NCBI GenBank assembly: GCA_947449765.1
Contig: CANFSP010000001.1
Coordinates: forward strand, 372,001-436,000
DNA length: 64,000 nucleotides
Reading direction: 5' to 3'
DNA from: Actinomycetota bacterium
GTDB taxonomy: Bacteria > Actinomycetota > Actinomycetes > Actinomycetales > Microbacteriaceae
Shown: piece by piece, positions 1 through 64,000 of the stretch
Layout: every line of letters begins with the position of its first letter
How positions within the stretch are numbered: the stretch's first letter is position 1
The notes under the pieces: generated by a model
Seen by the model: the letters and a program-made list of their open reading frames with translations, nothing else
Database searches by the model: none
Told to the model about the DNA's origin: nothing
Made by a program: the position numbers and the translations under genes

Positions 1-13
1 TGAGGAGACCAAA

Positions 14-1222
14 GTGTCTGAGTCCATGAAACAGGACCCCCGATTCCAAGCCCTGATTCGGCAGGCCGCAGCCTCCCCGATGACGCGCCGTTCACTTCTC
101 GCTGGTGCTGGAGGTTCGCTGATTCTTGCCGGACTTGCTGCCTGTACCCCCTCGAGTAACACCCTCACCCCGGCAAAGGACATCTCAGACACCGACAAGA
201 AGCTTGCCTGGGCAAACTGGCCCTACTACATCGATGTTGATGAAACCGGTGCGTACCCCACGATTGTGGCCTTCGAAGCGGCAACCGGAATTAAAGTCAC
301 CTACGAAGAGGCCATCCCGACCAACGAAGAGTTTTACGCCAAGGTAAAGGACAACCTCAACCTCGGTAAAGACATCGGCTACGACATCATGACCCTGACC
401 GATTACTTTGCGGCGCGCATGGTGCGTCAAGGTCTCGTTCAGCCACTGGGTATTGAGGACATGCCTAACGCGTCCAAGAACCTGCTGCCCGCCTACCAAG
501 ACATCTCCTATGACCCGGGTCGTAAGTACTCACTGCCCTGGCAGTCGGGCATGACCGGTCTGGCGTGGTCTAAGGCGTGGTCGTCGGCCAACCTCACCAC
601 CGTCGACCAGCTGTGGGATCCCGCGCTCAAGGGCAAGATTGCTCTTCTCGACCAGTGGACCGACACGATGGCGGTCATCATGCAGAGCCAGGGCGTCGAC
701 ATCTCGGGCAACTGGGGCGACGACGAGTACAACGCCGCCATCGAGCTGCTCACCAAGCAGGTTCAAGACGGTCAAGTTCGTGCATTCACTGGTAACGACT
801 ACACCGAACTCTTCAAGAGTGGTGACATCGTGGCCGCCTTCGGATGGTCTGGTGACATCTTCACGATGAACACCGAGGCCGGCTCTGACGCGTGGGGCTT
901 CCAACTTCCCACCACGGGTGGTTTCTTGTGGAGTGACAACTTCATGATCCCGATGGGATCGCCACACAAGAAGAACGCTCAGGCGCTGATTGATTACTAC
1001 TACCAGCCTGAAGTTGCCGCTCAGGTGGCGGCCTACGTGAACTACGTCACTCCGGTGGCAGGCGCACAGCAGGCGATGGAATCCATCGACCCGACGCTGG
1101 CGACAAATGAATTCATTTTCCCGACGGAGTCGACTCTCTCGCGCGCCAAGGCGCTTCGCCAGATCACTCCCGAAGAAGACAAGAAGTACGCGACCCTGTT
1201 TGAGAAGGCCAAGGTAGGCTAG
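14..1222 (+). CDS. potD: Polyamine (spermidine/putrescine) ABC transporter substrate-binding lipoprotein
   Basis: This 402-residue protein should capture spermidine or putrescine outside the membrane and hand it to the PotABC complex encoded just downstream. The start is GTG with a GAGGAG ribosome site six bases upstream. The N-terminus has a twin-arginine motif (R25-R26 in TRRSLL), a hydrophobic stretch and a lipobox LAAC with the lipidated cysteine at 44, so export is probably by Tat followed by lipidation (inference). The rest reads as a periplasmic-binding-protein type II fold, beginning LAWANWPYYID and containing the family-like GYDIMTLTDYFAARMV segment. The stop overlaps the next gene's GTG by one base (TAGTG), which indicates translational coupling. 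Exact polyamine preference cannot be read from sequence. Confidence 0.88.
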   Translation: MSESMKQDPRFQALIRQAAASPMTRRSLLAGAGGSLILAGLAACTPSSNTLTPAKDISDTDKKLAWANWPYYIDVDETGAYPTIVAFEAATGIKVTYEEAIPTNEEFYAKVKDNLNLGKDIGYDIMTLTDYFAARMVRQGLVQPLGIEDMPNASKNLLPAYQDISYDPGRKYSLPWQSGMTGLAWSKAWSSANLTTVDQLWDPALKGKIALLDQWTDTMAVIMQSQGVDISGNWGDDEYNAAIELLTKQVQDGQVRAFTGNDYTELFKSGDIVAAFGWSGDIFTMNTEAGSDAWGFQLPTTGGFLWSDNFMIPMGSPHKKNAQALIDYYYQPEVAAQVAAYVNYVTPVAGAQQAMESIDPTLATNEFIFPTESTLSRAKALRQITPEEDKKYATLFEKAKVG

Positions 1223-2364
1223 TGGCCGAGGTTTCGCTCAGCTCGTCAGGCACCGAACTGACACTGCAGGGGATTCGCAAAGAATTTCCCGGATTTGTTG
1301 CGGTCGACAATCTCGACCTCACCATTCGAGCCGGTGAATTTTTCGCGTTGCTCGGCCCCAGTGGCTGTGGCAAAACCACAACGTTACGCATGATTGCCGG
1401 GCTTGAAGACCCGTCCGCCGGAAAAATTCTGCTCGGCGGTGTCGACATCACCGACACCAAGGCCTACAAGCGTCCGGTCAATACGGTTTTCCAGTCCTAC
1501 GCACTCTTTCCTCACCTCACCATTTTCGAAAACGTCGCCTTTGGGCTTCGTCGTCGCAAGGTGTCGAACGCCAAAGAACTCGCGCTCGCGGCTCTCGACC
1601 TGGTGCAGCTTGCCCACGTCGCCGATCGCCGGCCGGCGCAACTCTCCGGTGGTCAACAGCAACGCGTCGCCTTGGCTCGCGCCATTGTCAATCGACCTGC
1701 CCTGTTGCTCCTCGATGAGCCACTGGGTGCCCTTGACCTCAAGTTGCGTCGCGAAATGCAGGTCGAGCTCAAAAAAATTCAAGCGGATGTCGGTTTGACG
1801 TTCCTGCATGTCACGCATGATCAAGAAGAAGCCATGACCATGGCCGACACCGTAGCGGTCATGAACAACGGTCATATTGAGCAGATGGGTGCCCCGGAGT
1901 CCATGTATGACTTGCCCGAGACCGCCTTCGTCGCCGACTTCCTCGGCCAATCGAACGTGTTCCGCGGCATGGCATCCTCGGCCAACGCGAGCACCATTGA
2001 AGTCGCCATTCCCGGTGGAACCACACTCCGGGTTCCTGTCGCACGAGCCAGCGCGCACAGTGGTGACGTCAGTGTGGGAGTTCGACCCGAGAAGATGTCG
2101 ATTCACGCCGGAGCTGTTGCCCCACAGACGGACACCAATGTCATCAGTGGCGGTCGAGTGACCGATGTTTCCTTCACCGGGGTGAGTTCGCAGTACAGCA
2201 TCGACTTTGGCCCACTCGGCAATGTTGTCGTGTTTGAGCAAAACCTCAAGGCCCTGCCCACGGTGGATCTCGGCGATGTGGTGAGTGTCTCGTGGAAGGT
2301 CGAGCGTGGTTTCGGATTGCGTGACCACCGCGCGGCGGTCATCGACGAGGCGAGCGAGCTCTAG
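1222..2364 (+). CDS. potA: Polyamine ABC transporter ATP-binding protein
   Basis: This 380-residue cytoplasmic ATPase energises polyamine import. Walker A is GPSGCGKTT at residues 45-53, the signature LSGGQ is at 141-145, Walker B LLLLDE is at 161-166 and the H-loop histidine is at about 199. The last third, from about residue 250, is a TOBE-type domain (VGVRPEKMSI) as in PotA, MalK and FbpC relatives. Assignment to polyamines rests on the neighbouring substrate-binding and permease genes. The GTG start overlaps the stop of potD by one base, and potB starts two bases after the stop, so all four genes form one operon. Confidence 0.9.
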   Translation: MAEVSLSSSGTELTLQGIRKEFPGFVAVDNLDLTIRAGEFFALLGPSGCGKTTTLRMIAGLEDPSAGKILLGGVDITDTKAYKRPVNTVFQSYALFPHLTIFENVAFGLRRRKVSNAKELALAALDLVQLAHVADRRPAQLSGGQQQRVALARAIVNRPALLLLDEPLGALDLKLRREMQVELKKIQADVGLTFLHVTHDQEEAMTMADTVAVMNNGHIEQMGAPESMYDLPETAFVADFLGQSNVFRGMASSANASTIEVAIPGGTTLRVPVARASAHSGDVSVGVRPEKMSIHAGAVAPQTDTNVISGGRVTDVSFTGVSSQYSIDFGPLGNVVVFEQNLKALPTVDLGDVVSVSWKVERGFGLRDHRAAVIDEASEL

Positions 2365-2366
2365 TC

Positions 2367-3284
2367 ATGGCCTTCGCTGCGTTCGCCGACACGAGTGAGA
2401 AGAAGTCTGCCGAACCGGTCAAGAAGAGCCGGGTCGTCATCCTCATGCTTTTGCCGGGTTTGGCATACCTGCTGCTCTTCTTCCTCGCACCGCTGGTCTC
2501 GCTCATCCTCACGTCGTTTATGGCACCGGACCCCAACTCGATGGATATGGGTCAATTCGTTTACAGCTTTCAGTGGCAGAACTACGTGACTGTCATCTCC
2601 GAAAACTGGTCGTTTTTTGTGAGGTCGTTCGGCTTCGCCATTCTGGCGACTGTTATTGCCCTCATCGTCAGTTATCCGATCGCGTACTTCATCGGCGTGT
2701 ATGCACGCCCGTGGCCGGCCATTCAGGCGTTCGCCCTCATCCTCGTGATTGCCCCCTTCTTCATCAGCTTCTTGCTCCGTACCCTCGCGTGGAAGCAACT
2801 CTTGGGCGACGACGGGTGGGTTGTCACCACACTCAAGTCCGCGTCGCTGTTGCCGGCTGATGGACACATCACTGGCACAGCTTTTTCGGTGGTCTTTGGT
2901 CTGACCTACAACTTCATCCCCTTCATGGTGTTGCCTATCTACACGAGCCTGGAACGTCTCGATATGCGCCTGCTCGAAGCTGGACGAGACCTTTACGCCT
3001 CGCCGTCGACGACATTCTGGAAGGTCACTCTGCCCCTCTCCATGCCGGGGGTTGTCGCGGGTACACTTCTGACGTTCATTCCCGCGAGCGGTGACTTTGT
3101 GAACGCATCGAGTTCGTTTCTCGGTGGTCCGGGAACCCAAATGGTGGGTAATCAAATTGCCTCAAACTTCCTCAAAATTCTTGACTATCCCGCCGCCTCG
3201 GTCCTTTCGGTGGTTCTCATGGCCGTCATCATGGTGATCGTGTCCGTCTACGTGCGACGTGCGGGAACGGAGGAGCTCCTGTGA
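2367..3284 (+). CDS. potB: Polyamine ABC transporter permease (PotB type)
   Basis: The 305-residue inner-membrane subunit has about six hydrophobic spans, the first at roughly residues 22-50. A cytoplasmic EAA loop begins near residue 204 (EAGRDLYASPSTTFWKVTLP), which docks on PotA. It pairs with the next gene's product to form the heterodimeric channel. The ATG start lies two bases after the potA stop, and the end overlaps potC by four bases (GTGA). Length and EAA loop are normal for PotB/PotH permeases. Confidence 0.88.
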   Translation: MAFAAFADTSEKKSAEPVKKSRVVILMLLPGLAYLLLFFLAPLVSLILTSFMAPDPNSMDMGQFVYSFQWQNYVTVISENWSFFVRSFGFAILATVIALIVSYPIAYFIGVYARPWPAIQAFALILVIAPFFISFLLRTLAWKQLLGDDGWVVTTLKSASLLPADGHITGTAFSVVFGLTYNFIPFMVLPIYTSLERLDMRLLEAGRDLYASPSTTFWKVTLPLSMPGVVAGTLLTFIPASGDFVNASSSFLGGPGTQMVGNQIASNFLKILDYPAASVLSVVLMAVIMVIVSVYVRRAGTEELL

Positions 3285-4084
3285 AAGGCTCAATTTTCGG
3301 TCGCGCGCTGCTGCCGATCTACACCATCCTCGCGCTGCTTTTTCTACTCATCCCCATCGTCTACACGTTCATCTTTTCGTTCAACGACGCATTCAAAACG
3401 AATATTCAGTGGCAGGGATTCACCTGGCATAACTGGACCAATGTCTGCGACGCGCAAGGCGTATGTGAGGCGTTTGGAAACAGCATCATCGTCGGAGTCG
3501 TGGCCACCCTGGCCGCCACAGCGCTCGGCACTGCCCTGGCAATCGCGCTGGTGCGTTACAAGTTCCGCGGGCGCAACATTGTGAGTTTGCTCATCTTCTT
3601 GCCGATGGCTACCCCCGAGGTTGTTCTCGGTGCCGGTCTCGCTGCGCAGTTCTTCTCGCTGGGAACGCCCAAGGGAATGCTCACCGTGATTATCGCGCAC
3701 ACGCTCTTCTGCCTCAGCTTCGTGGTGGTCACCGTCAAAGCTCGTGTGGCCAGCCTGGACGCCTCCATCGAAGAGGCCGGGCGCGATCTCTACGCTTCAC
3801 CAGGGCAGGTCTTCTGGCGCATCACGTTCCCACTGCTCATCCCGGGCATCGCGGCCGCGGCGCTTCTGTCCTTTGCGTTGAGCTTTGACGACTTCATCAT
3901 CACGTACTTCAACTCGGGCAGCATGCAGACCTTCCCGACCTTCATCTACATCTCGGCAGTTCGTGGCGTGCCACCCGAGGCGAACGTGATTGCGTCCGCG
4001 GTGTTCGTGCTCGCGATTGTCGGGGTCACCATTTCTCAGGTGGTCTCGTCGGTTCGTCGTCGCCGACTCGCGGCCTCGCGCTAG
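3281..4084 (+). CDS. potC: Polyamine ABC transporter permease (PotC type)
   Basis: The 267-residue permease is the second channel subunit. It has a hydrophobic N-terminal span at about residues 10-30 and further spans to the C-terminus. An EAA loop starts near residue 164 (EEAGRDLYASPGQVFWRITF). The C-terminus is short and basic (RRRRLAASR). The GTG start shares four bases with the potB stop. It is the last gene of the pot operon, and the glycine riboswitch leader of gcvT follows within about 60 bases. Confidence 0.88.
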   Translation: MKGSIFGRALLPIYTILALLFLLIPIVYTFIFSFNDAFKTNIQWQGFTWHNWTNVCDAQGVCEAFGNSIIVGVVATLAATALGTALAIALVRYKFRGRNIVSLLIFLPMATPEVVLGAGLAAQFFSLGTPKGMLTVIIAHTLFCLSFVVVTVKARVASLDASIEEAGRDLYASPGQVFWRITFPLLIPGIAAAALLSFALSFDDFIITYFNSGSMQTFPTFIYISAVRGVPPEANVIASAVFVLAIVGVTISQVVSSVRRRRLAASR

Positions 4085-4105
4085 CGAGTCGGTCTCAGAC
4101 TGGGC

Positions 4106-4111
4106 TACCCT
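4106..4111 (+). promoter_or_regulatory. Candidate -10 box of the gcv operon
   Basis: TACCCT fits the actinobacterial TANNNT -10 pattern and would start transcription about 25 bases before the riboswitch. An alternative reading uses TTGAAC (4111-4116) as -35 and CATATG (4135-4140) as -10. The sequence cannot decide between them. Confidence 0.4.
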
Positions 4112-4140
4112 TGAACCACAACTGAATAACGGACCATATG

Positions 4141-4358
4141 GTTAGCGCGGGAGAGTTCGCACAACGCTGGAAGCGAGTGTGAACACCGTAGGAGCAATCC
4201 TCCCCGACAATCTCTCAGGTGAATGCACCGCGCTGAACTGGTCACTCTGAAAAGTAGAGGTCACACTCTCGCCCACGGTGAAAGGTGTGTGATTACCGGT
4301 GGATGCGCATCCGCCGTCACACAGCGAAGCTCTCAGGCACCAGCGACAGAGGGGGAGT
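4141..4358 (+). ncRNA. Tandem glycine riboswitch
   Basis: The leader of gcvT holds two successive glycine-aptamer-like segments. The first has GCGGGAGAGTT (from 4147), a GGAGCAA element near 4191 and CTCTCAGG near 4213. The second carries CTCTCAGGCACC near 4330 and the characteristic ACAGAGGGGG ending near 4355. These are the conserved blocks of the known class that binds glycine and turns on glycine cleavage genes. The position, directly before gcvT-gcvH-gcvP, agrees with that role. Boundaries are approximate and no folding was run. Confidence 0.9.
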
Positions 4359-4406
4359 TTTCCAGAACATCCGTGCGTGAGCGCGGCTCGATTCGAAAGA
4401 AAACTC

Positions 4407-5552
4407 GTGACCGAAAATCTTCGCCAGTCGCCACTCGCGTCGGCACATCGCGCTCTGGGCGCCAGCTTCACCGACTTTGCCGGGTGGGACATGCCCGTGC
4501 GTTACTCGAGCGATCTTGCCGAGCATCACGCCGTGCGCACGAGCGCCGGCCTTTTCGACATTTCGCACATGGCCGAGATTTCTGTCGTTGGCGAGGATGC
4601 GGGGCGCTTCCTCGACTATGCCGTCTCGACACAACCCTCGGTTGACCCCGTCGGTCGCGCCAAGTACAGCCTGCTGCTCAACGAGGCCGGTGGTGTGCTC
4701 GACGATTTGATCGTGTACCGCTTGAGTGACACCCACTTTCTCGTGGTGGCCAATGCGGGCAACCGGTTTGTCGTCTTCGACGAGTTGGTGGCACGCTCAG
4801 CTGGATTCGCCGTCGAGGTGCGCGACCAGTCTGACGAGACCGCAATGCTCGCGGTTCAGGGGCCGCGCGCACTCGACATTCTTCTCGCCACGCCAACCCT
4901 CAGCGTCGACGGGGTAGGAGCCTCGGCAGAAGCATCCGGCACGAGCCTGACCGAACTCGGGTACTACCGCTGCACACCGGGAAGTTTTCTCGGCGCGCCG
5001 GTGCTCATTGCTCGTACCGGGTACACCGGCGAAGACGGCTTCGAGATTTACATCGACGCGCAACGCGCGAGTGAGCTGTGGACCGCCCTGCTCGAAGTCG
5101 GCGAAGCGTTTGGTTTGGTGCCGTGCGGACTTGCCTGTCGTGACACGTTGCGCCTTGAGGCCGGGATGCCGCTCTACGGACACGAGCTCGACCTCGCCAC
5201 CCGTCCCGATCAGGCGGGGCTCGCTCGGAGCGTGGCCCTGAGTAAGCCCGGTGATTTTGTCGGCCGAGCTGCCATCCAGCAAGGCACTCCGACCGACGCG
5301 CCAGTTCTGGTGGGTCTTGTCGGTGACGGTAAGCGCGCGGCGCGTGCCGGCTACGAGATTTTTTCCGGGGATGCACGCGTGGGCGAGGTGACGTCAGGCG
5401 CCCTGTCGCCGACGCTTGGCTATCCCATCGCCCTGGCTTACGTCGACCCGAGTGTGGGTGCTGTCGGCACCGCGCTTGAGGTGGATGTACGAGGCACTCG
5501 CCTGGTTTTTACCGTCACTGCACTGCCGTTCTACTCACGAAAGAAGATCTGA
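4407..5552 (+). CDS. gcvT: Glycine cleavage system T protein (aminomethyltransferase)
   Basis: This 381-residue enzyme transfers the aminomethyl carbon from the lipoylated H protein to tetrahydrofolate, releasing ammonia. The frame is open from 4299, but the first part lies in the riboswitch. The GTG at 4407 gives [20 protein letters not shown], which matches how GcvT normally begins. Family segments include [13 protein letters not shown] near the N-terminus, [19 protein letters not shown] and [10 protein letters not shown]. The C-terminal barrel domain ends [12 protein letters not shown]. gcvH follows after two bases. The ribosome site is weak (AAAGAAA). Confidence 0.93.
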
Positions 5553-5554
5553 TC

Positions 5555-5926
5555 ATGCCCAATCCCACTGACCTGAAGTACACCGCCGAGCACGAGTGGC
5601 TGCGCGAAGATGGCGATGTCGCCACCGTTGGAATCACCGCGTTTGCTGCCGAAAAGCTCGGCGACATCGTCTACATCGAGTTGCCGCGCGTGGGCACTAC
5701 GGTGAGCGCAGGCAGCATCGTGGGCGAAATCGAATCAACCAAGTCGGTCGGTGAACTGTACTCGCCGGTCAGCGGCGAAGTGACCGAGGTCAACGATGCT
5801 GTGGTGGGAAGTCCGGAACTGGTCAACAGCGAACCGTTCGGCGCTGGGTGGCTGGTCAAGGTCCGCGTCACCGCGCTGGGAGAAACCATGGACTCGGTTG
5901 CTTACGACACACTTACGGGGGCGTAG
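5555..5926 (+). CDS. gcvH: Glycine cleavage system H protein
   Basis: The 123-residue lipoyl carrier shuttles the aminomethyl group among P, T and L proteins. The lipoylated lysine is K63 in the motif [15 protein letters not shown]. The opening [10 protein letters not shown] and the helix [18 protein letters not shown] are standard. Length is typical. It sits between gcvT and gcvP and starts at ATG two bases after gcvT. The L protein (lipoamide dehydrogenase) is not in the window. Confidence 0.95.
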
Positions 5927-5935
5927 GCGCCACCA

Positions 5936-8905
5936 ATGACGTCCTCTTTTGCTCGCCGGCACATCGGCATTGATTCCTCCGCTCAGGCACGCATGCTCGA
6001 GGTGGTCGGACACTCCGACCTCGAGCAGTTGATGCTGTCTGCAGTCCCCGAACCCATCCGCGTGGAACATTTCCGCTCGGCTGAGGATTCCTTTTTGCCG
6101 ACACCAGTGGGCGAGCGCGAGGCCTTGGAAGAGTTGCGTGCACTCGCCAATCTCAATAAGGTCCGTCGGTCATTCATCGGTCAGGGGTACTACGGCACCA
6201 TCACTCCGAGTGTGATCAAGCGCAATGTGCTCGAAAACCCGAGCTGGTACACCGCCTACACTCCCTATCAGCCGGAAATCTCCCAGGGCCGCCTCGAGGC
6301 ACTCCTGAACTTCCAGACGATGGTGACCGACCTCACCGCGCTCGACATCGCGAACGCGTCGATGCTCGACGAGGGCACGGCTGCCGTTGAGGCGATGCTG
6401 ATCGCGCGCCGCGCATCCACGGTTGACTCGAACGTGTTCGTGGTCGACGCTGACGTTTTTCCGCAGACCCTGTCGCTGCTTGAGGGTCGCGCCAAGCCGC
6501 TCGGCATCGAACTCGTGGTCGCAGATCTCACGAAAGATGACGCGCCGCTCGGCTTCGGTGTGCTCGTGCAGTACCCAGCTTCGTCTGGTCGTGTCGTCGA
6601 CCCGTCCGCGGTATTCGCTCGGGCCAAGGCTGCCGGCGCGATTTCGGTGGCCGTGGCGGATCTCCTCGCGCTCACCCTGCTGACGCCTCCCGGCGAGCTC
6701 GGAGCGGACATCGCCGCGGGAACCACGCAACGCTTCGGCGTTCCCCTCGGCTTCGGCGGACCGCACGCGGGCTACCTCGCCGTTCGCTCTGGTCTTGAGC
6801 GCAACCTGCCCGGACGCCTCGCCGGTGTCTCAAAGGACGCCAACGGTGAGCCGGCCTATCGCCTCACCCTTCAAGCTCGTGAGCAGCACATCCGACGCGA
6901 AAAGGCCACGTCGAACATCTGTACCGCTCAGGTGCTTCTCGCCGTCATGGCCAGCATGTATGCCGTGTACCACGGTCCCTCGGGACTTCGCGCCATCGCT
7001 GAGGATGTTCACGCCGCAGCCACCCAACTCGCCGAACTTCTCGCTGCCGCTGGTCAACCGGTCGCTCATGCCGAGTTTTTCGACACGGTAGTTATCCCCG
7101 TTCCCGGACGGGCCTCCGATATCGCCGCCGCAGTCGCCGAAGCGGGCATGCTCATTCGTGTGGTCGACCCGGACACGGTGAGTGTCTCGGTGGACGAACT
7201 CACCACCCGCGCCGAAATCGCCCAAATCGCGCGGCTCATCGCCGGCGGTGCTGCGAGTTCCGCCGCTTCGGCCGCTTCCGCCGCGTCGAGTGCTGTGGCC
7301 TCGGCTACTGACTCGGCGACCGGCTCGTCCAACCGCATCCCCGCGGGCTTGCGTCGACACAGCGCGTTTCTCACGCACGCCGTGTTCAATACCCACGGTT
7401 CAGAGACGAGCATGATGCGCTATCTGAAGCGTCTCGCTGACTATGACTATGCGCTCGATCGCGGAATGATTCCGCTGGGCTCCTGCACAATGAAGCTCAA
7501 CGCCGCGACGGAGATGGAAGCGGTGAGTTGGCCCGAGTTCGCAGGGCTGCACCCGTTCGCTCCAGCTGCTGATGTCGCCGGCAGCCTCGCCCTCGTGAAG
7601 CAGCTCGAGCTGTGGCTGGCTGACGTGACCGGCTACGACTCGGTATCCCTCCAACCGAACGCGGGTAGCCAGGGCGAGCTTGCCGGCTTGTTGGCCATTC
7701 GCGCCTACCACCTCGCCAATGGCGATACCCAGCGCACGGTGTGCCTCATCCCGTCGAGCGCTCACGGCACCAATGCCGCATCCGCTGTGCTTGCCGGTAT
7801 GCGGGTCGTCGTGGTTGCCTGTGACGATCACGGAAATGTGGACCTCACCGACTTGCGCTCCAAAATCTCGGAGAACGCGAACGAACTCTCGGCGCTGATG
7901 ATTACCTACCCGTCGACGCACGGCGTGTACGAGCACGATGTGCTCGACATCACCCAGGCGGTCCACGACGCCGGCGGCCAGGTCTATGTCGATGGTGCCA
8001 ACATGAACGCGATGACCGGATACGCGCGGTACGGCGATCTCGGTGGCGATGTGTCACACCTCAACCTGCACAAGACGTTCTGCATCCCCCATGGTGGCGG
8101 TGGTCCCGGAGTCGGGCCGGTGGCGGCCAAGGCGCACTTGGCGCCCTACCTGCCCGGGCACACGCTCGCGCAATCGTCACAGCACGTGCTTCTCGCGGGC
8201 GACACGCTCTCGAGCATCGAGCACGGCGGCACCCAGATCTCGGCGGCGCCCTATGGAAGTGCGAGCATCCTGCCCATCTCGTGGGCCTACGTGCAGATGA
8301 TGGGTCTTGAGGGCATTCGTCAGGCAACGGCTTCTGCGGTTCTTGCCGCAAACTACGTCGCCGTGCGTTTGCGCGATCACTTTCCCGTGCTGTACACCGG
8401 CGAGAACGGATTGGTCGCGCACGAGTGCATTCTCGATGTGCGCCCGCTCACGGCGGCCACGGGCGTCACGGTTGACGACGTCGCCAAGCGATTGATTGAC
8501 TACGGTTTTCACGCACCGACAATGAGCTTCCCGGTTGCCGGAACGCTCATGGTAGAGCCCACGGAGAGTGAAGACATTGCGGAACTCGATCGGTTCATCG
8601 ACGCGATGATTGCCATTCGGGCCGAGGCCGATCAGGTTGCCGAGGGCGTGTGGCCCGCTGACAACAATCCGTTGGTCAACGCTCCGCACACGGCGGCCGA
8701 TCTCACCGGCGACTGGGATCGACCTTACTCGCGAGAGACCGGGGTCTATCCGTTCGCGAACACATCGAGTGAGTTGGATGCGCACACGCGCGTTGACCGA
8801 ATCCGCGGCAAGTACTGGCCTCCGGTTCGCCGAATTGATAACGCCTTCGGCGATCGGAATCTCGTCTGCAGTTGCCCGTCTCCCGAGGCGTTCGCGTCGT
8901 CTTAA
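5936..8905 (+). CDS. gcvP: Glycine dehydrogenase (decarboxylating), P protein
   Basis: The 989-residue P protein decarboxylates glycine with pyridoxal phosphate and loads the residue onto GcvH. It is the single-chain form with N- and C-terminal halves of aminotransferase fold. The PLP lysine is K713 in [18 protein letters not shown]. An Ala/Ser-rich linker (about residues 434-465) joins the halves and appears longer and more repetitive than usual. The start is ATG, nine bases after gcvH. A long hairpin follows the stop, so this is the operon end. Confidence 0.95.
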
Positions 8906-8950
8906 CAGAAAACGAGTCGCGCCGACGTTCGTCGAGCGTTTAACGGACTC

Positions 8951-8987
8951 AGTCGGTTATCGCGCCCCCAACTCGCGATAACCGACT
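8951..8987 (+). terminator. Hairpin after gcvP
   Basis: Perfect 14-bp inverted repeat AGTCGGTTATCGCG / CGCGATAACCGACT with a nine-base loop, 46 bases after the gcvP stop. There is no clear T-run, so it may be a terminator or an mRNA 3' stabiliser. The rest of 8906-9136 shows no gene. Confidence 0.65.
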
Positions 8988-9136
8988 GCATCACATCCGT
9001 CGCTCTGAATGCGACATATTTGGAACGCTACTAGAAGATGGTTACAGAACTCAATGCAATTCCGCGTTCCGCTTCCGAAAAAAGAAAATTTCACACTGTG
9101 TGACAACACGTGACCTGAGTACTCGAGTGACGGTCA

Positions 9137-9922
9137 TTATTTGGGTTCGGGGAGGAAACCGGGGAACATCTGCGCCACAATCGGGTATCCCACGAACGAC
9201 ACAACATCCAAAATGAAATGCGCAATGACCAGCGGCATAACGCGACCCCAGCGCTGGTAGCACCAGCCAAAGACCACGCCCATCACGGCGTTGCCGATGA
9301 ACGGACCAAAGCCCTGATACAGGTGATAGCTGCCTCGCAATAGTGCTGAGGCGATGATGATCCACCAGGGTTTCCACCCCAGCTCACGCAGGCGAGTAAA
9401 TAAGTAGCCGATGACAATGATTTCTTCCTGAAGAGCCGCGCGCGCGGCCACCAAGATGAGTACCGGTACTGTCCACCAGTAGGTGTTGAGCGCAGTGGGC
9501 ACGATGGTGACGGTGATCCCGAGCGCGTGACCGATGAGGTACAGGGCCAGCCCGGGGATGCCGATCGTGAGGGTGAGTAGCACAGCGTCTCGCGCGTCTC
9601 GACCCGGACGCGTGAAGTCGAGCCCGATGCGACGGAACGGATTCTGTGCCGGGGTCCAGAGCAAGAAGAGCGCAAGAGCGACGGGAACCAGATCGACGAT
9701 CACTCCGAGAAGGTGGTAGATGAGGTCAAAAATTGGCTGATCCGCCAGTGGGACATTTATGGTGGCCGTCTGGTCGCGAAGGGCTTCGGTTGCGGCGAGG
9801 CGTTGAACGACCGCAACGATCGAATAGATTGCAGATGCACCTAAGGAAACACCCAGTACAAGCCAGATTTCGAGAATTGTGCGTCGTCGGGAGAGCCGTG
9901 GGGTCCAGGATTCGACAGTCAT
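9137..9922 (-). CDS. CPBP-family intramembrane protease (Abi/Rce1-like)
   Basis: This is a 261-residue, roughly seven-span membrane protein. Candidate catalytic residues are the glutamate pair E166-E167 (ALQEEIIVIGY), H200 (RGSYHLYQG), and H235/D239 (AHFILDV), arranged like the CPBP/Rce1 metallo-independent glutamyl proteases. The arginine that usually follows the EE pair is absent (EEIIVIGY rather than EExxxRG), so activity is uncertain. The gene stands alone between the gcv and dpp operons. TAGGCT lies six bases upstream of the ATG, suggesting a leaderless transcript. Substrate unknown. Confidence 0.75.
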   Translation of the reverse strand: MTVESWTPRLSRRRTILEIWLVLGVSLGASAIYSIVAVVQRLAATEALRDQTATINVPLADQPIFDLIYHLLGVIVDLVPVALALFLLWTPAQNPFRRIGLDFTRPGRDARDAVLLTLTIGIPGLALYLIGHALGITVTIVPTALNTYWWTVPVLILVAARAALQEEIIVIGYLFTRLRELGWKPWWIIIASALLRGSYHLYQGFGPFIGNAVMGVVFGWCYQRWGRVMPLVIAHFILDVVSFVGYPIVAQMFPGFLPEPK

Positions 9923-9928
9923 GAGGTA

Positions 9929-9934
9929 AGCCTA
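9929..9934 (-). promoter_or_regulatory. -10 box, leaderless promoter of CPBP gene
   Basis: TAGGCT, six bases, then ATG. No ribosome site fits, so transcription probably starts at or next to the start codon. Confidence 0.6.
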
Positions 9935-10007
9935 AAGTGCGAAACCTCCCAGAAAACCGTGACCAGAATGTGTCTTTCCCCCCTCCCTGACTGAGGCTTA
10001 CGGGGAC

Positions 10008-10013
10008 TAGGCT
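10008..10013 (+). promoter_or_regulatory. Candidate -10 box of the dpp operon
   Basis: TAGGCT lies about 60 bases before the dppA GTG and would give a leader of about 50 bases containing the strong AGGAGG site at 10063-10068. Confidence 0.4.
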
Positions 10014-10072
10014 GACAACAATCGCACGCGTGGGCAAACCATGCTCGCGCAGACATCTCACCAGGAGGACTA

Positions 10073-11662
10073 GTGCGCAGAATCACATTGGCAGCGGGAA
10101 TCGCTGCCGTCGCAACCGCGGTTGCACTCACACTGACGGGTTGTGCTTCCGGAGGAAACAACAACCTCATCACCACGAACGGTAGTGAGCCACAGAACCC
10201 GCTCGTCACGACGAACACCAATGAGACCGGTGGAGGACTTATCCTCGACTCGATTTATGCGGGTCTCGTCTACTACGACGCAAAGGGTGCTCCCGTCAAC
10301 GAGATGGCTGAGTCGATCACGTCTTCGGACAACACCAATTGGGACATCAAGATCAAGAGCGGCTGGAAGTTCACCAACGGTGAAGAAGTCACCGCTCAGA
10401 GCTTCGTTGACGCCTGGCAGTACGGCGCCAAACTCAGCAACGCTCAGCTGAACAGCTACTACTTCGACATCATCGAGGGCTTCAGCTACGAAGAGGACAC
10501 CACGCTCACCGGTTTGAATGTGGTCAGCCCGACCGAGTTCACGGTCACATTGGCTGCCCCTCAGTCGGACTTCCCGCTCCGACTCGGTTACTCGGGTTTC
10601 TACCCGCTGCCCAAGGCATTCTTTGATGACCCGGTAGCTTTCGGTGAAAACCCGATTGGTAACGGACCCTACATGCTCCAGGAGCAGGGAGCGTGGAAGC
10701 ACAACGTTGACATCAAATTGGTGAAGAACCCTGACTACCAGGGTGGTCGCAAGCCGGCTAACGGTGGTATTGACATCGTCTTCTACGCCACGATGGAGGC
10801 AGCTTACGCCGACCTTCAGGCAGATAACCTTGACGTGATGGCTGGTATTCCAGACTCTGCGCTCAAGACGTTCAAGACTGACCTCGGTGATCGTGCCGTG
10901 TCACAGGGTGCTGCAATCTTCCAGTCCTTCACCATCCCCGAGCGTCTCGCACACTTCTCGGGTGACGAGGGCTTCCTGCGTCGTCAGGCGATCTCGATGT
11001 CGATGAACCGCCAGGAAATGATTGACGCCATCTTTGACGGCACTCGCCAGCCAGCTCGTGACTTCACCTCGCCGGTCATTAACGGCTGGCGTGGGGACCT
11101 TCCCGGTGCCGATGTTCTCGACTACAACGCCGCTAAGGCTAAAGAACTGTGGGCGCAGGCCGACAAGATTTCGCCGTGGAGTGGTTCGTTCCAGATCGCG
11201 TACAACGCTGATGGTGGACACCAAGGCTGGGTTGACGCGGTTGCAAACCAGATCAAGAACACGCTCGGTATCGACGCCTCGGGTGCTCCGTACCCGACCT
11301 TCGCTGAACTGCGTACCGCGGTGACCGACAAGACCATCGCAACGGCATTCCGCACCGGTTGGCAGGCGGACTACCCCGCACTCGCGAACTTCCTCATCCC
11401 GCTCTACCAGACGGATGCCGGAGCGAATGACGGCGGCTACTCCAACGCTGACGTCGACGCACTGTTCACGCAGGGTGATGAAGCCAAGTCGGTTGACGAG
11501 GCCAACACCTTCTACCAGAAGGCACAGGAAATCCTGCTCCAGCAGCTCCCTGCCGTTCCTCTCTGGTACGGCATCACCGACGGTGGTTACAGCACCAAGG
11601 TGAAGAACGTTGAGTTCGGTTGGAACAGTGTTCCGCTGCTCTACAACGTGGTCAAAAACTAA
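10073..11662 (+). CDS. dppA: Oligopeptide ABC transporter substrate-binding lipoprotein
   Basis: The 529-residue extracellular lipoprotein binds peptides for the permease encoded downstream. It starts at GTG with AGGAGG four bases upstream. The signal sequence ends in lipobox LTGC with the lipidated cysteine at 24. The body follows the SBP_bac_5 (OppA/DppA) pattern, including NPLVTTNTNETGG, the WKFTNGEEVTAQSFVDAW segment and GNGPYML. A very stable hairpin just after the stop probably keeps its level above the permease genes. Substrate (di- or oligopeptide) cannot be fixed from sequence; the symbol is given by family. Confidence 0.85.
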   Translation: MRRITLAAGIAAVATAVALTLTGCASGGNNNLITTNGSEPQNPLVTTNTNETGGGLILDSIYAGLVYYDAKGAPVNEMAESITSSDNTNWDIKIKSGWKFTNGEEVTAQSFVDAWQYGAKLSNAQLNSYYFDIIEGFSYEEDTTLTGLNVVSPTEFTVTLAAPQSDFPLRLGYSGFYPLPKAFFDDPVAFGENPIGNGPYMLQEQGAWKHNVDIKLVKNPDYQGGRKPANGGIDIVFYATMEAAYADLQADNLDVMAGIPDSALKTFKTDLGDRAVSQGAAIFQSFTIPERLAHFSGDEGFLRRQAISMSMNRQEMIDAIFDGTRQPARDFTSPVINGWRGDLPGADVLDYNAAKAKELWAQADKISPWSGSFQIAYNADGGHQGWVDAVANQIKNTLGIDASGAPYPTFAELRTAVTDKTIATAFRTGWQADYPALANFLIPLYQTDAGANDGGYSNADVDALFTQGDEAKSVDEANTFYQKAQEILLQQLPAVPLWYGITDGGYSTKVKNVEFGWNSVPLLYNVVKN

Positions 11663-11676
11663 GGTCACTGACCTAG

Positions 11677-11714
11677 GATGTGGGGTGGTGGTTGAGAAAC
11701 CACCACCCCACATC
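11677..11714 (+). terminator. Perfect hairpin between dppA and dppB
   Basis: A perfect 17-bp stem (GATGTGGGGTGGTGGTT and its complement) with a four-base GAGA loop begins 14 bases after the dppA stop. There is no T-run. It likely protects the dppA 3' end or partly attenuates read-through into dppB. Confidence 0.7.
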
Positions 11715-11783
11715 TGCACCGTGGCGTGACCTGTGAGGTCCGTCGCGAGTTCTTAGTCGTTTCGGGTTCCCAAGGGAGGGTAC

Positions 11784-12713
11784 GTGTTCGGATACATCGT
11801 TCGACGACTGCTCCAAGCCATCCCGGTGTTTTTGGGAACCACCCTCCTCATCTACTACATGGTTTTCGCCATGCCGGGCGACCCGATCGTCGCCCTTTTC
11901 GGCGACAAGGCGGTCAACCCCGCCGTGCTCGAGCAGCTTCGTGCTCGCTATCATCTCGATCAGCCGTTCATCGTGCAGTACCTGATCTACATCGGTGGCA
12001 TTCTGCGTGGTGACTTCGGAACGTCGTTCTCCGGACAGCCGGTAGGTACGATTCTGGCTCAAACATTTCCCGTGACCATTCGTCTCGCCACACTCGCGTT
12101 GCTTTTCGAGATGATAGTTGGCGTCGGTGTCGGACTCATTTCTGGTTTACGTAAGGGCAAGTTTTTTGACGCCTCCGCGCTAGCAGTCAGCCTCATTTTT
12201 CTCTCGTTGCCCATCTTCGTTATTGCCTTCGTCTTCCAGTTCTTTTTTGCGATAAAACTGGGATGGGCAAAACCCACCGTTAGCGGTGAGGCCGGCTGGG
12301 GTGAACTCATCCTGCCGGCGATTGTGCTGGCCACAATCAGCATCGCGTACATCATTCGACTGACCCGCGCTTCCGTCATCGAGACAGCCGATCAAGATTT
12401 CGTGCGCACGGCGTACAGTAAAGGCCTCTCGCGTCGACGAGTGATTCAGGTGCACATCTTGCGGAACTCGCTGATTCCTGTCGTCACGTTCCTCGCGGTG
12501 GATTTTGGCGTGCTGTTGGTCGGGGCAACGGTCACCGAGGGCATCTTTAATGTGCCGGGAGTGGGGCGAACCCTGTACCAGGCGATCATCCGTGGTGAGG
12601 GACCCACCGTGGTTTCGTTCGTCACCGTGATGGTGCTCATCTATCTGGTGGTTAATCTCTTGACCGACTTGCTCTATGCCGCCCTTGACCCGAGGATTCG
12701 CTATGGCAAATAA
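11784..12713 (+). CDS. dppB: Peptide ABC transporter permease (DppB type)
   Basis: The 309-residue membrane subunit starts at GTG after a GGGAGGG site. The N-terminus VRRLLQAIPVFLGTTLLIYYMV and the residues PGDPIVALFGDKAVNP are typical of DppB/OppB. The cytoplasmic coupling loop (RTAYSKGLSRRRVIQVHILRN) comes late in the protein. The last codons overlap the start of dppC by 11 bases, so the two are translated together. Confidence 0.88.
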   Translation: MFGYIVRRLLQAIPVFLGTTLLIYYMVFAMPGDPIVALFGDKAVNPAVLEQLRARYHLDQPFIVQYLIYIGGILRGDFGTSFSGQPVGTILAQTFPVTIRLATLALLFEMIVGVGVGLISGLRKGKFFDASALAVSLIFLSLPIFVIAFVFQFFFAIKLGWAKPTVSGEAGWGELILPAIVLATISIAYIIRLTRASVIETADQDFVRTAYSKGLSRRRVIQVHILRNSLIPVVTFLAVDFGVLLVGATVTEGIFNVPGVGRTLYQAIIRGEGPTVVSFVTVMVLIYLVVNLLTDLLYAALDPRIRYGK

Positions 12714-13653
12714 GCAGGTATCCGCGGAACACTTCGTCGCACCGTTCGATGAGAACTCGGTGCTCGGCGTCGATGCGGTTCGCGAGGAGAGCGAACCGAG
12801 CAACCTGTGGCTCGATGCCTGGCGTGACATGCGGCGGCGTCCGATGTTCTACATCTCCGGAATTCTTATCTTGTTAGTCATTTTTGTCGCAATATTTCCG
12901 GGGCTGTTCACGGCAGAACCGCCAAATGACAACTGCCTGCTGGTGAATTCGAACGGTGGACCCGCGCCCGGGCATCCCTTGGGCTTTACCCGCCAGGGGT
13001 GCGATATTTTCAGTCGCATCGTGCATGGCACGTCAACTTCGCTCTCTGTCGGGCTACTCGTGATTGCCATGACGACCATCCTCGGCATTCTTATTGGCGC
13101 AATTGCCGGCTTCTACGGGCGCTGGATTGACGCGGTGCTGTCGCGCATGGGTGACATCTTTTTTGCCATCCCCTACATCCTCGCTGCCGTGGTCATCATG
13201 TCGGTGTTCTCGCACTATCGCAGCGTCATCGTGATATCTCTTGCCATCGGCATATTCGCGTGGCCGTCCACCGCGCGCGTGTTGCGAGCGGAGGTCTTGC
13301 GGGTCAAGAATTCCGACTTCGTCATGGCGTCGACGGCGATCGGGGTCTCGCGCACACGCATCCTCTGGCGGCACGTCATGCCCAACTCCATCGCTCCCGT
13401 CATCGTGATCACCACCATGTCGTTGGCTGCTGCGATTGTGGCGGAAGCCACCCTGTCCTTCTTGGGTGTTGGTCTGCCCTCAACCTTTATGTCGTGGGGG
13501 AATGACATTAGCCAGGCCCAGTCGGACATTCGCACTAACCCCATGGCGCTGATCTGGCCTTCCCTTGCGCTGTCGATTACGGTGCTCGCCTTCATCATGA
13601 TGGGCGAAGTTATTCGCGATGCACTCGATCCGAAAGCGCGGGCAACCCGATGA
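12703..13653 (+). CDS. dppC: Peptide ABC transporter permease (DppC type)
   Basis: This 316-residue second permease subunit has a short cytoplasmic N-terminus, a first span near residues 45-65 (FYISGILILLVIFVAIFPGL) and the BPD_transp_1 domain. The coupling segment VMASTAIGVSRTRILWRHVMP is normal. The frame is open from 12676, but the ATG at 12703 has GAGGA seven bases upstream and gives a more usual start. The end overlaps dppDF by four bases (ATGA). Confidence 0.88.
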   Translation: MANKQVSAEHFVAPFDENSVLGVDAVREESEPSNLWLDAWRDMRRRPMFYISGILILLVIFVAIFPGLFTAEPPNDNCLLVNSNGGPAPGHPLGFTRQGCDIFSRIVHGTSTSLSVGLLVIAMTTILGILIGAIAGFYGRWIDAVLSRMGDIFFAIPYILAAVVIMSVFSHYRSVIVISLAIGIFAWPSTARVLRAEVLRVKNSDFVMASTAIGVSRTRILWRHVMPNSIAPVIVITTMSLAAAIVAEATLSFLGVGLPSTFMSWGNDISQAQSDIRTNPMALIWPSLALSITVLAFIMMGEVIRDALDPKARATR

Positions 13654-15341
13654 ATCCACTGCTGAGCATTCGCGATCTGAAAGTCGACTTTCCAAGCCAA
13701 AACGGTCCGGTTCGCGCGGTCGACGGGGTCAACTTGGACCTCTTTCCCGGTGAAACCCTCGCCATCGTGGGGGAGTCCGGCTCGGGCAAGTCGACTACCG
13801 CTCACGCGGTCGTCAATCTGCTTCCCGGATCGGGGTTTGTCTCCGGCGGGTCGATTCTCTTTGACGGACAAGAACTTGTCGGCGCGACAGAGAAAGATCT
13901 CGAACACATTCGTGGTCGTCAAATTGGCTTCGTTCCTCAAGACCCCATGGCGAATCTCAACCCGGTCTGGTCCGTGGGTTTCCAGGTGGAAGAGGCCATC
14001 CGCGCTAACGGTGTCGCGACCGGCAAAAAAGAGGTGCGGGCAGCCGCCATCGACGTGCTTCGTCGAGCCGGGCTTTCCGACGCCGAAGTTCGACTCAAAC
14101 AGTTTCCACACCAATTCTCCGGAGGAATGCGGCAACGCGTGCTCATCGGCATTGGATTGGCGGCCAACCCCAAACTGCTCATCGCGGATGAGCCAACTTC
14201 GGCGTTGGATGTCACGGTTCAGCGCACCATCCTGGACCATCTTGACGAATTGACCCGCGATACGGGCACCTCGGTCATTCTCATCACGCATGATCTCGGT
14301 CTCGCGGCAGAGCGCGCGGAGAAACTTGTGGTGATGTATCGCGGAAAAGTTGTTGAAGCCGGTCCCAGCCGAGACATACTGCAGAACCCGCTGCACCCCT
14401 ACACGCAACGACTCGTTGCCGCTGCTCCGTCGCTCGCCTCGCGTCGACTCTCGTCGGGGATAACCAAGACCGCTGGCGGCGCCGATTTCGACCTGACGGC
14501 GGTTGCAGCGAAACGCGAAACACGCATTGCCGGCTCGGACACGATCATCTCCGTAAAAAATGTGTCGAAAACATTCACCATTCGTGGCGGAGGTTTTAAG
14601 TCGACGCCGTTCACCGCTGTCGATGACGTGAGCCTTGACATCACACGTGGCACCACGAAGGCACTTGTCGGCGAGTCCGGCTCGGGTAAGACCACTGTCG
14701 CCCGCATGCTCCTCGGGCTCGAGTCCGTCTCCGCCGGAGAAATCCTCATCGACGGCAAAAATGTGGCGGGCCTTCGCCCCAAGGAGCTTTTTAGTCTGCG
14801 CGGCCGCATGCAACCCGTGTTCCAAGACCCGTTCGGTTCGCTCGATCCGTTGCGTAATATCGCCCACACCATCTCCGAGCCACTTGAAACGCACAAGGTG
14901 GGCACGCGTGCCGAGCGCACCGCCCGAGTTCGCGAGCTACTCGACCAGGTGTCTCTCCCGTGGAGTATCTCGAGTCGTTATCCGGGTGAACTCTCGGGCG
15001 GTCAACGGCAGCGCGTTGCCATTGCTCGCGCACTCGCACTCAAGCCCGAAATCGTGGTTCTGGATGAAGCCGTGTCGGCCCTCGACGTGCTCGTGCAGGC
15101 TCAGATTCTCGAGCTCCTCACCGAACTGCAAGACGAGCTCTCGCTGACCTACCTCTTCATCACGCATGACCTCGCCGTCGTGCGGGTGATCGCCGATGAA
15201 GTCGTTGTGATGAACCAGGGGCGAATCGTTGAATCGGGACGCACGAGCGACATCTTTGATCACCCCGAGCAGGAGTACACAAAGAACCTGCTCGACGCGA
15301 TTCCCGGCGCAAACATTCGCCTCGGCGCGTCCCTCTCGTAA
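13650..15341 (+). CDS. Fused DppD-DppF peptide ABC transporter ATPase
   Basis: The 563-residue protein contains both ATPase subunits of the peptide importer in one chain. Domain 1 has Walker A GESGSGKST at 41-49 and signature FSGGMRQR from 156. Domain 2 has Walker A GESGSGKTT from 341 and signature LSGGQRQR from 448. Each ends with the oligopeptide-transporter C-terminal segment (NPLHPYTQRL in the first, HPEQEYTKNLLDAIPG in the second). Fusion is common in this group of actinobacteria (from memory). It is the last gene of the operon and overlaps dppC. Confidence 0.92.
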   Translation: MNPLLSIRDLKVDFPSQNGPVRAVDGVNLDLFPGETLAIVGESGSGKSTTAHAVVNLLPGSGFVSGGSILFDGQELVGATEKDLEHIRGRQIGFVPQDPMANLNPVWSVGFQVEEAIRANGVATGKKEVRAAAIDVLRRAGLSDAEVRLKQFPHQFSGGMRQRVLIGIGLAANPKLLIADEPTSALDVTVQRTILDHLDELTRDTGTSVILITHDLGLAAERAEKLVVMYRGKVVEAGPSRDILQNPLHPYTQRLVAAAPSLASRRLSSGITKTAGGADFDLTAVAAKRETRIAGSDTIISVKNVSKTFTIRGGGFKSTPFTAVDDVSLDITRGTTKALVGESGSGKTTVARMLLGLESVSAGEILIDGKNVAGLRPKELFSLRGRMQPVFQDPFGSLDPLRNIAHTISEPLETHKVGTRAERTARVRELLDQVSLPWSISSRYPGELSGGQRQRVAIARALALKPEIVVLDEAVSALDVLVQAQILELLTELQDELSLTYLFITHDLAVVRVIADEVVVMNQGRIVESGRTSDIFDHPEQEYTKNLLDAIPGANIRLGASLS

Positions 15342-15372
15342 GGTCGCGCACGCTCGCTGCGTGCCACCAACC

Positions 15373-15378
15373 TATAAT
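15373..15378 (+). promoter_or_regulatory. Candidate -10 box of typA
   Basis: TATAAT, a perfect consensus hexamer, about 100 bases before the typA ATG. It predicts a leader of about 90 bases. No -35 box is obvious. Confidence 0.45.
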
Positions 15379-15477
15379 TGAAGAGCCTGTGCACAACGAG
15401 CGTGCATCATCCGCCCAGTCGTTGTCGACGCAGGCATCATCACTCCTGGCGAACACCGCCAAAGAAAAGGATTTTTC

Positions 15478-17385
15478 ATGGCGCACGCCCTTCGCTCCGA
15501 CCTGCGTAACGTCGCTATCGTGGCCCACGTTGACCACGGTAAGACCACCCTCGTCGATGCCATGCTTAAGCAGACGAACTCGTTCGACGCGCACTTCAGT
15601 GCGGAAGAACGCATGATGGACTCGAACGACCTCGAACGTGAAAAAGGCATCACCATTCTCGCGAAGAACACCGCGGTCTCTTACGAGGGACAGCATGCCG
15701 CTGGCGGGGCAATCACCATCAACGTGATTGACACTCCCGGGCACGCCGACTTCGGTGGCGAGGTGGAGCGCGGCCTGTCGATGGTTGACGGTGTGGTGCT
15801 TCTCGTCGACGCGAGTGAGGGTCCGCTGCCGCAGACGCGGTTTGTGTTGCGCAAGGCGCTTGAGGCAACGCTGCCCGTCATCCTCTTGGTCAATAAAACT
15901 GACCGTCCGGATGCGCGTATTGACGAAGTGGTGAGCGAGAGCCAGGACCTGTTGCTCGGTCTGGCATCGGACTTGCACGAGGATATGCCGGATCTCGACT
16001 TGGATGCGGTGCTCAACGTCCCGGTCGTTTACGCGTCGGGTCGTGCCGGTGCCGCCAGCCACAATAAGCCGGAGAACGGCTCGCTGCCGGATAACGATGA
16101 CCTCGAGCCGTTGTTCGAGGCGATTTTGAAGCACATCCCGGCCCCGTCGTACGATGACGAGGCGCCCCTCCAAGCGCACGTGACGAACCTTGACGCAAGC
16201 CCCTTCCTCGGTCGTCTTGCGCTGCTCCGCGTACACAACGGCACCATCAAAAAGGGCCAAACCGTGGCCTGGGTTCGTCACGACGGCGCGACCTCAAATG
16301 TGCGCATCACTGAACTTCTCAAGACCAAGGCGCTCGAGCGTTTCCCGGCTGAGAGCGCAGGACCCGGCGACATCATCGCGGTCGCCGGTATCGATGAAAT
16401 CACCATCGGTGAGACGCTGGCGGACCCCGAAGATATTCGGCCGCTACCGGCAATTACCGTGGATGATCCCGCAATCTCGATGACGATTGGCACGAACACG
16501 TCGCCGCTGGTCGGCAAGGTCAAGGGTCACAAGCTCACCGCTCGCATGGTCAAAGATCGTCTCGACCGTGAGCTCATCGGTAACGTCTCGCTCAAGGTGG
16601 TCGACATCGGAGCTCCCGACTCGTGGGAGGTGCAGGGCCGTGGCGAGCTCGCCTTGGCGATCCTGGTCGAGAACATGCGCCGTGAAGGTTTTGAACTCAC
16701 TGTGGGTAAGCCACAGGTGGTGACCAAGAAGGTGGACGGCAAGGTGCACGAGCCGTATGAGCACCTCACCATTGACAGCCCCGAGGAACACCTCGGTGCG
16801 ATCACGCAGCTGATGGCGGCGCGTAAGGGTCGCATGGAGTCGATGGTCAACCACGGCACCGGGTGGGTGCGCATGGAGTTTGTCGTTCCCTCGCGCGGGC
16901 TGATTGGTTTCCGCACGGAGTTCCTCACGATGACCCGCGGTACGGGCATCGCCAATGCTATTTCGCACGGCTACGACGAGTGGGCCGGACAGATCGTGAC
17001 GCGTCAAAACGGGTCAATTGTGGCCGACCGCTCCGGTGTCGTCACGCCGTTTGCCATTATTGGTCTGCAGGAGCGTATGTCGTTCTTCGTGGAGCCCGGT
17101 GATGAGGTCTACGAGGGCATGGTGATCGGCGAGAACTCACGCGCCGATGACATGGATGTCAACATCACCAAAGAGAAGAAGCTCACGAACATGCGTTCGT
17201 CGACGGCGGATACCTTTGAGTCGATGACCCCGTCTCGCTTGCTGTCACTGGAAGAGTGCCTCGAGTTCGCGCGCGAAGACGAGTGTGTCGAAGTGACCCC
17301 CGAGAAGGTGCGCATCCGCAAGGTGGCTCTCGATGCCAACGAGCGTGCCCGTGCGACGAGTCGTCTCAAGAAGCAGAACGACTAA
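15478..17385 (+). CDS. typA: Ribosome-associated GTPase TypA/BipA
   Basis: The 635-residue translational GTPase binds the ribosome and acts in ribosome assembly and stress adaptation in studied bacteria. G1 is AHVDHGKT at residues 16-23 and G3 is DTPGHADF. The switch region RMMDSNDLEREKGITILAKNTAV and the C-terminal ETMTRGTGI-like segment (TEFLTMTRGTGIANAI) identify TypA rather than EF-G or LepA. The ATG is preceded by AAAGGA. The gene is transcribed alone, with a strong hairpin just downstream. Confidence 0.95.
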   Translation: MAHALRSDLRNVAIVAHVDHGKTTLVDAMLKQTNSFDAHFSAEERMMDSNDLEREKGITILAKNTAVSYEGQHAAGGAITINVIDTPGHADFGGEVERGLSMVDGVVLLVDASEGPLPQTRFVLRKALEATLPVILLVNKTDRPDARIDEVVSESQDLLLGLASDLHEDMPDLDLDAVLNVPVVYASGRAGAASHNKPENGSLPDNDDLEPLFEAILKHIPAPSYDDEAPLQAHVTNLDASPFLGRLALLRVHNGTIKKGQTVAWVRHDGATSNVRITELLKTKALERFPAESAGPGDIIAVAGIDEITIGETLADPEDIRPLPAITVDDPAISMTIGTNTSPLVGKVKGHKLTARMVKDRLDRELIGNVSLKVVDIGAPDSWEVQGRGELALAILVENMRREGFELTVGKPQVVTKKVDGKVHEPYEHLTIDSPEEHLGAITQLMAARKGRMESMVNHGTGWVRMEFVVPSRGLIGFRTEFLTMTRGTGIANAISHGYDEWAGQIVTRQNGSIVADRSGVVTPFAIIGLQERMSFFVEPGDEVYEGMVIGENSRADDMDVNITKEKKLTNMRSSTADTFESMTPSRLLSLEECLEFAREDECVEVTPEKVRIRKVALDANERARATSRLKKQND

Positions 17386-17390
17386 GTAAC

Positions 17391-17417
17391 ACCGCTCGTC
17401 CCGCATGGGCGGGCGGT
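17391..17417 (+). terminator. Terminator hairpin after typA
   Basis: An 11-bp G+C-rich stem (with three G-T pairs) and a five-base loop begin six bases after the typA stop. It may also end transcripts of the convergent iron permease gene, whose stop is at 17428. Confidence 0.7.
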
Positions 17418-17427
17418 CACTAGGGCG

Positions 17428-18321
17428 TCAGTTTTTTGCTGCTACGCCGGCCTTCGTAGACGGTTCGTCCGCGCCGGTGATAACGGCAATCTCCGATGTT
17501 TCGACGGGTGTGATGCGACGACGAACGGTTTTGCGCAAGAAGAGTGGCAGCGTGATTCCCACGTAGAGAATCCAGACGACGACCATCAGCCAGCTCGCGC
17601 TCGTGTGGAAGCCGATGAGTCCGCGTGCCAGGATTTCTTGCACGCTTCCTTCTGGCATCAGCCACGTCAGGTCATACGCGGTGCCGCTGAGGAAGGGGAA
17701 CCAGCCCGCTTCGCTTTGGAGGTCACCGATTCCACCGATGAGGATACTTCCGGCAATAACCACGAGGTAGGCGCCTGACCAGGTGAAGAAGGTGCTGAGG
17801 TTGAAGCGCAGTGCTCCGCGATAGATCAGGTAGCCCAATATGGCGGCGGCGATGAGGCCCAGCAGGGCGCCAATCAACGGGCGCAGACCGCTTTGTGAGT
17901 TTTGCGCGGCTGCCCAGACGAACAGACTCATTTCTGCGCCTTCGCGCACCACCGCGAGAAAGGCAATGGCGACGAGGGCCGCGGTGCCGGTCTGGAGTTT
18001 CTGGCTGACGTTGGTCTCGAGTTCGGTGCGAATGTTTTTGGCGGTGGCGGCCATCCAGAAGACCATCCACGTCACCATAATCGCGGCGGCGATGGATGCG
18101 AAGCCTGCGATGAGAGGTTCGGCTATCGGGCCGAGAAGGTCGCTCGCCACGGTGAGGGCGATTCCGAGCGCGATGGAGACAATGACGGCCGCGATCACGC
18201 CGAGCCAGATGCGGCCGATAGCGTCTCGACGGTTCACCTTGACCACGTAGGCGATGAGGATGCCCACGATGAGCGCAGCCTCGAGACCTTCACGCAGTCC
18301 CAGCATGAGGTTGGTGAACAC
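17428..18321 (-). CDS. FTR1-family high-affinity iron permease (EfeU-like)
   Basis: The 297-residue, about seven-span membrane protein imports iron. It carries both iron-binding REGxE motifs: R10-EGLE at the N-terminus (LMLGLREGLEAALIVG) and VVREGAEMSLF in mid-protein. The frame is open upstream to 18351, but GTG at 18321 has AAGGGAG five bases upstream and places the first span correctly. No EfeO or EfeB gene lies beside it. Two palindromes immediately upstream look like iron-repressor operators, one of them resembling a DtxR/IdeR box. Confidence 0.85.
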   Translation of the reverse strand: MFTNLMLGLREGLEAALIVGILIAYVVKVNRRDAIGRIWLGVIAAVIVSIALGIALTVASDLLGPIAEPLIAGFASIAAAIMVTWMVFWMAATAKNIRTELETNVSQKLQTGTAALVAIAFLAVVREGAEMSLFVWAAAQNSQSGLRPLIGALLGLIAAAILGYLIYRGALRFNLSTFFTWSGAYLVVIAGSILIGGIGDLQSEAGWFPFLSGTAYDLTWLMPEGSVQEILARGLIGFHTSASWLMVVVWILYVGITLPLFLRKTVRRRITPVETSEIAVITGADEPSTKAGVAAKN

Positions 18322-18334
18322 GCCAACTCCCTTC

Positions 18335-18352
18335 GGTGAGGTTAACCTCACC
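18335..18352. promoter_or_regulatory. 18-bp palindrome upstream of the iron permease
   Basis: GGTGAGGTTAACCTCACC is a perfect palindrome ending next to the permease ribosome site. It contains the AGGTTA/TAACCT half-sites of iron-regulator boxes, but without the usual spacing. Likely an operator. Confidence 0.55.
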
Positions 18353-18364
18353 TCGCAACCAAGC

Positions 18365-18383
18365 TTAGGTAAGGGTACCCTTA
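18365..18383. promoter_or_regulatory. DtxR/IdeR-like iron box
   Basis: TTAGGTAAGGGTACCCTTA matches the DtxR-type consensus TTAGGTTAGGCTAACCTAA at 15 of 19 positions and has a perfect 16-bp palindrome at 18369-18384. It overlaps the likely promoter of the iron permease, so iron-dependent repression is expected (inference). Confidence 0.6.
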
Positions 18384-18417
18384 CTGTGCAAGTTGGGGCT
18401 CGATGCGCGCCGGAAGT

Positions 18418-18423
18418 TAGACT
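18418..18423 (+). promoter_or_regulatory. -10 box, leaderless promoter
   Basis: TAGACT, six bases, then the GTG of the small membrane protein gene at 18430. Confidence 0.55.
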
Positions 18424-18429
18424 GACTCG

Positions 18430-18819
18430 GTGACTGAACGCTCATACATCGCCTGGGTTAGTGTGGCCGCCTTTCTGGGTGGCGCGCTCGTGAGCTTGCT
18501 CGCCACGGTGGTTCACCAGGCCGTCTGGTACATCGGCAGTTTTCCCATTCCGTGGGGACTCGTTCTCGCCGGAGCCATCGTGATCTGTTACCTCGTCGGT
18601 GTGCGTCTCGCGATGGAATCGCGCTGGCCGTCACTCGCCGCCGCACTCGGTGTCATCGGTGCGGCGGGAATTGGTGTGTTCGAGTCGGCTGGGGGAAGCG
18701 TTCTGGTTCCCGGCAACTTGTGGGGCACCATTTGGGCAATCGCCCCGTCGGTCATCGCGGTTGCCGTGGTGGCGTGGCCACGGTTTCGAAAGCCAAGCAA
18801 CGACGCCACCGCACCTTAG
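18430..18819 (+). CDS. Small four-span membrane protein, function unknown
   Basis: The 129-residue protein has four likely membrane spans (about residues 8-30, 38-60, 65-88 and 95-118) and a short polar C-terminus (RFRKPSNDATAP). I do not recognise a catalytic motif. Its place just before the ferredoxin gene resembles small uncharacterised membrane proteins (DUF6113-like) in related genomes, which is from memory and not certain. The GTG start follows TAGACT by six bases, so the transcript is probably leaderless. It may be co-transcribed with the ferredoxin gene 59 bases downstream. Confidence 0.6.
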   Translation: MTERSYIAWVSVAAFLGGALVSLLATVVHQAVWYIGSFPIPWGLVLAGAIVICYLVGVRLAMESRWPSLAAALGVIGAAGIGVFESAGGSVLVPGNLWGTIWAIAPSVIAVAVVAWPRFRKPSNDATAP

Positions 18820-18878
18820 AATTGACACAGTTGCGCTAGGCGCGGCCCGCGGTTGTTCCGTCTCGTAAAGGATTTCTC

Positions 18879-19199
18879 ATGACCTACGTCATCGCCCTCC
18901 CGTGTGTGGATGTGAAAGACCGCGCGTGCATTGACGAGTGCCCGGTCGATTGCATCTACGAGGGTGAACGCAGTCTCTACATCCACCCTGACGAGTGTGT
19001 GGACTGTGGCGCGTGTGAGCCGGTGTGCCCCGTCGAGGCGATTTACTACGAGGATGACTTGCCCGAGCAGTGGGCTGACTACTACAAGGCGAATGTCGAA
19101 TTTTTCACCGAAATCGGGTCGCCGGGCGGTGCGGCCAAAATCGGAGTCATCCACAGCGATCACCCGGTGATCGCGGCACTTCCACCGCAGGCACACTAG
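18879..19199 (+). CDS. fdxA: 7Fe ferredoxin
   Basis: This 106-residue electron carrier should hold one [3Fe-4S] cluster (C9, C17, C50) and one [4Fe-4S] cluster (C21, C40, C43, C46). An extra cysteine sits at C25, as in the Azotobacter-type 7Fe ferredoxins. The motif pair is CIDECPVDCIYEG and CVDCGACEPVCP. The ATG start has AAAGGA upstream. dapC starts 15 bases after the stop, a pairing conserved in actinobacteria (from memory). Confidence 0.93.
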   Translation: MTYVIALPCVDVKDRACIDECPVDCIYEGERSLYIHPDECVDCGACEPVCPVEAIYYEDDLPEQWADYYKANVEFFTEIGSPGGAAKIGVIHSDHPVIAALPPQAH

Positions 19200-19214
19200 G
19201 TTCGGTGGCGGCAG

Positions 19215-20321
19215 ATGCTGCACGATTTACCTGATTACCCGTGGGACGCGATGGAGCCGTTCGCGCGCCGTGCGGCCGAGCATCCTGATGGGTTAGTGGA
19301 CCTGTCAATCGGATCACCCATCGACCCCACACCCGAGGTGATTCGAGCCGCACTTTCTCGTGCGACCGATGCACACGCGTATCCCACCACAGTGGGCACG
19401 TTTGGTCTTCGCGAAGCTATTGTGGCGTGGTTTGCCCGGCGACGCGGGGTCACCGGTCTTGACGTCGACAACGTTTTGCCAACGATTGGGTCAAAGGAAT
19501 TTGTTGCCTGGGCAGCCTTCATGCTGCAGCTGGGCGAGGGTGATGCGGTCGTGTATCCGCGCGCGGCCTATCCGACGTACGCCATCGGGGCTGCGATTGC
19601 CGGAGCCGAGGGAGTGCCGTCGGATGACCCCGCCGAGTGGCCGGCGAATACCCGCTTGGTGTGGCTCAACTCGCCGGGCAATCCGGATGGGCGCGTGCTT
19701 GATGAGGATGCGCTTCGAGCACGATTGGCGCGGGCCAGGGAGCTTGGCGCCATCGTGATCGCCGACGAGTGCTACGCCGAACTGGGCTGGGACGGTCCGT
19801 GGGCGACGCGGCACATCCCGAGTTTGCTGGATCCCGCTGTGACCGATGGTGACATCAGTAATGTCCTCGTGGCCTACAGTTTGAGCAAACAGTCGAATAT
19901 TGCCGGATACCGCGCCGCGTTTGTCGCCGGCGATGCGAAACTCGTGGCGAAGCTTGTCGTCATTCGCAAGCATGCCGGCATGATGTTGCCGGCGCCGGTG
20001 CAGGCCGCGATGGCGGCCGCGTTGGGTGACGACGCGCACGTCGCCGCGCAAAAGGAGTTGTATCGTGCGCGTCGTGAGTTGCTCATCCCGGCGCTGGTTT
20101 CGGCGGGTTTCACGCTCGACGGCAGTGAGGCGGGGCTGTACGTGTGGCTGACTGAGGGGCGCGACGCATGGGAGTCGATCAGCCGTCTCGCCGACCTCGG
20201 TATTCTCGGCGGTCCCGGCTATTTTTACGGCGATTCGTCACCTCAGCACATTCGGCTGTCGCTCACTGCAAGTGATGAGCGTATCGCCGCGGCGGCGGCT
20301 CGTCTCCGCTCACGTTTCTGA
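19215..20321 (+). CDS. dapC: Succinyldiaminopimelate aminotransferase
   Basis: This 368-residue PLP enzyme of the succinylase branch converts N-succinyl-2-amino-6-ketopimelate to N-succinyl-LL-diaminopimelate for lysine and cell wall. The fold-type I PLP lysine is K225 in SLSKQSNIAGYRAAF. Other family segments are PDYPWDAMEPF near the N-terminus, LVDLSIGSPIDPTP and WLNSPGNPDG. dapD and dapE of the same branch lie about 3 kb downstream. The start is ATG soon after the fdxA stop, with only a weak ribosome site. Confidence 0.88.
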   Translation: MLHDLPDYPWDAMEPFARRAAEHPDGLVDLSIGSPIDPTPEVIRAALSRATDAHAYPTTVGTFGLREAIVAWFARRRGVTGLDVDNVLPTIGSKEFVAWAAFMLQLGEGDAVVYPRAAYPTYAIGAAIAGAEGVPSDDPAEWPANTRLVWLNSPGNPDGRVLDEDALRARLARARELGAIVIADECYAELGWDGPWATRHIPSLLDPAVTDGDISNVLVAYSLSKQSNIAGYRAAFVAGDAKLVAKLVVIRKHAGMMLPAPVQAAMAAALGDDAHVAAQKELYRARRELLIPALVSAGFTLDGSEAGLYVWLTEGRDAWESISRLADLGILGGPGYFYGDSSPQHIRLSLTASDERIAAAAARLRSRF

Positions 20322-20352
20322 ACGCGCGTTCACCAAAGCCGCCGTTTGCCAA

Positions 20353-20358
20353 TAGGCT
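20353..20358 (+). promoter_or_regulatory. Candidate -10 box of gltA
   Basis: TAGGCT about 80 bases before the gltA GTG, giving a leader of about 75 bases with an AAGGAG site near the start. Confidence 0.4.
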
Positions 20359-20440
20359 AGAAACACCTGTGCGGACTGGCTCACGATGCCGTGCGCGCAG
20401 CTGACCGCTCACCCCAGCAGTTGTTCGCAAGGAGTAGTTC

Positions 20441-21727
20441 GTGACCGAAAACGGCCCAGCAGATGACACCGTTCAGCTGACTTTTAACGGCGTCACCACC
20501 GAGTACCCGGTCCTTGCGAGCACCCAGGGCGCGAATGCGATTGACTTCTCCGCGCTGACTAAGAACACCGGGTTGACCTCGCTTGACTATGGGTTCGTGA
20601 ACACGGCTTCCACCAAGTCGAAAATCACCTACATCGATGGTGAAGCGGGAATTCTGCGTTATCGCGGCTATCCCATCGATCAGGTGGCGACGAAGCTCTC
20701 GTTTTTGCAGACGGCATACCTGCTCATCTACGGTGAGATTCCGTCGGAAAACGAGCTGGAGCACTTCGAGTATCAGATTCAGCGGCACTCGCTGTTGCAC
20801 GAAGACCTCAAGGCGTTCTTCAACGGTTTTCCGCGCAACGCGCATCCCATGCCGGTTCTTTCTGCTGGTGTTTCGGCCCTGTCGACTTATTACGAGGACT
20901 CTCTCGACCCGAACAACCCGAGCCACATCGAAATTTCGACATACCGACTTCTCGCCAAGGTGCCGGTCATGGCGGCCTACGCGCACAAGAAGTCGATCGG
21001 TCAGGCGATGCTGTACCCCAAGAACGAGCTGGGTTATGTGGAGAACTTTCTGCGCTTGACCTTTGGTGTTCGTGCTGAGGAGTACTACCTGAACCCGGTT
21101 GTGGTGGATGCGCTCGAGCGCCTTCTCATTCTGCACGAGGACCACGAGCAGAACGCCTCCACGTCGACAGTACGCTTGGTCGGTTCGACTGATGCCAACC
21201 TGTTCGCGTCGGTGTCGGCCGGTATCAACGCACTGTTCGGTCCGTTGCACGGTGGCGCTAACGAGGCCGTGCTCACCATGCTGGGTGACATTCAGCGCTC
21301 GGGTGAGTCGGTGGAGAAGTTTGTTCAGCGTGTGAAGAACAAAGAGGACGGTGTGCGTCTGATGGGCTTCGGGCACCGCGTCTACAAGAACTACGACCCG
21401 CGTGCGCGCCTGGTCAAAGAGAGCGCCGATCGCGTCCTCGCCGAGCTCGGCGTGGTGGATCCGCTTCTCGACATCGCGAAGGAACTCGAAGAGATCGCGT
21501 TGAGCGACGAGTACTTTAGGGAGCGCAAGCTCTACCCGAACGTGGACTTCTACACGGGTGTGATTTACAAGGCGATGGGCTTCCCGACGCGTATGTTCAC
21601 GGTGTTGTTTGCGCTGGGACGCCTGCCCGGGTGGATCGCGCACTGGCGGGAGCTGAACTCGGACCCGCAGACCAAGATCGGTCGCCCGCAGCAGCTCTAC
21701 ATGGGTGAGCCAGAACGCAACATTTAG
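20441..21727 (+). CDS. gltA: Citrate synthase
   Basis: This 428-residue enzyme condenses oxaloacetate and acetyl-CoA at entry to the citric acid cycle. Catalytic residues are visible: H270 (GPLHGGANEAVL), H312 (GFGHRVYKNYDPRA) and D369 (PNVDFYTG). The N-terminal beta region and length match the type II (hexameric, E. coli-like) enzymes. The start is GTG after an AAGGAG site. It converges with a DsbA-like gene, with a short hairpin between them. Confidence 0.95.
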   Translation: MTENGPADDTVQLTFNGVTTEYPVLASTQGANAIDFSALTKNTGLTSLDYGFVNTASTKSKITYIDGEAGILRYRGYPIDQVATKLSFLQTAYLLIYGEIPSENELEHFEYQIQRHSLLHEDLKAFFNGFPRNAHPMPVLSAGVSALSTYYEDSLDPNNPSHIEISTYRLLAKVPVMAAYAHKKSIGQAMLYPKNELGYVENFLRLTFGVRAEEYYLNPVVVDALERLLILHEDHEQNASTSTVRLVGSTDANLFASVSAGINALFGPLHGGANEAVLTMLGDIQRSGESVEKFVQRVKNKEDGVRLMGFGHRVYKNYDPRARLVKESADRVLAELGVVDPLLDIAKELEEIALSDEYFRERKLYPNVDFYTGVIYKAMGFPTRMFTVLFALGRLPGWIAHWRELNSDPQTKIGRPQQLYMGEPERNI

Positions 21728-21730
21728 TCG

Positions 21731-21747
21731 CGCGAGCGATTCTCGCG
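21731..21747. terminator. Short hairpin between convergent gltA and frnE-like genes
   Basis: A six-bp stem CGCGAG / CTCGCG with a five-base loop lies in the 26-base gap. It is a weak candidate for a shared terminator. Confidence 0.35.
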
Positions 21748-21753
21748 GTGTGG

Positions 21754-22437
21754 CTAGCGCTCGGCGTGTGCCTGCTCGAGGGCTTGGGCAAATACCTCGG
21801 GTGACTGCGCGCCGGAGATTCCGTACTTGCCGTCGATGACGTAGAACGGCACGCCGGAGATTCCATACCGCACGGCGAGCTGCACGTCGGCTTCGACCGC
21901 CTCGGCGTATTCGCCTGCGGTCAACGAGCGCAGCGCATCCTCACGGTTTAGACCGGCGGCGGCGGCGATATCGGCGAGTTGTTCGAGGTCACCCACGTGT
22001 CCACCATCGACAAAGTAGGCAGCCAGCAGGAGCTCTTTCACTTCAGATTGAACGCCGTGCGCCTTGGCAAAGTGTAGGAGTTCGTGCGCCTTGCGCGTAT
22101 TGGTTTGATGCACGGCGTCGTAGTCGTAGGTGAGTCCAACTTCGGCGGCGATGCCGGTGACACGATCGAGCATCTCGTGAACCTGTTCTACCGGGATGCC
22201 CTTGCGCGCGCTGAGGTAGTCGACGGGGGTGCCGACGAAATCGACGGGCGTGTCGGGGGAGAGCTCGAAGGAGTGGTACTCGATCTCGACCGGACGACCG
22301 AAGCTCGTCACGCCCGCCTCAAACTTGCGTTTGCCGATGTAGCACCAGGGGCATTGCACGTCCGACCAGATGTCGATCTTCAGTGGGGCGTCTGAGCTGG
22401 CGTTCGGGTTGGCGTCGTCAGGTAGGTCAGTGCTCAC
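21754..22437 (-). CDS. DsbA-family oxidoreductase, FrnE-like
   Basis: A thioredoxin-fold protein of about 227 residues, close to the FrnE group of cytoplasmic DsbA-like proteins. The redox motif CPWC occurs in DVQCPWCYIGKRKFE. The C-terminal SGVPFYVIDGKYGISGAQSPEVF is the family's cis-proline and glutathione-type region. The frame is open to a TTG at 22449 that overlaps the LCP stop. GTG at 22437 is a better start because it has GAGA at a suitable distance. It is the last gene of the dapD-LCP-frnE minus-strand unit. Confidence 0.82.
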   Translation of the reverse strand: MSTDLPDDANPNASSDAPLKIDIWSDVQCPWCYIGKRKFEAGVTSFGRPVEIEYHSFELSPDTPVDFVGTPVDYLSARKGIPVEQVHEMLDRVTGIAAEVGLTYDYDAVHQTNTRKAHELLHFAKAHGVQSEVKELLLAAYFVDGGHVGDLEQLADIAAAAGLNREDALRSLTAGEYAEAVEADVQLAVRYGISGVPFYVIDGKYGISGAQSPEVFAQALEQAHAER

Positions 22438-22445
22438 GGGTGTTC

Positions 22446-23441
22446 TCAATTCGCGTTCGGTGTGGTTGCCACGGGTGGCGTGTACAGGTTTAGTGTGTCA
22501 GTGGCCAGTCCCCAGCGGATGACGCCGAGCTGTGCTTGGTCGATGGTGAGGAAGGTGTGCGGTTCTCGCGTGAAGGAACCGTCGACGGGGAGCACCATGA
22601 AGTGCACGATGTCGGTCGACGCACCCACGAAGGACGAGGCAAGTTGGGTGACGTAGTTCACGTCGATTCCCGAATCGACCGAGATGGCGCCTTGAATGGC
22701 GGTGAAGACGTTGGCGATGGTCACCGGGTTGGTGAGGGTGCCTCCGGCGAGTACTTTATCGGCGGCGGCGCGGATGAAGAGTTGCTGGTTGAGCACGCGG
22801 CGCTGATCGCCTTCGTCGAAGTCGTGGCGTCCCCGAACATAGGCGAGCGCGGATGGACCCTCCACGGTGATTTGGCCCTGGGGGAAGGTGAATTCGTCCT
22901 GCGTGAATTCGGTGGGGTTGTCTAGGGTGATTCCGCCGAGGGCGGTCGATACTTCTTCAACGCCGTGAAAGTCGATGAGCACGACATGGTCGATTTTGGT
23001 GTCGAGGAGGTTTTCGACGGTGTCCACCGCGAGGGGAACACCTCCGAAGAACATGGCCCAGTTGAGTTTGCCCTCGCCGTTGTCTTTGATCGGCACATAC
23101 ATGTCGCGCAAGAGGGTGATGATCTGGATTGATTTGCGGTCGGACGGGATGTGCACGAGCAGCATGGTGTCGGAGCGGGAGCCTTCACTGGCCGTCGGGT
23201 CATCGGCCGTCGCACCCGTGTCTATTGAACCGAGTGTGTCAGATCCGAGCAGCAGGATGTTTTGTGCGCCGTAGTTCTTGGATACGCGTGTGCTCAGTGC
23301 GTTGTCGATGATGTTGCGATTGGCGTTGAGCAGCACGATTCCGGTCACGCCTGCGATGAGTGCGAGCACGATGACGCCCGCGACGACGGTCAATGAGATG
23401 GCGAGCGCCCTCTTGCGCTTAAAGAATCCCCGAATTCCCAT
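22446..23441 (-). CDS. LytR-CpsA-Psr (LCP) family protein
   Basis: The 331-residue protein has a short basic N-terminus, one membrane span (about residues 12-34) and an extracellular LCP domain. LCP enzymes attach wall polymers to peptidoglycan from lipid-linked precursors. Motifs include ILLLGSDT, SRSDTMLLVHI, ITLLRDMYVPI and the arginine-containing YVRGRHDFDEGDQRRVLNQQ. The Pro/Asn-rich end (TPPVATTPNAN) is short. It begins three bases after the dapD stop, linking wall precursor synthesis with polymer attachment. Confidence 0.87.
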   Translation of the reverse strand: MGIRGFFKRKRALAISLTVVAGVIVLALIAGVTGIVLLNANRNIIDNALSTRVSKNYGAQNILLLGSDTLGSIDTGATADDPTASEGSRSDTMLLVHIPSDRKSIQIITLLRDMYVPIKDNGEGKLNWAMFFGGVPLAVDTVENLLDTKIDHVVLIDFHGVEEVSTALGGITLDNPTEFTQDEFTFPQGQITVEGPSALAYVRGRHDFDEGDQRRVLNQQLFIRAAADKVLAGGTLTNPVTIANVFTAIQGAISVDSGIDVNYVTQLASSFVGASTDIVHFMVLPVDGSFTREPHTFLTIDQAQLGVIRWGLATDTLNLYTPPVATTPNAN

Positions 23442-23444
23442 GGT

Positions 23445-24386
23445 TTAGTGCAGCACGCTGTTCAGGGTGATGCCGGCGCCAGTGCGCGAGATGACCTCAA
23501 TCGCACCGGTGAGGGAGTTTCGACGGAACAGGAGTCCGCTCTGCCCCGAAATATCGCGTGCCTTGACGACAACCGGTTCGCGAGCGTCGTGGTCGTCACG
23601 AACGACGACTTTGGTGCCGGCAGTCACGTAGAGGCCGGCTTCAACGACACAGTCGTCACCAATCGAGATTCCGAGCCCCGCGTTTGCGCCGAGCAGACAG
23701 CGGGCTCCAATCGAGACTCGTTCGGTTCCGCCACCGGAGAGCGTGCCCATGATGGATGCGCCACCACCGATGTCACTGCCATCTCCGACGACCACGCCTT
23801 GCGAGATGCGACCTTCCACCATCGAGGTGCCTAGGGTTCCCGCATTGAAGTTACAGAATCCCTCGTGCATGATGACGGTTCCGGGGGCAAGGTGCGCGCC
23901 CAGTCGTACTCGTGAGGCGTCGGCGATGCGCACGCGCTCGGGCGTGACGTAGTCGGTGAGGCGCGGAAAACGGTCCACGCCGTAAGCCTGTATGCCGTCA
24001 CGCATGAGGTTGCGACGCAGACGAGTGAAATCATCGGGATGTACCGGACCGGCGTTCGTCCAGACCACATTGGGTAGCAGGCCGAAGATTCCGTCCAAGT
24101 TGATGGTGTTCGGTTCGACGAGCAGGTGTGACAAGAGGTGTAACCGCAGGTAGGCGTCGGAGGTGCCGGACGGGGCGCGGGTCAGGTCGATTTCGACGGA
24201 CACCGCTTCAACGCGTACGTTGCGACGAGCATCCTCTCCAGTGTGTTCGCCGAGCTCGGCGGGGAGCTTGGCGTCAGCGGGTTTTGCGCCGAGCGCGGGG
24301 TGGGGAAACCACGTGTCGAGGACCGTGCCGTCTGCGGCCACTGTGGCGAGACCGAAGCCCCATGCGTGCGTGTGCGTCGAAACCAT
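23445..24386 (-). CDS. dapD: 2,3,4,5-tetrahydropyridine-2,6-dicarboxylate N-succinyltransferase
   Basis: This 313-residue enzyme succinylates tetrahydrodipicolinate, the first step of the succinylase branch of lysine/DAP synthesis. It is the actinobacterial type: an N-terminal domain starting [12 protein letters not shown], then a left-handed beta-helix with hexapeptide repeats (residues about 165-260, for example [16 protein letters not shown] and [19 protein letters not shown]). The ATG lies six bases from a TAACCT box, so the message is probably leaderless. It diverges from dapE across only 32 bases. Confidence 0.93.
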
Positions 24387-24418
24387 AGGTCAAGGTTACC
24401 CGCCATAAACTTGACCTC
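24387..24418. promoter_or_regulatory. Compact divergent promoter region, dapD/dapE
   Basis: The whole 32-base gap holds two outward -10 boxes: TAACCT for dapD (24393-24398, minus) and TAAACT for dapE (24406-24411, plus), each six to seven bases from its ATG. The arms AGGTCAAG (24387-24394) and CTTGACCT (24410-24417) form an inverted repeat. Each promoter's -35 region would lie over the other gene's start codon. Confidence 0.6.
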
Positions 24419-25507
24419 ATGCAGGCGTCTCTCAGCGTGACCGGTGATGTGGTCGAACTGACCCGCGCCGTCTGTGACATCGAGTCCGTCTCTGGAAACG
24501 AGTCGGCCCTGGCCGACGCCATTTTTGACGCCCTCGCCGCCTGCGCGCATCTCGAGGTGTCGCGTAATGGGGACGCCGTGGTGGCGCGCACCCGTCTCGG
24601 GCGAGAGCGGCGGGTGATCATCGCGGGGCACATCGATACCGTCCCGGTCAATCACAACCTGCCTACGCGCACCGACGGCGGTTTTCTCGTGGGGCGTGGC
24701 ACGGTCGATATGAAGGCCGGCGTTGCTGTGGCGTTGACGCTCGCGACCGAACTTCGTGAGCCGCGCCACGACGTGACCTGGATCTTCTACGACCACGAGG
24801 AGGTTGCCTCGGAGCTGAATGGTTTGGGGCGCCTCGCGCGGGAGAACCCGGAGTGGCTCGCGGGCGATTTTGCCATTTTGGGTGAACCGAGCAACGGCAC
24901 CGTCGAGGGCGGCTGCAACGGCACGTTGCGGGTGAACCTCGTGGCGCGAGGTGTGCGCGCGCATTCGGCGCGTGCATGGACCGGAGTCAATGCCATTCAC
25001 GCGCTCGCACCTGCGCTGCAGGTTCTCGCCGAATATCAGGCGCGCACGGTTGAGGTCGATTCACTGGATTATCGCGAGAGCTTGAGCGCGGTTGCCGTGA
25101 CGGGTGGTGTCGCGGGCAACGTCATCCCCGATCTGGCGACACTCACCGTCAATTACCGTTTTGCCCCCGATAAGTCGATTGCCGAAGCGACGGCACACCT
25201 GACCGAATTATTCGGTGGGCTGAGCACACCGGCGGGGGAGACGCTTTATGAGCTGGTGGTGGATGACGCCGCGAGTGGTGCCCGCCCTGGCCTGACGGCA
25301 CCTCTCGCCGCCGAGTTTGTGGCGTCGGTTGGTGCAACGCCAACGGCAAAGTTCGGCTGGACCGATGTGGCACGTTTTGGCGAACTCGGCATTCCCGCGG
25401 TGAACTATGGCCCGGGAGATCCCTCCCTGGCGCACACGGACGATGAGCGCGTTGAGATTTCGCAGATTCGCGAGTGCGTGCGCGTGATGCGCGACTGGCT
25501 CGCCTGA
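24419..25507 (+). CDS. dapE: Succinyl-diaminopimelate desuccinylase
   Basis: This 362-residue M20-family metallohydrolase releases LL-diaminopimelate from the succinylated intermediate. Zinc and catalytic residues: H71 and D73 (AGHIDTVP), D97 (GTVDMKAG), and E127-E128 (YDHEEVA). The mid-protein VARGVRAHSARAWTGVNAIH is the dimerisation/lid segment. The end FGWTDVARFGELGIPAVNYGPGDPSLAHTDDE carries the last metal ligand. The probable leaderless start is ATG. The following gene begins directly at the stop (TGAGTGATG). Confidence 0.92.
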   Translation: MQASLSVTGDVVELTRAVCDIESVSGNESALADAIFDALAACAHLEVSRNGDAVVARTRLGRERRVIIAGHIDTVPVNHNLPTRTDGGFLVGRGTVDMKAGVAVALTLATELREPRHDVTWIFYDHEEVASELNGLGRLARENPEWLAGDFAILGEPSNGTVEGGCNGTLRVNLVARGVRAHSARAWTGVNAIHALAPALQVLAEYQARTVEVDSLDYRESLSAVAVTGGVAGNVIPDLATLTVNYRFAPDKSIAEATAHLTELFGGLSTPAGETLYELVVDDAASGARPGLTAPLAAEFVASVGATPTAKFGWTDVARFGELGIPAVNYGPGDPSLAHTDDERVEISQIRECVRVMRDWLA

Positions 25508-26704
25508 GTGATGGTTCGGTTCGTCACTTCTGGCACGCGCCTCTTTGGCATGCCCTGGTGGCTTGCGGTGAGCGTGCTCTTCATCCTGGGGCGAATCGTT
25601 TCTACGTTGATGCTGCTCTGGTTCGCGGCGCATCAGGCCGAGAATCCGTGGACGGGGGCGAATCCCAGCCTGTGGGATTTTTCAACGATATGGGATGGTC
25701 ACTGGTACTACATCATTGCCGAAACCGGTTATCCGTCTGAGTTACCCACCGACGGCGACGGGCACATCACCGAAAACGCGTGGGCTTTCCTGCCGCTGTA
25801 TCCGTTCACCGTGCGGCTGGTGATGATGCTGACCGGACTCGGTTGGCCGATCGCGGCGGTGCTCGTGTCAACGGTGTGCGCCTTGGCCGCAACGCTCATC
25901 GTTTATCGACTCTTTGCGCGCGTTCTTGACCGAGGTCAAGCCTTTTTTGCCACCGCGCTTTTTACCTTCGCTCCGGTTGCCGCGGTGTATCAGGTGGCCT
26001 ACGCAGAATCGATGCAATTGCTCCTCATTGCCATTGCGCTGCTGCTTTTGCTCGAGCGCCGCTATCTGGGCATCATTCCGGTCGCCCTCTTACTCGGTGT
26101 GACCAGACCGGGCGCGCTTGCCCTGGCGCTTACGCTGGGCCTGCACTTTGTGTATCGCTGGTTCACACGCGCTCGCACGCCCTTCCCGGGCAAGGAGCGT
26201 GCCCGACTCATCGTCACCGGACTCGTCACCGCGCTTGCCGGATGTGAGTGGTTGCTCATCGCTGCCGCAGTGACCGGAACCCCCGATGCCTACGTGCGCA
26301 CCGAGCTTGCCTGGCGCAGCGTCTACATTGGCTGGGAAGCGCTCATCCCGTTCACCCCGTGGCTTCTGGCAGCACAGTGGTGGTGGCATGGTCTGAGTGG
26401 TTGGCTGGTTTTTATCGCAGTGGTGCTCTCGTTCGTGGTGTTGCTCCTGCTTCCGGCGACGCGTCGACTGGGTGTGGATCTGCGCTTCTGGCTGCTGAGT
26501 TACGGCGTCTACCTGCTCGCGGTGTTTTTTCCCCAGTCGAGTACTTTCCGCATCCTCGCCCCCATGTTTCCGGCTCTGGGAATCTTCGCGGTGCCTCGTT
26601 CGCGCGTGTTTCGCGCCCTGCTCATTGTGCTGTCGCTGATCGGTCAGTGGTTCTGGATTCACTACATGTGGGCCGTCGACGGCTACGACTGGTCACCCCC
26701 GTAA
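25508..26704 (+). CDS. Mannosyltransferase-like polytopic membrane protein (PIG-V-like)
   Basis: The 398-residue protein has about nine to ten membrane spans. It carries the family segment WDGHWYYIIAETGYP near residue 62, followed by AFLPLYPFTVRLVMML. This resembles actinobacterial mannosyltransferases of GT-C fold that use lipid-linked sugars at the outer membrane face. Acceptor unknown. Two adjacent starts (GTG 25508, ATG 25511) follow the dapE stop directly, so it is coupled to dapE. Confidence 0.75.
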   Translation: MMVRFVTSGTRLFGMPWWLAVSVLFILGRIVSTLMLLWFAAHQAENPWTGANPSLWDFSTIWDGHWYYIIAETGYPSELPTDGDGHITENAWAFLPLYPFTVRLVMMLTGLGWPIAAVLVSTVCALAATLIVYRLFARVLDRGQAFFATALFTFAPVAAVYQVAYAESMQLLLIAIALLLLLERRYLGIIPVALLLGVTRPGALALALTLGLHFVYRWFTRARTPFPGKERARLIVTGLVTALAGCEWLLIAAAVTGTPDAYVRTELAWRSVYIGWEALIPFTPWLLAAQWWWHGLSGWLVFIAVVLSFVVLLLLPATRRLGVDLRFWLLSYGVYLLAVFFPQSSTFRILAPMFPALGIFAVPRSRVFRALLIVLSLIGQWFWIHYMWAVDGYDWSPP

Positions 26705-26800
26705 CAATTAGGTGAACAAAGGGGTGCGCGGGGCTCGTGTGGTCATTGGCCCTCGGCTGAGCTGGGATAATAGAAGTAGCTCATGAAAGGGGTAGCCCCA

Positions 26801-26968
26801 ATGGCCGCTCAAAAACCTCGTACCGGTGACGGACCGATGGAAGCCACGCGCGAAGGTCGTCTCATCATCGTCAAGGTTCCGCTCGAAGGTGGCGGACGCA
26901 TGGCTGTGTCAATGACCGACGACGAAGTCACGGAATTGCACCAGCTACTCGGATCGGTTCTCAAGTAG
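26801..26968 (+). CDS. DUF3117 family protein
   Basis: This 55-residue actinobacterial protein has the family pattern KPRTGDGPMEATREGR followed by VPLEGGGRMAVSMTDDEV. Function unknown. The frame opens at 26783, but ATG 26801 has AAAGGGG eight bases upstream and gives the standard MAAxKPRTGDG start. A -10-like GATAAT at 26766-26771 suggests a leader of about 25 bases. A strong terminator follows, so the gene is monocistronic. Confidence 0.85.
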   Translation: MAAQKPRTGDGPMEATREGRLIIVKVPLEGGGRMAVSMTDDEVTELHQLLGSVLK

Positions 26969-27007
26969 AGCAACTCGACGCCGAGTGTGTTCACTCCCGC
27001 GAATGAC

Positions 27008-27038
27008 GCCCCGCCCATGAAGCTCGCTTCGGCGGGGC
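27008..27038 (+). terminator. Terminator after DUF3117 gene
   Basis: GCCCCGCC / GGCGGGGC with an inner GAAGC / GCTTC stem, followed by TTCTTCTTT. A classic intrinsic terminator. Confidence 0.85.
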
Positions 27039-27108
27039 TTCTTCTTTGCGTGCGATTCGTGCCAGACGTCCACGTGACTTAGCGGCCGCGAAGGCTTGCG
27101 CCTACGGC

Positions 27109-27735
27109 CTAGGCCCGCTTCACGATCGTGATGAGTCCGTCTCCGACCGGTGACAGCGACCAGACCTGGGAGTCATCGTCGTTCGCGTTACGCATGATGG
27201 ACCGTAGGGCGCTCGGTACCGCGCCGCGTTTTGCCGGTTCGGCAACTTCGCCGTTCCAGAGGGCATGAGGGATGAGGACAATCCCACCCGAGCGCACGAG
27301 CCGAAGTGCGTGTTGCACGTTTGTCTGCAGCTGCGTGGGATCGCCATCAACCAGAGCGACGTCGTAGTCATTGTCGTTCATGCGGGGGAGCACGTCGATG
27401 GCATTTCCGGTGATGAGTCGAACCTTGTTCGCGGCGTAGCCAGCCTGAGCAAAAATTGTTTTGGACTGTTCGTGGTGGTCGTAGTCATCATCGATGGATG
27501 TCAGTGTGGCTTCTGGGGCTCCCTCGAGCAGCCACAGGCCGGACACCCCGTAGCCGGTACCAATTTCAATGATGTTGGTGGCAGCTGCGCTCGCGGTGGC
27601 CACGGCATACTGTGCGCCCATCGACGGGGCAATCGGGGTGAGTCCGTGTTCGCGAGAGGTTACGCGGGCCGCGGCGATGTGCTCGTTTTCTCCGGCAGCG
27701 TCATCGACGTATTTCCAGTCGAGGTGAGCGTGCAT
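27109..27735 (-). CDS. O-methyltransferase
   Basis: This 208-residue class I SAM-dependent methyltransferase has the SAM motif IIEIGTGYGVSGLWLLE, the acidic loop TSIDDDYDHHE and the active-site-type segment YDVALVDGDPTQ. It resembles the O-methyltransferase family 3 proteins found next to tatB in actinobacteria. The frame is open to 27888, but ATG 27735 has an excellent AAGGAGG site, and upstream codons would overlap tatB. Acceptor unknown. Confidence 0.82.
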   Translation of the reverse strand: MHAHLDWKYVDDAAGENEHIAAARVTSREHGLTPIAPSMGAQYAVATASAAATNIIEIGTGYGVSGLWLLEGAPEATLTSIDDDYDHHEQSKTIFAQAGYAANKVRLITGNAIDVLPRMNDNDYDVALVDGDPTQLQTNVQHALRLVRSGGIVLIPHALWNGEVAEPAKRGAVPSALRSIMRNANDDDSQVWSLSPVGDGLITIVKRA

Positions 27736-27795
27736 GTAAACCTCCTTGCCCTCCAGACTAGGCGTTCTGCGCCTTCTCTCCATGCGGTGACGCGG

Positions 27796-27801
27796 TAATC
27801 T
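27796..27801 (+). promoter_or_regulatory. -10 box, leaderless promoter of tatB
   Basis: TAATCT, six bases, then the GTG at 27808. No ribosome site is visible. Confidence 0.6.
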
Positions 27802-27807
27802 CGTAGA

Positions 27808-28275
27808 GTGTTCGGTTTGACCTTCGAGAAGCTCCTCATCATTGGGCTCATCGCGGTCTTTGTGATTGGTCCCGAACGCCTGCCCCAATACGCAGCGGGT
27901 CTCGCACGCTTGGTCAAGAGCCTGCGGAACATGGCCACGAACGCCCGAGAGCGCATGCGCGAAGAAATGGGCGACGAGTTCGATGAGATCAACTGGCAGG
28001 ACCTGGATCCACGGCGCTACGATCCGCGTCGCATTATCCGCGAGGCCCTTCTCGAAGACCCGATGCTTCCCGGTCGAACGAACGCAACGGCTGCGACACC
28101 CTCTGATTCGGCGACAAAGTCTGCGTCTGCATCTTCGTCTGCGTCTTCGTCAGCGCCAAAGCCGGTGACTACGCCGGAGGCCACCCCTGCCGTCGTCGAA
28201 AATTCGGTGACGAAGGCGGCGGCTCAGGCGCGTGCCCGCGTCGAGTCGACGCCGTTCGATTCCGAAGCCACGTAG
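27808..28275 (+). CDS. tatB: Sec-independent protein translocase subunit TatB
   Basis: This 155-residue Tat translocation subunit forms the twin-arginine receptor with TatC. The N-terminal span (about residues 5-21) ends with the conserved G21-P22-E23 (VIGPERLP), then an amphipathic helix (YAAGLARLVKSLRNMATNARERM). The C-terminal third is a Ser/Ala-rich low-complexity tail. TatA and TatC are not in the window. The twin-arginine signal on the polyamine-binding protein at the window start is a likely substrate. Confidence 0.88.
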   Translation: MFGLTFEKLLIIGLIAVFVIGPERLPQYAAGLARLVKSLRNMATNARERMREEMGDEFDEINWQDLDPRRYDPRRIIREALLEDPMLPGRTNATAATPSDSATKSASASSSASSSAPKPVTTPEATPAVVENSVTKAAAQARARVESTPFDSEAT

Positions 28276-28341
28276 AACCGGAGCCGGCGGGGTCTGCAGC
28301 CACCCAGTCCGGGCGCCATGCAGCCTCGGAGCTACCCAGCC

Positions 28342-29493
28342 CTAGCGCAGCAGGTTTTTGCCTGCGCGTGAGGTTCCCGCGGTAGCAATGGTACGAGCGA
28401 GTGCGATGAGTGCCGAGACTGCTGTCGAGCCACCGTCGGCGTCGGATGCCAGCACGGCTGGCACTCCCGCGTCGCCGCCGATACGAACATCCACCCCGAG
28501 CGGTATCCGGGCGAGCACCCGCACCGGCTCAGCCGACTCGTCCGTGTTCAGCCCGCTGGCGACCGCGTCACCGCCACCAAAACCAAACAGGTCCAGCGTG
28601 ACGCCGTCGACGACGCCGGCACACATGTTTTCGACCACACCGAGGATGCGCTGTCCGGTTTGGCGGGCCAGCATCCCGGCCCGGATCGCCACCCCAGCCG
28701 CGGCCGCCTGAGGCGTGGTCACGATGAGCACCTCGGAGTGGGGCAACAACTGGCCCACGGTGATCGCGACATCGCCGGTGCCCGGCGGCAGGTCGAGCAG
28801 GAGAAAGTCGAGGTCGCCAAAAAACACGTCCGTCACAAACTGAGTGATCGTGCGTTGGAGCATCGGGCCACGCCAGGCGATGGCGGCCGTTTGATCGTCG
28901 ACAAACATGCCAATCGAGATCACTTTGACGTCGTGCGCAACCGGAGGCACGATCATGTCATCCAACCGGGTGGGCTTGACCGGAATGCCCTCCGGCGCCA
29001 AACCCATGAGCGCGGGAATGGAATAACCGTGCACATCCGCATCGAGAATGCCCACGCGAAACCCGAGGGTCGTCAGCGCACACGCGAGATTGACGGTCAG
29101 GGTCGATTTGCCGACCCCACCCTTGCCGCTGGTGACGGCGATCACGCGGGTGAGCGAGTCCGCCGTGAAGGGATTGACCCGCGCCGCCGGACGCAACTGC
29201 GCAATCATGAGCGTGCGCTCCTTGGCCGTCATGACGAGCAGGTTGACGTCTGCCGAAGAAATGCCGGCAACCGAGAGGGCGGCGGCACGAACATCCGCTT
29301 CGATGCGTGCCGCGGCTGGGCATCCGGTTATCGTCAATTTCACGTCGATGGATGCGCCCGCGCCCGCTACCCGCACATCCCCAACCATGCCGAGCTCGCC
29401 AAGGGGACGCCTCAGCTCAGGGTCGATCACGGCAGACACGGCCGTCACCACGGATTGTGCGAGCTCGCGTTCAGCGGGGGCTGAACTCATCAC
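28342..29493 (-). CDS. mrp: Mrp/ApbC-family iron-sulfur cluster carrier ATPase
   Basis: The 383-residue protein has an N-terminal MIP18/DUF59 domain (residues about 10-95) and a C-terminal MinD-like P-loop ATPase with GKGGVGKST at 123-131. Mrp proteins carry or insert Fe-S clusters. The CxxC pair found in many homologues is absent. VENMCAGVVDG has one cysteine where the pair would be, so it is the Cys-poor form. GTG 29493 overlaps the DUF1003 stop by four bases (GTGA). ATG 29490 is an equally possible start. Confidence 0.85.
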   Translation of the reverse strand: MMSSAPAERELAQSVVTAVSAVIDPELRRPLGELGMVGDVRVAGAGASIDVKLTITGCPAAARIEADVRAAALSVAGISSADVNLLVMTAKERTLMIAQLRPAARVNPFTADSLTRVIAVTSGKGGVGKSTLTVNLACALTTLGFRVGILDADVHGYSIPALMGLAPEGIPVKPTRLDDMIVPPVAHDVKVISIGMFVDDQTAAIAWRGPMLQRTITQFVTDVFFGDLDFLLLDLPPGTGDVAITVGQLLPHSEVLIVTTPQAAAAGVAIRAGMLARQTGQRILGVVENMCAGVVDGVTLDLFGFGGGDAVASGLNTDESAEPVRVLARIPLGVDVRIGGDAGVPAVLASDADGGSTAVSALIALARTIATAGTSRAGKNLLR

Positions 29494-30074
29494 GCGCGCT
29501 TGGTGGCCCGAGCCGCCGCTTTGGGGGCAGCTGGTGTCGCGGACTTCGGTGCGGTTTTGGCGCTGGGTTTCGCCGCGGGAGTTGAGGCACGTTCTTCCTC
29601 AAGTTCTTCGAGCAGAGCCCGCAGTTCCGAGCGGATGAAGTCTTTCGTCGCAACGTCTTTCATGGCCAGCCGAAGTGCAACCACCTCGCGTGCCAGGTAT
29701 TCGGTGTCGGCGAGGTTGCGTTCCGCGCGCTGGCGGTCCTGTTCGAACATCATGCGGTCTCGGTCGTCCTGGCGATTCTGGGCAAGAAGAATCATCGGAG
29801 CCGCGTATGACGCCTGAAGCGACAGCAGGAGGGTGAGTGCGGTGAAGCCAATCGCGGCTGAGTCGAATCGCCACGATTCGGGAGCGATCGAGTTGAAAGT
29901 GATCCACACGATGCAAAACAGGGTCAAGCCCACGAGGAACCACGGTGTGCCCATTCCTCGGGCAATCGTCTCGGTCAGACGACCAAATCGATCGCGACTG
30001 CGGTAGGGGCGCGGACCGAGGGATGAAAAACCTTTGGGCGTATCGAAGTTGTTGTCTTCACGCTTGCGTGCCAT
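29490..30074 (-). CDS. DUF1003 membrane protein
   Basis: The 194-residue protein has two spans (about 43-62 and 73-95) of the DUF1003 type, with conserved FNSIAPESWRFD between them. A charged helix follows (NRQDDRDRMMFEQDRQRAERN). The tail (about 160-194) is Ala/Lys-rich. Function unknown. DUF1003 genes commonly sit beside the MgtE-N/CBS protein gene, as here. An excellent GAGGAGG site precedes the ATG, inside the end of the upstream gene. Confidence 0.85.
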   Translation of the reverse strand: MARKREDNNFDTPKGFSSLGPRPYRSRDRFGRLTETIARGMGTPWFLVGLTLFCIVWITFNSIAPESWRFDSAAIGFTALTLLLSLQASYAAPMILLAQNRQDDRDRMMFEQDRQRAERNLADTEYLAREVVALRLAMKDVATKDFIRSELRALLEELEEERASTPAAKPSAKTAPKSATPAAPKAAARATKRA

Positions 30075-31497
30075 TGGCTTTCCTCCTCTCGGATGCGGAT
30101 GCGGATGCGGATGCGGATGCGGATGCGGATGCGGACGCGGACGCGGATTGCGTCATCGGTCGTTTCGTCCCGGCGGCCAATCCGGCGCGCGACGAGCTGG
30201 TCGAACCTTGGGTGCGCCGCTTAGCCGCCGCGGTTTTTTCGACGCTCGGCTTGACGGCGTCACCGTCGTCGTAGCTGCGCCAGTCGTCGGGCAGCAAGTA
30301 GTCGAGCACGTCGTCAATCGTGACCACGCCGACCAGTCGGTTGTTGTCATCCACGACCGGAACGGACACCAGGTTGTAGCTGGCGAGAATACGCGAGACC
30401 ACGGCTGCCGAGGTGTTGACGTTGATGGGTTCCGTGCCGTCGTCGAGCAAGCTGCCGATTTTTTCGTGCGGCGGGTAGCGAAGCAGTCGCTGAAAGTGCA
30501 CGAGCCCCAGGTATTTTCCGGTTGGTGCTTCAAAGGGTGGGAGCGTGACACAGACCGCCGCAGCAATCGTGGGGTCAAGTTCGTGCCGGCGGATGTGCGC
30601 GAGCGCCTCAGCGACCGTGGCTTCCGCCGAGAGGATGATCGGCTCCGGTGTCATCAGACCACCGGCGGTATCTGCGCCGAAGCTCAAGAGCATGCGCACG
30701 TCTTCGGCCTCTTCGGGCTCCATCAGATCGAGCAGCTCTTCACCCTGCGCTTTCGGAAGCTGGGCAATCAAGTCGGCCGCGTCATCCGGATCCATTTCGT
30801 CGAGGATGTCGGCAGCACGCTCTGACTCGAGGTGCGAAATGAGGTCAACCTGGTCGCTCTCGGCCATCTCTTCGAGGGCGTCGGCGAGTCGGTCATCGGG
30901 GAGCTCTTCGGCAACCTCAAGTCGGCGCTCTTCGGGGAGGTCGAGCAGCGACGTGGCCAGGTCGGCCGGCTTCAAGTCGTAGTAGGTAGCGATGAGCGCT
31001 TCTGCCGACTGTGATTCGCCGGTGGTCTGCTTGGCGCGGACTTCGGACCAGTCGACGAGCGACGTGGCACCTTTGGTCAGTGGTGCGCTCGCCACGCGAG
31101 GGCGACGAACGAAAAGTTGCGAAATTTCCCATTCGCCCGGTCCGGTTTCGGCAATGGCAACGTCTTCAACCGTGGCTTCGCCGGAACCGTCGTTGAAGGA
31201 AAATTTGCGTCCCAAGAATTCGGCGATAATGCGGATTTCACCGGCCCGCTGCTCGAATTTGTGCGTGTTCAACAACCCCGTCGTGAACACCTGCCCATTG
31301 GCGATGGTCTCGATGCGTCCGATAGACGCAAATACCCGCCGACGACCGGGAACTTCGACCACCAGCCCGATGACAACGGGGGAGTTCTGGGCACGCTGAA
31401 CGACGACAACGTCGCGAACGCGACCCACGCGGTCTCCCACGGGGTCGAAAACGTCGCACCCGACAAGACGGGCGACAAAAACGCGTGCGCCACTCAC
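30058..31497 (-). CDS. MgtE N-terminal/CBS domain protein without a channel domain
   Basis: This 479-residue cytoplasmic protein combines a PRC-barrel-like N-terminus (about 1-130), an MgtE N-domain (SLLDLPEERRLEVAEELPDDRLADALEEM and following) and two CBS motifs (GLMTPEPIIL and VVSRILASYNLVSVPVVDDNNRLVG). It lacks the five-span magnesium channel of true MgtE, so it is a sensor or regulator at most. The C-terminus is a Ser-Ala repeat tail encoded by nine hexanucleotides. GTG 31497 follows TAACCT by seven bases. The longer frame to 31542 overlaps pepP. Confidence 0.82.
   Translation of the reverse strand: MSGARVFVARLVGCDVFDPVGDRVGRVRDVVVVQRAQNSPVVIGLVVEVPGRRRVFASIGRIETIANGQVFTTGLLNTHKFEQRAGEIRIIAEFLGRKFSFNDGSGEATVEDVAIAETGPGEWEISQLFVRRPRVASAPLTKGATSLVDWSEVRAKQTTGESQSAEALIATYYDLKPADLATSLLDLPEERRLEVAEELPDDRLADALEEMAESDQVDLISHLESERAADILDEMDPDDAADLIAQLPKAQGEELLDLMEPEEAEDVRMLLSFGADTAGGLMTPEPIILSAEATVAEALAHIRRHELDPTIAAAVCVTLPPFEAPTGKYLGLVHFQRLLRYPPHEKIGSLLDDGTEPINVNTSAAVVSRILASYNLVSVPVVDDNNRLVGVVTIDDVLDYLLPDDWRSYDDGDAVKPSVEKTAAAKRRTQGSTSSSRAGLAAGTKRPMTQSASASASASASASASASASERRKANGTQA
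30091..30144. repeat. Hexanucleotide tandem repeat in the MgtE-N/CBS gene
   Basis: Nine tandem hexamers on the plus strand (seven GGATGC, then two GGACGC). On the coding strand they encode alternating Ser-Ala in the C-terminal tail. Slippage would change length without shifting frame. Confidence 0.9.
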
Positions 31498-31504
31498 GTT
31501 TCTA

Positions 31505-31510
31505 AGGTTA
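31505..31510 (-). promoter_or_regulatory. -10 box, leaderless promoter of MgtE-N/CBS gene
   Basis: TAACCT, seven bases, then GTG 31497. It overlaps the stop codon of the upstream aminopeptidase gene. Confidence 0.5.
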
Positions 31511-32890
31511 TCGCGCGAACTGTGCCATCCACGCCTCGACATCGTCGGCGGTTCGGGGGATGCTCGCCGAGAGATTTTCGGCGCCAGATTCGGTCACCAG
31601 GATGTCGTCCTCGATGCGCACGCCGATTCCGCGGAACTCGGCCGGAACCGTGAGGTCATCCGGCTGAAAATAGAGTCCGGGTTCGATGGTGAAGATCATG
31701 CCGGGAGTGATGATGCCGTCCATGTACATTTCGCGTCGGGCTGCGGCACAGTCGTGAACGTCGAGGCCGAGATGATGGCTGGTTCCGTGCACCATGTACC
31801 GACGGTGGTATTGCTTATCGGTCTCGAGTGATTCCTCGGCGCTGACCGGCAAGAAACCCCACTCGGCGGTTTTTCGCGCGATCACGCTCATCGCCGTCTT
31901 GTGCACTTCGCTGAACGTGACTCCCGGTTTCACGACGGCGAAGGCTGCATCAGCTGCTTCACGAACCGCCTCGTAGACTTGGCGCTGCACCGGGCTGAAT
32001 CGACCCGACACCGGCAGGGTGCGCGTGATGTCGGCTGTGTAGTAGCTGTCGAGTTCGACACCAGCATCAATGAGCACGAGCTCGTTCGCCTTCACGATTC
32101 CGTCGTTTTTGACCCAGTGCAGAATGCATGCGTGCTCACCCGCCGCGGCAATCGTGCCGTATCCGACGTCGTTGCCCTCGAGTCTGGCGCGTGACGCGAA
32201 CGCGCCCTCGATGATGCGCTCGCCCCGCGGATTGCCCGCGATGAGGGGCAGCACACGCGCGATGTCACCAAAGCCGCGCGAGGTCGCCTCGATGGCGAGG
32301 CGCATCTGACTCACTTCGTAGTCGTCTTTGATGAGCCGCATCTCACTGAGCACCTGCCGCAGGTCTTTGGGATTGTGCCGCTCCGGAGTCTTGAGCACAC
32401 TCGCATCGAGCTCGGCAAGTGCACTCAAGTCACGCGTGGCGATGCCGAGCTCACCCGAGACCGTGGCCAACGAGGGGCGGGGTCCAATCCAGAACTCGCC
32501 AATGGCCGGGTTTGCGTAAAACTCGTCCGAGTCGCGGCCGGCAGGGGCTCGAAAATACAGTGTGGCGACGTGAGTTGCGCTTCCCTCGACGGGTTCGAGC
32601 ACGAGAATCGATCCCGGTTCGGCGTCACTACCCCAGCCGGTGAGCCAGCAAAAATCGCTGTCAGCCCGATACGGGTACATCGTGTCATTCGCGCGCACTT
32701 TCTCGTCGCCTGCCGCGATGACGATGCGCTTGCCCGCAAAGGCGGCTCCGAGGCGCGCGCGACGGTCGGCAGCGAAACGTGCGCTGTCGCGCAGGGTTGG
32801 TGGTGCATCCACTCGCTCTGCCCACTGGCTGCCGATGTACTCGGCAAAGGCGTTTGAGGCGGGGGTCGTCGACCGGTTCTTGTTGCCCAT
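31508..32890 (-). CDS. Xaa-Pro aminopeptidase (aminopeptidase P)
   Basis: This 460-residue M24B metallopeptidase removes N-terminal residues preceding proline. The N-domain (AMP_N) spans about 40-190. The pita-bread domain carries metal ligands in LVLIDAGVELDSYYTADITRT, HGTSHHLGLDVHD, FTIEPGLY and GVRIEDDILVT. Length matches PepP. It starts at ATG. It may be co-transcribed with the MgtE-N/CBS, DUF1003 and mrp genes. Confidence 0.92.
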   Translation of the reverse strand: MGNKNRSTTPASNAFAEYIGSQWAERVDAPPTLRDSARFAADRRARLGAAFAGKRIVIAAGDEKVRANDTMYPYRADSDFCWLTGWGSDAEPGSILVLEPVEGSATHVATLYFRAPAGRDSDEFYANPAIGEFWIGPRPSLATVSGELGIATRDLSALAELDASVLKTPERHNPKDLRQVLSEMRLIKDDYEVSQMRLAIEATSRGFGDIARVLPLIAGNPRGERIIEGAFASRARLEGNDVGYGTIAAAGEHACILHWVKNDGIVKANELVLIDAGVELDSYYTADITRTLPVSGRFSPVQRQVYEAVREAADAAFAVVKPGVTFSEVHKTAMSVIARKTAEWGFLPVSAEESLETDKQYHRRYMVHGTSHHLGLDVHDCAAARREMYMDGIITPGMIFTIEPGLYFQPDDLTVPAEFRGIGVRIEDDILVTESGAENLSASIPRTADDVEAWMAQFAR

Positions 32891-32932
32891 GTACTTAAGT
32901 GTGCCAGCAGGCGCGCCGAAATCTCACTCGAG

Positions 32933-33937
32933 CTAACTTGCCGGGACCAGCGTGACCACGACCGGGCGGTGATCGCTGAGAGCGGCTGAGCTGTCCATGT
33001 CGATGGTGATGCCGATGGGCATCCACTCCGCCGAGTAAAAAACGTGGTCGATTTGTGTGCCGATGAGTGCGGGGAGGGAAGCCGGCCACGTGCCGATGGA
33101 TGCGGCACCGAGTGTGTAGGCGGAGTCACCGCAGTTACCAAACACCGCGGGACCCAAGCCCATCACGTTGTCGAGCGAGGCATTGAAATCGCCCGTCACA
33201 ATGACGTTCGCTTCGGAGCATCGCGCGGCTAGCCACGCGAGATCGTCGCGCCACTGCCCAAGCTCGCCCGGAGACGGGGCAATCGCGTGCGCCGCCACGA
33301 TGGTGGGTCGACCAGTCACGCTCGGAATCGCGATGATGCTCGGACTCGTGCTCGTCGTACCGTGGCTCGTGTCGACCGTGTAGGTGCCGAGGTCGGTTGA
33401 GATGAGAAGCACGGTCGAGTGCGAGGTGTAGATGTCGTCGAATGCGTCGTGCAATACCGTGACGGGATGACCGGCCGCGGCCATGAGCGTCGCTACCTGT
33501 TGCCCCGTCTCCAGACTCGTTTCGGGCAGGCTGACCACGTCAGCTTGCACCTTCACCGCGCGCGCGGCGATTTTGTCCGCCCCCGGTTTGCCGCCGAGGG
33601 TGTTCCAGGTGAAGACCGTGAGAGCGCTGCCCTGCTCCTTAGTGGCGGGCGTGTTATTCCATCCGCGCTGGTAGACCAGCCACGCCGATGCGACTCCCAC
33701 AATGACGAGCCAGATGAGCAGGGGTCGGGTGAGTCGGCGTGCGGTCTTGCCAAGCATTCCCAGGACAAGGATGGCGATGATGGCGACCACCGCGACCGCG
33801 ACGTCTGCACCGCGCGAGGCGACCATGAAAGCGAAGGGATTGGTGCGCTGCAGCGAGAACAGTTGGGGCCACAAAACCATCGCACCGGCAACGAGTGCGA
33901 GCAATCCCACAATGAGGGTGACAACTCGTTTAAACAT
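32933..33937 (-). CDS. Endonuclease/exonuclease/phosphatase family membrane protein
   Basis: The 334-residue protein has three N-terminal spans (about residues 4-27, 45-65 and 75-93) and an outward-facing EEP (DNase I-like) domain. Catalytic segments are FTWNTLGG, VVSLPETS, VTGDFNASLDN and SDHRPVVV. Substrate unknown: nuclease, lipid phosphatase or sphingomyelinase-like activity are all possible in this superfamily. ATG 33937 is preferred over the TTG at 33943. It diverges from the PHP gene. Confidence 0.8.
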   Translation of the reverse strand: MFKRVVTLIVGLLALVAGAMVLWPQLFSLQRTNPFAFMVASRGADVAVAVVAIIAILVLGMLGKTARRLTRPLLIWLVIVGVASAWLVYQRGWNNTPATKEQGSALTVFTWNTLGGKPGADKIAARAVKVQADVVSLPETSLETGQQVATLMAAAGHPVTVLHDAFDDIYTSHSTVLLISTDLGTYTVDTSHGTTSTSPSIIAIPSVTGRPTIVAAHAIAPSPGELGQWRDDLAWLAARCSEANVIVTGDFNASLDNVMGLGPAVFGNCGDSAYTLGAASIGTWPASLPALIGTQIDHVFYSAEWMPIGITIDMDSSAALSDHRPVVVTLVPAS

Positions 33938-33944
33938 CGTCAAC

Positions 33945-33950
33945 TAGCAT
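33945..33950 (+). promoter_or_regulatory. -10 box, leaderless promoter of PHP gene
   Basis: TAGCAT, six bases, then ATG 33957, only seven bases from the start of the divergent EEP gene. Confidence 0.55.
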
Positions 33951-33956
33951 GACAGC

Positions 33957-34832
33957 ATGGAGGCGTTTTTTAGAGCACAACAGCCGATTGACCTGCATTT
34001 GCATAGCAACGTCTCTGATGGAAGTGATTCTCCAGCCGAGGTGGTGCGCGCGGCACACGCTGCGGGCGTTCGCACGATGGCACTCACCGATCACGATTCG
34101 ACCAATGGATGGGACGAAGCTCGTGCCGAATGTGAGCGCCTAGGCATGACGTTCATCGGGGGCATGGAGATGTCGACCGTCTCCGACACGGGTGGCGGCA
34201 TCCACTTACTGGCCTATCTCATCGACCCCGATGATGCCGAGTTGATCGCCGCTCGTGAGGCGGTGATTGCGCGTCGCGTTCCTCGCCTTCAGGAAATGAC
34301 GCTGCGCCTCTCCGAGGATTACGAGATTTCCTGGGATGACGTTCTCGAACAGTCGTCGGGAACCAGCATCGGCCGGCCACATCTCGCCTCGGCGATGGTC
34401 AAGCGCGGTCACATCGAGACAGTGTCTGACTTCTTCACGCTCGTCACGCGTGACACGAAGTACTACATCCCGACACCGGCGATTTCGTTTCGCGAGGCAA
34501 TCGGCCTCATTCGAGGAGCCGGCGGGGTGCCCATCACCGCGCATCCCACCGGTCGCACCAAGCCGGGTCACATGATGCCCCGTGAGGCACTACTCGATGT
34601 GTTGAATCTCGGGCTTGCCGGATTCGAACTTGGGCACCGAGAGAATGCGAAGAACCCGGAGGGGCTCGAGCGCATCCGCGAGTACTGCGAGGAGTTTGAT
34701 CTCATCGTCACCGGGTCGAGTGACTATCACGGCTCGCGCAAAGAGAATCGGCCGGGTGAATTTACGACGACGCCCGAGATGCTCATGCGCATCATCGACG
34801 AGGCGACCGGGGCAGAGCCGACCTACGCCTAG
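33957..34832 (+). CDS. PHP-domain phosphoesterase
   Basis: This 291-residue hydrolase has the metal-binding PHP motifs DLHLHSNVSDGSDSP (near residue 10), ALTDHDSTNGW, an internal AHPTGR and GSSDYHGSRK near the end. It matches the stand-alone PHP proteins (YciV/TrpH-like) that remove 5'-nucleotides from RNA or phosphate from nucleoside 3',5'-bisphosphates in studied species. The role here is inferred. The ATG follows TAGCAT by six bases. Confidence 0.85.
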   Translation: MEAFFRAQQPIDLHLHSNVSDGSDSPAEVVRAAHAAGVRTMALTDHDSTNGWDEARAECERLGMTFIGGMEMSTVSDTGGGIHLLAYLIDPDDAELIAAREAVIARRVPRLQEMTLRLSEDYEISWDDVLEQSSGTSIGRPHLASAMVKRGHIETVSDFFTLVTRDTKYYIPTPAISFREAIGLIRGAGGVPITAHPTGRTKPGHMMPREALLDVLNLGLAGFELGHRENAKNPEGLERIREYCEEFDLIVTGSSDYHGSRKENRPGEFTTTPEMLMRIIDEATGAEPTYA

Positions 34833-34840
34833 CCTCCGCT

Positions 34841-34910
34841 GGCTGAGCTTGTCGAAGCCTCCCGCTGGCTGAGCCTGTCGAAGCCTCCGCCGGCTGAGCC
34901 TGTCGAAGCC
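34841..34910. repeat. Three copies of a 19-bp palindromic intergenic repeat
   Basis: GGCTGAGCCTGTCGAAGCC occurs at 34841-34859 (one mismatch), 34867-34885 and 34892-34910, at 25-26 base spacing. It lies between the convergent PHP and DEAD-box genes. The core GAGCCTGTCGA also occurs in the repeat cluster near 54456. Confidence 0.85.
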
Positions 34911-34913
34911 CTA

Positions 34914-36344
34914 CTAATCCCCGCGGGCCGCCCCACCACGCGTACGTGTGCGCGTCCTGTTGCGTGAGGGGTTATTCCCGTCGTGGTGTTCGGCGCCACG
35001 TCCGTCGTGTGCTCCACCGGCCTGCTCGGGAGTACCCTCAGGACTCACGTGTTTGGTGGGGTTGTTGACCCGACGGTTGCGCGTGCGCGAACGATTGGCT
35101 GGCGCATCCCCGGTGGCTTTGTCGCTTTTCGGCTCGCGCTCAATGCCTTTTACCGGCGGGGTGGATTTCAGTCGCCCCTTGACGTCGCGAGATATTCCCA
35201 AATCGGAATATAAGTGATCGCTCGATGAATACGTTTCGACCGGCTCGGGTTGACCGAACTCGAGCGCGCGGTTGATGAGGGCCCACTTGTGCAGGTCTTC
35301 CCAGTCAACGAAGGTAACCGCGATACCCGTCTTGCCTGCGCGCCCGGTTCGACCGGCGCGGTGCAGGTAAGTCTTGTCATCGTCGGGGATGGTGTGATTG
35401 ATCACGTGAGTCACGTCATCCACGTCGATTCCACGTGCCGCCACGTCGGTTGCGATGAGGATCTCTTTCTTGCCCGCCTTGAACGCGGCCATCGATCGCT
35501 CACGTGCCTCCTGGTTCATGTCGCCGTGCACGGCGACGGCCGGGAATCCTCGATCGGCAAGTTCTTCGAGCAGGCGTGAGGCGGCGCGCTTGGTGCGGGT
35601 GAAAATAACCGTCTTGCCGCGACCATCTGCCTGCAGGATGCGCGCGATGACCTCATCTTTGTCGAGCGAGTGCGCGCGGTACACCAAGTGCGTGATGTTG
35701 GCCTGCGTGAGTCCCTCATCGGGGTCGGTCGCACGAATGTGCACCGGCTTGTTCATGAATCGGCGGGCGAGCGTGATGATCGGGCCGGGCATGGTTGCCG
35801 AGAAGAGCATGGTGTGTCGCGTTGCCGGAACCTTGGCAAAGATTTTTTCGATGTCGGCGAGAAAGCCGAGGTCGAGCATCTTGTCGGCTTCGTCGAGCAC
35901 GATTTCGGTCACGTTGCCCAGGGTCAGCAGTCGCTGGCTGGCGAGGTCGAGCAATCGACCCGGTGTGCCGACCACAATCTGTGCGCCCGCTTTGAGCTGT
36001 TCGATCTGCCCTTCGTAGGCTTTGCCGCCGTAGATCGAGACGACTTTGGTGGGTCGGTTGCCCGTGGCGATTTCTAGGTCTTCGGTCACCTGCACGCACA
36101 GTTCGCGAGTGGGTACGACAATGAGTGCCTTGACTCCGCCTTCCGGGTCGAGCCCCAGGCGTTGAATGAGCGGAAGACCAAACCCGAAGGTTTTTCCGGT
36201 ACCCGTTTTGGCTTGACCGATGATGTCCTGGCCGGTCAGTGCGAGCGGGATGGTCTGCTCTTGTATCGGGAACGGTTCGGTGATCCCCTTCGCCTCGAGG
36301 GCGGCTGCAATATCGGGCTCAATGCCCAGATCAATAAATGTCAT
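34914..36344 (-). CDS. DEAD-box RNA helicase (RhlE-like)
   Basis: The 476-residue ATP-dependent RNA helicase carries the Q motif (PFPIQEQTIPLAL), Walker A AKTGTGKT, PTRELCVQV, DEAD (VLDEADKMLDLGF), SAT and HRAGRTGRAG. The last 90 or so residues are Arg/Asn-rich and disordered-looking, typical of RNA-binding tails. The frame opens at 36479, but ATG 36344 (TFIDLGIEPDI) is the family start and avoids overlap with the divergent gene. A TAGGCT box lies ten bases upstream of it. Confidence 0.92.
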   Translation of the reverse strand: MTFIDLGIEPDIAAALEAKGITEPFPIQEQTIPLALTGQDIIGQAKTGTGKTFGFGLPLIQRLGLDPEGGVKALIVVPTRELCVQVTEDLEIATGNRPTKVVSIYGGKAYEGQIEQLKAGAQIVVGTPGRLLDLASQRLLTLGNVTEIVLDEADKMLDLGFLADIEKIFAKVPATRHTMLFSATMPGPIITLARRFMNKPVHIRATDPDEGLTQANITHLVYRAHSLDKDEVIARILQADGRGKTVIFTRTKRAASRLLEELADRGFPAVAVHGDMNQEARERSMAAFKAGKKEILIATDVAARGIDVDDVTHVINHTIPDDDKTYLHRAGRTGRAGKTGIAVTFVDWEDLHKWALINRALEFGQPEPVETYSSSDHLYSDLGISRDVKGRLKSTPPVKGIEREPKSDKATGDAPANRSRTRNRRVNNPTKHVSPEGTPEQAGGAHDGRGAEHHDGNNPSRNRTRTRTRGGAARGD

Positions 36345-36354
36345 GTTGCTTGTC

Positions 36355-36367
36355 AGCCTACTAGGCT
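36355..36367. promoter_or_regulatory. Back-to-back -10 boxes of the helicase and ferritin-like genes
   Basis: AGCCTA-C-TAGGCT: the minus-strand TAGGCT (36355-36360) serves the helicase, and the plus-strand TAGGCT (36362-36367) serves the ferritin-like gene. One base separates them, so the two promoters must overlap completely. Confidence 0.55.
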
Positions 36368-36375
36368 TAGTTTTC

Positions 36376-37095
36376 GTGTTTGAGTGGTTGAAGAGGCGTC
36401 GCGCCAAAGCTGAGGCGTTGCGCATCACACCTCGTAAAGAGGTGGAGGTCACCGCAGCCAAGGTCAACCTCGCAGACATGAGCCCGGATGCCCTTTCTCT
36501 GCTCGGGCAGGTGGCCTATTTCGAGCTGGCGGTGTTCGAGTCTCTCTCCCGTGCCGTTTCCGAAGCTCCCGACCTCGTCGCCAAGGAAGGCCTCAGCACG
36601 GTTGCCGGTGAGGCGCTGGAAAAGCATCACGGATTGGTCGAACTCATCCGGGGGATGAAGAAGGATCCGGCGGAGGCGATGGAGCCGTTCGCTGACGACA
36701 TTGACCGATTTGAGTCACTTACACGCGGTCGTGACTGGTACGAGACGTTGGTCGGCGTTTACCTCACGGCAGGTTTTTTGAACGAGTTCTTTCTCGCTCT
36801 CGCGGTGAGTTTGCCGGCAAAACAGCGTCGTGTGGTTCAAGACCTTCTGGAGAGTGACCGCACCGGGGCTGTGCTGGTTGAGGAGATTCGTGTCGGCCAG
36901 GCGGCTGACCCGACGCTCGCGTCCCGGCTTGCGCTGTGGGGTCGACGACTGATGGGCGACACCCAGCTCGTGGCTCGTTCAGCCTTGCGATTGTCGGGGA
37001 ACCCCGCTGATCACGAGAGCCGACTCGAGCCGGTGTTCACAGATCTGGTGGGTTCACACACCATGCGTATGGATGCGTTGGGCCTGACCGCTTGA
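36376..37095 (+). CDS. Ferritin-like fold protein (MiaE-like)
   Basis: This 239-residue, mostly helical protein resembles the actinobacterial ferritin-like domain proteins related to tRNA hydroxylase MiaE. Candidate carboxylate/histidine metal ligands are in VAYFELAVFESL, ALEKHHGLVELI and ETLVGVYLTAGFLNEFF. Whether it modifies tRNA is not known. The frame opens at 36220, antisense to the helicase. GTG 36376, eight bases after TAGGCT, is the likely start. Its place between a helicase and DUF3107 is conserved in actinobacteria (from memory). Confidence 0.75.
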   Translation: MFEWLKRRRAKAEALRITPRKEVEVTAAKVNLADMSPDALSLLGQVAYFELAVFESLSRAVSEAPDLVAKEGLSTVAGEALEKHHGLVELIRGMKKDPAEAMEPFADDIDRFESLTRGRDWYETLVGVYLTAGFLNEFFLALAVSLPAKQRRVVQDLLESDRTGAVLVEEIRVGQAADPTLASRLALWGRRLMGDTQLVARSALRLSGNPADHESRLEPVFTDLVGSHTMRMDALGLTA

Positions 37096-37134
37096 CGGCT
37101 TCGCGGCCCGACCGCCTGACAGCTGAGCGAGCTT

Positions 37135-37425
37135 CTAGCCTTTGAGGGCTGCCTCGTAGGCGATGTCGTCACTCTGGCGACGTCGACGCACGAGGATGAT
37201 GTTGAACGCTGCCGCGGCAGCCGCGGTCAACACGAGGGTGACGGCCCACATCCATCCGTTATCTGGACGAAGCCCGCTCCACAGCATGATTTCCCAGAGG
37301 ATGCCCGCAAACCCGGTCGCGGCGAGGGGGACGAGAACAGCCCCAACGAGTTCACGGCCGGGGAGGCTGTAGCGCGCGATGGTGCCGATGATGTAGCCGG
37401 CCATGAGGACGAAGAGAATTTCCAT
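37135..37425 (-). CDS. Small three-span membrane protein, function unknown
   Basis: The 96-residue protein has three hydrophobic segments (about 2-19, 27-50 and 57-80) and ends in a basic RRRR stretch, then a polar tail. No catalytic motif is seen. It lies 27 bases after the DUF3107 gene on the same strand, so they are probably co-transcribed. The ribosome site is weak. Confidence 0.6.
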   Translation of the reverse strand: MEILFVLMAGYIIGTIARYSLPGRELVGAVLVPLAATGFAGILWEIMLWSGLRPDNGWMWAVTLVLTAAAAAAFNIILVRRRRQSDDIAYEAALKG

Positions 37426-37452
37426 AGGTGGTCCGATTTCTCAGCGAGCGGG

Positions 37453-37677
37453 TTAGGCAACGAATCCGACACGGCGGGCCTGGTCGTTCCCGATTTCGAC
37501 AAAACCGATGGTTGCGGTCGGGATGAGGTAGACCTTGCCCTTGTCATCACTCAGTTTGAGGAACGGCTGCCCGCCGGTGAGGGCGGTCGATACGGCGCTT
37601 TCGATGGTTTCCATCGAGTCGGCGGACTCAAAGCTGATTTCCCGGGCGGTGTTGACGATGGCGATGCGGATTTCCAC
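37453..37677 (-). CDS. DUF3107 family protein
   Basis: This 74-residue actinobacterial protein begins VEIRIAIVNTAREISFES and continues SAVSTALTGGQPFLKLSDDKG, matching the DUF3107 pattern. Function unknown. GTG 37677 has AAAGGGA eight bases upstream. The frame extends to 37704, but the family starts at this point. It diverges from the adnA-like gene. Confidence 0.8.
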   Translation of the reverse strand: MEIRIAIVNTAREISFESADSMETIESAVSTALTGGQPFLKLSDDKGKVYLIPTATIGFVEIGNDQARRVGFVA

Positions 37678-37739
37678 GAGTTGTGTCCCTTTCGTTGCTA
37701 ACAAGTACCTTACCCTCGCTGGCTGTCCGACCCACCCAC

Positions 37740-37745
37740 TAGCGT
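37740..37745 (+). promoter_or_regulatory. -10 box, leaderless promoter of adnA-like gene
   Basis: TAGCGT, seven bases, then ATG 37753. Confidence 0.5.
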
Positions 37746-37752
37746 TGAGCTG

Positions 37753-40700
37753 ATGTCAGATTTACGTGTTTTCCGCGCGCCCGAGCGCACCTTTAGCCCG
37801 GTGGCTCTCGACGAGTCGCAGCGTGCGGTGGTCGAGATGCCGACGACGGCGAGTGCGAGTGTCCTCGGCGCTCCCGGCACCGGAAAAACCGCCACGCTAA
37901 TCGAGCTGGTTGCCGCTCGAGTCGCTTCTGGTTCGATGACCGCTGATCAGGTTCTTGTTCTCACCCCTCAGCGGCACGCGGCTAATCGTCTGCGCATCGC
38001 TCTTGCTGAGCGCCTGGCAGTTCCCACTAATGGGCCACTCGCTCGTACGCCGATGTCACTGGCTTTTTCGCTCGCGGTTGAGGGTGCATTCGCTCGCGGT
38101 GTTGAACCGCCGAGCATGCTGACCGGTAGTGAGCAAGACGCCATCCTCGCCGCATTGCTCGAGCTCGAGACACCGGGCGTGGTGTGGCCAGATTCGTTGG
38201 GGTACGACGTGCGGCAGACACGCACATTCCGCAGCGAGTTGCGCGACCTCCTCGCCCGCTGCGTTGGTAATGCATGGTCAGCCGACGATCTCGCACGCCA
38301 CGGCCGTGAGCGTGATGATGCCGCGTGGGTGGCTGTGGCCGCTTTCTGGCAACACGAGTATGAACCAGCGCTCGCCGACCTCCGCCAGGACCACTTTGAT
38401 GCGGCCACGCTGCTCGCCCAAGGCGCTGTCGCGCTCGCCGACCCGCGTGTGCTCGCGCACACGCGCCTTGTCGTCATCGACGACGCGCACGAGCTGACTC
38501 GAGGTGCTCACGCGCTGGTGCGCGCGTTTATCGCGCGCCAGGTACCCGTGGTGCTCTTCGGCGATCCCGACGTTGCGGCTACCACTTTTCGTGGCGCCGA
38601 CCCGAGTATCGTGGGTGGCTTCGCGCAGGTAGCGCCACACGCGCTCGAGTTCGTTCTCGACACGAGCTATCGACAAGCCGGCCCGGCAGCCGAGCTGGTT
38701 CGCCGAATTACCGAACGGGTGGGCACGGCTCAAGCAGGTCGCCAGCGCGCGGCTCGGGCGGCAGCCGAGGTGAACCACACCGCTCTAGAAATCATCGAGC
38801 GCCCTTCGGGTGTCGCCGAGCTCATCGCGGTGGCGCGACGTTTGCGCGAGTGTCACGTGTACGACGAGGTACCCTTTGCGCGCATGGCCGTTGTTCTCCG
38901 ATCAGGCAGCCAGGTTGCCGAGGTTGCCCGCATCCTCGCTCTCAATGAGGTGCCCACGCGAACACTCGTCTCCGACCGCAGTCTGCGCGATCACGCGATC
39001 GTGCGCGACCTGCTTCGCGTGGTCGAGGTTGGCCTTGGTCGCCGCACTCTCGATTCCGGTGCCACGGCTGACGCCCACACCGCTGTCGATATTTTGCTCA
39101 GCCCGCTCTGTGCGCTCAGCATTGTCGACGTGAGGCGCTTGCGCGTGGCGCTTCGTCATGACGAGCTCGCCCTTGGCGCAAACCGAACCGGAGCGCAATT
39201 ATTGCCGCTCGCGCTCGCCGGTCAGGTTCCGGTGGCACATCTCAGCATGCGCTCGGCGCGTGTGGTCGCCTCGTTCGCCACTCTGCTCGCCGAACTGCGC
39301 GCCGCGACCGACGCCACGATTGAAGAGCTCCTGTGGAAGGTGTGGACCTGGTCCGCACTAGAAAAACGCTGGGGCGGAGAGGCGTCGGGCACAGGAGTCA
39401 TTGCCGACGAGGCAAACCGAAATCTTGATGCGGTGCTCGCTCTCTTTACTGCGGCCAAGCGCGCCGTCGAGCGCGACCCGCAGCGCGCACCTGGAGAGTT
39501 CATCGCGAGTGTGCTCGGTTCAGACGTACCCGAAGATACCCTCGCGTCTCAGGCGTCGAGTGACGCGGTTCTCGTCTGCACGCCAGCTGCTGCCATCGGT
39601 GCCGAATTCGACGTGGTCTCGGTGGCATCGCTACAAGAAGGGCGCTGGCCCAACCTGCGACCGCGTGGCTCCCTCTTTCACGGGCAGAATCTCGATGGGG
39701 TCGCCGCCGGACTCAGCGCCACCGACCTCGAAAACATCGATGAGCGCAAGCAGGTTCTCGACGATGAGCTTCGCATGTTTGCCCTCGCCGCCTCACGGGC
39801 TCGCCGGCTCGTTGTGCTCTCGGCCGCATCTGGTCACGATGAAGCGCCCTCACCCGTGATGCGCGTCGCTCAGGCAATTGAGGGTGTCACGGTCGACGCC
39901 ACGCACAACATCGACGCCTACCCGCTGAGTTTGCGCGGCATGGTCGGTCACCTCCGCAGGCAACTCACCCAAGACCTGCGCACTCACCAATCCGTCTCCG
40001 AAACCGCGCACGAAACCGCTCGCGCTCTCGCCGAGCTGGCGCGACACGAAGTTCCGGGCGCAGACCCGGTCGACTGGTACGGGCTGATTGATCCCTCAAC
40101 CCTGAGGCCACTCGCCGAGCTTGACGAGGGCGAAAAGGTATCGGTCAGCCCATCTCGCCTCGACAGTTGGGAGAAGAACCAATTCGGATGGTTCCTCGAC
40201 GGCACGGTCGGCTGGCAAGGAAGCACCGCAACCGGTGTGGGCACGCTCGTGCACGAAATATTTGAACAGTCGGTTCGCTCGCCGGAACTCTCGATCGACC
40301 CGCATGACATGTGGACGCGCATCAAACCCCGCTGGGCCGAGCTTGCCATTGAGCCCGCCTGGGAATCCGAACGCGAAAAGAAACGCGTGCGAAAAATGTT
40401 GGATGCACTCTCCGACTACATCGCGGAATTCCGGGCATCCGGTCGCGAAGTGATCGGGGTGGAAACTCACTTTTCGCTCGCCGTCGGACGCGGAAAGCTC
40501 ACCGGCACCGTCGATCGATTCGAGCAGCATCCCGATGGGAGCGTCACCGTCGTCGATCTCAAGACCAGCAAGAACCCCATTTCCAAAGACGAAGCGCAAG
40601 CGAACATTCAGTTGGCGTGCTACCAGTTCGCACTCGTGAACGATGCGTTCATTGACGCAGACCAGGTGGATGCGAGCGTGATTCCCGAGAGATTGCCGTC

Positions 40701-40974
40701 CGCTGGCGCGACGCTGCTATACCTCAACAAAGACTCCGGCGATACCTTCACGTATCAGACCCGCGAGCAGGCACCCATCGAGGCGCTCGGTGAGTCCGTG
40801 GGAAAAGACGGCCAACCAATTACGGTTGAGGGCGTGCGAGCGCTCATCGAAGGTGCCGTAGAGGGCATGGCGGGCAGCGTGTTCACAGCAATCGTGTACA
40901 CGCGAGAAGAAATAGGTGAGTTTGACAGTGGCTGGTCCAAGCGCATCCACGTGGTTCAGGCGGTGAGCGCGTAG
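37753..40974 (+). CDS. adnA: AdnA-like helicase-nuclease subunit
   Basis: The 1073-residue protein matches the first subunit of the actinobacterial AdnAB double-strand-break resection machine. Walker A GAPGTGKT is at 39-46, but motif II reads IDDAHEL (D243-D244) in place of DExQD, so the motor looks weakened. The C-terminal PD-(D/E)XK nuclease is intact in outline: GTLVHEIFEQ, TGTVDRFEQ, VVDLKTSKNP and QLACYQFAL. AdnB follows with a one-base TAGTG overlap. The subunit call rests on order, length and the degenerate motif. Confidence 0.85.
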   Translation: MSDLRVFRAPERTFSPVALDESQRAVVEMPTTASASVLGAPGTGKTATLIELVAARVASGSMTADQVLVLTPQRHAANRLRIALAERLAVPTNGPLARTPMSLAFSLAVEGAFARGVEPPSMLTGSEQDAILAALLELETPGVVWPDSLGYDVRQTRTFRSELRDLLARCVGNAWSADDLARHGRERDDAAWVAVAAFWQHEYEPALADLRQDHFDAATLLAQGAVALADPRVLAHTRLVVIDDAHELTRGAHALVRAFIARQVPVVLFGDPDVAATTFRGADPSIVGGFAQVAPHALEFVLDTSYRQAGPAAELVRRITERVGTAQAGRQRAARAAAEVNHTALEIIERPSGVAELIAVARRLRECHVYDEVPFARMAVVLRSGSQVAEVARILALNEVPTRTLVSDRSLRDHAIVRDLLRVVEVGLGRRTLDSGATADAHTAVDILLSPLCALSIVDVRRLRVALRHDELALGANRTGAQLLPLALAGQVPVAHLSMRSARVVASFATLLAELRAATDATIEELLWKVWTWSALEKRWGGEASGTGVIADEANRNLDAVLALFTAAKRAVERDPQRAPGEFIASVLGSDVPEDTLASQASSDAVLVCTPAAAIGAEFDVVSVASLQEGRWPNLRPRGSLFHGQNLDGVAAGLSATDLENIDERKQVLDDELRMFALAASRARRLVVLSAASGHDEAPSPVMRVAQAIEGVTVDATHNIDAYPLSLRGMVGHLRRQLTQDLRTHQSVSETAHETARALAELARHEVPGADPVDWYGLIDPSTLRPLAELDEGEKVSVSPSRLDSWEKNQFGWFLDGTVGWQGSTATGVGTLVHEIFEQSVRSPELSIDPHDMWTRIKPRWAELAIEPAWESEREKKRVRKMLDALSDYIAEFRASGREVIGVETHFSLAVGRGKLTGTVDRFEQHPDGSVTVVDLKTSKNPISKDEAQANIQLACYQFALVNDAFIDADQVDASVIPERLPSAGATLLYLNKDSGDTFTYQTREQAPIEALGESVGKDGQPITVEGVRALIEGAVEGMAGSVFTAIVYTREEIGEFDSGWSKRIHVVQAVSA

Positions 40975-43900
40975 TGAACGAGTTGACTCAGACCTATTCC
41001 GCGGCCGACATCGCGACCGCCCTCGGGCGCACGTTTATGCCGTCGCCGCACCAGACCACCATCATTGAAGCGCCGCTTGAGTCGAGCATCGTCATTGCCG
41101 GAGCAGGCAGCGGCAAAACCGAGACCATGGCGAATCGGGTGGTCTACTTGGTCGCCAACGGTTTCGTGCGTGTCGACGAAGTGCTCGGCATGACGTTTAC
41201 GCGCAAGGCTGCCAACGAACTTGCCAATCGCGTCCGAGGCAACCTCGCCGATCTGACGCGATCAGGTCTCGTGATTCCCGGTGCCGCCGGGCAGAGCCTT
41301 CACGACGACATGCTCGGTGCCACCATCACCACCTACAACGCTTTCGCCAATCGCATCTACGCCGATTTTGCGCACCTCATTGGTCGCGATCCCGACGCGC
41401 GCGTGATGTCCGAAGCGAGTGCTTGGCAGCTCGCCCGGCTCGTCGCCGAGGGCGCCGACGAAGAAGACATGTTGAGCATCAATAAGAGCCTGGACGATAT
41501 TGCCGAGGCTATCCTTTCGCTGTCGCGCGGACTCAACGACAACATGAGCAGTGCGGAAAACCTGGCCGCATACGGAGAAAGCTTCGCCGAATTCTTCGAT
41601 GGGCTTCCCGATGGCAAGATTTCCAAAACACGCCTGCAACCCATGCTCAAAGTCCGAGCCATCGCCGACGGATTACCCCGAATGGCGCGACTGGTTCGCG
41701 ACTACGACGCACTCAAGCGCGGTCGATCGCAGATGGAATTTAGCGACCAGGTTTCAGGTGCCAACCAGATCGTCACATCCTTCGACGAGGTCGGTCTGGC
41801 GCTGCGCAAGCAGTACAAAGTGGTCCTGCTCGACGAATACCAAGACACGTCAAATGTGCAGATCGAGTTGCTCGCAAACCTGTTTCGAGGACTCGCCGTC
41901 ACGGCGGTTGGCGACCCCAATCAGGCCATTTACGGATGGCGTGGCGCGAGTGCGTCGAGCATGCACACGGGCAGGTTCTTCGCAAAGTACGCTCCGACGC
42001 AGAGCGCACGACCCGTGTTTGAGTTGCCCGAAAGCTGGCGCAACCCGCAGGTCGTCCTCACCGCGGCAAATGCCGTGGCATCGTTGCTCCCACATGAGAC
42101 CGACGAGCATCCGATTGATCTCGCGTTGGGTTCCGAGGCGACCACGGGGTCACTCACCACCTACTATCCCGAAACGGTGCGCGAAGAAGCCGAGCTCGTC
42201 GCGGCCTGGTTTACCGATCAGATCGCGAAGTGGGAGCCGCGACCGGGAGTGAGTAAAGACGCCGGTCTCGAGAAGCCGACTGCCGCACTGCTGGTTCGTC
42301 GCATCGCAGACCTCGAAGAGTTCAAGCTCGCACTCGATCGTCACGATGTTCCCTATCGCGTGGTGGGGCTCGGTGGGTTGATGGTGGATCCCGTCATCGT
42401 TGACCTCGTCTGCGCACTGCGCGTGCTCCACTTTGCGAACGCCGAATCGGAGCTCGTTCGTCTCCTCGCTGGCCCCAAATGGCGCATAGCGCCCCGTGAC
42501 CTTCGAGCACTGCACAAGACCGCAACGTGGTTGGCAGGTCACGACTATGCCCGCAAGCAACTCGACGAGCAGGTTGTCGCTCGCTTGCGCGAGTCAGTGG
42601 CCGCCGAGGACGGCGCCAGCCTGATCGACGCGCTCGACTTCGTGAGCGAACGACCCGACAAAGATCATTACGCCCTTCGAGGATTGAGTGACGACGGGTT
42701 CGAGCGACTGCGCGACGCCGGTCTGCTCTTCGCCGATTTGCGACGACGCGTCGGGCTTGATCTGCGCGAGCTTGTAGTGGTTGTCATGCAGGCGCTCAAC
42801 CTCGACATCGAGGGTGAGGCAAACGACACAACAGCATCCGTCGAGCCGGTCATTTCGGCGTTCCTGGAAGCCGTCAACGCCTACCTCAGCACAGCCGACG
42901 ATGTCACTCTCGGGTCGTTCCTCAAGTGGCTTGCTGACGCTGAGCGTCGCGACCGCATGAGTCCGGCCGCCGCGGATGCTGAACCGGGCGTGGTGCAACT
43001 GATGACCATTCACGGGGCAAAAGGATTGGAGTGGCACCTTGTTGCCGTTCCGAGACAGAGCGAGATGGATAAAGCAACCGTCACGCGCAACGGCGAAACT
43101 TGGGCAACCTTCGGTGTCGTGCCCGACGAGTTGCGCGCCGATATTGATGACCTGACCCCCTGGTGGGGCTGGAAGTCAGTGACCGACCGCGACACACTCG
43201 CCAAGGAATACGACACCTATAAGGCCGGTGCCGTTCAGCGATACAAAAATGAGCAGCGCCGCCTCGCCTACGTGGCTTTCACCCGCAGCATGCAGCACCT
43301 GCTCGTCACCGGATCTTTCTGGAGCGGAACGACCACCTCCCGCGGACCCAACGAGTACTTGCGTGACATTGCCGCGGTGACGGATGGCGTTGAGCTTCCC
43401 GAGCAATCGGTACACACCAAGCTCCCCGAATCCGCCGGAGTGACCACGGTTGAGTGGCCACTCTCGCCCTTCGGCGCTCGATCCGAACGTGTTCACCGGG
43501 CTGCCGAGCTCGTGCGGTCAGCCGATCGTCAGCCCCCTGCTGAGATCGCGCGCGACATCGAGCTGTTGGTTGCCGAACGGGAGCGTCGCGCGCAGATCGC
43601 CCGACTGCCACTGCCCACGCGAATCGCGGCATCCCGATTCAAAGACTTCATCGAGAAGCCCGGCACGGTGGCACAGCAGTTGCGTCGACCGATGCCCAGT
43701 GAACCGTACCGGGCGACCATGCTCGGCACGATCTTCCACGCGTGGGTAGAGGCTCTCGGCAAGTCCGAAGAAACCCTTCCCGGATTCGATGCGCACGCCA
43801 GCGGATACTCGTCCGACCTGCTCGACGTCATCACCGAGAGAGACCTCGACGCCGACGATCAGCCGGGGATGCACGCCATTGACGAGGTGCAACTCGAAAA

Positions 43901-44279
43901 ACTCAAAGCGACATTCCTCGCCTCGGAATGGGGCACACTCCGTCCGTATCGAACCGAGCTCGAGATCCAATTGCCGCTCGGGCCCAACATTGTCATCTGC
44001 AAGATCGATGCGATTTATCGCCACGAGACGGCCGCCGGGGTGAGATACGACATCGTCGATTGGAAAACCGGGAAAACCCCCACCGATGCGACTGACCTCG
44101 AAGCTCGGCAGTATCAGCTAGCCCTGTATCGACTGGCGTTCGCGAAGTGGGCCAACCTTCCACTCACCGACGTCGATGCGGCGTTGTACTTTGTCGCACA
44201 CGACACGGTGATTCGACCCGAAGTCATTTTCGACGAGCAACAACTCCTCGATCGGTGGGGACAAATTTTCGGCGACTAG
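40974..44279 (+). CDS. adnB: AdnB-like helicase-nuclease subunit
   Basis: The 1101-residue UvrD-type helicase is fused to a C-terminal nuclease. Walker A is GAGSGKT at 43-49 and motif II DEYQD is at 287-291. Later motifs are VGDPNQAIYGWRGAS, MTIHGAKGLEWHLV and RRLAYVAFTRSMQ. The nuclease segment has GTIFHAWVEAL, YDIVDWKTGKTP and RQYQLALYRLAF. It should be the main motor of the complex that resects DNA ends. It starts at GTG overlapping the adnA stop and converges with the phosphotransferase-like gene. Confidence 0.9.
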   Translation: MNELTQTYSAADIATALGRTFMPSPHQTTIIEAPLESSIVIAGAGSGKTETMANRVVYLVANGFVRVDEVLGMTFTRKAANELANRVRGNLADLTRSGLVIPGAAGQSLHDDMLGATITTYNAFANRIYADFAHLIGRDPDARVMSEASAWQLARLVAEGADEEDMLSINKSLDDIAEAILSLSRGLNDNMSSAENLAAYGESFAEFFDGLPDGKISKTRLQPMLKVRAIADGLPRMARLVRDYDALKRGRSQMEFSDQVSGANQIVTSFDEVGLALRKQYKVVLLDEYQDTSNVQIELLANLFRGLAVTAVGDPNQAIYGWRGASASSMHTGRFFAKYAPTQSARPVFELPESWRNPQVVLTAANAVASLLPHETDEHPIDLALGSEATTGSLTTYYPETVREEAELVAAWFTDQIAKWEPRPGVSKDAGLEKPTAALLVRRIADLEEFKLALDRHDVPYRVVGLGGLMVDPVIVDLVCALRVLHFANAESELVRLLAGPKWRIAPRDLRALHKTATWLAGHDYARKQLDEQVVARLRESVAAEDGASLIDALDFVSERPDKDHYALRGLSDDGFERLRDAGLLFADLRRRVGLDLRELVVVVMQALNLDIEGEANDTTASVEPVISAFLEAVNAYLSTADDVTLGSFLKWLADAERRDRMSPAAADAEPGVVQLMTIHGAKGLEWHLVAVPRQSEMDKATVTRNGETWATFGVVPDELRADIDDLTPWWGWKSVTDRDTLAKEYDTYKAGAVQRYKNEQRRLAYVAFTRSMQHLLVTGSFWSGTTTSRGPNEYLRDIAAVTDGVELPEQSVHTKLPESAGVTTVEWPLSPFGARSERVHRAAELVRSADRQPPAEIARDIELLVAERERRAQIARLPLPTRIAASRFKDFIEKPGTVAQQLRRPMPSEPYRATMLGTIFHAWVEALGKSEETLPGFDAHASGYSSDLLDVITERDLDADDQPGMHAIDEVQLEKLKATFLASEWGTLRPYRTELEIQLPLGPNIVICKIDAIYRHETAAGVRYDIVDWKTGKTPTDATDLEARQYQLALYRLAFAKWANLPLTDVDAALYFVAHDTVIRPEVIFDEQQLLDRWGQIFGD

Positions 44280-44315
44280 CCTGCGCACCCCCGCGGCGGG
44301 TCATCCGCTACCGGT

Positions 44316-45332
44316 CTACCTGTCGTCTTGCGTCTCGGGCCTCACCGCAACATCATCGAGAAGCGCTTGCACATCGGTGACCGACATCACCGCAGGGGCG
44401 TCACCACCCACTGAGCTCACCGGTTCGTCCCGAATCGTGTCAACCAGCTGATCCAGCATCGTGATGGCGTCGTCGACAATCTCCTGCTGCTGGGAATCGA
44501 CACCGTGCATGAGCCAGCGCGCAAGCTCCAGTTCGCTGTAGAGCACTGCGCGTTGCCAGACCCGGGGATCCGTCGTTGACAAGCGAATGTCGGAGTATGC
44601 GGCGAAAGCCTCGCGCTGCGCACTCGGATCGAGGGTGATGAGCCAGTGCAAATCCCACGCCGGGTCGCCAACGCGAGCAGATCCCCAGGCGAGTACGCCG
44701 CGAACATCGTCGTCATCGATGACGAAACGGTCGATCCCGAGTGAGCCGTGCACGAACGTCGGCTCGAACATCCACAACCGGGAATCGTCGACCGCGGCAC
44801 TCCACCGCGCGCTGAGCACGGCCGGCAAGAGACCGGTCTTTTTTGCCCGGCTGAGCAGATCTCTGGTCTGCACCTGTGCATCCACCGAACTCAGTACCCG
44901 AATGCCGGACTTCTCAACAAAACCGGTGGGGAGCCGGTGAATGTGCGCGATCGCCCGTCCAATCACGAAGGCGAGACCGGGGTTGTTGACGAAATCCTTA
45001 GCCACGAGCACGCGGCCGGGAATGAAGCTGCACACCACGCCGAACGTGTGGTCCATGGTTGCACGGCCGAGGATTTCGGGAACCTGAAAAGGGAGCAGGG
45101 AGCGCACTCCTGGCGTCATCGCCTCGAGCACCGAAATCTGCGCAGACAGGTCGCTCTCTGCTTTTTTATTGCTCGGGATTCGAATGATGATCGACGCGCC
45201 GGTCGCATCCGTGGCAACGGCACTGTCGAAATCCCCGAACTGATCCGTCGTCAGTGCCCTCGTACTCACCGGGCTAAACCCCGGGGCAGCGACGACCGCC
45301 AGCGCCGCTAAAGTGAGAGGAGACCGGGCCAT
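44316..45332 (-). CDS. Phosphotransferase-like protein lacking catalytic aspartates
   Basis: This 338-residue protein has aminoglycoside/macrolide phosphotransferase fold. The two hallmark motifs are altered. The catalytic loop reads FVHGSLGIDRFVI, with serine where HGDL has the catalytic aspartate. The metal site reads GVLAWGSARVGDPAWDL, where GVIDWGD is normal. It is therefore probably a pseudokinase with a binding or regulatory role, or an atypical enzyme. ATG follows TAGCCT by six bases. Nothing ties it to antibiotic resistance. Confidence 0.7.
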   Translation of the reverse strand: MARSPLTLAALAVVAAPGFSPVSTRALTTDQFGDFDSAVATDATGASIIIRIPSNKKAESDLSAQISVLEAMTPGVRSLLPFQVPEILGRATMDHTFGVVCSFIPGRVLVAKDFVNNPGLAFVIGRAIAHIHRLPTGFVEKSGIRVLSSVDAQVQTRDLLSRAKKTGLLPAVLSARWSAAVDDSRLWMFEPTFVHGSLGIDRFVIDDDDVRGVLAWGSARVGDPAWDLHWLITLDPSAQREAFAAYSDIRLSTTDPRVWQRAVLYSELELARWLMHGVDSQQQEIVDDAITMLDQLVDTIRDEPVSSVGGDAPAVMSVTDVQALLDDVAVRPETQDDR

Positions 45333-45338
45333 GAGTCA

Positions 45339-45344
45339 AGGCTA
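45339..45344 (-). promoter_or_regulatory. -10 box, leaderless promoter of phosphotransferase-like gene
   Basis: TAGCCT, six bases (TGACTC), then ATG 45332. Confidence 0.55.
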
Positions 45345-45398
45345 GGTTGCGTGAGCGTGTCGAGCCTCGAACGCCACGCGTGCAGGGTGGAGTAGCAA

Positions 45399-46355
45399 AT
45401 GTCGGTCGAATTCCGTGAACCCGTGATGCTCGGTCGCGAGCAGCATGATCGGGATGCCGTTGCGCGCACCCGCGAGGGTCTCGTCGACGAACTACGTGAG
45501 CACGAGAACACGCGCATCCTTCTCGTTCACAATTCACGCTCATTGGTCAGCGATGACGCAATCGTATTTGTACGCGCGACCGACGTGCCCGGCGACGCCG
45601 TCTTTGTGTATCTCGGTCGTGAGCTCGACGTGGCCGACGAGGATGGTGCGTTTCTCGCCGCGTTTTCGGCCGGCTCGACTGACGAGTGGGAGGCACTCGC
45701 TGCCACGCACGGCGCCGAGTGGGCAGACTTGCGCGTCGTCGGATCCGCACTGAGCACGCGCGACGCAGGACTCTTCACGCAGGCGATTGCGGTGTTCCAC
45801 TGGCACCAGTCGCACCCGCACAACCCGCGCTCGGGATCGTTGACGGAGCCCGCGCAGGCCGGCTGGGTGCGGGCCGCCGTGGATGACGGATCTCACGTCT
45901 TTCCGCGCACCGATCCGGCAGTCATTGTCTTGGTCACCGACGAGGACGATCGAATTTTGTTGGGCAACAACGCGCTGTGGGAGGCTGACCGTTTCTCGTT
46001 GCTCGCCGGCTACGTCGACCCGGGTGAGTCTCTCGAGTCCGCCGTCGTGCGTGAAATTTTCGAGGAGAGCGGTTTGCGCGTGGTCAATCCCACCTATGCC
46101 GGGTCTCAGCCGTGGCCGTTTCCCGGTTCCGTGATGATGGGATTTACGGCACAGCTCGCTCCCGGTCAGAACCCCGACGCGCACGCGGCGGATGGTGAAG
46201 AGATTCTTCGCTTGCGCTGGTTTACCCGCGACGAGTTGAAGGCATCGGTCGATCAGATCAAGCTGCCCGGTCGGGTGGCGATTGCCCGATGGATGATCGA
46301 GCGCTGGCTCGGTGAAGAAATCGATCAAGAGTCTGGCTGGCGAGGCACGAGATGA
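45399..46355 (+). CDS. nudC: NAD(+) diphosphatase (NudC-type Nudix hydrolase)
   Basis: This 318-residue hydrolase splits NADH/NAD(+) into NMN and AMP, and homologues remove NAD caps from RNA. The Nudix box GYVDPGESLESAVVREIFEESG fits GX5EX7REUXEEXGU, and the diagnostic SQPWPFPGS follows. The zinc-ribbon cysteines normally found before the Nudix domain are absent: the region reads FHWHQSHPHNPRSG and AGWVRAAV. The end overlaps the helicase gene by four bases (ATGA). ATG with a GGAG site upstream. Confidence 0.88.
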   Translation: MSVEFREPVMLGREQHDRDAVARTREGLVDELREHENTRILLVHNSRSLVSDDAIVFVRATDVPGDAVFVYLGRELDVADEDGAFLAAFSAGSTDEWEALAATHGAEWADLRVVGSALSTRDAGLFTQAIAVFHWHQSHPHNPRSGSLTEPAQAGWVRAAVDDGSHVFPRTDPAVIVLVTDEDDRILLGNNALWEADRFSLLAGYVDPGESLESAVVREIFEESGLRVVNPTYAGSQPWPFPGSVMMGFTAQLAPGQNPDAHAADGEEILRLRWFTRDELKASVDQIKLPGRVAIARWMIERWLGEEIDQESGWRGTR

Positions 46356-48115
46356 CCCGCGGCGAGGATATTCTCGCCGCGCTCGACGATGAGCAGCGTG
46401 AGGTTGCTGAGGCTCTGCGTGGACCGGTCCGTGTGTTGGCCGGCGCCGGCACCGGAAAAACGCGCGCCATCACGCACCGCATCGCCTATGGATGCACGAC
46501 CGGCGCGTACCTGCCAGACAAGGTCCTCGCCCTAACGTTCACGTCTCGCGCGGCAGGGGAGATGCGCACTCGCTTGCGTGAGCTCGGCGCCTCGGATGTC
46601 GCCGCCCAAACTTTCCACGCAGCGGCCCTGCGTCAGGTGGGTCATTTTTGGCCGGAGGTGACCGGTGGGCGTCCGCCGCACTTGCTCGAGGGCAAGGCGC
46701 GCATCCTCACCGATGCCGCTCGCGAGGTCGGTGTTCGACCCGACACTCCCACCCTGCGCGACATTGCGGCCGAGGTCGAGTGGCGCAAGGTAATGAATCT
46801 CTCGTTGGAGAGTTACCCGACCGTGGCCGCGCAGACGGCTCGCGTGATGCCGGGCTCGCTCACGCTCGACCAGATGGTGTCGCTGGCTACCGTGTATGAG
46901 CGACTTAAAGACGAGCGCAATCAGATCGACTTCGAGGATGTGCTGTTGCTCTGCGCCGGCATGATCGATGCCGAGGAGTCGGTCGCTGCGCAGGTGCGCG
47001 ATCGGTACCGATTTTTTGTGGTGGATGAGTATCAGGACGTCTCACCGCTTCAGCAGTACTTGCTTGATTTGTGGTTGGGTCCGCGTCGGGATTTGTGCGT
47101 GGTCGGTGACGCGAGCCAGACCATCTTTTCGTTCACGGGTGCGACGAGCAATTTTCTGCTCCAGTTTGAGTCGAATTATCCTCAGGCGCACACGATTCGA
47201 TTGGATCGCAATTACCGTTCGACTGAGCCGATAGTCCAGACGGCGAATCGCTTGATGCACGATCAGCCGGGGTCGCTCGAGTTGGTTTCGGTCGTGTCGG
47301 AGCCGAAGTCGTTCCCGGTCACGGTCCGCGAGTTCGCGTCGGATGTGCTGGAGGCTCAAGCCGTTGCCGCATCCATCGCGGAGGACATCGCTTCGGGAGT
47401 GAAGCCGGAGGACATCGCGATTTTGTTTCGGGTGAACGCGCAGTCGGCTCCACTGGAGCAGGCACTCGGCGGTCGCGGAATCGCTCACCAGGTTCACGGT
47501 GGGACCCGCTTTTATGATCGCACCGAGGTGAAGCGTGCGATTTTGGCGTTGCGCGGCGAGGCAGTCGTGGCCCGGGATGTGCCGCTTTTTCAGCGGGTGT
47601 CGGATGTGCTGCGCGAGTTGGGCTGGACGCTGGAGCCGCCCGCGACGACGGGTGCCGAGCGCGAGGCGTGGGAATCACTGAATGCTCTTGTGCAGCTCGC
47701 GGATCAAGCACCCGAGGGGCAGACTTTTCGTGCGTTCACCGACGCGCTGTTGGCTCGTCAGTCCGCGAAGCATGAACCGACGATGCACGCGGTGACGCTC
47801 ACGAACATTCACGCGGCCAAGGGTCTGGAGTGGAAGGTCGTTTATCTGGTCGGCGTCGCGGAGGGCACACTGCCGATTTCGTATGCCACAACCGATGCGG
47901 CCATCGACGAGGAGCGTCGCGTGCTGTACGTGGGCATCACGCGCGCCGCGCAAAAGTTGAGTGTGTCTTTCGCTCGTCAGGGAGGACCGCACGCAACGCC
48001 ACACGGGGCGTCGCGTTTTCTGGCAGAGCTTGGCACGCGCATCTCGGCGACGGGTGCACCTCCTCGGTCGTCCACGCGCCGAGGCGCGAATCAAGCCGCG
48101 CCCGCTGGGGGATGA
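46352..48115 (+). CDS. UvrD-like ATP-dependent DNA helicase without HRDC domain
   Basis: The 587-residue SF1A helicase occupies the UvrD2 position after nudC. Walker A GAGTGKT is at 31-37, motif II reads VVDEYQD, motif III VGDASQTIFSFTG, motif V IHAAKGLEWKVV and motif VI RRVLYVGITRAAQ. It stops soon after motif VI (SRFLAELGTRI plus about 25 residues), so the HRDC domain and cysteine cluster of mycobacterial UvrD2 are missing. The last 179 bases overlap the ThiF-like gene on the other strand. Confidence 0.88.
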   Translation: MTRGEDILAALDDEQREVAEALRGPVRVLAGAGTGKTRAITHRIAYGCTTGAYLPDKVLALTFTSRAAGEMRTRLRELGASDVAAQTFHAAALRQVGHFWPEVTGGRPPHLLEGKARILTDAAREVGVRPDTPTLRDIAAEVEWRKVMNLSLESYPTVAAQTARVMPGSLTLDQMVSLATVYERLKDERNQIDFEDVLLLCAGMIDAEESVAAQVRDRYRFFVVDEYQDVSPLQQYLLDLWLGPRRDLCVVGDASQTIFSFTGATSNFLLQFESNYPQAHTIRLDRNYRSTEPIVQTANRLMHDQPGSLELVSVVSEPKSFPVTVREFASDVLEAQAVAASIAEDIASGVKPEDIAILFRVNAQSAPLEQALGGRGIAHQVHGGTRFYDRTEVKRAILALRGEAVVARDVPLFQRVSDVLRELGWTLEPPATTGAEREAWESLNALVQLADQAPEGQTFRAFTDALLARQSAKHEPTMHAVTLTNIHAAKGLEWKVVYLVGVAEGTLPISYATTDAAIDEERRVLYVGITRAAQKLSVSFARQGGPHATPHGASRFLAELGTRISATGAPPRSSTRRGANQAAPAGG

Positions 48116-48839
48116 GCCGCGAGAGTTCATCCGGGGCAAAGCGCAGGTATGTTTCGATAGTGCGCACCACCCGGGCGGCAACTTCGAGGCAGGCGCGAAC
48201 GGTTTCTCCGGCACTGGGTTTGCCATGGAGTTGAGCGAGGATGCCCGCCCAGGAGCCATCGAGATCCGCTTGTTCGAGCATCCCGCAGATGAGACATGGC
48301 GTGTACTCGCCGACCACGACGTGACTGACTTCGGCGGTGGTGTCGCCGATGACCACAGAGAGGTGCGGAATTTCTCGACGTAACCACACGCCGGCTCTCA
48401 CCGGGGTGATGGCGTATGTGCCGGTGAGAACCACAATGTCCGGTCGCCACGCCGACGGCTGGCCACTCTTCGTGTTGTCTGCCTCCGCCACCGAGGCCGC
48501 GTTCACCGGCTTCACGTCGTAGTCTGCGCCGAGGAGGTGCGCTACCCAGTCGGCGAGAGGTCCGTGACCGTCGATGCCGATGCGCACGCGGGCCGGTGGC
48601 GGATCGGGTTCGAGTGCGGGTTCCATCACGCGCAAGAAGTTGTCGAGTGTCGCTTCGGAGATGCCCCGCATCACCGCATAGCGAGTGAGCGTGCTTCGCG
48701 GCGTGCCGGAGCGAATCGCGGCGAGGAGGTGTTCTTCGTCGGGGGTGAGCTCAGCGACAACCTCAGCGCGCGGCACCCCGATCTGCACGACGGTCGGCGA
48801 ACGCCAGACCAGCGCGAGTCTCGGATCAATTCGAACCAT
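47937..48839 (-). CDS. ThiF/E1-like protein of unknown role
   Basis: The 300-residue protein looks like the actinobacterial ThiF-like/TOMM-leader-binding-like family: an N-terminal winged-helix-type region (about 1-80), then a Rossmann-like start VRIGIDGHGPLADWVAHLL. The glycine loop is degenerate for ATP binding. Cysteines in TPCLICGM and PRCACQ could bind zinc. No peptide precursor or maturation enzyme is nearby. It follows the metalloprotease gene by 24 bases. The C-terminal part after CACQALPE is antisense to the helicase and may be fortuitous. Confidence 0.65.
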   Translation of the reverse strand: MVRIDPRLALVWRSPTVVQIGVPRAEVVAELTPDEEHLLAAIRSGTPRSTLTRYAVMRGISEATLDNFLRVMEPALEPDPPPARVRIGIDGHGPLADWVAHLLGADYDVKPVNAASVAEADNTKSGQPSAWRPDIVVLTGTYAITPVRAGVWLRREIPHLSVVIGDTTAEVSHVVVGEYTPCLICGMLEQADLDGSWAGILAQLHGKPSAGETVRACLEVAARVVRTIETYLRFAPDELSRLIPQRARLDSRLGAWTTEEVHPSPRCACQALPENATPRVALRAVLPDERKTHSTFARRA

Positions 48840-48863
48840 ACGAGCATCGTGCCCGCATTCGGT

Positions 48864-50276
48864 CTAGACGTGCGGTGGGTTATCCCCAGACGGCCCGCCG
48901 CCAGGCTCGCCATCCGATTCCGCGCCCGGCTCCTCGCCGAACTCCTTGCCATCCAGCAGGTCTTGTAGCGCGCGGTCCATCTCGTCCAGTTCGGGTGTCA
49001 CTCCAGCGGCGACACCGGCGAGTCGGGCGATGAGTGCGTCGGGGTCGTCGAGGTCGGCACCGGTCGGCATGGCATCCGGGTGCGCCCACAAACTGTCGCG
49101 CACGCTCACGCCGACGGCATCGGTGACGCGCTGCCACATGTCGCTGGCATCGCGCAGGCGACGCGGCCGCAGCTCGAGACCCACGAGTGAACCGAAGGCG
49201 CGCTCCGCGGGTCCGCCCGATGCTCGTCGGCGACGCACCGTCTCACCGATGGCGGATGCCCGCGGCAGGCGGGCCACAGCGGCTTCGGTCACCACATCCA
49301 CCCAGCCTTCAATCAGTGCGAGCTGGGTTTCGAGGCGGGCGAGTGCAGCCAGTTGGGCGTCGCTCTTGGGCGGGATGAATGTTCCCGAACTGATGGCCGC
49401 ACGCAGCTCATCCGGGTTGCTGGGGTCAAAGTTTCCGGCGACCTCTTCGAGGGCCGAGAGATCGATCGTGATGCCTCGTGCGAAGTCGGTGATCGCCGAG
49501 ATGAGGTTGAGTCGCAGCCAGCGCGCGTGCTTGAACAGGCGCGTGTGTGCCAGCTCGCGCACCGCCAGGTACAGCTGCACCTGGTCCATCGGGATTTCAA
49601 GCCCGGTGCCAAACTCATCCATGTTTTGCGGGAGGAGCGCGGCTTGGCCGTCGCTCAGTAGCGGGATGCCGACATCCCCACCCGAGACCACCTCGCAGGA
49701 GAGCTCACCGATGATTTGCCCGAGTTGCATGGAGAAGAGCGAGCCACCCACCTGACGCATCATGGCGCTGGCGTTGGCCACCATCGAGCGAATTTCTTCG
49801 GGTGCCTGTTCGGCGAGCACCTTGGCCATCGCCTCGCCGATGGAGGCGGCGACCGGCTCGGCAACCTGCACCCAGAGGGGCATAGTTTGTTCAATCCACT
49901 CGAGCCTGGTGAGTACGGCGGGTGTGCTCGTCAATTCTGAAATCTCGACGACTTCGTCGAGCCACATACTGCCGACGTGAAAGGCCTGGTCGACCTCGGC
50001 CCGCGTGATCGCAGACACCGGGATGACGGTTGAGAGGGCCCGAGATTTGGCTTGTTCCATGGCGGCCGCGGCATTAACCGCTTCGTCCGAGGTGTTCGCG
50101 CTGTGCCGCATGGCGGCTTGCATCTGGCTCATCAGCGCCGAAACGGACGCGGCGTCGGTGGGCAATCCGGCGGCACCGGCGAGCTTGGCGGGATCTATCT
50201 CGCCTTTTCCGTCAAGAAAATCTCGAAGCATGTCGCGAAACTCTTCTTCGGGAGTCTTCTCGTTTTCGTCACTCAC
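48864..50276 (-). CDS. Zincin-like metalloprotease/putative hydrolase (COG5282-like)
   Basis: The 470-residue protein resembles the actinobacterial zinc-dependent metalloprotease-like family. The expected HExxH helix reads AVRELAHTRLFKHARWL: E and the second H are kept, while the first H is R. I recall this change in other members, so it may be normal for this branch. The frame opens at 50558, but GTG 50276, seven bases from TAAAGT, avoids overlap with the PDZ gene and starts VSDENEKTPEEEFRDML. The C-terminus is Gly/Pro-rich. Function unproven. Confidence 0.7.
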   Translation of the reverse strand: MSDENEKTPEEEFRDMLRDFLDGKGEIDPAKLAGAAGLPTDAASVSALMSQMQAAMRHSANTSDEAVNAAAAMEQAKSRALSTVIPVSAITRAEVDQAFHVGSMWLDEVVEISELTSTPAVLTRLEWIEQTMPLWVQVAEPVAASIGEAMAKVLAEQAPEEIRSMVANASAMMRQVGGSLFSMQLGQIIGELSCEVVSGGDVGIPLLSDGQAALLPQNMDEFGTGLEIPMDQVQLYLAVRELAHTRLFKHARWLRLNLISAITDFARGITIDLSALEEVAGNFDPSNPDELRAAISSGTFIPPKSDAQLAALARLETQLALIEGWVDVVTEAAVARLPRASAIGETVRRRRASGGPAERAFGSLVGLELRPRRLRDASDMWQRVTDAVGVSVRDSLWAHPDAMPTGADLDDPDALIARLAGVAAGVTPELDEMDRALQDLLDGKEFGEEPGAESDGEPGGGPSGDNPPHV

Positions 50277-50283
50277 CCAACCA

Positions 50284-50293
50284 ACTTTAGGCT
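50284..50293. promoter_or_regulatory. Overlapping divergent -10 boxes
   Basis: ACTTTAGGCT holds TAAAGT on the minus strand (50284-50289, seven bases before GTG 50276) and TAGGCT on the plus strand (50288-50293, for the PDZ protease gene). They share the two bases 50288-50289. Confidence 0.5.
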
Positions 50294-50379
50294 GGATGTG
50301 CGACAGTTGCCTCACGAATACCTGTCTTGTTCGCTCCGGGCGTTTAAGCCCAACCCCCGTGTGTTGCTGAAAGGCCCGA

Positions 50380-51486
50380 ATGTCTTCCACCCGTTCCCGA
50401 CGTGGCACTATTTTTCTCGGTATTGCTGCCGTCCTCGCTTTTGGCATTGGTCTCGCGCCCATGCCGTATGCCATCGAGTCGCCGGGACCCACGTTCAACA
50501 CGCTCGGCACTTCCACGGTGACAGACGCAGACGGCAAGAAATCGGATGTTCCGCTCATCTCAGTCAGCGGCGCTCCGAGCTATGCCACGACGGGGTCGCT
50601 CGATTTGTTGACGGTGAATCTCGCCGGAAACCCCGCGAATCGTCCAAGCGTCTTCGAGGTGCTCACCGCCTGGTTCAACCCCGATCGTGCGGTGATTCCG
50701 ATGGATGTGATCTTCCCGCCCAACATCTCGCAGGCCGACGTCGATAAAGAGAATCAGGCCGCCATGGTTGATTCGCAAAACGAGGCGATTGCCGCGGCAT
50801 TTACACACCTTGGCTATGACGTGAGTCACGTCACGGTAGATAAAGTTCTCGACGGCTCACCGGCGACGGGCATTCTTGAGGTCGGCGACGTGGTGCAGTC
50901 CATCAATGGAACTCCCGTAGCGACCATCGGGCAGTTGCGCAGCGCCGTTGCTGACAACGGGACCGAGAAGCCGGCCACGCTCGTCGTCACCCGCGCAGGC
51001 GCATCCGTCAGCGTTCAGGTCACGCCGGTGCTGGCGAGTCTCGACGGTCAAACCCAGGTTCCCGTCATCAAAATCATTGGGGCGGCGACGTATGACTTTC
51101 CGTTCTCGGTGACGATCAAGCTGGACGATGTCGGCGGTCCCAGTGCCGGCATGATGTTTGCGTTGGGTGTGCTTGACAAGATCACTCCGGATGACCTGAC
51201 GGGCGGGCGACACATCGCCGGCTCGGGCACGATTGATGCCGCGGGTGTCGTCGGCCCGATCGGGGGCATCTCGAAGAAGATGATTGGCGCGCGCAACGCA
51301 GGTGCCGAGTACATGTTCGTCGAAAAGTCGAATTGCTCCGAGGCGGTCGGTCACGTGCCCGACGGGTTACGGGTCTTTTCGGTGAGCACACTCGACGATG
51401 CGATCGCGGCGCTGAAGGTGATTGCCGAGCCGGACTCGAGCACGACTCGGGCGGCTGAGCTCGATGCACTCCCTACCTGTCGATGA
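50380..51486 (+). CDS. PDZ domain/Lon-like serine protease (YlbL type)
   Basis: This 368-residue secreted or membrane-anchored protease has an N-terminal span (about 9-27), a PDZ domain (about 155-225) and a C-terminal Lon-type catalytic domain. The catalytic dyad is S255 (GGPSAGMMFALG) and K300 (GGISKKMIGARNAG). Substrates unknown. It starts at ATG with GAAAGG upstream and a leader of about 80 bases. UPF0182 follows about 60 bases later, and the divergent zincin-like gene is a conserved neighbour (from memory). Confidence 0.87.
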   Translation: MSSTRSRRGTIFLGIAAVLAFGIGLAPMPYAIESPGPTFNTLGTSTVTDADGKKSDVPLISVSGAPSYATTGSLDLLTVNLAGNPANRPSVFEVLTAWFNPDRAVIPMDVIFPPNISQADVDKENQAAMVDSQNEAIAAAFTHLGYDVSHVTVDKVLDGSPATGILEVGDVVQSINGTPVATIGQLRSAVADNGTEKPATLVVTRAGASVSVQVTPVLASLDGQTQVPVIKIIGAATYDFPFSVTIKLDDVGGPSAGMMFALGVLDKITPDDLTGGRHIAGSGTIDAAGVVGPIGGISKKMIGARNAGAEYMFVEKSNCSEAVGHVPDGLRVFSVSTLDDAIAALKVIAEPDSSTTRAAELDALPTCR

Positions 51487-51535
51487 CGGGGTCGATGCGC
51501 ATCCCGCGCCACACCTCCCGTTCAGCCTCACAACC

Positions 51536-51541
51536 TAGGAT
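51536..51541 (+). promoter_or_regulatory. -10 box, leaderless promoter of UPF0182 gene
   Basis: TAGGAT, six bases, then ATG 51548. Confidence 0.6.
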
Positions 51542-51547
51542 GACTTC

Positions 51548-54424
51548 ATGACCACTGCAGCTCAAAAACGTCGTCGTCGCAACATTGCCGTCTTTTCGGT
51601 CATTGCCGCACTGGTGGTGGTGTTCATTGTCGGCAGCACCCTCATGGGGCTGCTCGCCGACACGATGTGGTACACCCAGGTCGGCTTCATCGACGTGCTC
51701 TACACCCAGTGGAGCGCAACGGCCGGGTTCTTTGTGCTGGGGTTTGTCATCATGGCAGGTTCGGTCTGGTCGGGCATGTTCGTGGCCTACCGCATCCGTC
51801 CGGTTTACACCCGACTCAATGCACAAATGGATAGGTATGCGCAGGCCATCGAACCGCTGCGCAAAGTCATCACGATTGTTGTGCCGGTCTTATTTGGTCT
51901 GTTCGCCGGCGTGACGGTGATGTCGAATTGGCCGAAGGTGTTGCTGTGGATCAACGGTTCGCCAACGGGCACGGTCGATCCGCAGTTCAACAAAGACCTC
52001 TCGTTCTACTTCTTTGACTTGCCGTTCTGGCAGTTCGCACTGGCGTTCCTCTCGGCCACGCTGATCCTCACGCTGATTGTCTCGATCCTCACGCACCTGG
52101 TCTACGGATCCATTAGTTTTGCGCCGCGCGAGATTCGCGTGGCTAAGGGTGCCCGCATCCACCTCGCGATCTTGGCCGCCATCTACTTGGCGCTTCAGGC
52201 AGTGAGCCTGTATTTCGATCAGTTCGCCACGCTCAATGACCCCTCGGGCTTGATCACCGGCGCGAGCTACACGACGGTGCACGCAAACATTCCAGCCCTG
52301 CAGATCATGTCGGGTGCCGCCGCGGTGGTTGCCGTTCTGTTTCTCATCACCGTGTTCTCGGGTCGGTGGCGTTTCCCGCTTGCGGGCCTAGCACTGCTGT
52401 TGGTGACGGGTCTGGTCATCGCCGTCGGTTACCCGTGGGTGATGCAGAAGTTCATCGTTGATCCGAGTGAGCGTTCGCTGGAGCAGCCGTACATTGAGCG
52501 CAACATCGATTTCACGCGCCAAGCGTATGGGGTGAAAGACATCGAGTCGGTGCCCTATTCGGCGACGACGACTGCGCAGCCGGGCGCTCTTCGCGAGGAT
52601 GCGGCGACTACCGCGAATATTCGTATCATCGACCCGAACCTGGTGGGTGCATCCTTTTCTCAGTTGGAGCAGTTCAAGCAGTACTACGCATTCAGGCCTG
52701 ACCTCGACGTCGACCGGTACAACATCGGCGGGGTCTCACAAGACACGGTCGTTGCCGTTCGCGAGTTGAACCAGGGTGGCATCGCCGCGGATTCTTGGTA
52801 CAACAACACACTGGTGTACACGCACGGGTACGGACTGGTTGCGGCATACGGCACGCAGCGCACGAGTGAGGGTCAGCCGGTGTTCCTGCAGGCGGGAATC
52901 CCGTCAACGGGCAAGCTCGGTGATTTTGAGTCCCGTGTGTACTTCGGTGAGGCGTCGCCCACGTACTCGATCGTCGGTGGTGCCGGAGTCGCGGCCGGCG
53001 GTAAGGATGTCGAGCTCGACTACCCATCGCAGAACGATGAGAGTCAGACGTACACGACCTATCAGGGCAATGGCGGACCGGTTCTGGGCGATTTCTGGAC
53101 GCGACTGGTTTACGCAGCCAAGTTCGGTAACGAGCAGATTTTGTTGTCGGATGCGGTGTCGCAGGATTCGCAAATTCTCTACGACCGCGACCCACGCACG
53201 CGCGTGCAGAAGGTAGCGCCGTATCTCACGCTCGATTCGGATCCGTATCCGAGTGTGGTCGACGGCCACATCGTGTGGGTGGTGGATGGCTACACCTCGA
53301 GTGACCAGTATCCGTATTCGCGCTTGGAGAGTTTGTCGAACGTCATCGCGGATGTGCCGAACTCGTCCAACACATTTGCTCGTGACGACATCAACTACAT
53401 CCGTAACTCGGTGAAAGCCACGGTTGACGCCTACTCGGGCGAGGTAACGCTGTACGCGTGGGATGCGAGTGACCCGATTTTGAAGGCATGGCAGAAGGTG
53501 TATCCGAACACGGTGAAGCCGGTGTCGGAAATGTCTGCCGAGTTGATGAGTCACGTGCGATACCCGACGGACTTGTTCAAGGCACAGCGGGCGATTCTGG
53601 GCTCGTACCACGTGACGGATGCGGGTTCGTTCTACTCGCAGGATGACTCGTGGGTGACGCCGAATGACCCGACCGCGGCGTCGGGTACCTCGGTGTATCA
53701 GCAGCCGTACTACTTGACGATGAAGGTGCCCGGGCAGGAAGTGCCGAGCTTCTCGCTCTACTCGACGTACATTCCGAACGCGAGCGGCACCAACAGTCGC
53801 AACGTGTTGACCGGATACCTGGTGGTCGATTCGGATGCGGGTGCCACCGCGGGAACAATCGCGCCCACTTACGGCAAGTTACGCATGCTGACCCTACCCA
53901 AGGATGTCACGGTGCCGGGCCCAGGTCAGGTGCAGAACAATTTCAATGCCGACCCGGTGGTCTCGAAAGAGCTCAACCTGTTGAGTCAGGGATCGACCGA
54001 TGTGTTGAAAGGTAACCTGCTCACTCTGCCCGTGGGTGGGGGCTTGCTCTATGTGCAGCCGGTCTATGTGAAGTCGACCGGAAACACGAGCTATCCGTTG
54101 CTGAAAAAGATTTTGGTGGCGTTCGGAGACCGCATCGCCTTCGAATCGGATCTGCAGACCGCGCTCGACGTGCTGTTCGACGGCAACTCCGGAGTCGACG
54201 ACCCGACCAACAACACGCCGACCCCGGCGCCCACGCCGTCGCCCGACAACGGTGGTGGCTCCGGCTCCGCGTCGAATCCGGCGCTGAAGCAGGCGTTGGC
54301 GGATGCGTCCGCGGCGTTGAAGGCGCGTGAGGATGCTCGCATCGCCGGTGACTGGGCTGCGTTCGGTGTTGCGGACAAGCAGTTGACGGATGCGCTGGCT
54401 CGGGCCATCGCGGCCAGCAACTAG
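51548..54424 (+). CDS. UPF0182 family large membrane protein
   Basis: The 958-residue protein has about seven spans within the first 330 residues and then a large extracellular domain. Family segments include DTMWYTQVGF, RNIDFTRQAYG and LDYPSQNDESQTY. A Pro/Thr-rich linker and an Ala-rich helical tail close the protein (ASAALKAREDARIAGDW). The function of UPF0182 is not known. The gene follows the PDZ protease but has its own leaderless-type promoter. A repeat cluster begins 11 bases after the stop. Confidence 0.9.
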   Translation: MTTAAQKRRRRNIAVFSVIAALVVVFIVGSTLMGLLADTMWYTQVGFIDVLYTQWSATAGFFVLGFVIMAGSVWSGMFVAYRIRPVYTRLNAQMDRYAQAIEPLRKVITIVVPVLFGLFAGVTVMSNWPKVLLWINGSPTGTVDPQFNKDLSFYFFDLPFWQFALAFLSATLILTLIVSILTHLVYGSISFAPREIRVAKGARIHLAILAAIYLALQAVSLYFDQFATLNDPSGLITGASYTTVHANIPALQIMSGAAAVVAVLFLITVFSGRWRFPLAGLALLLVTGLVIAVGYPWVMQKFIVDPSERSLEQPYIERNIDFTRQAYGVKDIESVPYSATTTAQPGALREDAATTANIRIIDPNLVGASFSQLEQFKQYYAFRPDLDVDRYNIGGVSQDTVVAVRELNQGGIAADSWYNNTLVYTHGYGLVAAYGTQRTSEGQPVFLQAGIPSTGKLGDFESRVYFGEASPTYSIVGGAGVAAGGKDVELDYPSQNDESQTYTTYQGNGGPVLGDFWTRLVYAAKFGNEQILLSDAVSQDSQILYDRDPRTRVQKVAPYLTLDSDPYPSVVDGHIVWVVDGYTSSDQYPYSRLESLSNVIADVPNSSNTFARDDINYIRNSVKATVDAYSGEVTLYAWDASDPILKAWQKVYPNTVKPVSEMSAELMSHVRYPTDLFKAQRAILGSYHVTDAGSFYSQDDSWVTPNDPTAASGTSVYQQPYYLTMKVPGQEVPSFSLYSTYIPNASGTNSRNVLTGYLVVDSDAGATAGTIAPTYGKLRMLTLPKDVTVPGPGQVQNNFNADPVVSKELNLLSQGSTDVLKGNLLTLPVGGGLLYVQPVYVKSTGNTSYPLLKKILVAFGDRIAFESDLQTALDVLFDGNSGVDDPTNNTPTPAPTPSPDNGGGSGSASNPALKQALADASAALKAREDARIAGDWAAFGVADKQLTDALARAIAASN

Positions 54425-54434
54425 AAAGCAATTC

Positions 54435-54836
54435 GCTGGTCGAGACCCTTCCGTCGGTCGAGCCTGTCGAGACCATCGTCGGTCGAGCCTGTCGAGACCC
54501 CCTTCGTTGGTCGAGCCTGTCGAGACCCCCTGACCATTCACGGGCCATTTCCTGCCACATCCGCCCGCGGGGCCCCGCGGCTTCGCCGCTTCCCCGACGC
54601 CCGGCCACGCCCGATGCGGCAGGCAAGGCCCGCGATCGTTCTGGTCTCGACGGGCTCGACCGGCGTTGCTCCTGCTCGACCGGCGGTGCTCGGGCTCGAC
54701 CGTCGGTGCTCGTGCTCGACCGTCGGTGCTCGTGCTCGGCCTTGGTCTCGACGAGCTCGACCGGCGTTGTTCGGGCTCGGCCTTGGTCTCGACAGGCTCG
54801 ACCGTCGGTGCACAGGCTAGACCGGCGGTGGTCGAG
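54435..54836. repeat. Palindromic repeat cluster around a hairpin element
   Basis: This intergenic block holds no convincing gene. Left part: GGTCGAGCCTGTCGAGACC at 54456, 54481 and 54509, plus a shortened copy at 54438. Centre (54541-54632): arms CGGGCC, CCTGCC and CATC facing GATG, GGCAGG and GGCCCG, enclosing the perfect palindrome CCGCGGGGCCCCGCGG (54565-54580) and the hairpin GCGGC-TTC-GCCGC. Right part: inverted copies GGTCTCGAC(G/A)(G/A)GCTCGACC at 54643, 54744 and 54785, set in nine units starting GCTCG/GCTAG every 20-21 bases (54654 to 54816). Confidence 0.85.
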
Positions 54837-54871
54837 GGCACCACAAACCTCTGGTAATCTTGAAGAACCGA

Positions 54872-54945
54872 CGCGGGGTGGAGCAGCTCGGTAGCTCGCT
54901 GGGCTCATAACCCAGAGGTCGTAGGTTCAAATCCTGCCCCCGCAA
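54872..54945 (+). tRNA. Initiator tRNA-fMet (CAT)
   Basis: The cloverleaf is clear: acceptor CGCGGGG/CCCCGCA, D arm GAGCAGCTCGGTAGCTC, anticodon stem CTGGG-CTCATAA-CCCAG, and T arm GTAGG-TTCAAAT-CCTGC. The first base pair is C1·A72, a mark of bacterial initiator tRNA, and three G-C pairs close the anticodon stem. CCA is not encoded. A terminator hairpin follows at once. Confidence 0.95.
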
Positions 54946-54947
54946 CA

Positions 54948-54985
54948 AAAGACGTAAGGCCCTCGAAAGAGGGTCTTACGTCTTT
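54948..54985 (+). terminator. Terminator after tRNA-fMet
   Basis: A 17-bp stem (one G-T pair) with a GAAA tetraloop, three bases after the tRNA end. The right arm ends in TCTTT. The remaining sequence to 55212 shows no gene. Confidence 0.85.
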
Positions 54986-55212
54986 AAGGCCGCCAGCGAT
55001 TGACCGCGACCAACTCCGCACATCGGCAACATCTGTGCCGGGGGCGTCGCACGCTATGCGTGTACCACGCGTGACCCCCATCCGGTCGGCTAGCTGGGCA
55101 TTGCCTCCACAAGGGGATCTCGGAGACCCGAAAAACAGCGGGCACTCAAAATAGACAGTTAGTCTAATCGCGCCGAGACTGGCTCGGTATCGATCTATGA
55201 AAGAGAACATCC

Positions 55213-56874
<1,662 letters not shown>

Positions 56875-56905
56875 ATAGATACGCCCTAAGCGTTAGCGCA
56901 ACGAA

Positions 56906-56946
56906 AATGTCGTCGGGGGTGGCTGTGAGCCACCCCCGACGACATT
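56906..56946. terminator. Bidirectional terminator between chitinase and surface-protein genes
   Basis: A perfect 19-bp stem (AATGTCGTCGGGGGTGGCT and complement) with a three-base GTG loop, placed between two convergent genes. Confidence 0.85.
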
Positions 56947-56962
56947 AAGTACCGCGCGTTGC

Positions 56963-57874
56963 CTAGTTGGTGCGACGCCTGCGAGCGATGAGCCCAGCAG
57001 CAAAGGCCATTCCACCAGCTAAGACTGCTGAAGCGCCAACGAACGCCAGACCAGAGGGGAAGGGCTGACCCGTCGAGGGCAACGGTGACGGAGCGGGATC
57101 CGGTGTCACCGTGGCAGCCCAGCGAAGCACGACGAGACCGTCGACACCATCAGCGGGAACGATGTCGTTGCCGATGCTGCCACCATTACCGGCGATTTGG
57201 GCTGTCGTTACGACGGACGTATCTGAACAACTTCCGCCGGTCGCGTAGGCCTGGGTGTCGTCACCCGGGAAAAGTGTGCTGTCGGTTGCAATGTCGTCGA
57301 GTGTGACGCCCGCACCGGCAACGCACACGCTACCGTCGGCGCCAGCGCCAGCGCCGGCTCCATACGACCATCCATCAACTGAGCTGTCCCAGTAGGCTGC
57401 GCCGGTGAAGTCAGCGTTTGATCCCCCGCCGTAGCCTGAAAAACCTGCGCCTCCGCCGAGAGCGGCATCGAGGTTGACCGACGAAGCTTCACCATCGGTT
57501 GGAGTTTCGCCTCCAATACCGTGTGCCCCAACGATGACATCGATGTTGGCCGAAGTGTCAACGCTGTCAACGTAAACGGCCACGCCTGATGCGGCACCGT
57601 AAGCCTCGTAACTGTTGCCGAGAGCTCCACCACCGGCACCGATGACGACGGCAGCGAGCTTGCTCACGCCACTCGGCGCGGTGAAGCTGTACGAGCCGGC
57701 GGTGTCAAAGCGCACCTCACAAATGGTTCCGTTGATGACGGTGGCGGTGGGTGTGGTCGTTCCACAATCGACGGCAGCATTGGCGGCGGGTGCGGTGAGG
57801 GCGAACGGCGCGACGAGGAGTCCAGCGCCTGCACCGATGGCACTTGCGCGCACGGCAGTTCGAGTGAGGGTCAT
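56963..57874 (-). CDS. Gly-rich cell-wall-anchored surface protein (LPSTG)
   Basis: The 303-residue protein has a signal peptide (ANA cut near residue 33), a Gly/Ala/Asp-rich extracellular region, a Pro-rich spacer, and a sortase-type end: LPSTG at 265-269, a hydrophobic span, then RRRRTN. This is a standard wall-sorting signal. The Gly-rich region has patches such as GGGAGFSGYGGG. No enzymatic motif. A sortase gene is not in the window. The ATG start has AAAGG upstream. Confidence 0.8.
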   Translation of the reverse strand: MTLTRTAVRASAIGAGAGLLVAPFALTAPAANAAVDCGTTTPTATVINGTICEVRFDTAGSYSFTAPSGVSKLAAVVIGAGGGALGNSYEAYGAASGVAVYVDSVDTSANIDVIVGAHGIGGETPTDGEASSVNLDAALGGGAGFSGYGGGSNADFTGAAYWDSSVDGWSYGAGAGAGADGSVCVAGAGVTLDDIATDSTLFPGDDTQAYATGGSCSDTSVVTTAQIAGNGGSIGNDIVPADGVDGLVVLRWAATVTPDPAPSPLPSTGQPFPSGLAFVGASAVLAGGMAFAAGLIARRRRTN

Positions 57875-57996
57875 GGCAGAGCCTTTCGTAAAAGCAACAG
57901 TGCCATCAGAGTACTAGAACTGCGGTCAAAAAAGTGGATGCAGTTTCACGCAAAAGACATGCATCCTCGTTACTCAACCAGCGAGCGCGCGAGGCC

Positions 57997-58557
57997 TTAG
58001 CTCAGGGCAGCAGAGATTCCGTAGATCACCGTGCTGATGGAGCCGTCATCCTCAATCCAGATGGACAAGAAGTTGTCGGCGTCGGAGATGAACTGCAGGC
58101 TGCCGTCGGGGAAGTACTTGGTCCAGGGGCCGTCTTTCCACGTCTGAACTGTTGTGGGGTCGACGGTGTACCACTTCTGGCCGACCATGCGCGGCGAGAG
58201 TTGGGCGACGAGTTCGTCGGGCGTCGACGTCCAGATCGGGGCGTCGCTCGCGAACTTGACCGAGTGAACCGGGTTAGTCATGTACTGGGCGAGCTCGTCC
58301 GGGTGCACGGTGAGAACCGCGTCGGTGATTTTGGCGATCTTTTCGTCGCGGCTGAGTGCGGTGGGGGTTGGTGTCGGGGTCGCCGACTGGGTCGCCGACT
58401 GGGTGGGCGAGGGGCTTGAGGTTGGGGCCGGCGATGGGCCACCCTTGGCGAGAACGACAAAAACAATGGCGGCTAAGACAGCAACGAGGGCAATCAAACC
58501 GACCACGAGCCACGCGGTGCCCGCTGGGGAAAGCCCCTTTTTCCCGGAAGAAGTCAT
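57997..58557 (-). CDS. Membrane-anchored protein with Ser/Thr/Pro linker, function unknown
   Basis: The 186-residue protein has a cytoplasmic stub, one span (about 15-38), a linker of Pro/Ser/Thr repeats (about 40-68) and a small extracellular domain (DEKIAKITDAVLTVHPDELAQY, later WTKYFPDGSLQFISDADNF). I do not recognise the domain. It lies 122 bases upstream of the LPSTG gene on the same strand. The ATG has no strong ribosome site. Confidence 0.6.
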   Translation of the reverse strand: MTSSGKKGLSPAGTAWLVVGLIALVAVLAAIVFVVLAKGGPSPAPTSSPSPTQSATQSATPTPTPTALSRDEKIAKITDAVLTVHPDELAQYMTNPVHSVKFASDAPIWTSTPDELVAQLSPRMVGQKWYTVDPTTVQTWKDGPWTKYFPDGSLQFISDADNFLSIWIEDDGSISTVIYGISAALS

Positions 58558-58630
58558 GGCTCAATTCTGGCAGTAAAGCAACCCAGCCATTCTTAATATT
58601 TGTCGAACGCTCGGTGTGAATGTGCCCGGC

Positions 58631-58636
58631 TAGGCT
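58631..58636 (+). promoter_or_regulatory. -10 box, leaderless promoter of MBL gene
   Basis: TAGGCT, six bases (GAAGCC), then ATG 58643. Confidence 0.6.
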
Positions 58637-58642
58637 GAAGCC

Positions 58643-60046
58643 ATGAGCAACGGGGAATCCTTGAGTAAGACCGCCGGTGGGCACGCAACACTTCAGTTTC
58701 TCGGAGCAACCGGCACAGTGACCGGGTCACGGTATCTGTTCGAGATCGGCGGTAAGCGCATCCTCGTTGATTGCGGCCTGTTTCAGGGGTACAAGGAGTT
58801 GCGCGATCGCAACTGGGAGGCGTTCGACGTGCCGCCCGACACCATCGACTTCGTGCTGCTGACGCACGCGCACCTCGATCACAGCGGGTACATTCCCGCG
58901 CTGGTGCGCGACGGGTTCCGCGGGCAGATCGTGGCCAGTGAGGGAACCGCCGAGCTGTGCTCGCTGCTGCTGCCGGATAGCGCGCACCTTCTCGAGGAGG
59001 AGGCGGAGCGGGCCGCGCGTAAGAAGTACAGCAAGCACGTGCATCCCAAGCCGATCTACACGACTGAGGATGCTGAACGCGCGCTGTCGCTGTTTCGCAC
59101 GGTGCGTTTTGATGAAGAGTACGAGGTGATGCCGGGCGTGAAGGCGACGTTCCTGCACGCGGGGCACATCCTCGGGGCGAGCCAGTTGCGCCTTTCGATT
59201 GGTGAGACCATCATCCACTTCACCGGCGACCTTGGCCGCGTCGACGACATGCTCATGATTCCGCCGGCACCTTTCGCCGGTGCCGACATTCTCATCACCG
59301 AGAGCACGTACGGTGACCGCGTCCACCCCGCCGTCGACGCCGAGGCGGAGCTCGAACCGATCCTGTCGCGCGTGCTCGGTCGCGGTGGCACGGTGGTGAT
59401 CCCGGCGTTCGCGGTGGGCCGGTCTCAAGCTCTCATGCTCATCGTGTCGCGGCTGATGAACGCGGGGCGCATCCCGCGCGTCCCGGTTTTTCTCAACTCA
59501 CCGATGGCTGTCTCAGCTACCGAGTTCTACGAACGCCACCGTGCCGAGCACAAGGTCGACATGGCCGAGTTCGAGGCGATGTATGACATCGCGCGCCTGG
59601 TGCGCACGGTCGACGAGTCGAAGGCGCTGAACGAGCGCAAGGAGGCGAAGATCATCATCGCGGCGAGTGGCATGATGACCGGTGGCCGGGTGCTGCACCA
59701 CGTGGTCGCGTTCGGTGAGGATCCGAAGAACGCCATCCTGCTGTCGGGTTATCAGGCCGGTGGTACGCGTGGTCGCAGTCTCGCGGAGGGCGCCGAGACG
59801 CTGCGCATTTTCGGGCGGGATGTGCCGATTCGCGCCGAGGTGGTGCAGCTCGAATCGATGTCGGCCCACGCTGACGCCCAGCAGATCGTCGAGTGGATGC
59901 GCACCGCACCCACCCCGCCCACTCAGGTGTACATCACCCACGGTGAGCCGGCCTCGTCGGATGCGCTTCGCTTCCGCATCCAGGACCAGCTGCGCTGGCC
60001 GGTGCGGGTTCCTCGCCCGGGTGAGACCGTCTCGGTCGTTAAGTAG
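58643..60046 (+). CDS. Metallo-beta-lactamase/beta-CASP nuclease-like protein
   Basis: This 467-residue protein of the MBL superfamily has a beta-CASP domain and a C-terminal RMMBL segment, as in CPSF-like RNA-processing nucleases. Metal motifs: THAHLDHSGYIPAL (HxHxDH), HAGHILGASQL and FTGDLGR. Beta-CASP features include STYGDRVHP, VVIPAFAVGRSQALM, ASGMMTGGRVLHH and the closing SAHADAQQIVEW. A role in RNA processing or turnover is likely by family. The NUDIX gene starts eight bases after the stop. Confidence 0.87.
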   Translation: MSNGESLSKTAGGHATLQFLGATGTVTGSRYLFEIGGKRILVDCGLFQGYKELRDRNWEAFDVPPDTIDFVLLTHAHLDHSGYIPALVRDGFRGQIVASEGTAELCSLLLPDSAHLLEEEAERAARKKYSKHVHPKPIYTTEDAERALSLFRTVRFDEEYEVMPGVKATFLHAGHILGASQLRLSIGETIIHFTGDLGRVDDMLMIPPAPFAGADILITESTYGDRVHPAVDAEAELEPILSRVLGRGGTVVIPAFAVGRSQALMLIVSRLMNAGRIPRVPVFLNSPMAVSATEFYERHRAEHKVDMAEFEAMYDIARLVRTVDESKALNERKEAKIIIAASGMMTGGRVLHHVVAFGEDPKNAILLSGYQAGGTRGRSLAEGAETLRIFGRDVPIRAEVVQLESMSAHADAQQIVEWMRTAPTPPTQVYITHGEPASSDALRFRIQDQLRWPVRVPRPGETVSVVK

Positions 60047-60054
60047 TCGACTCC

Positions 60055-60438
60055 ATGGCGCCAGTTCGAGTTGTCGCCGCAGTCATTGAGCGGGATGGCA
60101 AATTTCTGGCATGCCGCAGGGCGCCTCATAAATCCTTAGCCGGTTATTGGGAGTTCCCCGGTGGGAAAGTCGAAGCCGGGGAGACGGATGAGGCAGCTCT
60201 CACACGTGAGATTCGCGAAGAGCTGGACGTAAGCATCAAGGTTGGTGACTTCATCGGGACGTCTGCCAACGTGGCAGGCGAGGTAATGATTGATCTGGTT
60301 GCGTACCGGAGCGTGATCGTTGACGGAGTAATAGTCGCAAGTTCTGATCACGATCAATTGATGTGGCTCACGCCGATTGAATTCTCAAAACTTAATTGGT
60401 CCCCGGCGGATTTGCCAGTGCTCGAATTATTGTGCTGA
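60055..60438 (+). CDS. NUDIX pyrophosphohydrolase (MutT-like)
   Basis: The 127-residue hydrolase has the Nudix box GGKVEAGETDEAALTREIREELDV and the MutT-like opening PVRVVAAVIERDGKFLACRR. The segment YWEFPGGK supports nucleoside-triphosphate (for example 8-oxo-dGTP) clean-up. The substrate is unproven. It is eight bases from the MBL gene and 34 bases before the HNH gene. Its composition is intermediate between the GC-rich neighbours and the A+T-richer HNH gene. Confidence 0.8.
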   Translation: MAPVRVVAAVIERDGKFLACRRAPHKSLAGYWEFPGGKVEAGETDEAALTREIREELDVSIKVGDFIGTSANVAGEVMIDLVAYRSVIVDGVIVASSDHDQLMWLTPIEFSKLNWSPADLPVLELLC

Positions 60439-60444
60439 CTCGGC

Positions 60445-60450
60445 TAACCT
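60445..60450 (+). promoter_or_regulatory. Candidate -10 box of the HNH endonuclease gene
   Basis: TAACCT lies just before an AAGGGGG ribosome site and TTG 60473. It would give a short leader with its own initiation, separate from the NUDIX gene. Confidence 0.5.
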
Positions 60451-60472
60451 GGCAAAAGTTAAGGGGGAAATT

Positions 60473-61360
60473 TTGGCTTTTACTCAGGCAGAACAAGCGC
60501 TGATTCGTGAAGACATCTTTCGATGGCTTGATGAATTGCAACTAGCTGGCCAGTATGACTTTTCGCGCGAAGACCTTTCAAAATACACCTGGCGAGGCCA
60601 GAGTATTCGCCTAGTGGATCCTCAAGGTGGAATCTGGAACCCCAGGGATTTCGACACGACACTGTCCATTTTGACTACACCTAACGGGCCATATGACGAT
60701 AAGCCTGAGGATGGCATGTTCGTGAGGTACGCATACGCCAAGGCAGAAAAAGGAACAAATACAAAACTCAAACGGGCTTTCGTGACCCAAGAACCACTGA
60801 TTTATTTCGCTCCAAGCACTCGCTCGAATCGTTATGTGGCCCACTACCCTGTCTACGTCTCTCAAGACGATGAGGAAAACAGGGAAGTTGTGGTTGCCCT
60901 TGACGCACAATTCAAGTTGTTCGCTGACCCTCTTCAACTAGGTGCTGATGAGCGTGAATGGGCTGAACGAACAGTGATGGCTCGCGTTCATCAGCCGCTC
61001 TTTCGCGCAAAAGTCATGACGGCCTACGAAGAAACCTGCGCGATATGCAGTTTGAGGCACAAACAATTGCTCGATGCTGCGCACATCATTCCAGATTCGC
61101 ACGAACGAGGCGTGGCCCTTGTCACGAACGGGATCTCCCTCTGCAAGATTCACCATGCCGCTTACGATGGCAACTTCATTGGGATTTCCCCCGATTACAA
61201 GGTCGTCGTGAATTCTGAACTTCTTTTAGAAGTTGATGGTCCAATGCTGAAGCACGGGATCCAGGAGATGCACGGTCGGACACTTGTCCTTCCAAAAAAA
61301 GAAAACGAATGGCCCGAGAGAGAAAATTTGGCTTTTCGGTTTGAAACCTTCGCGGCTTGA
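60473..61360 (+). CDS. HNH endonuclease, putative restriction enzyme
   Basis: The 295-residue protein has an N-terminal domain of unknown function (about 1-155: GIWNPRDFDTTLSILTTPNGPYDD, then PLIYFAPSTRSNRYVAHYPVYV) and a C-terminal HNH domain. C189-C192 (CAIC) and C224/H227 (LCKIHH) could hold zinc. H204 (DAAHIIPD), N219 and H228 form the H-N-H core. This architecture is common among putative restriction endonucleases; the target is unknown. TTG 60473 with AAGGGGG upstream is preferred. The gene is visibly A+T-richer than its neighbours. Confidence 0.8.
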   Translation: MAFTQAEQALIREDIFRWLDELQLAGQYDFSREDLSKYTWRGQSIRLVDPQGGIWNPRDFDTTLSILTTPNGPYDDKPEDGMFVRYAYAKAEKGTNTKLKRAFVTQEPLIYFAPSTRSNRYVAHYPVYVSQDDEENREVVVALDAQFKLFADPLQLGADEREWAERTVMARVHQPLFRAKVMTAYEETCAICSLRHKQLLDAAHIIPDSHERGVALVTNGISLCKIHHAAYDGNFIGISPDYKVVVNSELLLEVDGPMLKHGIQEMHGRTLVLPKKENEWPERENLAFRFETFAA

Positions 61361-61361
61361 G

Positions 61362-63275
61362 TTAGCTGAGCTGCGAGATCAACCTACTTATCAACTCTTC
61401 GAAACGTTGTCTGCAGAAATCTATGTAGGCGTCCCGGTCTAGCCCGGGACTAATTTTGAGCTGCGAAATTTCAGGAGTGATCACATACTTTGAGAGCCGC
61501 TCAAATTCCTCTTCAGACGTTTCGACACCTGATTGGGCGAGATAATCTCCGAGCATGGTTTTTCCTTTGATCCTGTTGATTTCTTTCGGAAGCAAAGAAA
61601 GATTTCCTGTAGCGCTTATTGGCCACCCATCGTCGGGATCCTGACCGATAAGACCTTGTAACACATCGACGGGATACAAGTGCTCAAGGTCAAATTCATT
61701 GGCTTGATTGTCGAAGTGGCTCACGATTGGACTGTAGACAAACTTGAGCACAGCTCTCGTTTTGTCGTTTAAATTTGGGCGAAGTTTCTGTCGCTTGCCT
61801 AGTTGCTCATCATGCCAACTTGTTAGCGCCATGCGCCATCGTTCTGCTGGAATTGCTTGCAGATAGAAATCGGACTTAGCCTCAGCAAGGTTTCCCGGTT
61901 TCGGAGCTGTGCCTGACCAGCACATATTCCATAGGTGAGAATCACCGGAGCCGCGCCAAATCTCCCGAACCATGTCGTATAGGTAGTACGCGGGAATGTT
62001 TTTCTTGAGAATTTCCACCTCGTTAGAATTTGTCAATTCCCAAGTTGTGTAGTCGTACTTTGCGGTCATGTACCTCGTTATGAGGCTAATGATCTGGTTT
62101 TGGCTGTGTGGTAAGAATCTTGTCTTGCCGCCCTGGTTGTTTAGTTTCAACGAGAGATAGGGCCTGAGAAGATTTTCAACCTCGCCGCAAGAAACCAATA
62201 TCGATTTTTCAAGTTTGCTGAGATCCAGTGGGTTGCCAAGTTTCAATTCTCGAAGGTGAGTCGCCAGACTGTTCATGTCGTTGATTCGCAAACCCATAGC
62301 GACCGTTACGACATTGAAACCCACCGAGGTTGCCTCGTCGGGACTTCCTACTTCGGGGAACAGTATTGGGAAGTCGCTACAAAGGACGTGACCCAGCCCG
62401 AAAAGGTACTCATAAAGATTGAATTCGTCGTCCAGGCCTAACTTTTGTTCGTCAAAGCCGGAAACCTCATACCCTTCATCGATCAGCTGGAGATATTTAT
62501 TCCTAATGGCCTGGCGGATTTTATCGTTGTCGATCCTTGCCGAAAAGTTCATCCAACTTGCTGCGTAGATTTCATACTTGGTGAGCTTCGTACCTTGCGA
62601 ATTCACTCGCTGAAAAATTTCTGGGACATTACCCACATCGCCGCTGTAAACAACGATCGGGATGCGCACCTCTCGAATTGCTTGAACAGAATTGCGGATA
62701 TCGTCGAGGATGGCACTGACAGGCTGGCGAACCTGCTCGTAATTCACAACCTGATCTTCTTCAGTCTTCAATTTAGACAATGATTCGAAAAGCCCGTAGC
62801 CATCAAAACCCCGCGCCGCTTCGGTTGTCTCACAGGAACGCATCCACTCCTCGATAGCCTTCGTGATCGCTTCCTGAGTAGTGGTTTGCCAGTAGCCCTT
62901 GAGGATGTCTGAAATTTGATCGAGATTATCCGGATCGATCGATTCCCTAACCGGTGCGGTCAGGAGCGGAGCCTTAAGGAAGCTCAGGATTGTCGAGGTT
63001 CGTTGTAGTCCATCAACCAGCTCAATGACATCACGGTTGCGATGCTCAACCGTTTGATGTTTTTCTCCGGTTCGAAAGCAAAGCAGTGAACCTATTGGGT
63101 ACCCCAAGTAGATTGACTCGATAAGTTTTTCTTGTTGCACGGTTGACCATACGATCCCTCGTTGAAACTTTGGCACGCGAATGTAATCACCTGTAGCGCT
63201 GTCAGGACTCGCATAAGCCTGAAGCTCACCTAATGTGATGGTCTTCGTAGTTGAATCGTTTGCTCGATTTATCAA
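61362..63275 (-). CDS. GmrSD-type type IV restriction protein (DUF262-DUF1524 fusion)
   Basis: This 637-residue protein has an N-terminal ParB-like DUF262 domain with PKFQRGIVW (35-43) and DGLQRTST (88-95), as in GmrS NTPases/nucleases. A C-terminal DUF1524 HNH-like nuclease has FDLEHLYP (H532), then GNLSLLPKEINRIKGKT. Such fusions cut modified DNA, for example of phages, in characterised cases; activity here is inferred. It converges with the HNH gene with one base between the stops. It is A+T-richer than the surrounding genes, which suggests transfer. Confidence 0.85.
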   Translation of the reverse strand: MINRANDSTTKTITLGELQAYASPDSATGDYIRVPKFQRGIVWSTVQQEKLIESIYLGYPIGSLLCFRTGEKHQTVEHRNRDVIELVDGLQRTSTILSFLKAPLLTAPVRESIDPDNLDQISDILKGYWQTTTQEAITKAIEEWMRSCETTEAARGFDGYGLFESLSKLKTEEDQVVNYEQVRQPVSAILDDIRNSVQAIREVRIPIVVYSGDVGNVPEIFQRVNSQGTKLTKYEIYAASWMNFSARIDNDKIRQAIRNKYLQLIDEGYEVSGFDEQKLGLDDEFNLYEYLFGLGHVLCSDFPILFPEVGSPDEATSVGFNVVTVAMGLRINDMNSLATHLRELKLGNPLDLSKLEKSILVSCGEVENLLRPYLSLKLNNQGGKTRFLPHSQNQIISLITRYMTAKYDYTTWELTNSNEVEILKKNIPAYYLYDMVREIWRGSGDSHLWNMCWSGTAPKPGNLAEAKSDFYLQAIPAERWRMALTSWHDEQLGKRQKLRPNLNDKTRAVLKFVYSPIVSHFDNQANEFDLEHLYPVDVLQGLIGQDPDDGWPISATGNLSLLPKEINRIKGKTMLGDYLAQSGVETSEEEFERLSKYVITPEISQLKISPGLDRDAYIDFCRQRFEELISRLISQLS

Positions 63276-63405
63276 AGCTGGGTCCCCTCGTGATCTCTTG
63301 ATTAGATCAGCTCCGAAGGATCAGATCAAATGCTCACAGGCTGGATAACCGCCGCCCCTTCAGGTTTAGGGCCTCTACGCCTATGACTCACCCAGCACAG
63401 CCTCA

Positions 63406-63411
63406 TAGACT
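63406..63411 (+). promoter_or_regulatory. -10 box, leaderless promoter of the last gene
   Basis: TAGACT, seven bases, then ATG 63419. Confidence 0.5.
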
Positions 63412-63418
63412 CGACCCC

Positions 63419-64000
63419 ATGAGTCGTGCACGAGTGAGCGCTGTTGTCGGGGCTGTGGCGGTAGCCGCATCCCTCTTTGTTATCGCACCATTGGGTGTGA
63501 GTGCCGCCTACGCGGCGACGTACACGCTGTACGGGACAGAGTTCGAAATACCCACCAATCAGCACACCATGATGAGTGCTCGGGTGGCGGCAAGTGCCGA
63601 CGGCACACGCGTGGCCATGATTACCTCGGTGAAGGGGGCGGCCGAGTGTGAGACGTCCATGGTGCCGGCGTTCGCGGTCGGTGTCACCACCTCGAACAGC
63701 ACGATTTGGAGCGACCCTCAGCTTCTGCCGGCCAACACGGGCATCGCGTGCGAGACCTTCACTGACTGGAACGTTGCGCTCAGCGATGACGGCACCCGCG
63801 GATTACTCACCTGGCGCTCGAGCTCGGGCTTCAGCTACGCGGTGTTCAACTGGGGTCTCACCGAGGAGCGCCCCGCAGATCCGTCGGTCTATTCCAAGAA
63901 TTTCACGATGGATAACATCAACTCTCTGTCGTACTCGGCCGCCATGTCGGGTGACGGCTCGCGTGCCATCATCGGTCTTGCCAAGGTTGCGGAGGGTTCC
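63419..64000 (+). CDS. Secreted repeat protein, truncated at window edge
   Basis: The open frame from ATG 63419 runs to the window end without a stop (194 residues seen). It begins with a signal peptide (hydrophobic stretch about 8-30, cut near AYA). It then shows a recurring block ending in SADGTRVAMI, SDDGTRGLLTW and SGDGSRAIIG, spaced about 55-65 residues. This spacing and SxDGxR motif suggest beta-propeller (PD40/WD40-like) blades. Two cysteines (CETS, CETF) may pair. Role unknown; possibly surface binding. Confidence 0.7.
   Translation, partial: MSRARVSAVVGAVAVAASLFVIAPLGVSAAYAATYTLYGTEFEIPTNQHTMMSARVAASADGTRVAMITSVKGAAECETSMVPAFAVGVTTSNSTIWSDPQLLPANTGIACETFTDWNVALSDDGTRGLLTWRSSSGFSYAVFNWGLTEERPADPSVYSKNFTMDNINSLSYSAAMSGDGSRAIIGLAKVAEGS

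What the first reader, a model, noticed from the sequence alone, without database searches (positions are those of the whole stretch)
60055..63275. A+T-richer HNH endonuclease plus GmrSD-type pair: likely acquired defence module
HNH (60473) and DUF262-DUF1524 (61362) differ visibly in base composition from the GC-rich genes on both sides, and both look like restriction enzymes. They converge with one base between stops, and a NUDIX hydrolase lies just upstream. A two-nuclease module lacking any methyltransferase fits type IV-like defence against modified DNA. Whether the HNH protein works with the GmrSD protein appears not to have been described, to my knowledge.
Basis: partly seen in the sequence, partly recalled or inferred. 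Interest (0 to 1): 0.65.

Follow-up and report, generated by a model that had tools for sequence, protein, structure and literature searches.

The report
Acquired modified-DNA restriction cassette with NUDIX
A small block of three foreign genes encodes two predicted DNA-cutting enzymes, one of which appears to carry a domain that reads chemically modified bases, plus a nucleotide-cleaning enzyme; the same kinds of gene sit together in distant bacteria, which suggests, but does not prove, that they work together against viruses with modified DNA.

Summary
NUDIX (60055-60438+), HNH (60473-61360+) and a GmrSD-type gene (61362-63275-) form one block with GC 48-54% against about 61% (GC3 .51-.56 against .72). 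It is absent from the syntenic locus of a sister species, which carries an Eco47II-like R-M system there; the variable region begins at a tRNA-Met gene. The HNH protein's N-terminus has no Pfam match, but its predicted fold matches SRA-HNH enzymes (TagI, VcaM4I), with both pocket tyrosines at the right spacing and the HNH catalytic residues conserved: a modification-dependent (type IV) nuclease by prediction. GmrSD-type genes adjoin only 8 of about 122 HNH homologues, in all orientations. The NUDIX gene belongs to the block: NUDIX-HNH tandems recur in three lineages, and 10 of 13 SauUSI-like (SRA-reader) genes in the family have the same NUDIX subfamily directly upstream. The best relative of the GmrSD protein, in another class of the phylum, sits beside a SauUSI-like gene and a NUDIX gene, so the trio recurs with the nuclease swapped. 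The substrate is unknown; the host's own C5 methyltransferase argues against general 5mC cutting. Nothing was tested on phage. New variant of a known kind.

The parts
60055..60438 (+). NUDIX hydrolase, NudG/CTP-pyrophosphohydrolase-like, Nudix box GKVEAGETDEAALTREIREEL
   Evidence: PF00293 4e-18; PADLOC PDC-S07 139 bits; best solved relative CTP pyrophosphohydrolase 2rrk 9e-24; Nudix box
60462..60475 (+). Shine-Dalgarno-like AGGGGG and TTG start of the HNH gene
   Evidence: read from the sequence
60473..61360 (+). SRA-like reader plus HNH endonuclease, predicted modification-dependent
   Evidence: PF13391; AlphaFold2 pLDDT 84.9; Foldseek TagI 5.8e-8, VcaM4I 2.8e-4; hhalign to an SRA-HNH protein 3e-6
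60692..60730 (+). putative base-flipping pocket loop Y73-D-D75...Y85 (Tyr-Tyr spacing 12 as in TagI Tyr55/Tyr67)
   Evidence: invariant Y73 and Y85 in 66 homologues, D75 in at least 90%; TagI pocket residues (PMC6212794); the loop has low pLDDT
61037..61183 (+). HNH nuclease core: C188xxC191, H203, N218, C223xxH226, H227, D231
   Evidence: Pfam 188-236; correspondence with TagI C210/C213/H229/N245/C250/H254/D258
61362..63275 (-). GmrSD-type (DUF262 - DUF1524-like) protein, 637 aa
   Evidence: PF03235 8e-27; 30% identity over 32-636 to the G656 homologue, 3e-85
63000..63014 (-). DGLQR, variant of the GmrS DGQQR motif
   Evidence: motif definition in PMC4619093; DGLQR also in the G656 homologue
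61563..61694 (-). GmrD-type His-Me finger motif EHLYP ... GNLSLLPKEIN (E531, H532, N558, N567)
   Evidence: motif definition in PMC4619093
54872..54946 (+). tRNA-Met at the left end of the variable region that holds the block
   Evidence: synteny with the sister species ends at 54964

Best explanation
A horizontally acquired cassette for restriction of modified DNA, inserted directly behind a beta-CASP gene inside a tRNA-Met-anchored variable region. The HNH protein is predicted to flip a modified base into an SRA-like pocket and to cut nearby with its HNH domain, without a methyltransferase (type IV logic). The GmrSD-type protein is predicted to be a second, NTP-dependent nuclease arm that probably reads other modifications, so that the two broaden coverage. 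The NUDIX enzyme, probably made from the same message as HNH, most likely clears modified pyrimidine dNTPs, either to keep modified bases out of the host's own DNA (self-protection) or to deprive the phage. Shown: sequence families, foreign composition, locus variability, recurrent neighbourhoods. Predicted from models: the SRA fold and pocket. Inferred: substrates, cooperation and the role of NUDIX. My split confidence: HNH is modification-dependent 0.75; NUDIX is functionally tied to it 0.5; GmrSD physically cooperates with HNH 0.2.
For: Composition; sister species lack the block and one holds an Eco47II-like R-M in the same interval. Best fold matches are the SRA-HNH enzymes TagI and VcaM4I, then the SRA protein SUVH6 and SauUSI, with AspBHI and AbaSI weaker; collinear hhalign to a true SRA-HNH protein, E 3.2e-6; pocket and catalytic residues. 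NUDIX-HNH tandems in Dietzia and a Propionibacteriales genome. 10 of 13 DUF3427 (SauUSI-type) genes have this NUDIX subfamily directly upstream on the same strand; DUF3427 is the C-terminal, SRA-bearing region of SauUSI. G656: NUDIX, SauUSI-like gene and the closest GmrSD relative side by side. G436: GmrSD relative 18 bp from a relative of the HNH protein. NudG, a characterised NUDIX relative, prefers 5-methyl-dCTP (PMC5158307).
Against: No Pfam SRA hit in any of 66 homologues; TM-scores over the whole chain are low (0.3) and the pocket loop has low confidence. The acidic residue is at Tyr+2, not Tyr+3 as in TagI. The host has its own C5 methyltransferase with an NgoFVII-type enzyme, and two HNH homologues sit beside C5 methyltransferases next to DISARM-type helicase genes: hard to square with general 5mC cutting. 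Direct hhalign to a DUF3427 C-terminus failed. Most NUDIX genes of this subfamily are not beside a type IV gene, and most HNH homologues lack both partners. GmrSD relatives in G426 and G687 lie beside a large gene with a C5 methyltransferase part instead.
Confidence: 0.6

Rival explanations
1. Defence-hotspot coincidence: three independently working genes (solitary type IV HNH, solitary GmrSD-type enzyme, housekeeping-like NUDIX) gathered in one variable locus, with no cooperation.
For: HNH neighbours are varied defence genes (NERD-UvrD, ResIII, type I, type ISP, AspBHI); GmrSD adjacency needs at least 7 changes on the HNH tree; all orientations occur; the locus exchanges defence genes between species.
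Against: Close same-strand NUDIX-HNH spacing recurs (34, 44 and 109 bp); 10 of 13 NUDIX-DUF3427 adjacencies; the NUDIX + SRA-nuclease + GmrSD trio in G656.
Confidence: 0.35
2. The HNH protein is a type II-like enzyme that cuts unmodified DNA and is protected by a methyltransferase elsewhere.
For: Homologues beside C5 methyltransferases in G006, Dietzia maris and Georgenia; distant HNH_2 proteins in the family lie beside C5 methyltransferases; the host has a C5 methyltransferase.
Against: No methyltransferase in the block; only 3 of about 122 homologous loci have a detected adjacent C5 methyltransferase, two of them next to DISARM-type helicase genes; SRA-like reader with conserved pocket.
Confidence: 0.12
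3. The NUDIX gene is a housekeeping pool-cleaner caught up in the island and unrelated to restriction.
For: NUDIX of this subfamily is common in the family (about 46 of 200 genomes at E<1e-20) and mostly not beside a type IV gene; in genus g82 it is a stable gene flanking a hotspot.
Against: Its composition matches the island; recurrent association with SRA-reader nucleases of two classes.
Confidence: 0.35

Closest known systems
SRA-HNH modification-dependent endonucleases (TagI, VcaM4I, ScoA3IV)
   Same: SRA-like reader followed by HNH; pocket tyrosines 12 residues apart; CxxC + CxxH zinc pattern; AH...N...HH...D catalytic pattern
   Different: No Pfam SRA match; acidic pocket residue at Tyr+2; longer part after the HNH core; NUDIX encoded just upstream
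SauUSI (PLD-helicase-DUF3427/SRA) type IV enzymes
   Same: SRA-fold reader; the same NUDIX subfamily directly upstream in 10 of 13 cases in the family; GmrSD relative beside it in G656
   Different: Nuclease is PLD and ATP-driven, not HNH; no direct profile match of the readers
GmrSD / Eco94GmrSD type IV enzymes
   Same: GmrSD_N domain, QR and FxxxN motifs, EH-N-N nuclease motif in a single chain
   Different: DGLQR instead of DGQQR; C-terminal domain below Pfam detection; a divergent, rare subfamily
SBD-HNH phosphorothioate-dependent endonucleases (SprMcrA, EcoWI)
   Same: HNH and C-terminal part match NF045808 at 69.7 bits
   Different: Below its cut-off of 180 and no match over the sulfur-binding domain
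PADLOC candidate PDC-S07
   Same: The NUDIX protein matches it (139 bits)
   Different: I found no description of it as a partner of SRA-type nucleases

Membership tests
SRA-HNH modification-dependent endonuclease | C-terminal HNH (beta-beta-alpha-Me) with catalytic His/Asn/His and Zn pattern | tested here: met
   PF13391 in 66/66 homologues; residues invariant or nearly so and spaced much as in TagI
SRA-HNH modification-dependent endonuclease | N-terminal SRA fold | tested here: met
   Predicted fold only: Foldseek TagI 5.8e-8, SUVH6 SRA 1.9e-3; hhalign 3.2e-6 to an SRA-HNH protein
SRA-HNH modification-dependent endonuclease | Sequence match to the SRA family (PF02182); a detection aid rather than a strict requirement | tested here: not met
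   No hit at 0.01 in 66 members
SRA-HNH modification-dependent endonuclease | Two aromatic pocket residues and a carboxylate | tested here: inconclusive
   Y73 and Y85 at spacing 12 as in TagI; Asp at Tyr+2 rather than +3
SRA-HNH modification-dependent endonuclease | 5mC/5hmC-dependent cleavage | not testable with these tools
   needs enzyme assays
GmrSD type IV | GmrS domain (DUF262/PF03235) | tested here: met
   8e-27, 95 bits against cut-off 33
GmrSD type IV | DGQQR motif | tested here: inconclusive
   DGLQR, shared with the G656 homologue
GmrSD type IV | GmrD domain (DUF1524/PF07510) with EH-N-N | tested here: inconclusive
   No Pfam hit but EHLYP...GNLSLL...N present
GmrSD type IV | Cleavage of glucosylated 5hmC DNA | not testable with these tools
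   needs enzyme or phage assays
SBD-HNH (phosphorothioate-dependent) | Sulfur-binding domain | tested here: not met
   NF045808 matches only residues 168-287, 69.7 against cut-off 180
Type II restriction-modification | Cognate methyltransferase in the module | tested here: not met
   None in the block; the host C5 methyltransferase is on another contig with its own NgoFVII-like enzyme
SauUSI | PLD nuclease + helicase + DUF3427 | tested here: not met
   The window HNH protein has none of these by Pfam; G000 has no DUF3427 protein

The most novel reading that the evidence does not exclude
NUDIX + SRA-reader nuclease + GmrSD-type protein is one recurrent modification-dependent defence system whose nuclease can be swapped (HNH or PLD-helicase), in which the NUDIX enzyme polices modified dNTPs so that the nuclease attacks phage DNA and not the host's.
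Probability: 0.22. Interest if true: 0.75.

Novelty: new variant of a known kind. Interest (0 to 1): 0.5.

Why it matters
Type IV enzymes destroy modified DNA and need some way to tolerate stray modified bases in the host's own genome; a dNTP-cleaning partner would be a simple answer and is directly testable. The finding extends SRA-type readers to a widespread actinobacterial HNH family (33 of 396 genomes sampled across the phylum) that Pfam sees only as HNH_2, and links an unexplained defence candidate (PDC-S07 NUDIX) to SauUSI-type and SRA-HNH-type restriction.

Tried and rejected
Fixed HNH-GmrSD operon: rejected, because adjacency is recurrent but rare and varied. The first HNH tree was wrong: seven rows were translated from the wrong strand; redone. 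C5 methyltransferase avoidance by HNH carriers: 6 of 20 against 84 of 180 genomes, no clear difference. Phage or plasmid carriage: no close relative of the block. Direct hhalign of the HNH reader to a DUF3427 C-terminus: no match. Flanking direct repeats that would mark an insertion: only short chance-like ones. The GmrSD structure was not predicted, for lack of an admissible alignment.

Full report
What is there. The window is G000:C1:372001-436000 of a 1.97 Mb genome. Three genes, NUDIX 60055-60438+, HNH 60473-61360+ and a GmrSD-type gene 61362-63275-, have GC 0.54, 0.50 and 0.48 and GC3 .56.51 and .53, while other window genes have GC3 .724 +- .038. Their codon usage lies about 7 sd from the window mean; the beta-CASP gene before and the gene after are normal. 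HNH and GmrSD stops are one base apart. NUDIX and HNH are 34 bp apart on one strand, with AGGGGG before the TTG of HNH.

Where it sits. Flanking DNA is syntenic with same-genus G046 up to window 54964 and again from G000:C1:438258. The left break is at a tRNA-Met gene (54872-54946). Between the breaks G046 has an Eco47II-like endonuclease and a C5 methyltransferase, and a fragment matching 25 residues of the beta-CASP N-terminus. G117's contig ends at the same junction, and another of its contigs carries an HNH homologue next to a GmrSD-type gene. Only three genomes of the genus were available.

The HNH protein. Pfam sees only HNH_2. An alignment of 66 homologues gave an AlphaFold2 model (pLDDT 84.9, pTM 0.65). 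Its three best PDB matches are SRA-HNH enzymes (TagI 6ghs, E 5.8e-8, probability 1.00; VcaM4I 6yex, two chains), followed by SUVH6 (SRA) and SauUSI and, weaker, AspBHI and AbaSI. hhalign aligns the family collinearly with a true SRA-HNH protein that has PF02182 at 140 bits. TagI binds the flipped base between Tyr55 and Tyr67 with Asp58 (PMC6212794); the family keeps Tyr73 and Tyr85 at the same spacing of 12, with Asp75 at +2. The nuclease residues match TagI one for one: C188xxC191, AH203, N218, C223xxH226, H227, D231. TM-scores over the whole chain are low, perhaps because the domains are oriented differently, and the pocket loop has low confidence, so the SRA assignment is a strong prediction, not a demonstration.

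Substrate. The host has a C5 methyltransferase with an NgoFVII-like endonuclease on contig C2. Homologues in G006 and Dietzia maris lie beside C5 methyltransferases, next to genes that match DISARM DrmD and DrmA. A nuclease cutting every 5mC would be suicidal there. A sequence-limited, 5hmC-preferring or other specificity is more likely.

Partners of the HNH family. About 122 homologous loci were examined: 80 from genome contigs, the rest from the family and phylum samples (the phylum loci carry only 1.5 kb flanks). Most have other neighbours. GmrSD-type genes adjoin 8: convergent, divergent and tandem, with at least 7 changes on the HNH tree. From the density of non-adjacent PF03235 hits I estimate roughly 0.1 expected by uniform chance (my estimate), but defence genes cluster, so this shows island membership more than a fixed pair. 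The NUDIX subfamily adjoins 5, four of them upstream in tandem (window, two Dietzia, one Propionibacteriales).

The NUDIX link. DUF3427 is the C-terminal region of SauUSI (PMC3874153), whose target recognition domain has the SRA fold and which cuts 5mC/5hmC DNA (PMC7913695). In 200 family genomes 13 have a DUF3427 protein, and 10 of these have this NUDIX subfamily immediately upstream on the same strand (coordinates: G064, G078, G136, G186, G042, G039, G073, G028, G027, G092; five of them read in full). One NUDIX subfamily is thus tied to two nuclease classes with an SRA-type reader. NudG, a characterised relative, prefers 5-methyl-dCTP (PMC5158307). Most NUDIX genes of the subfamily are not in such places, so the association runs from the nuclease to NUDIX rather than the reverse.

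The GmrSD protein. It is a rare subfamily: no full-length relative in 200 family genomes, and a few in the order of G436. The best, in G656 (30% identity over 32-636, E 3e-85, sharing DGLQR), lies directly behind a SauUSI-like gene, with a divergent NUDIX beyond it. In G436 the relative is 18 bp from a protein that aligns over most of its length with the HNH family (hhalign 3.9e-8) but has lost the HNH catalytic residues, and 118 bp from another HNH_2 protein. In G426 and G687 it adjoins a roughly 900-aa gene that, read by eye, looks like a Sau3AI/MutH-type endonuclease joined to a C5 methyltransferase; G436 has a similar gene nearby. So three of five are beside an SRA-type protein.

Interpretation. 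The block is best read as an acquired set of modification-dependent defence genes. Whether the three proteins cooperate is open. The NUDIX link is the most unexpected part; in the held library I found no paper that joins NUDIX with SauUSI or DUF3427 in this sense, which is a limited search. The self-protection idea for NUDIX is mine and untested.

Noticed in passing
window 54872-64000 and on to G000:C1:438258: A tRNA-Met-anchored variable region of about 11 kb; the sister species G046 carries an Eco47II-like R-M pair in the same interval (L116 8104-10176).
   Followed up: partly
L260 5264-7398 (G000:C2): The host's own C5 methyltransferase with an NgoFVII-type PLD endonuclease, flanked by a helicase-like gene and a 437-aa gene.
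   Followed up: partly
L265 4488-5627 (Sinorhizobium meliloti pSymB): A DUF3427-HNH_2 fusion: part of the SauUSI-type C-terminus joined directly to an HNH nuclease.
   Followed up: no
L120 and L121 (genus g82), also L095: A hotspot between RecQ/ComF and NUDIX that holds an HNH gene, a C5 methyltransferase with HNH, or a gene that looks like DUF262, by species.
   Followed up: partly
   Followed up: partly
window 58643-60046: A beta-CASP metallo-hydrolase of normal composition directly before the block; a 25-residue match to its start is found in G046.
   Followed up: no
L225 2518-3798 (Vibrio phage 10N.286.54.E5_PE002): A distant HNH homologue carried by a phage near its integrase gene.
   Followed up: no
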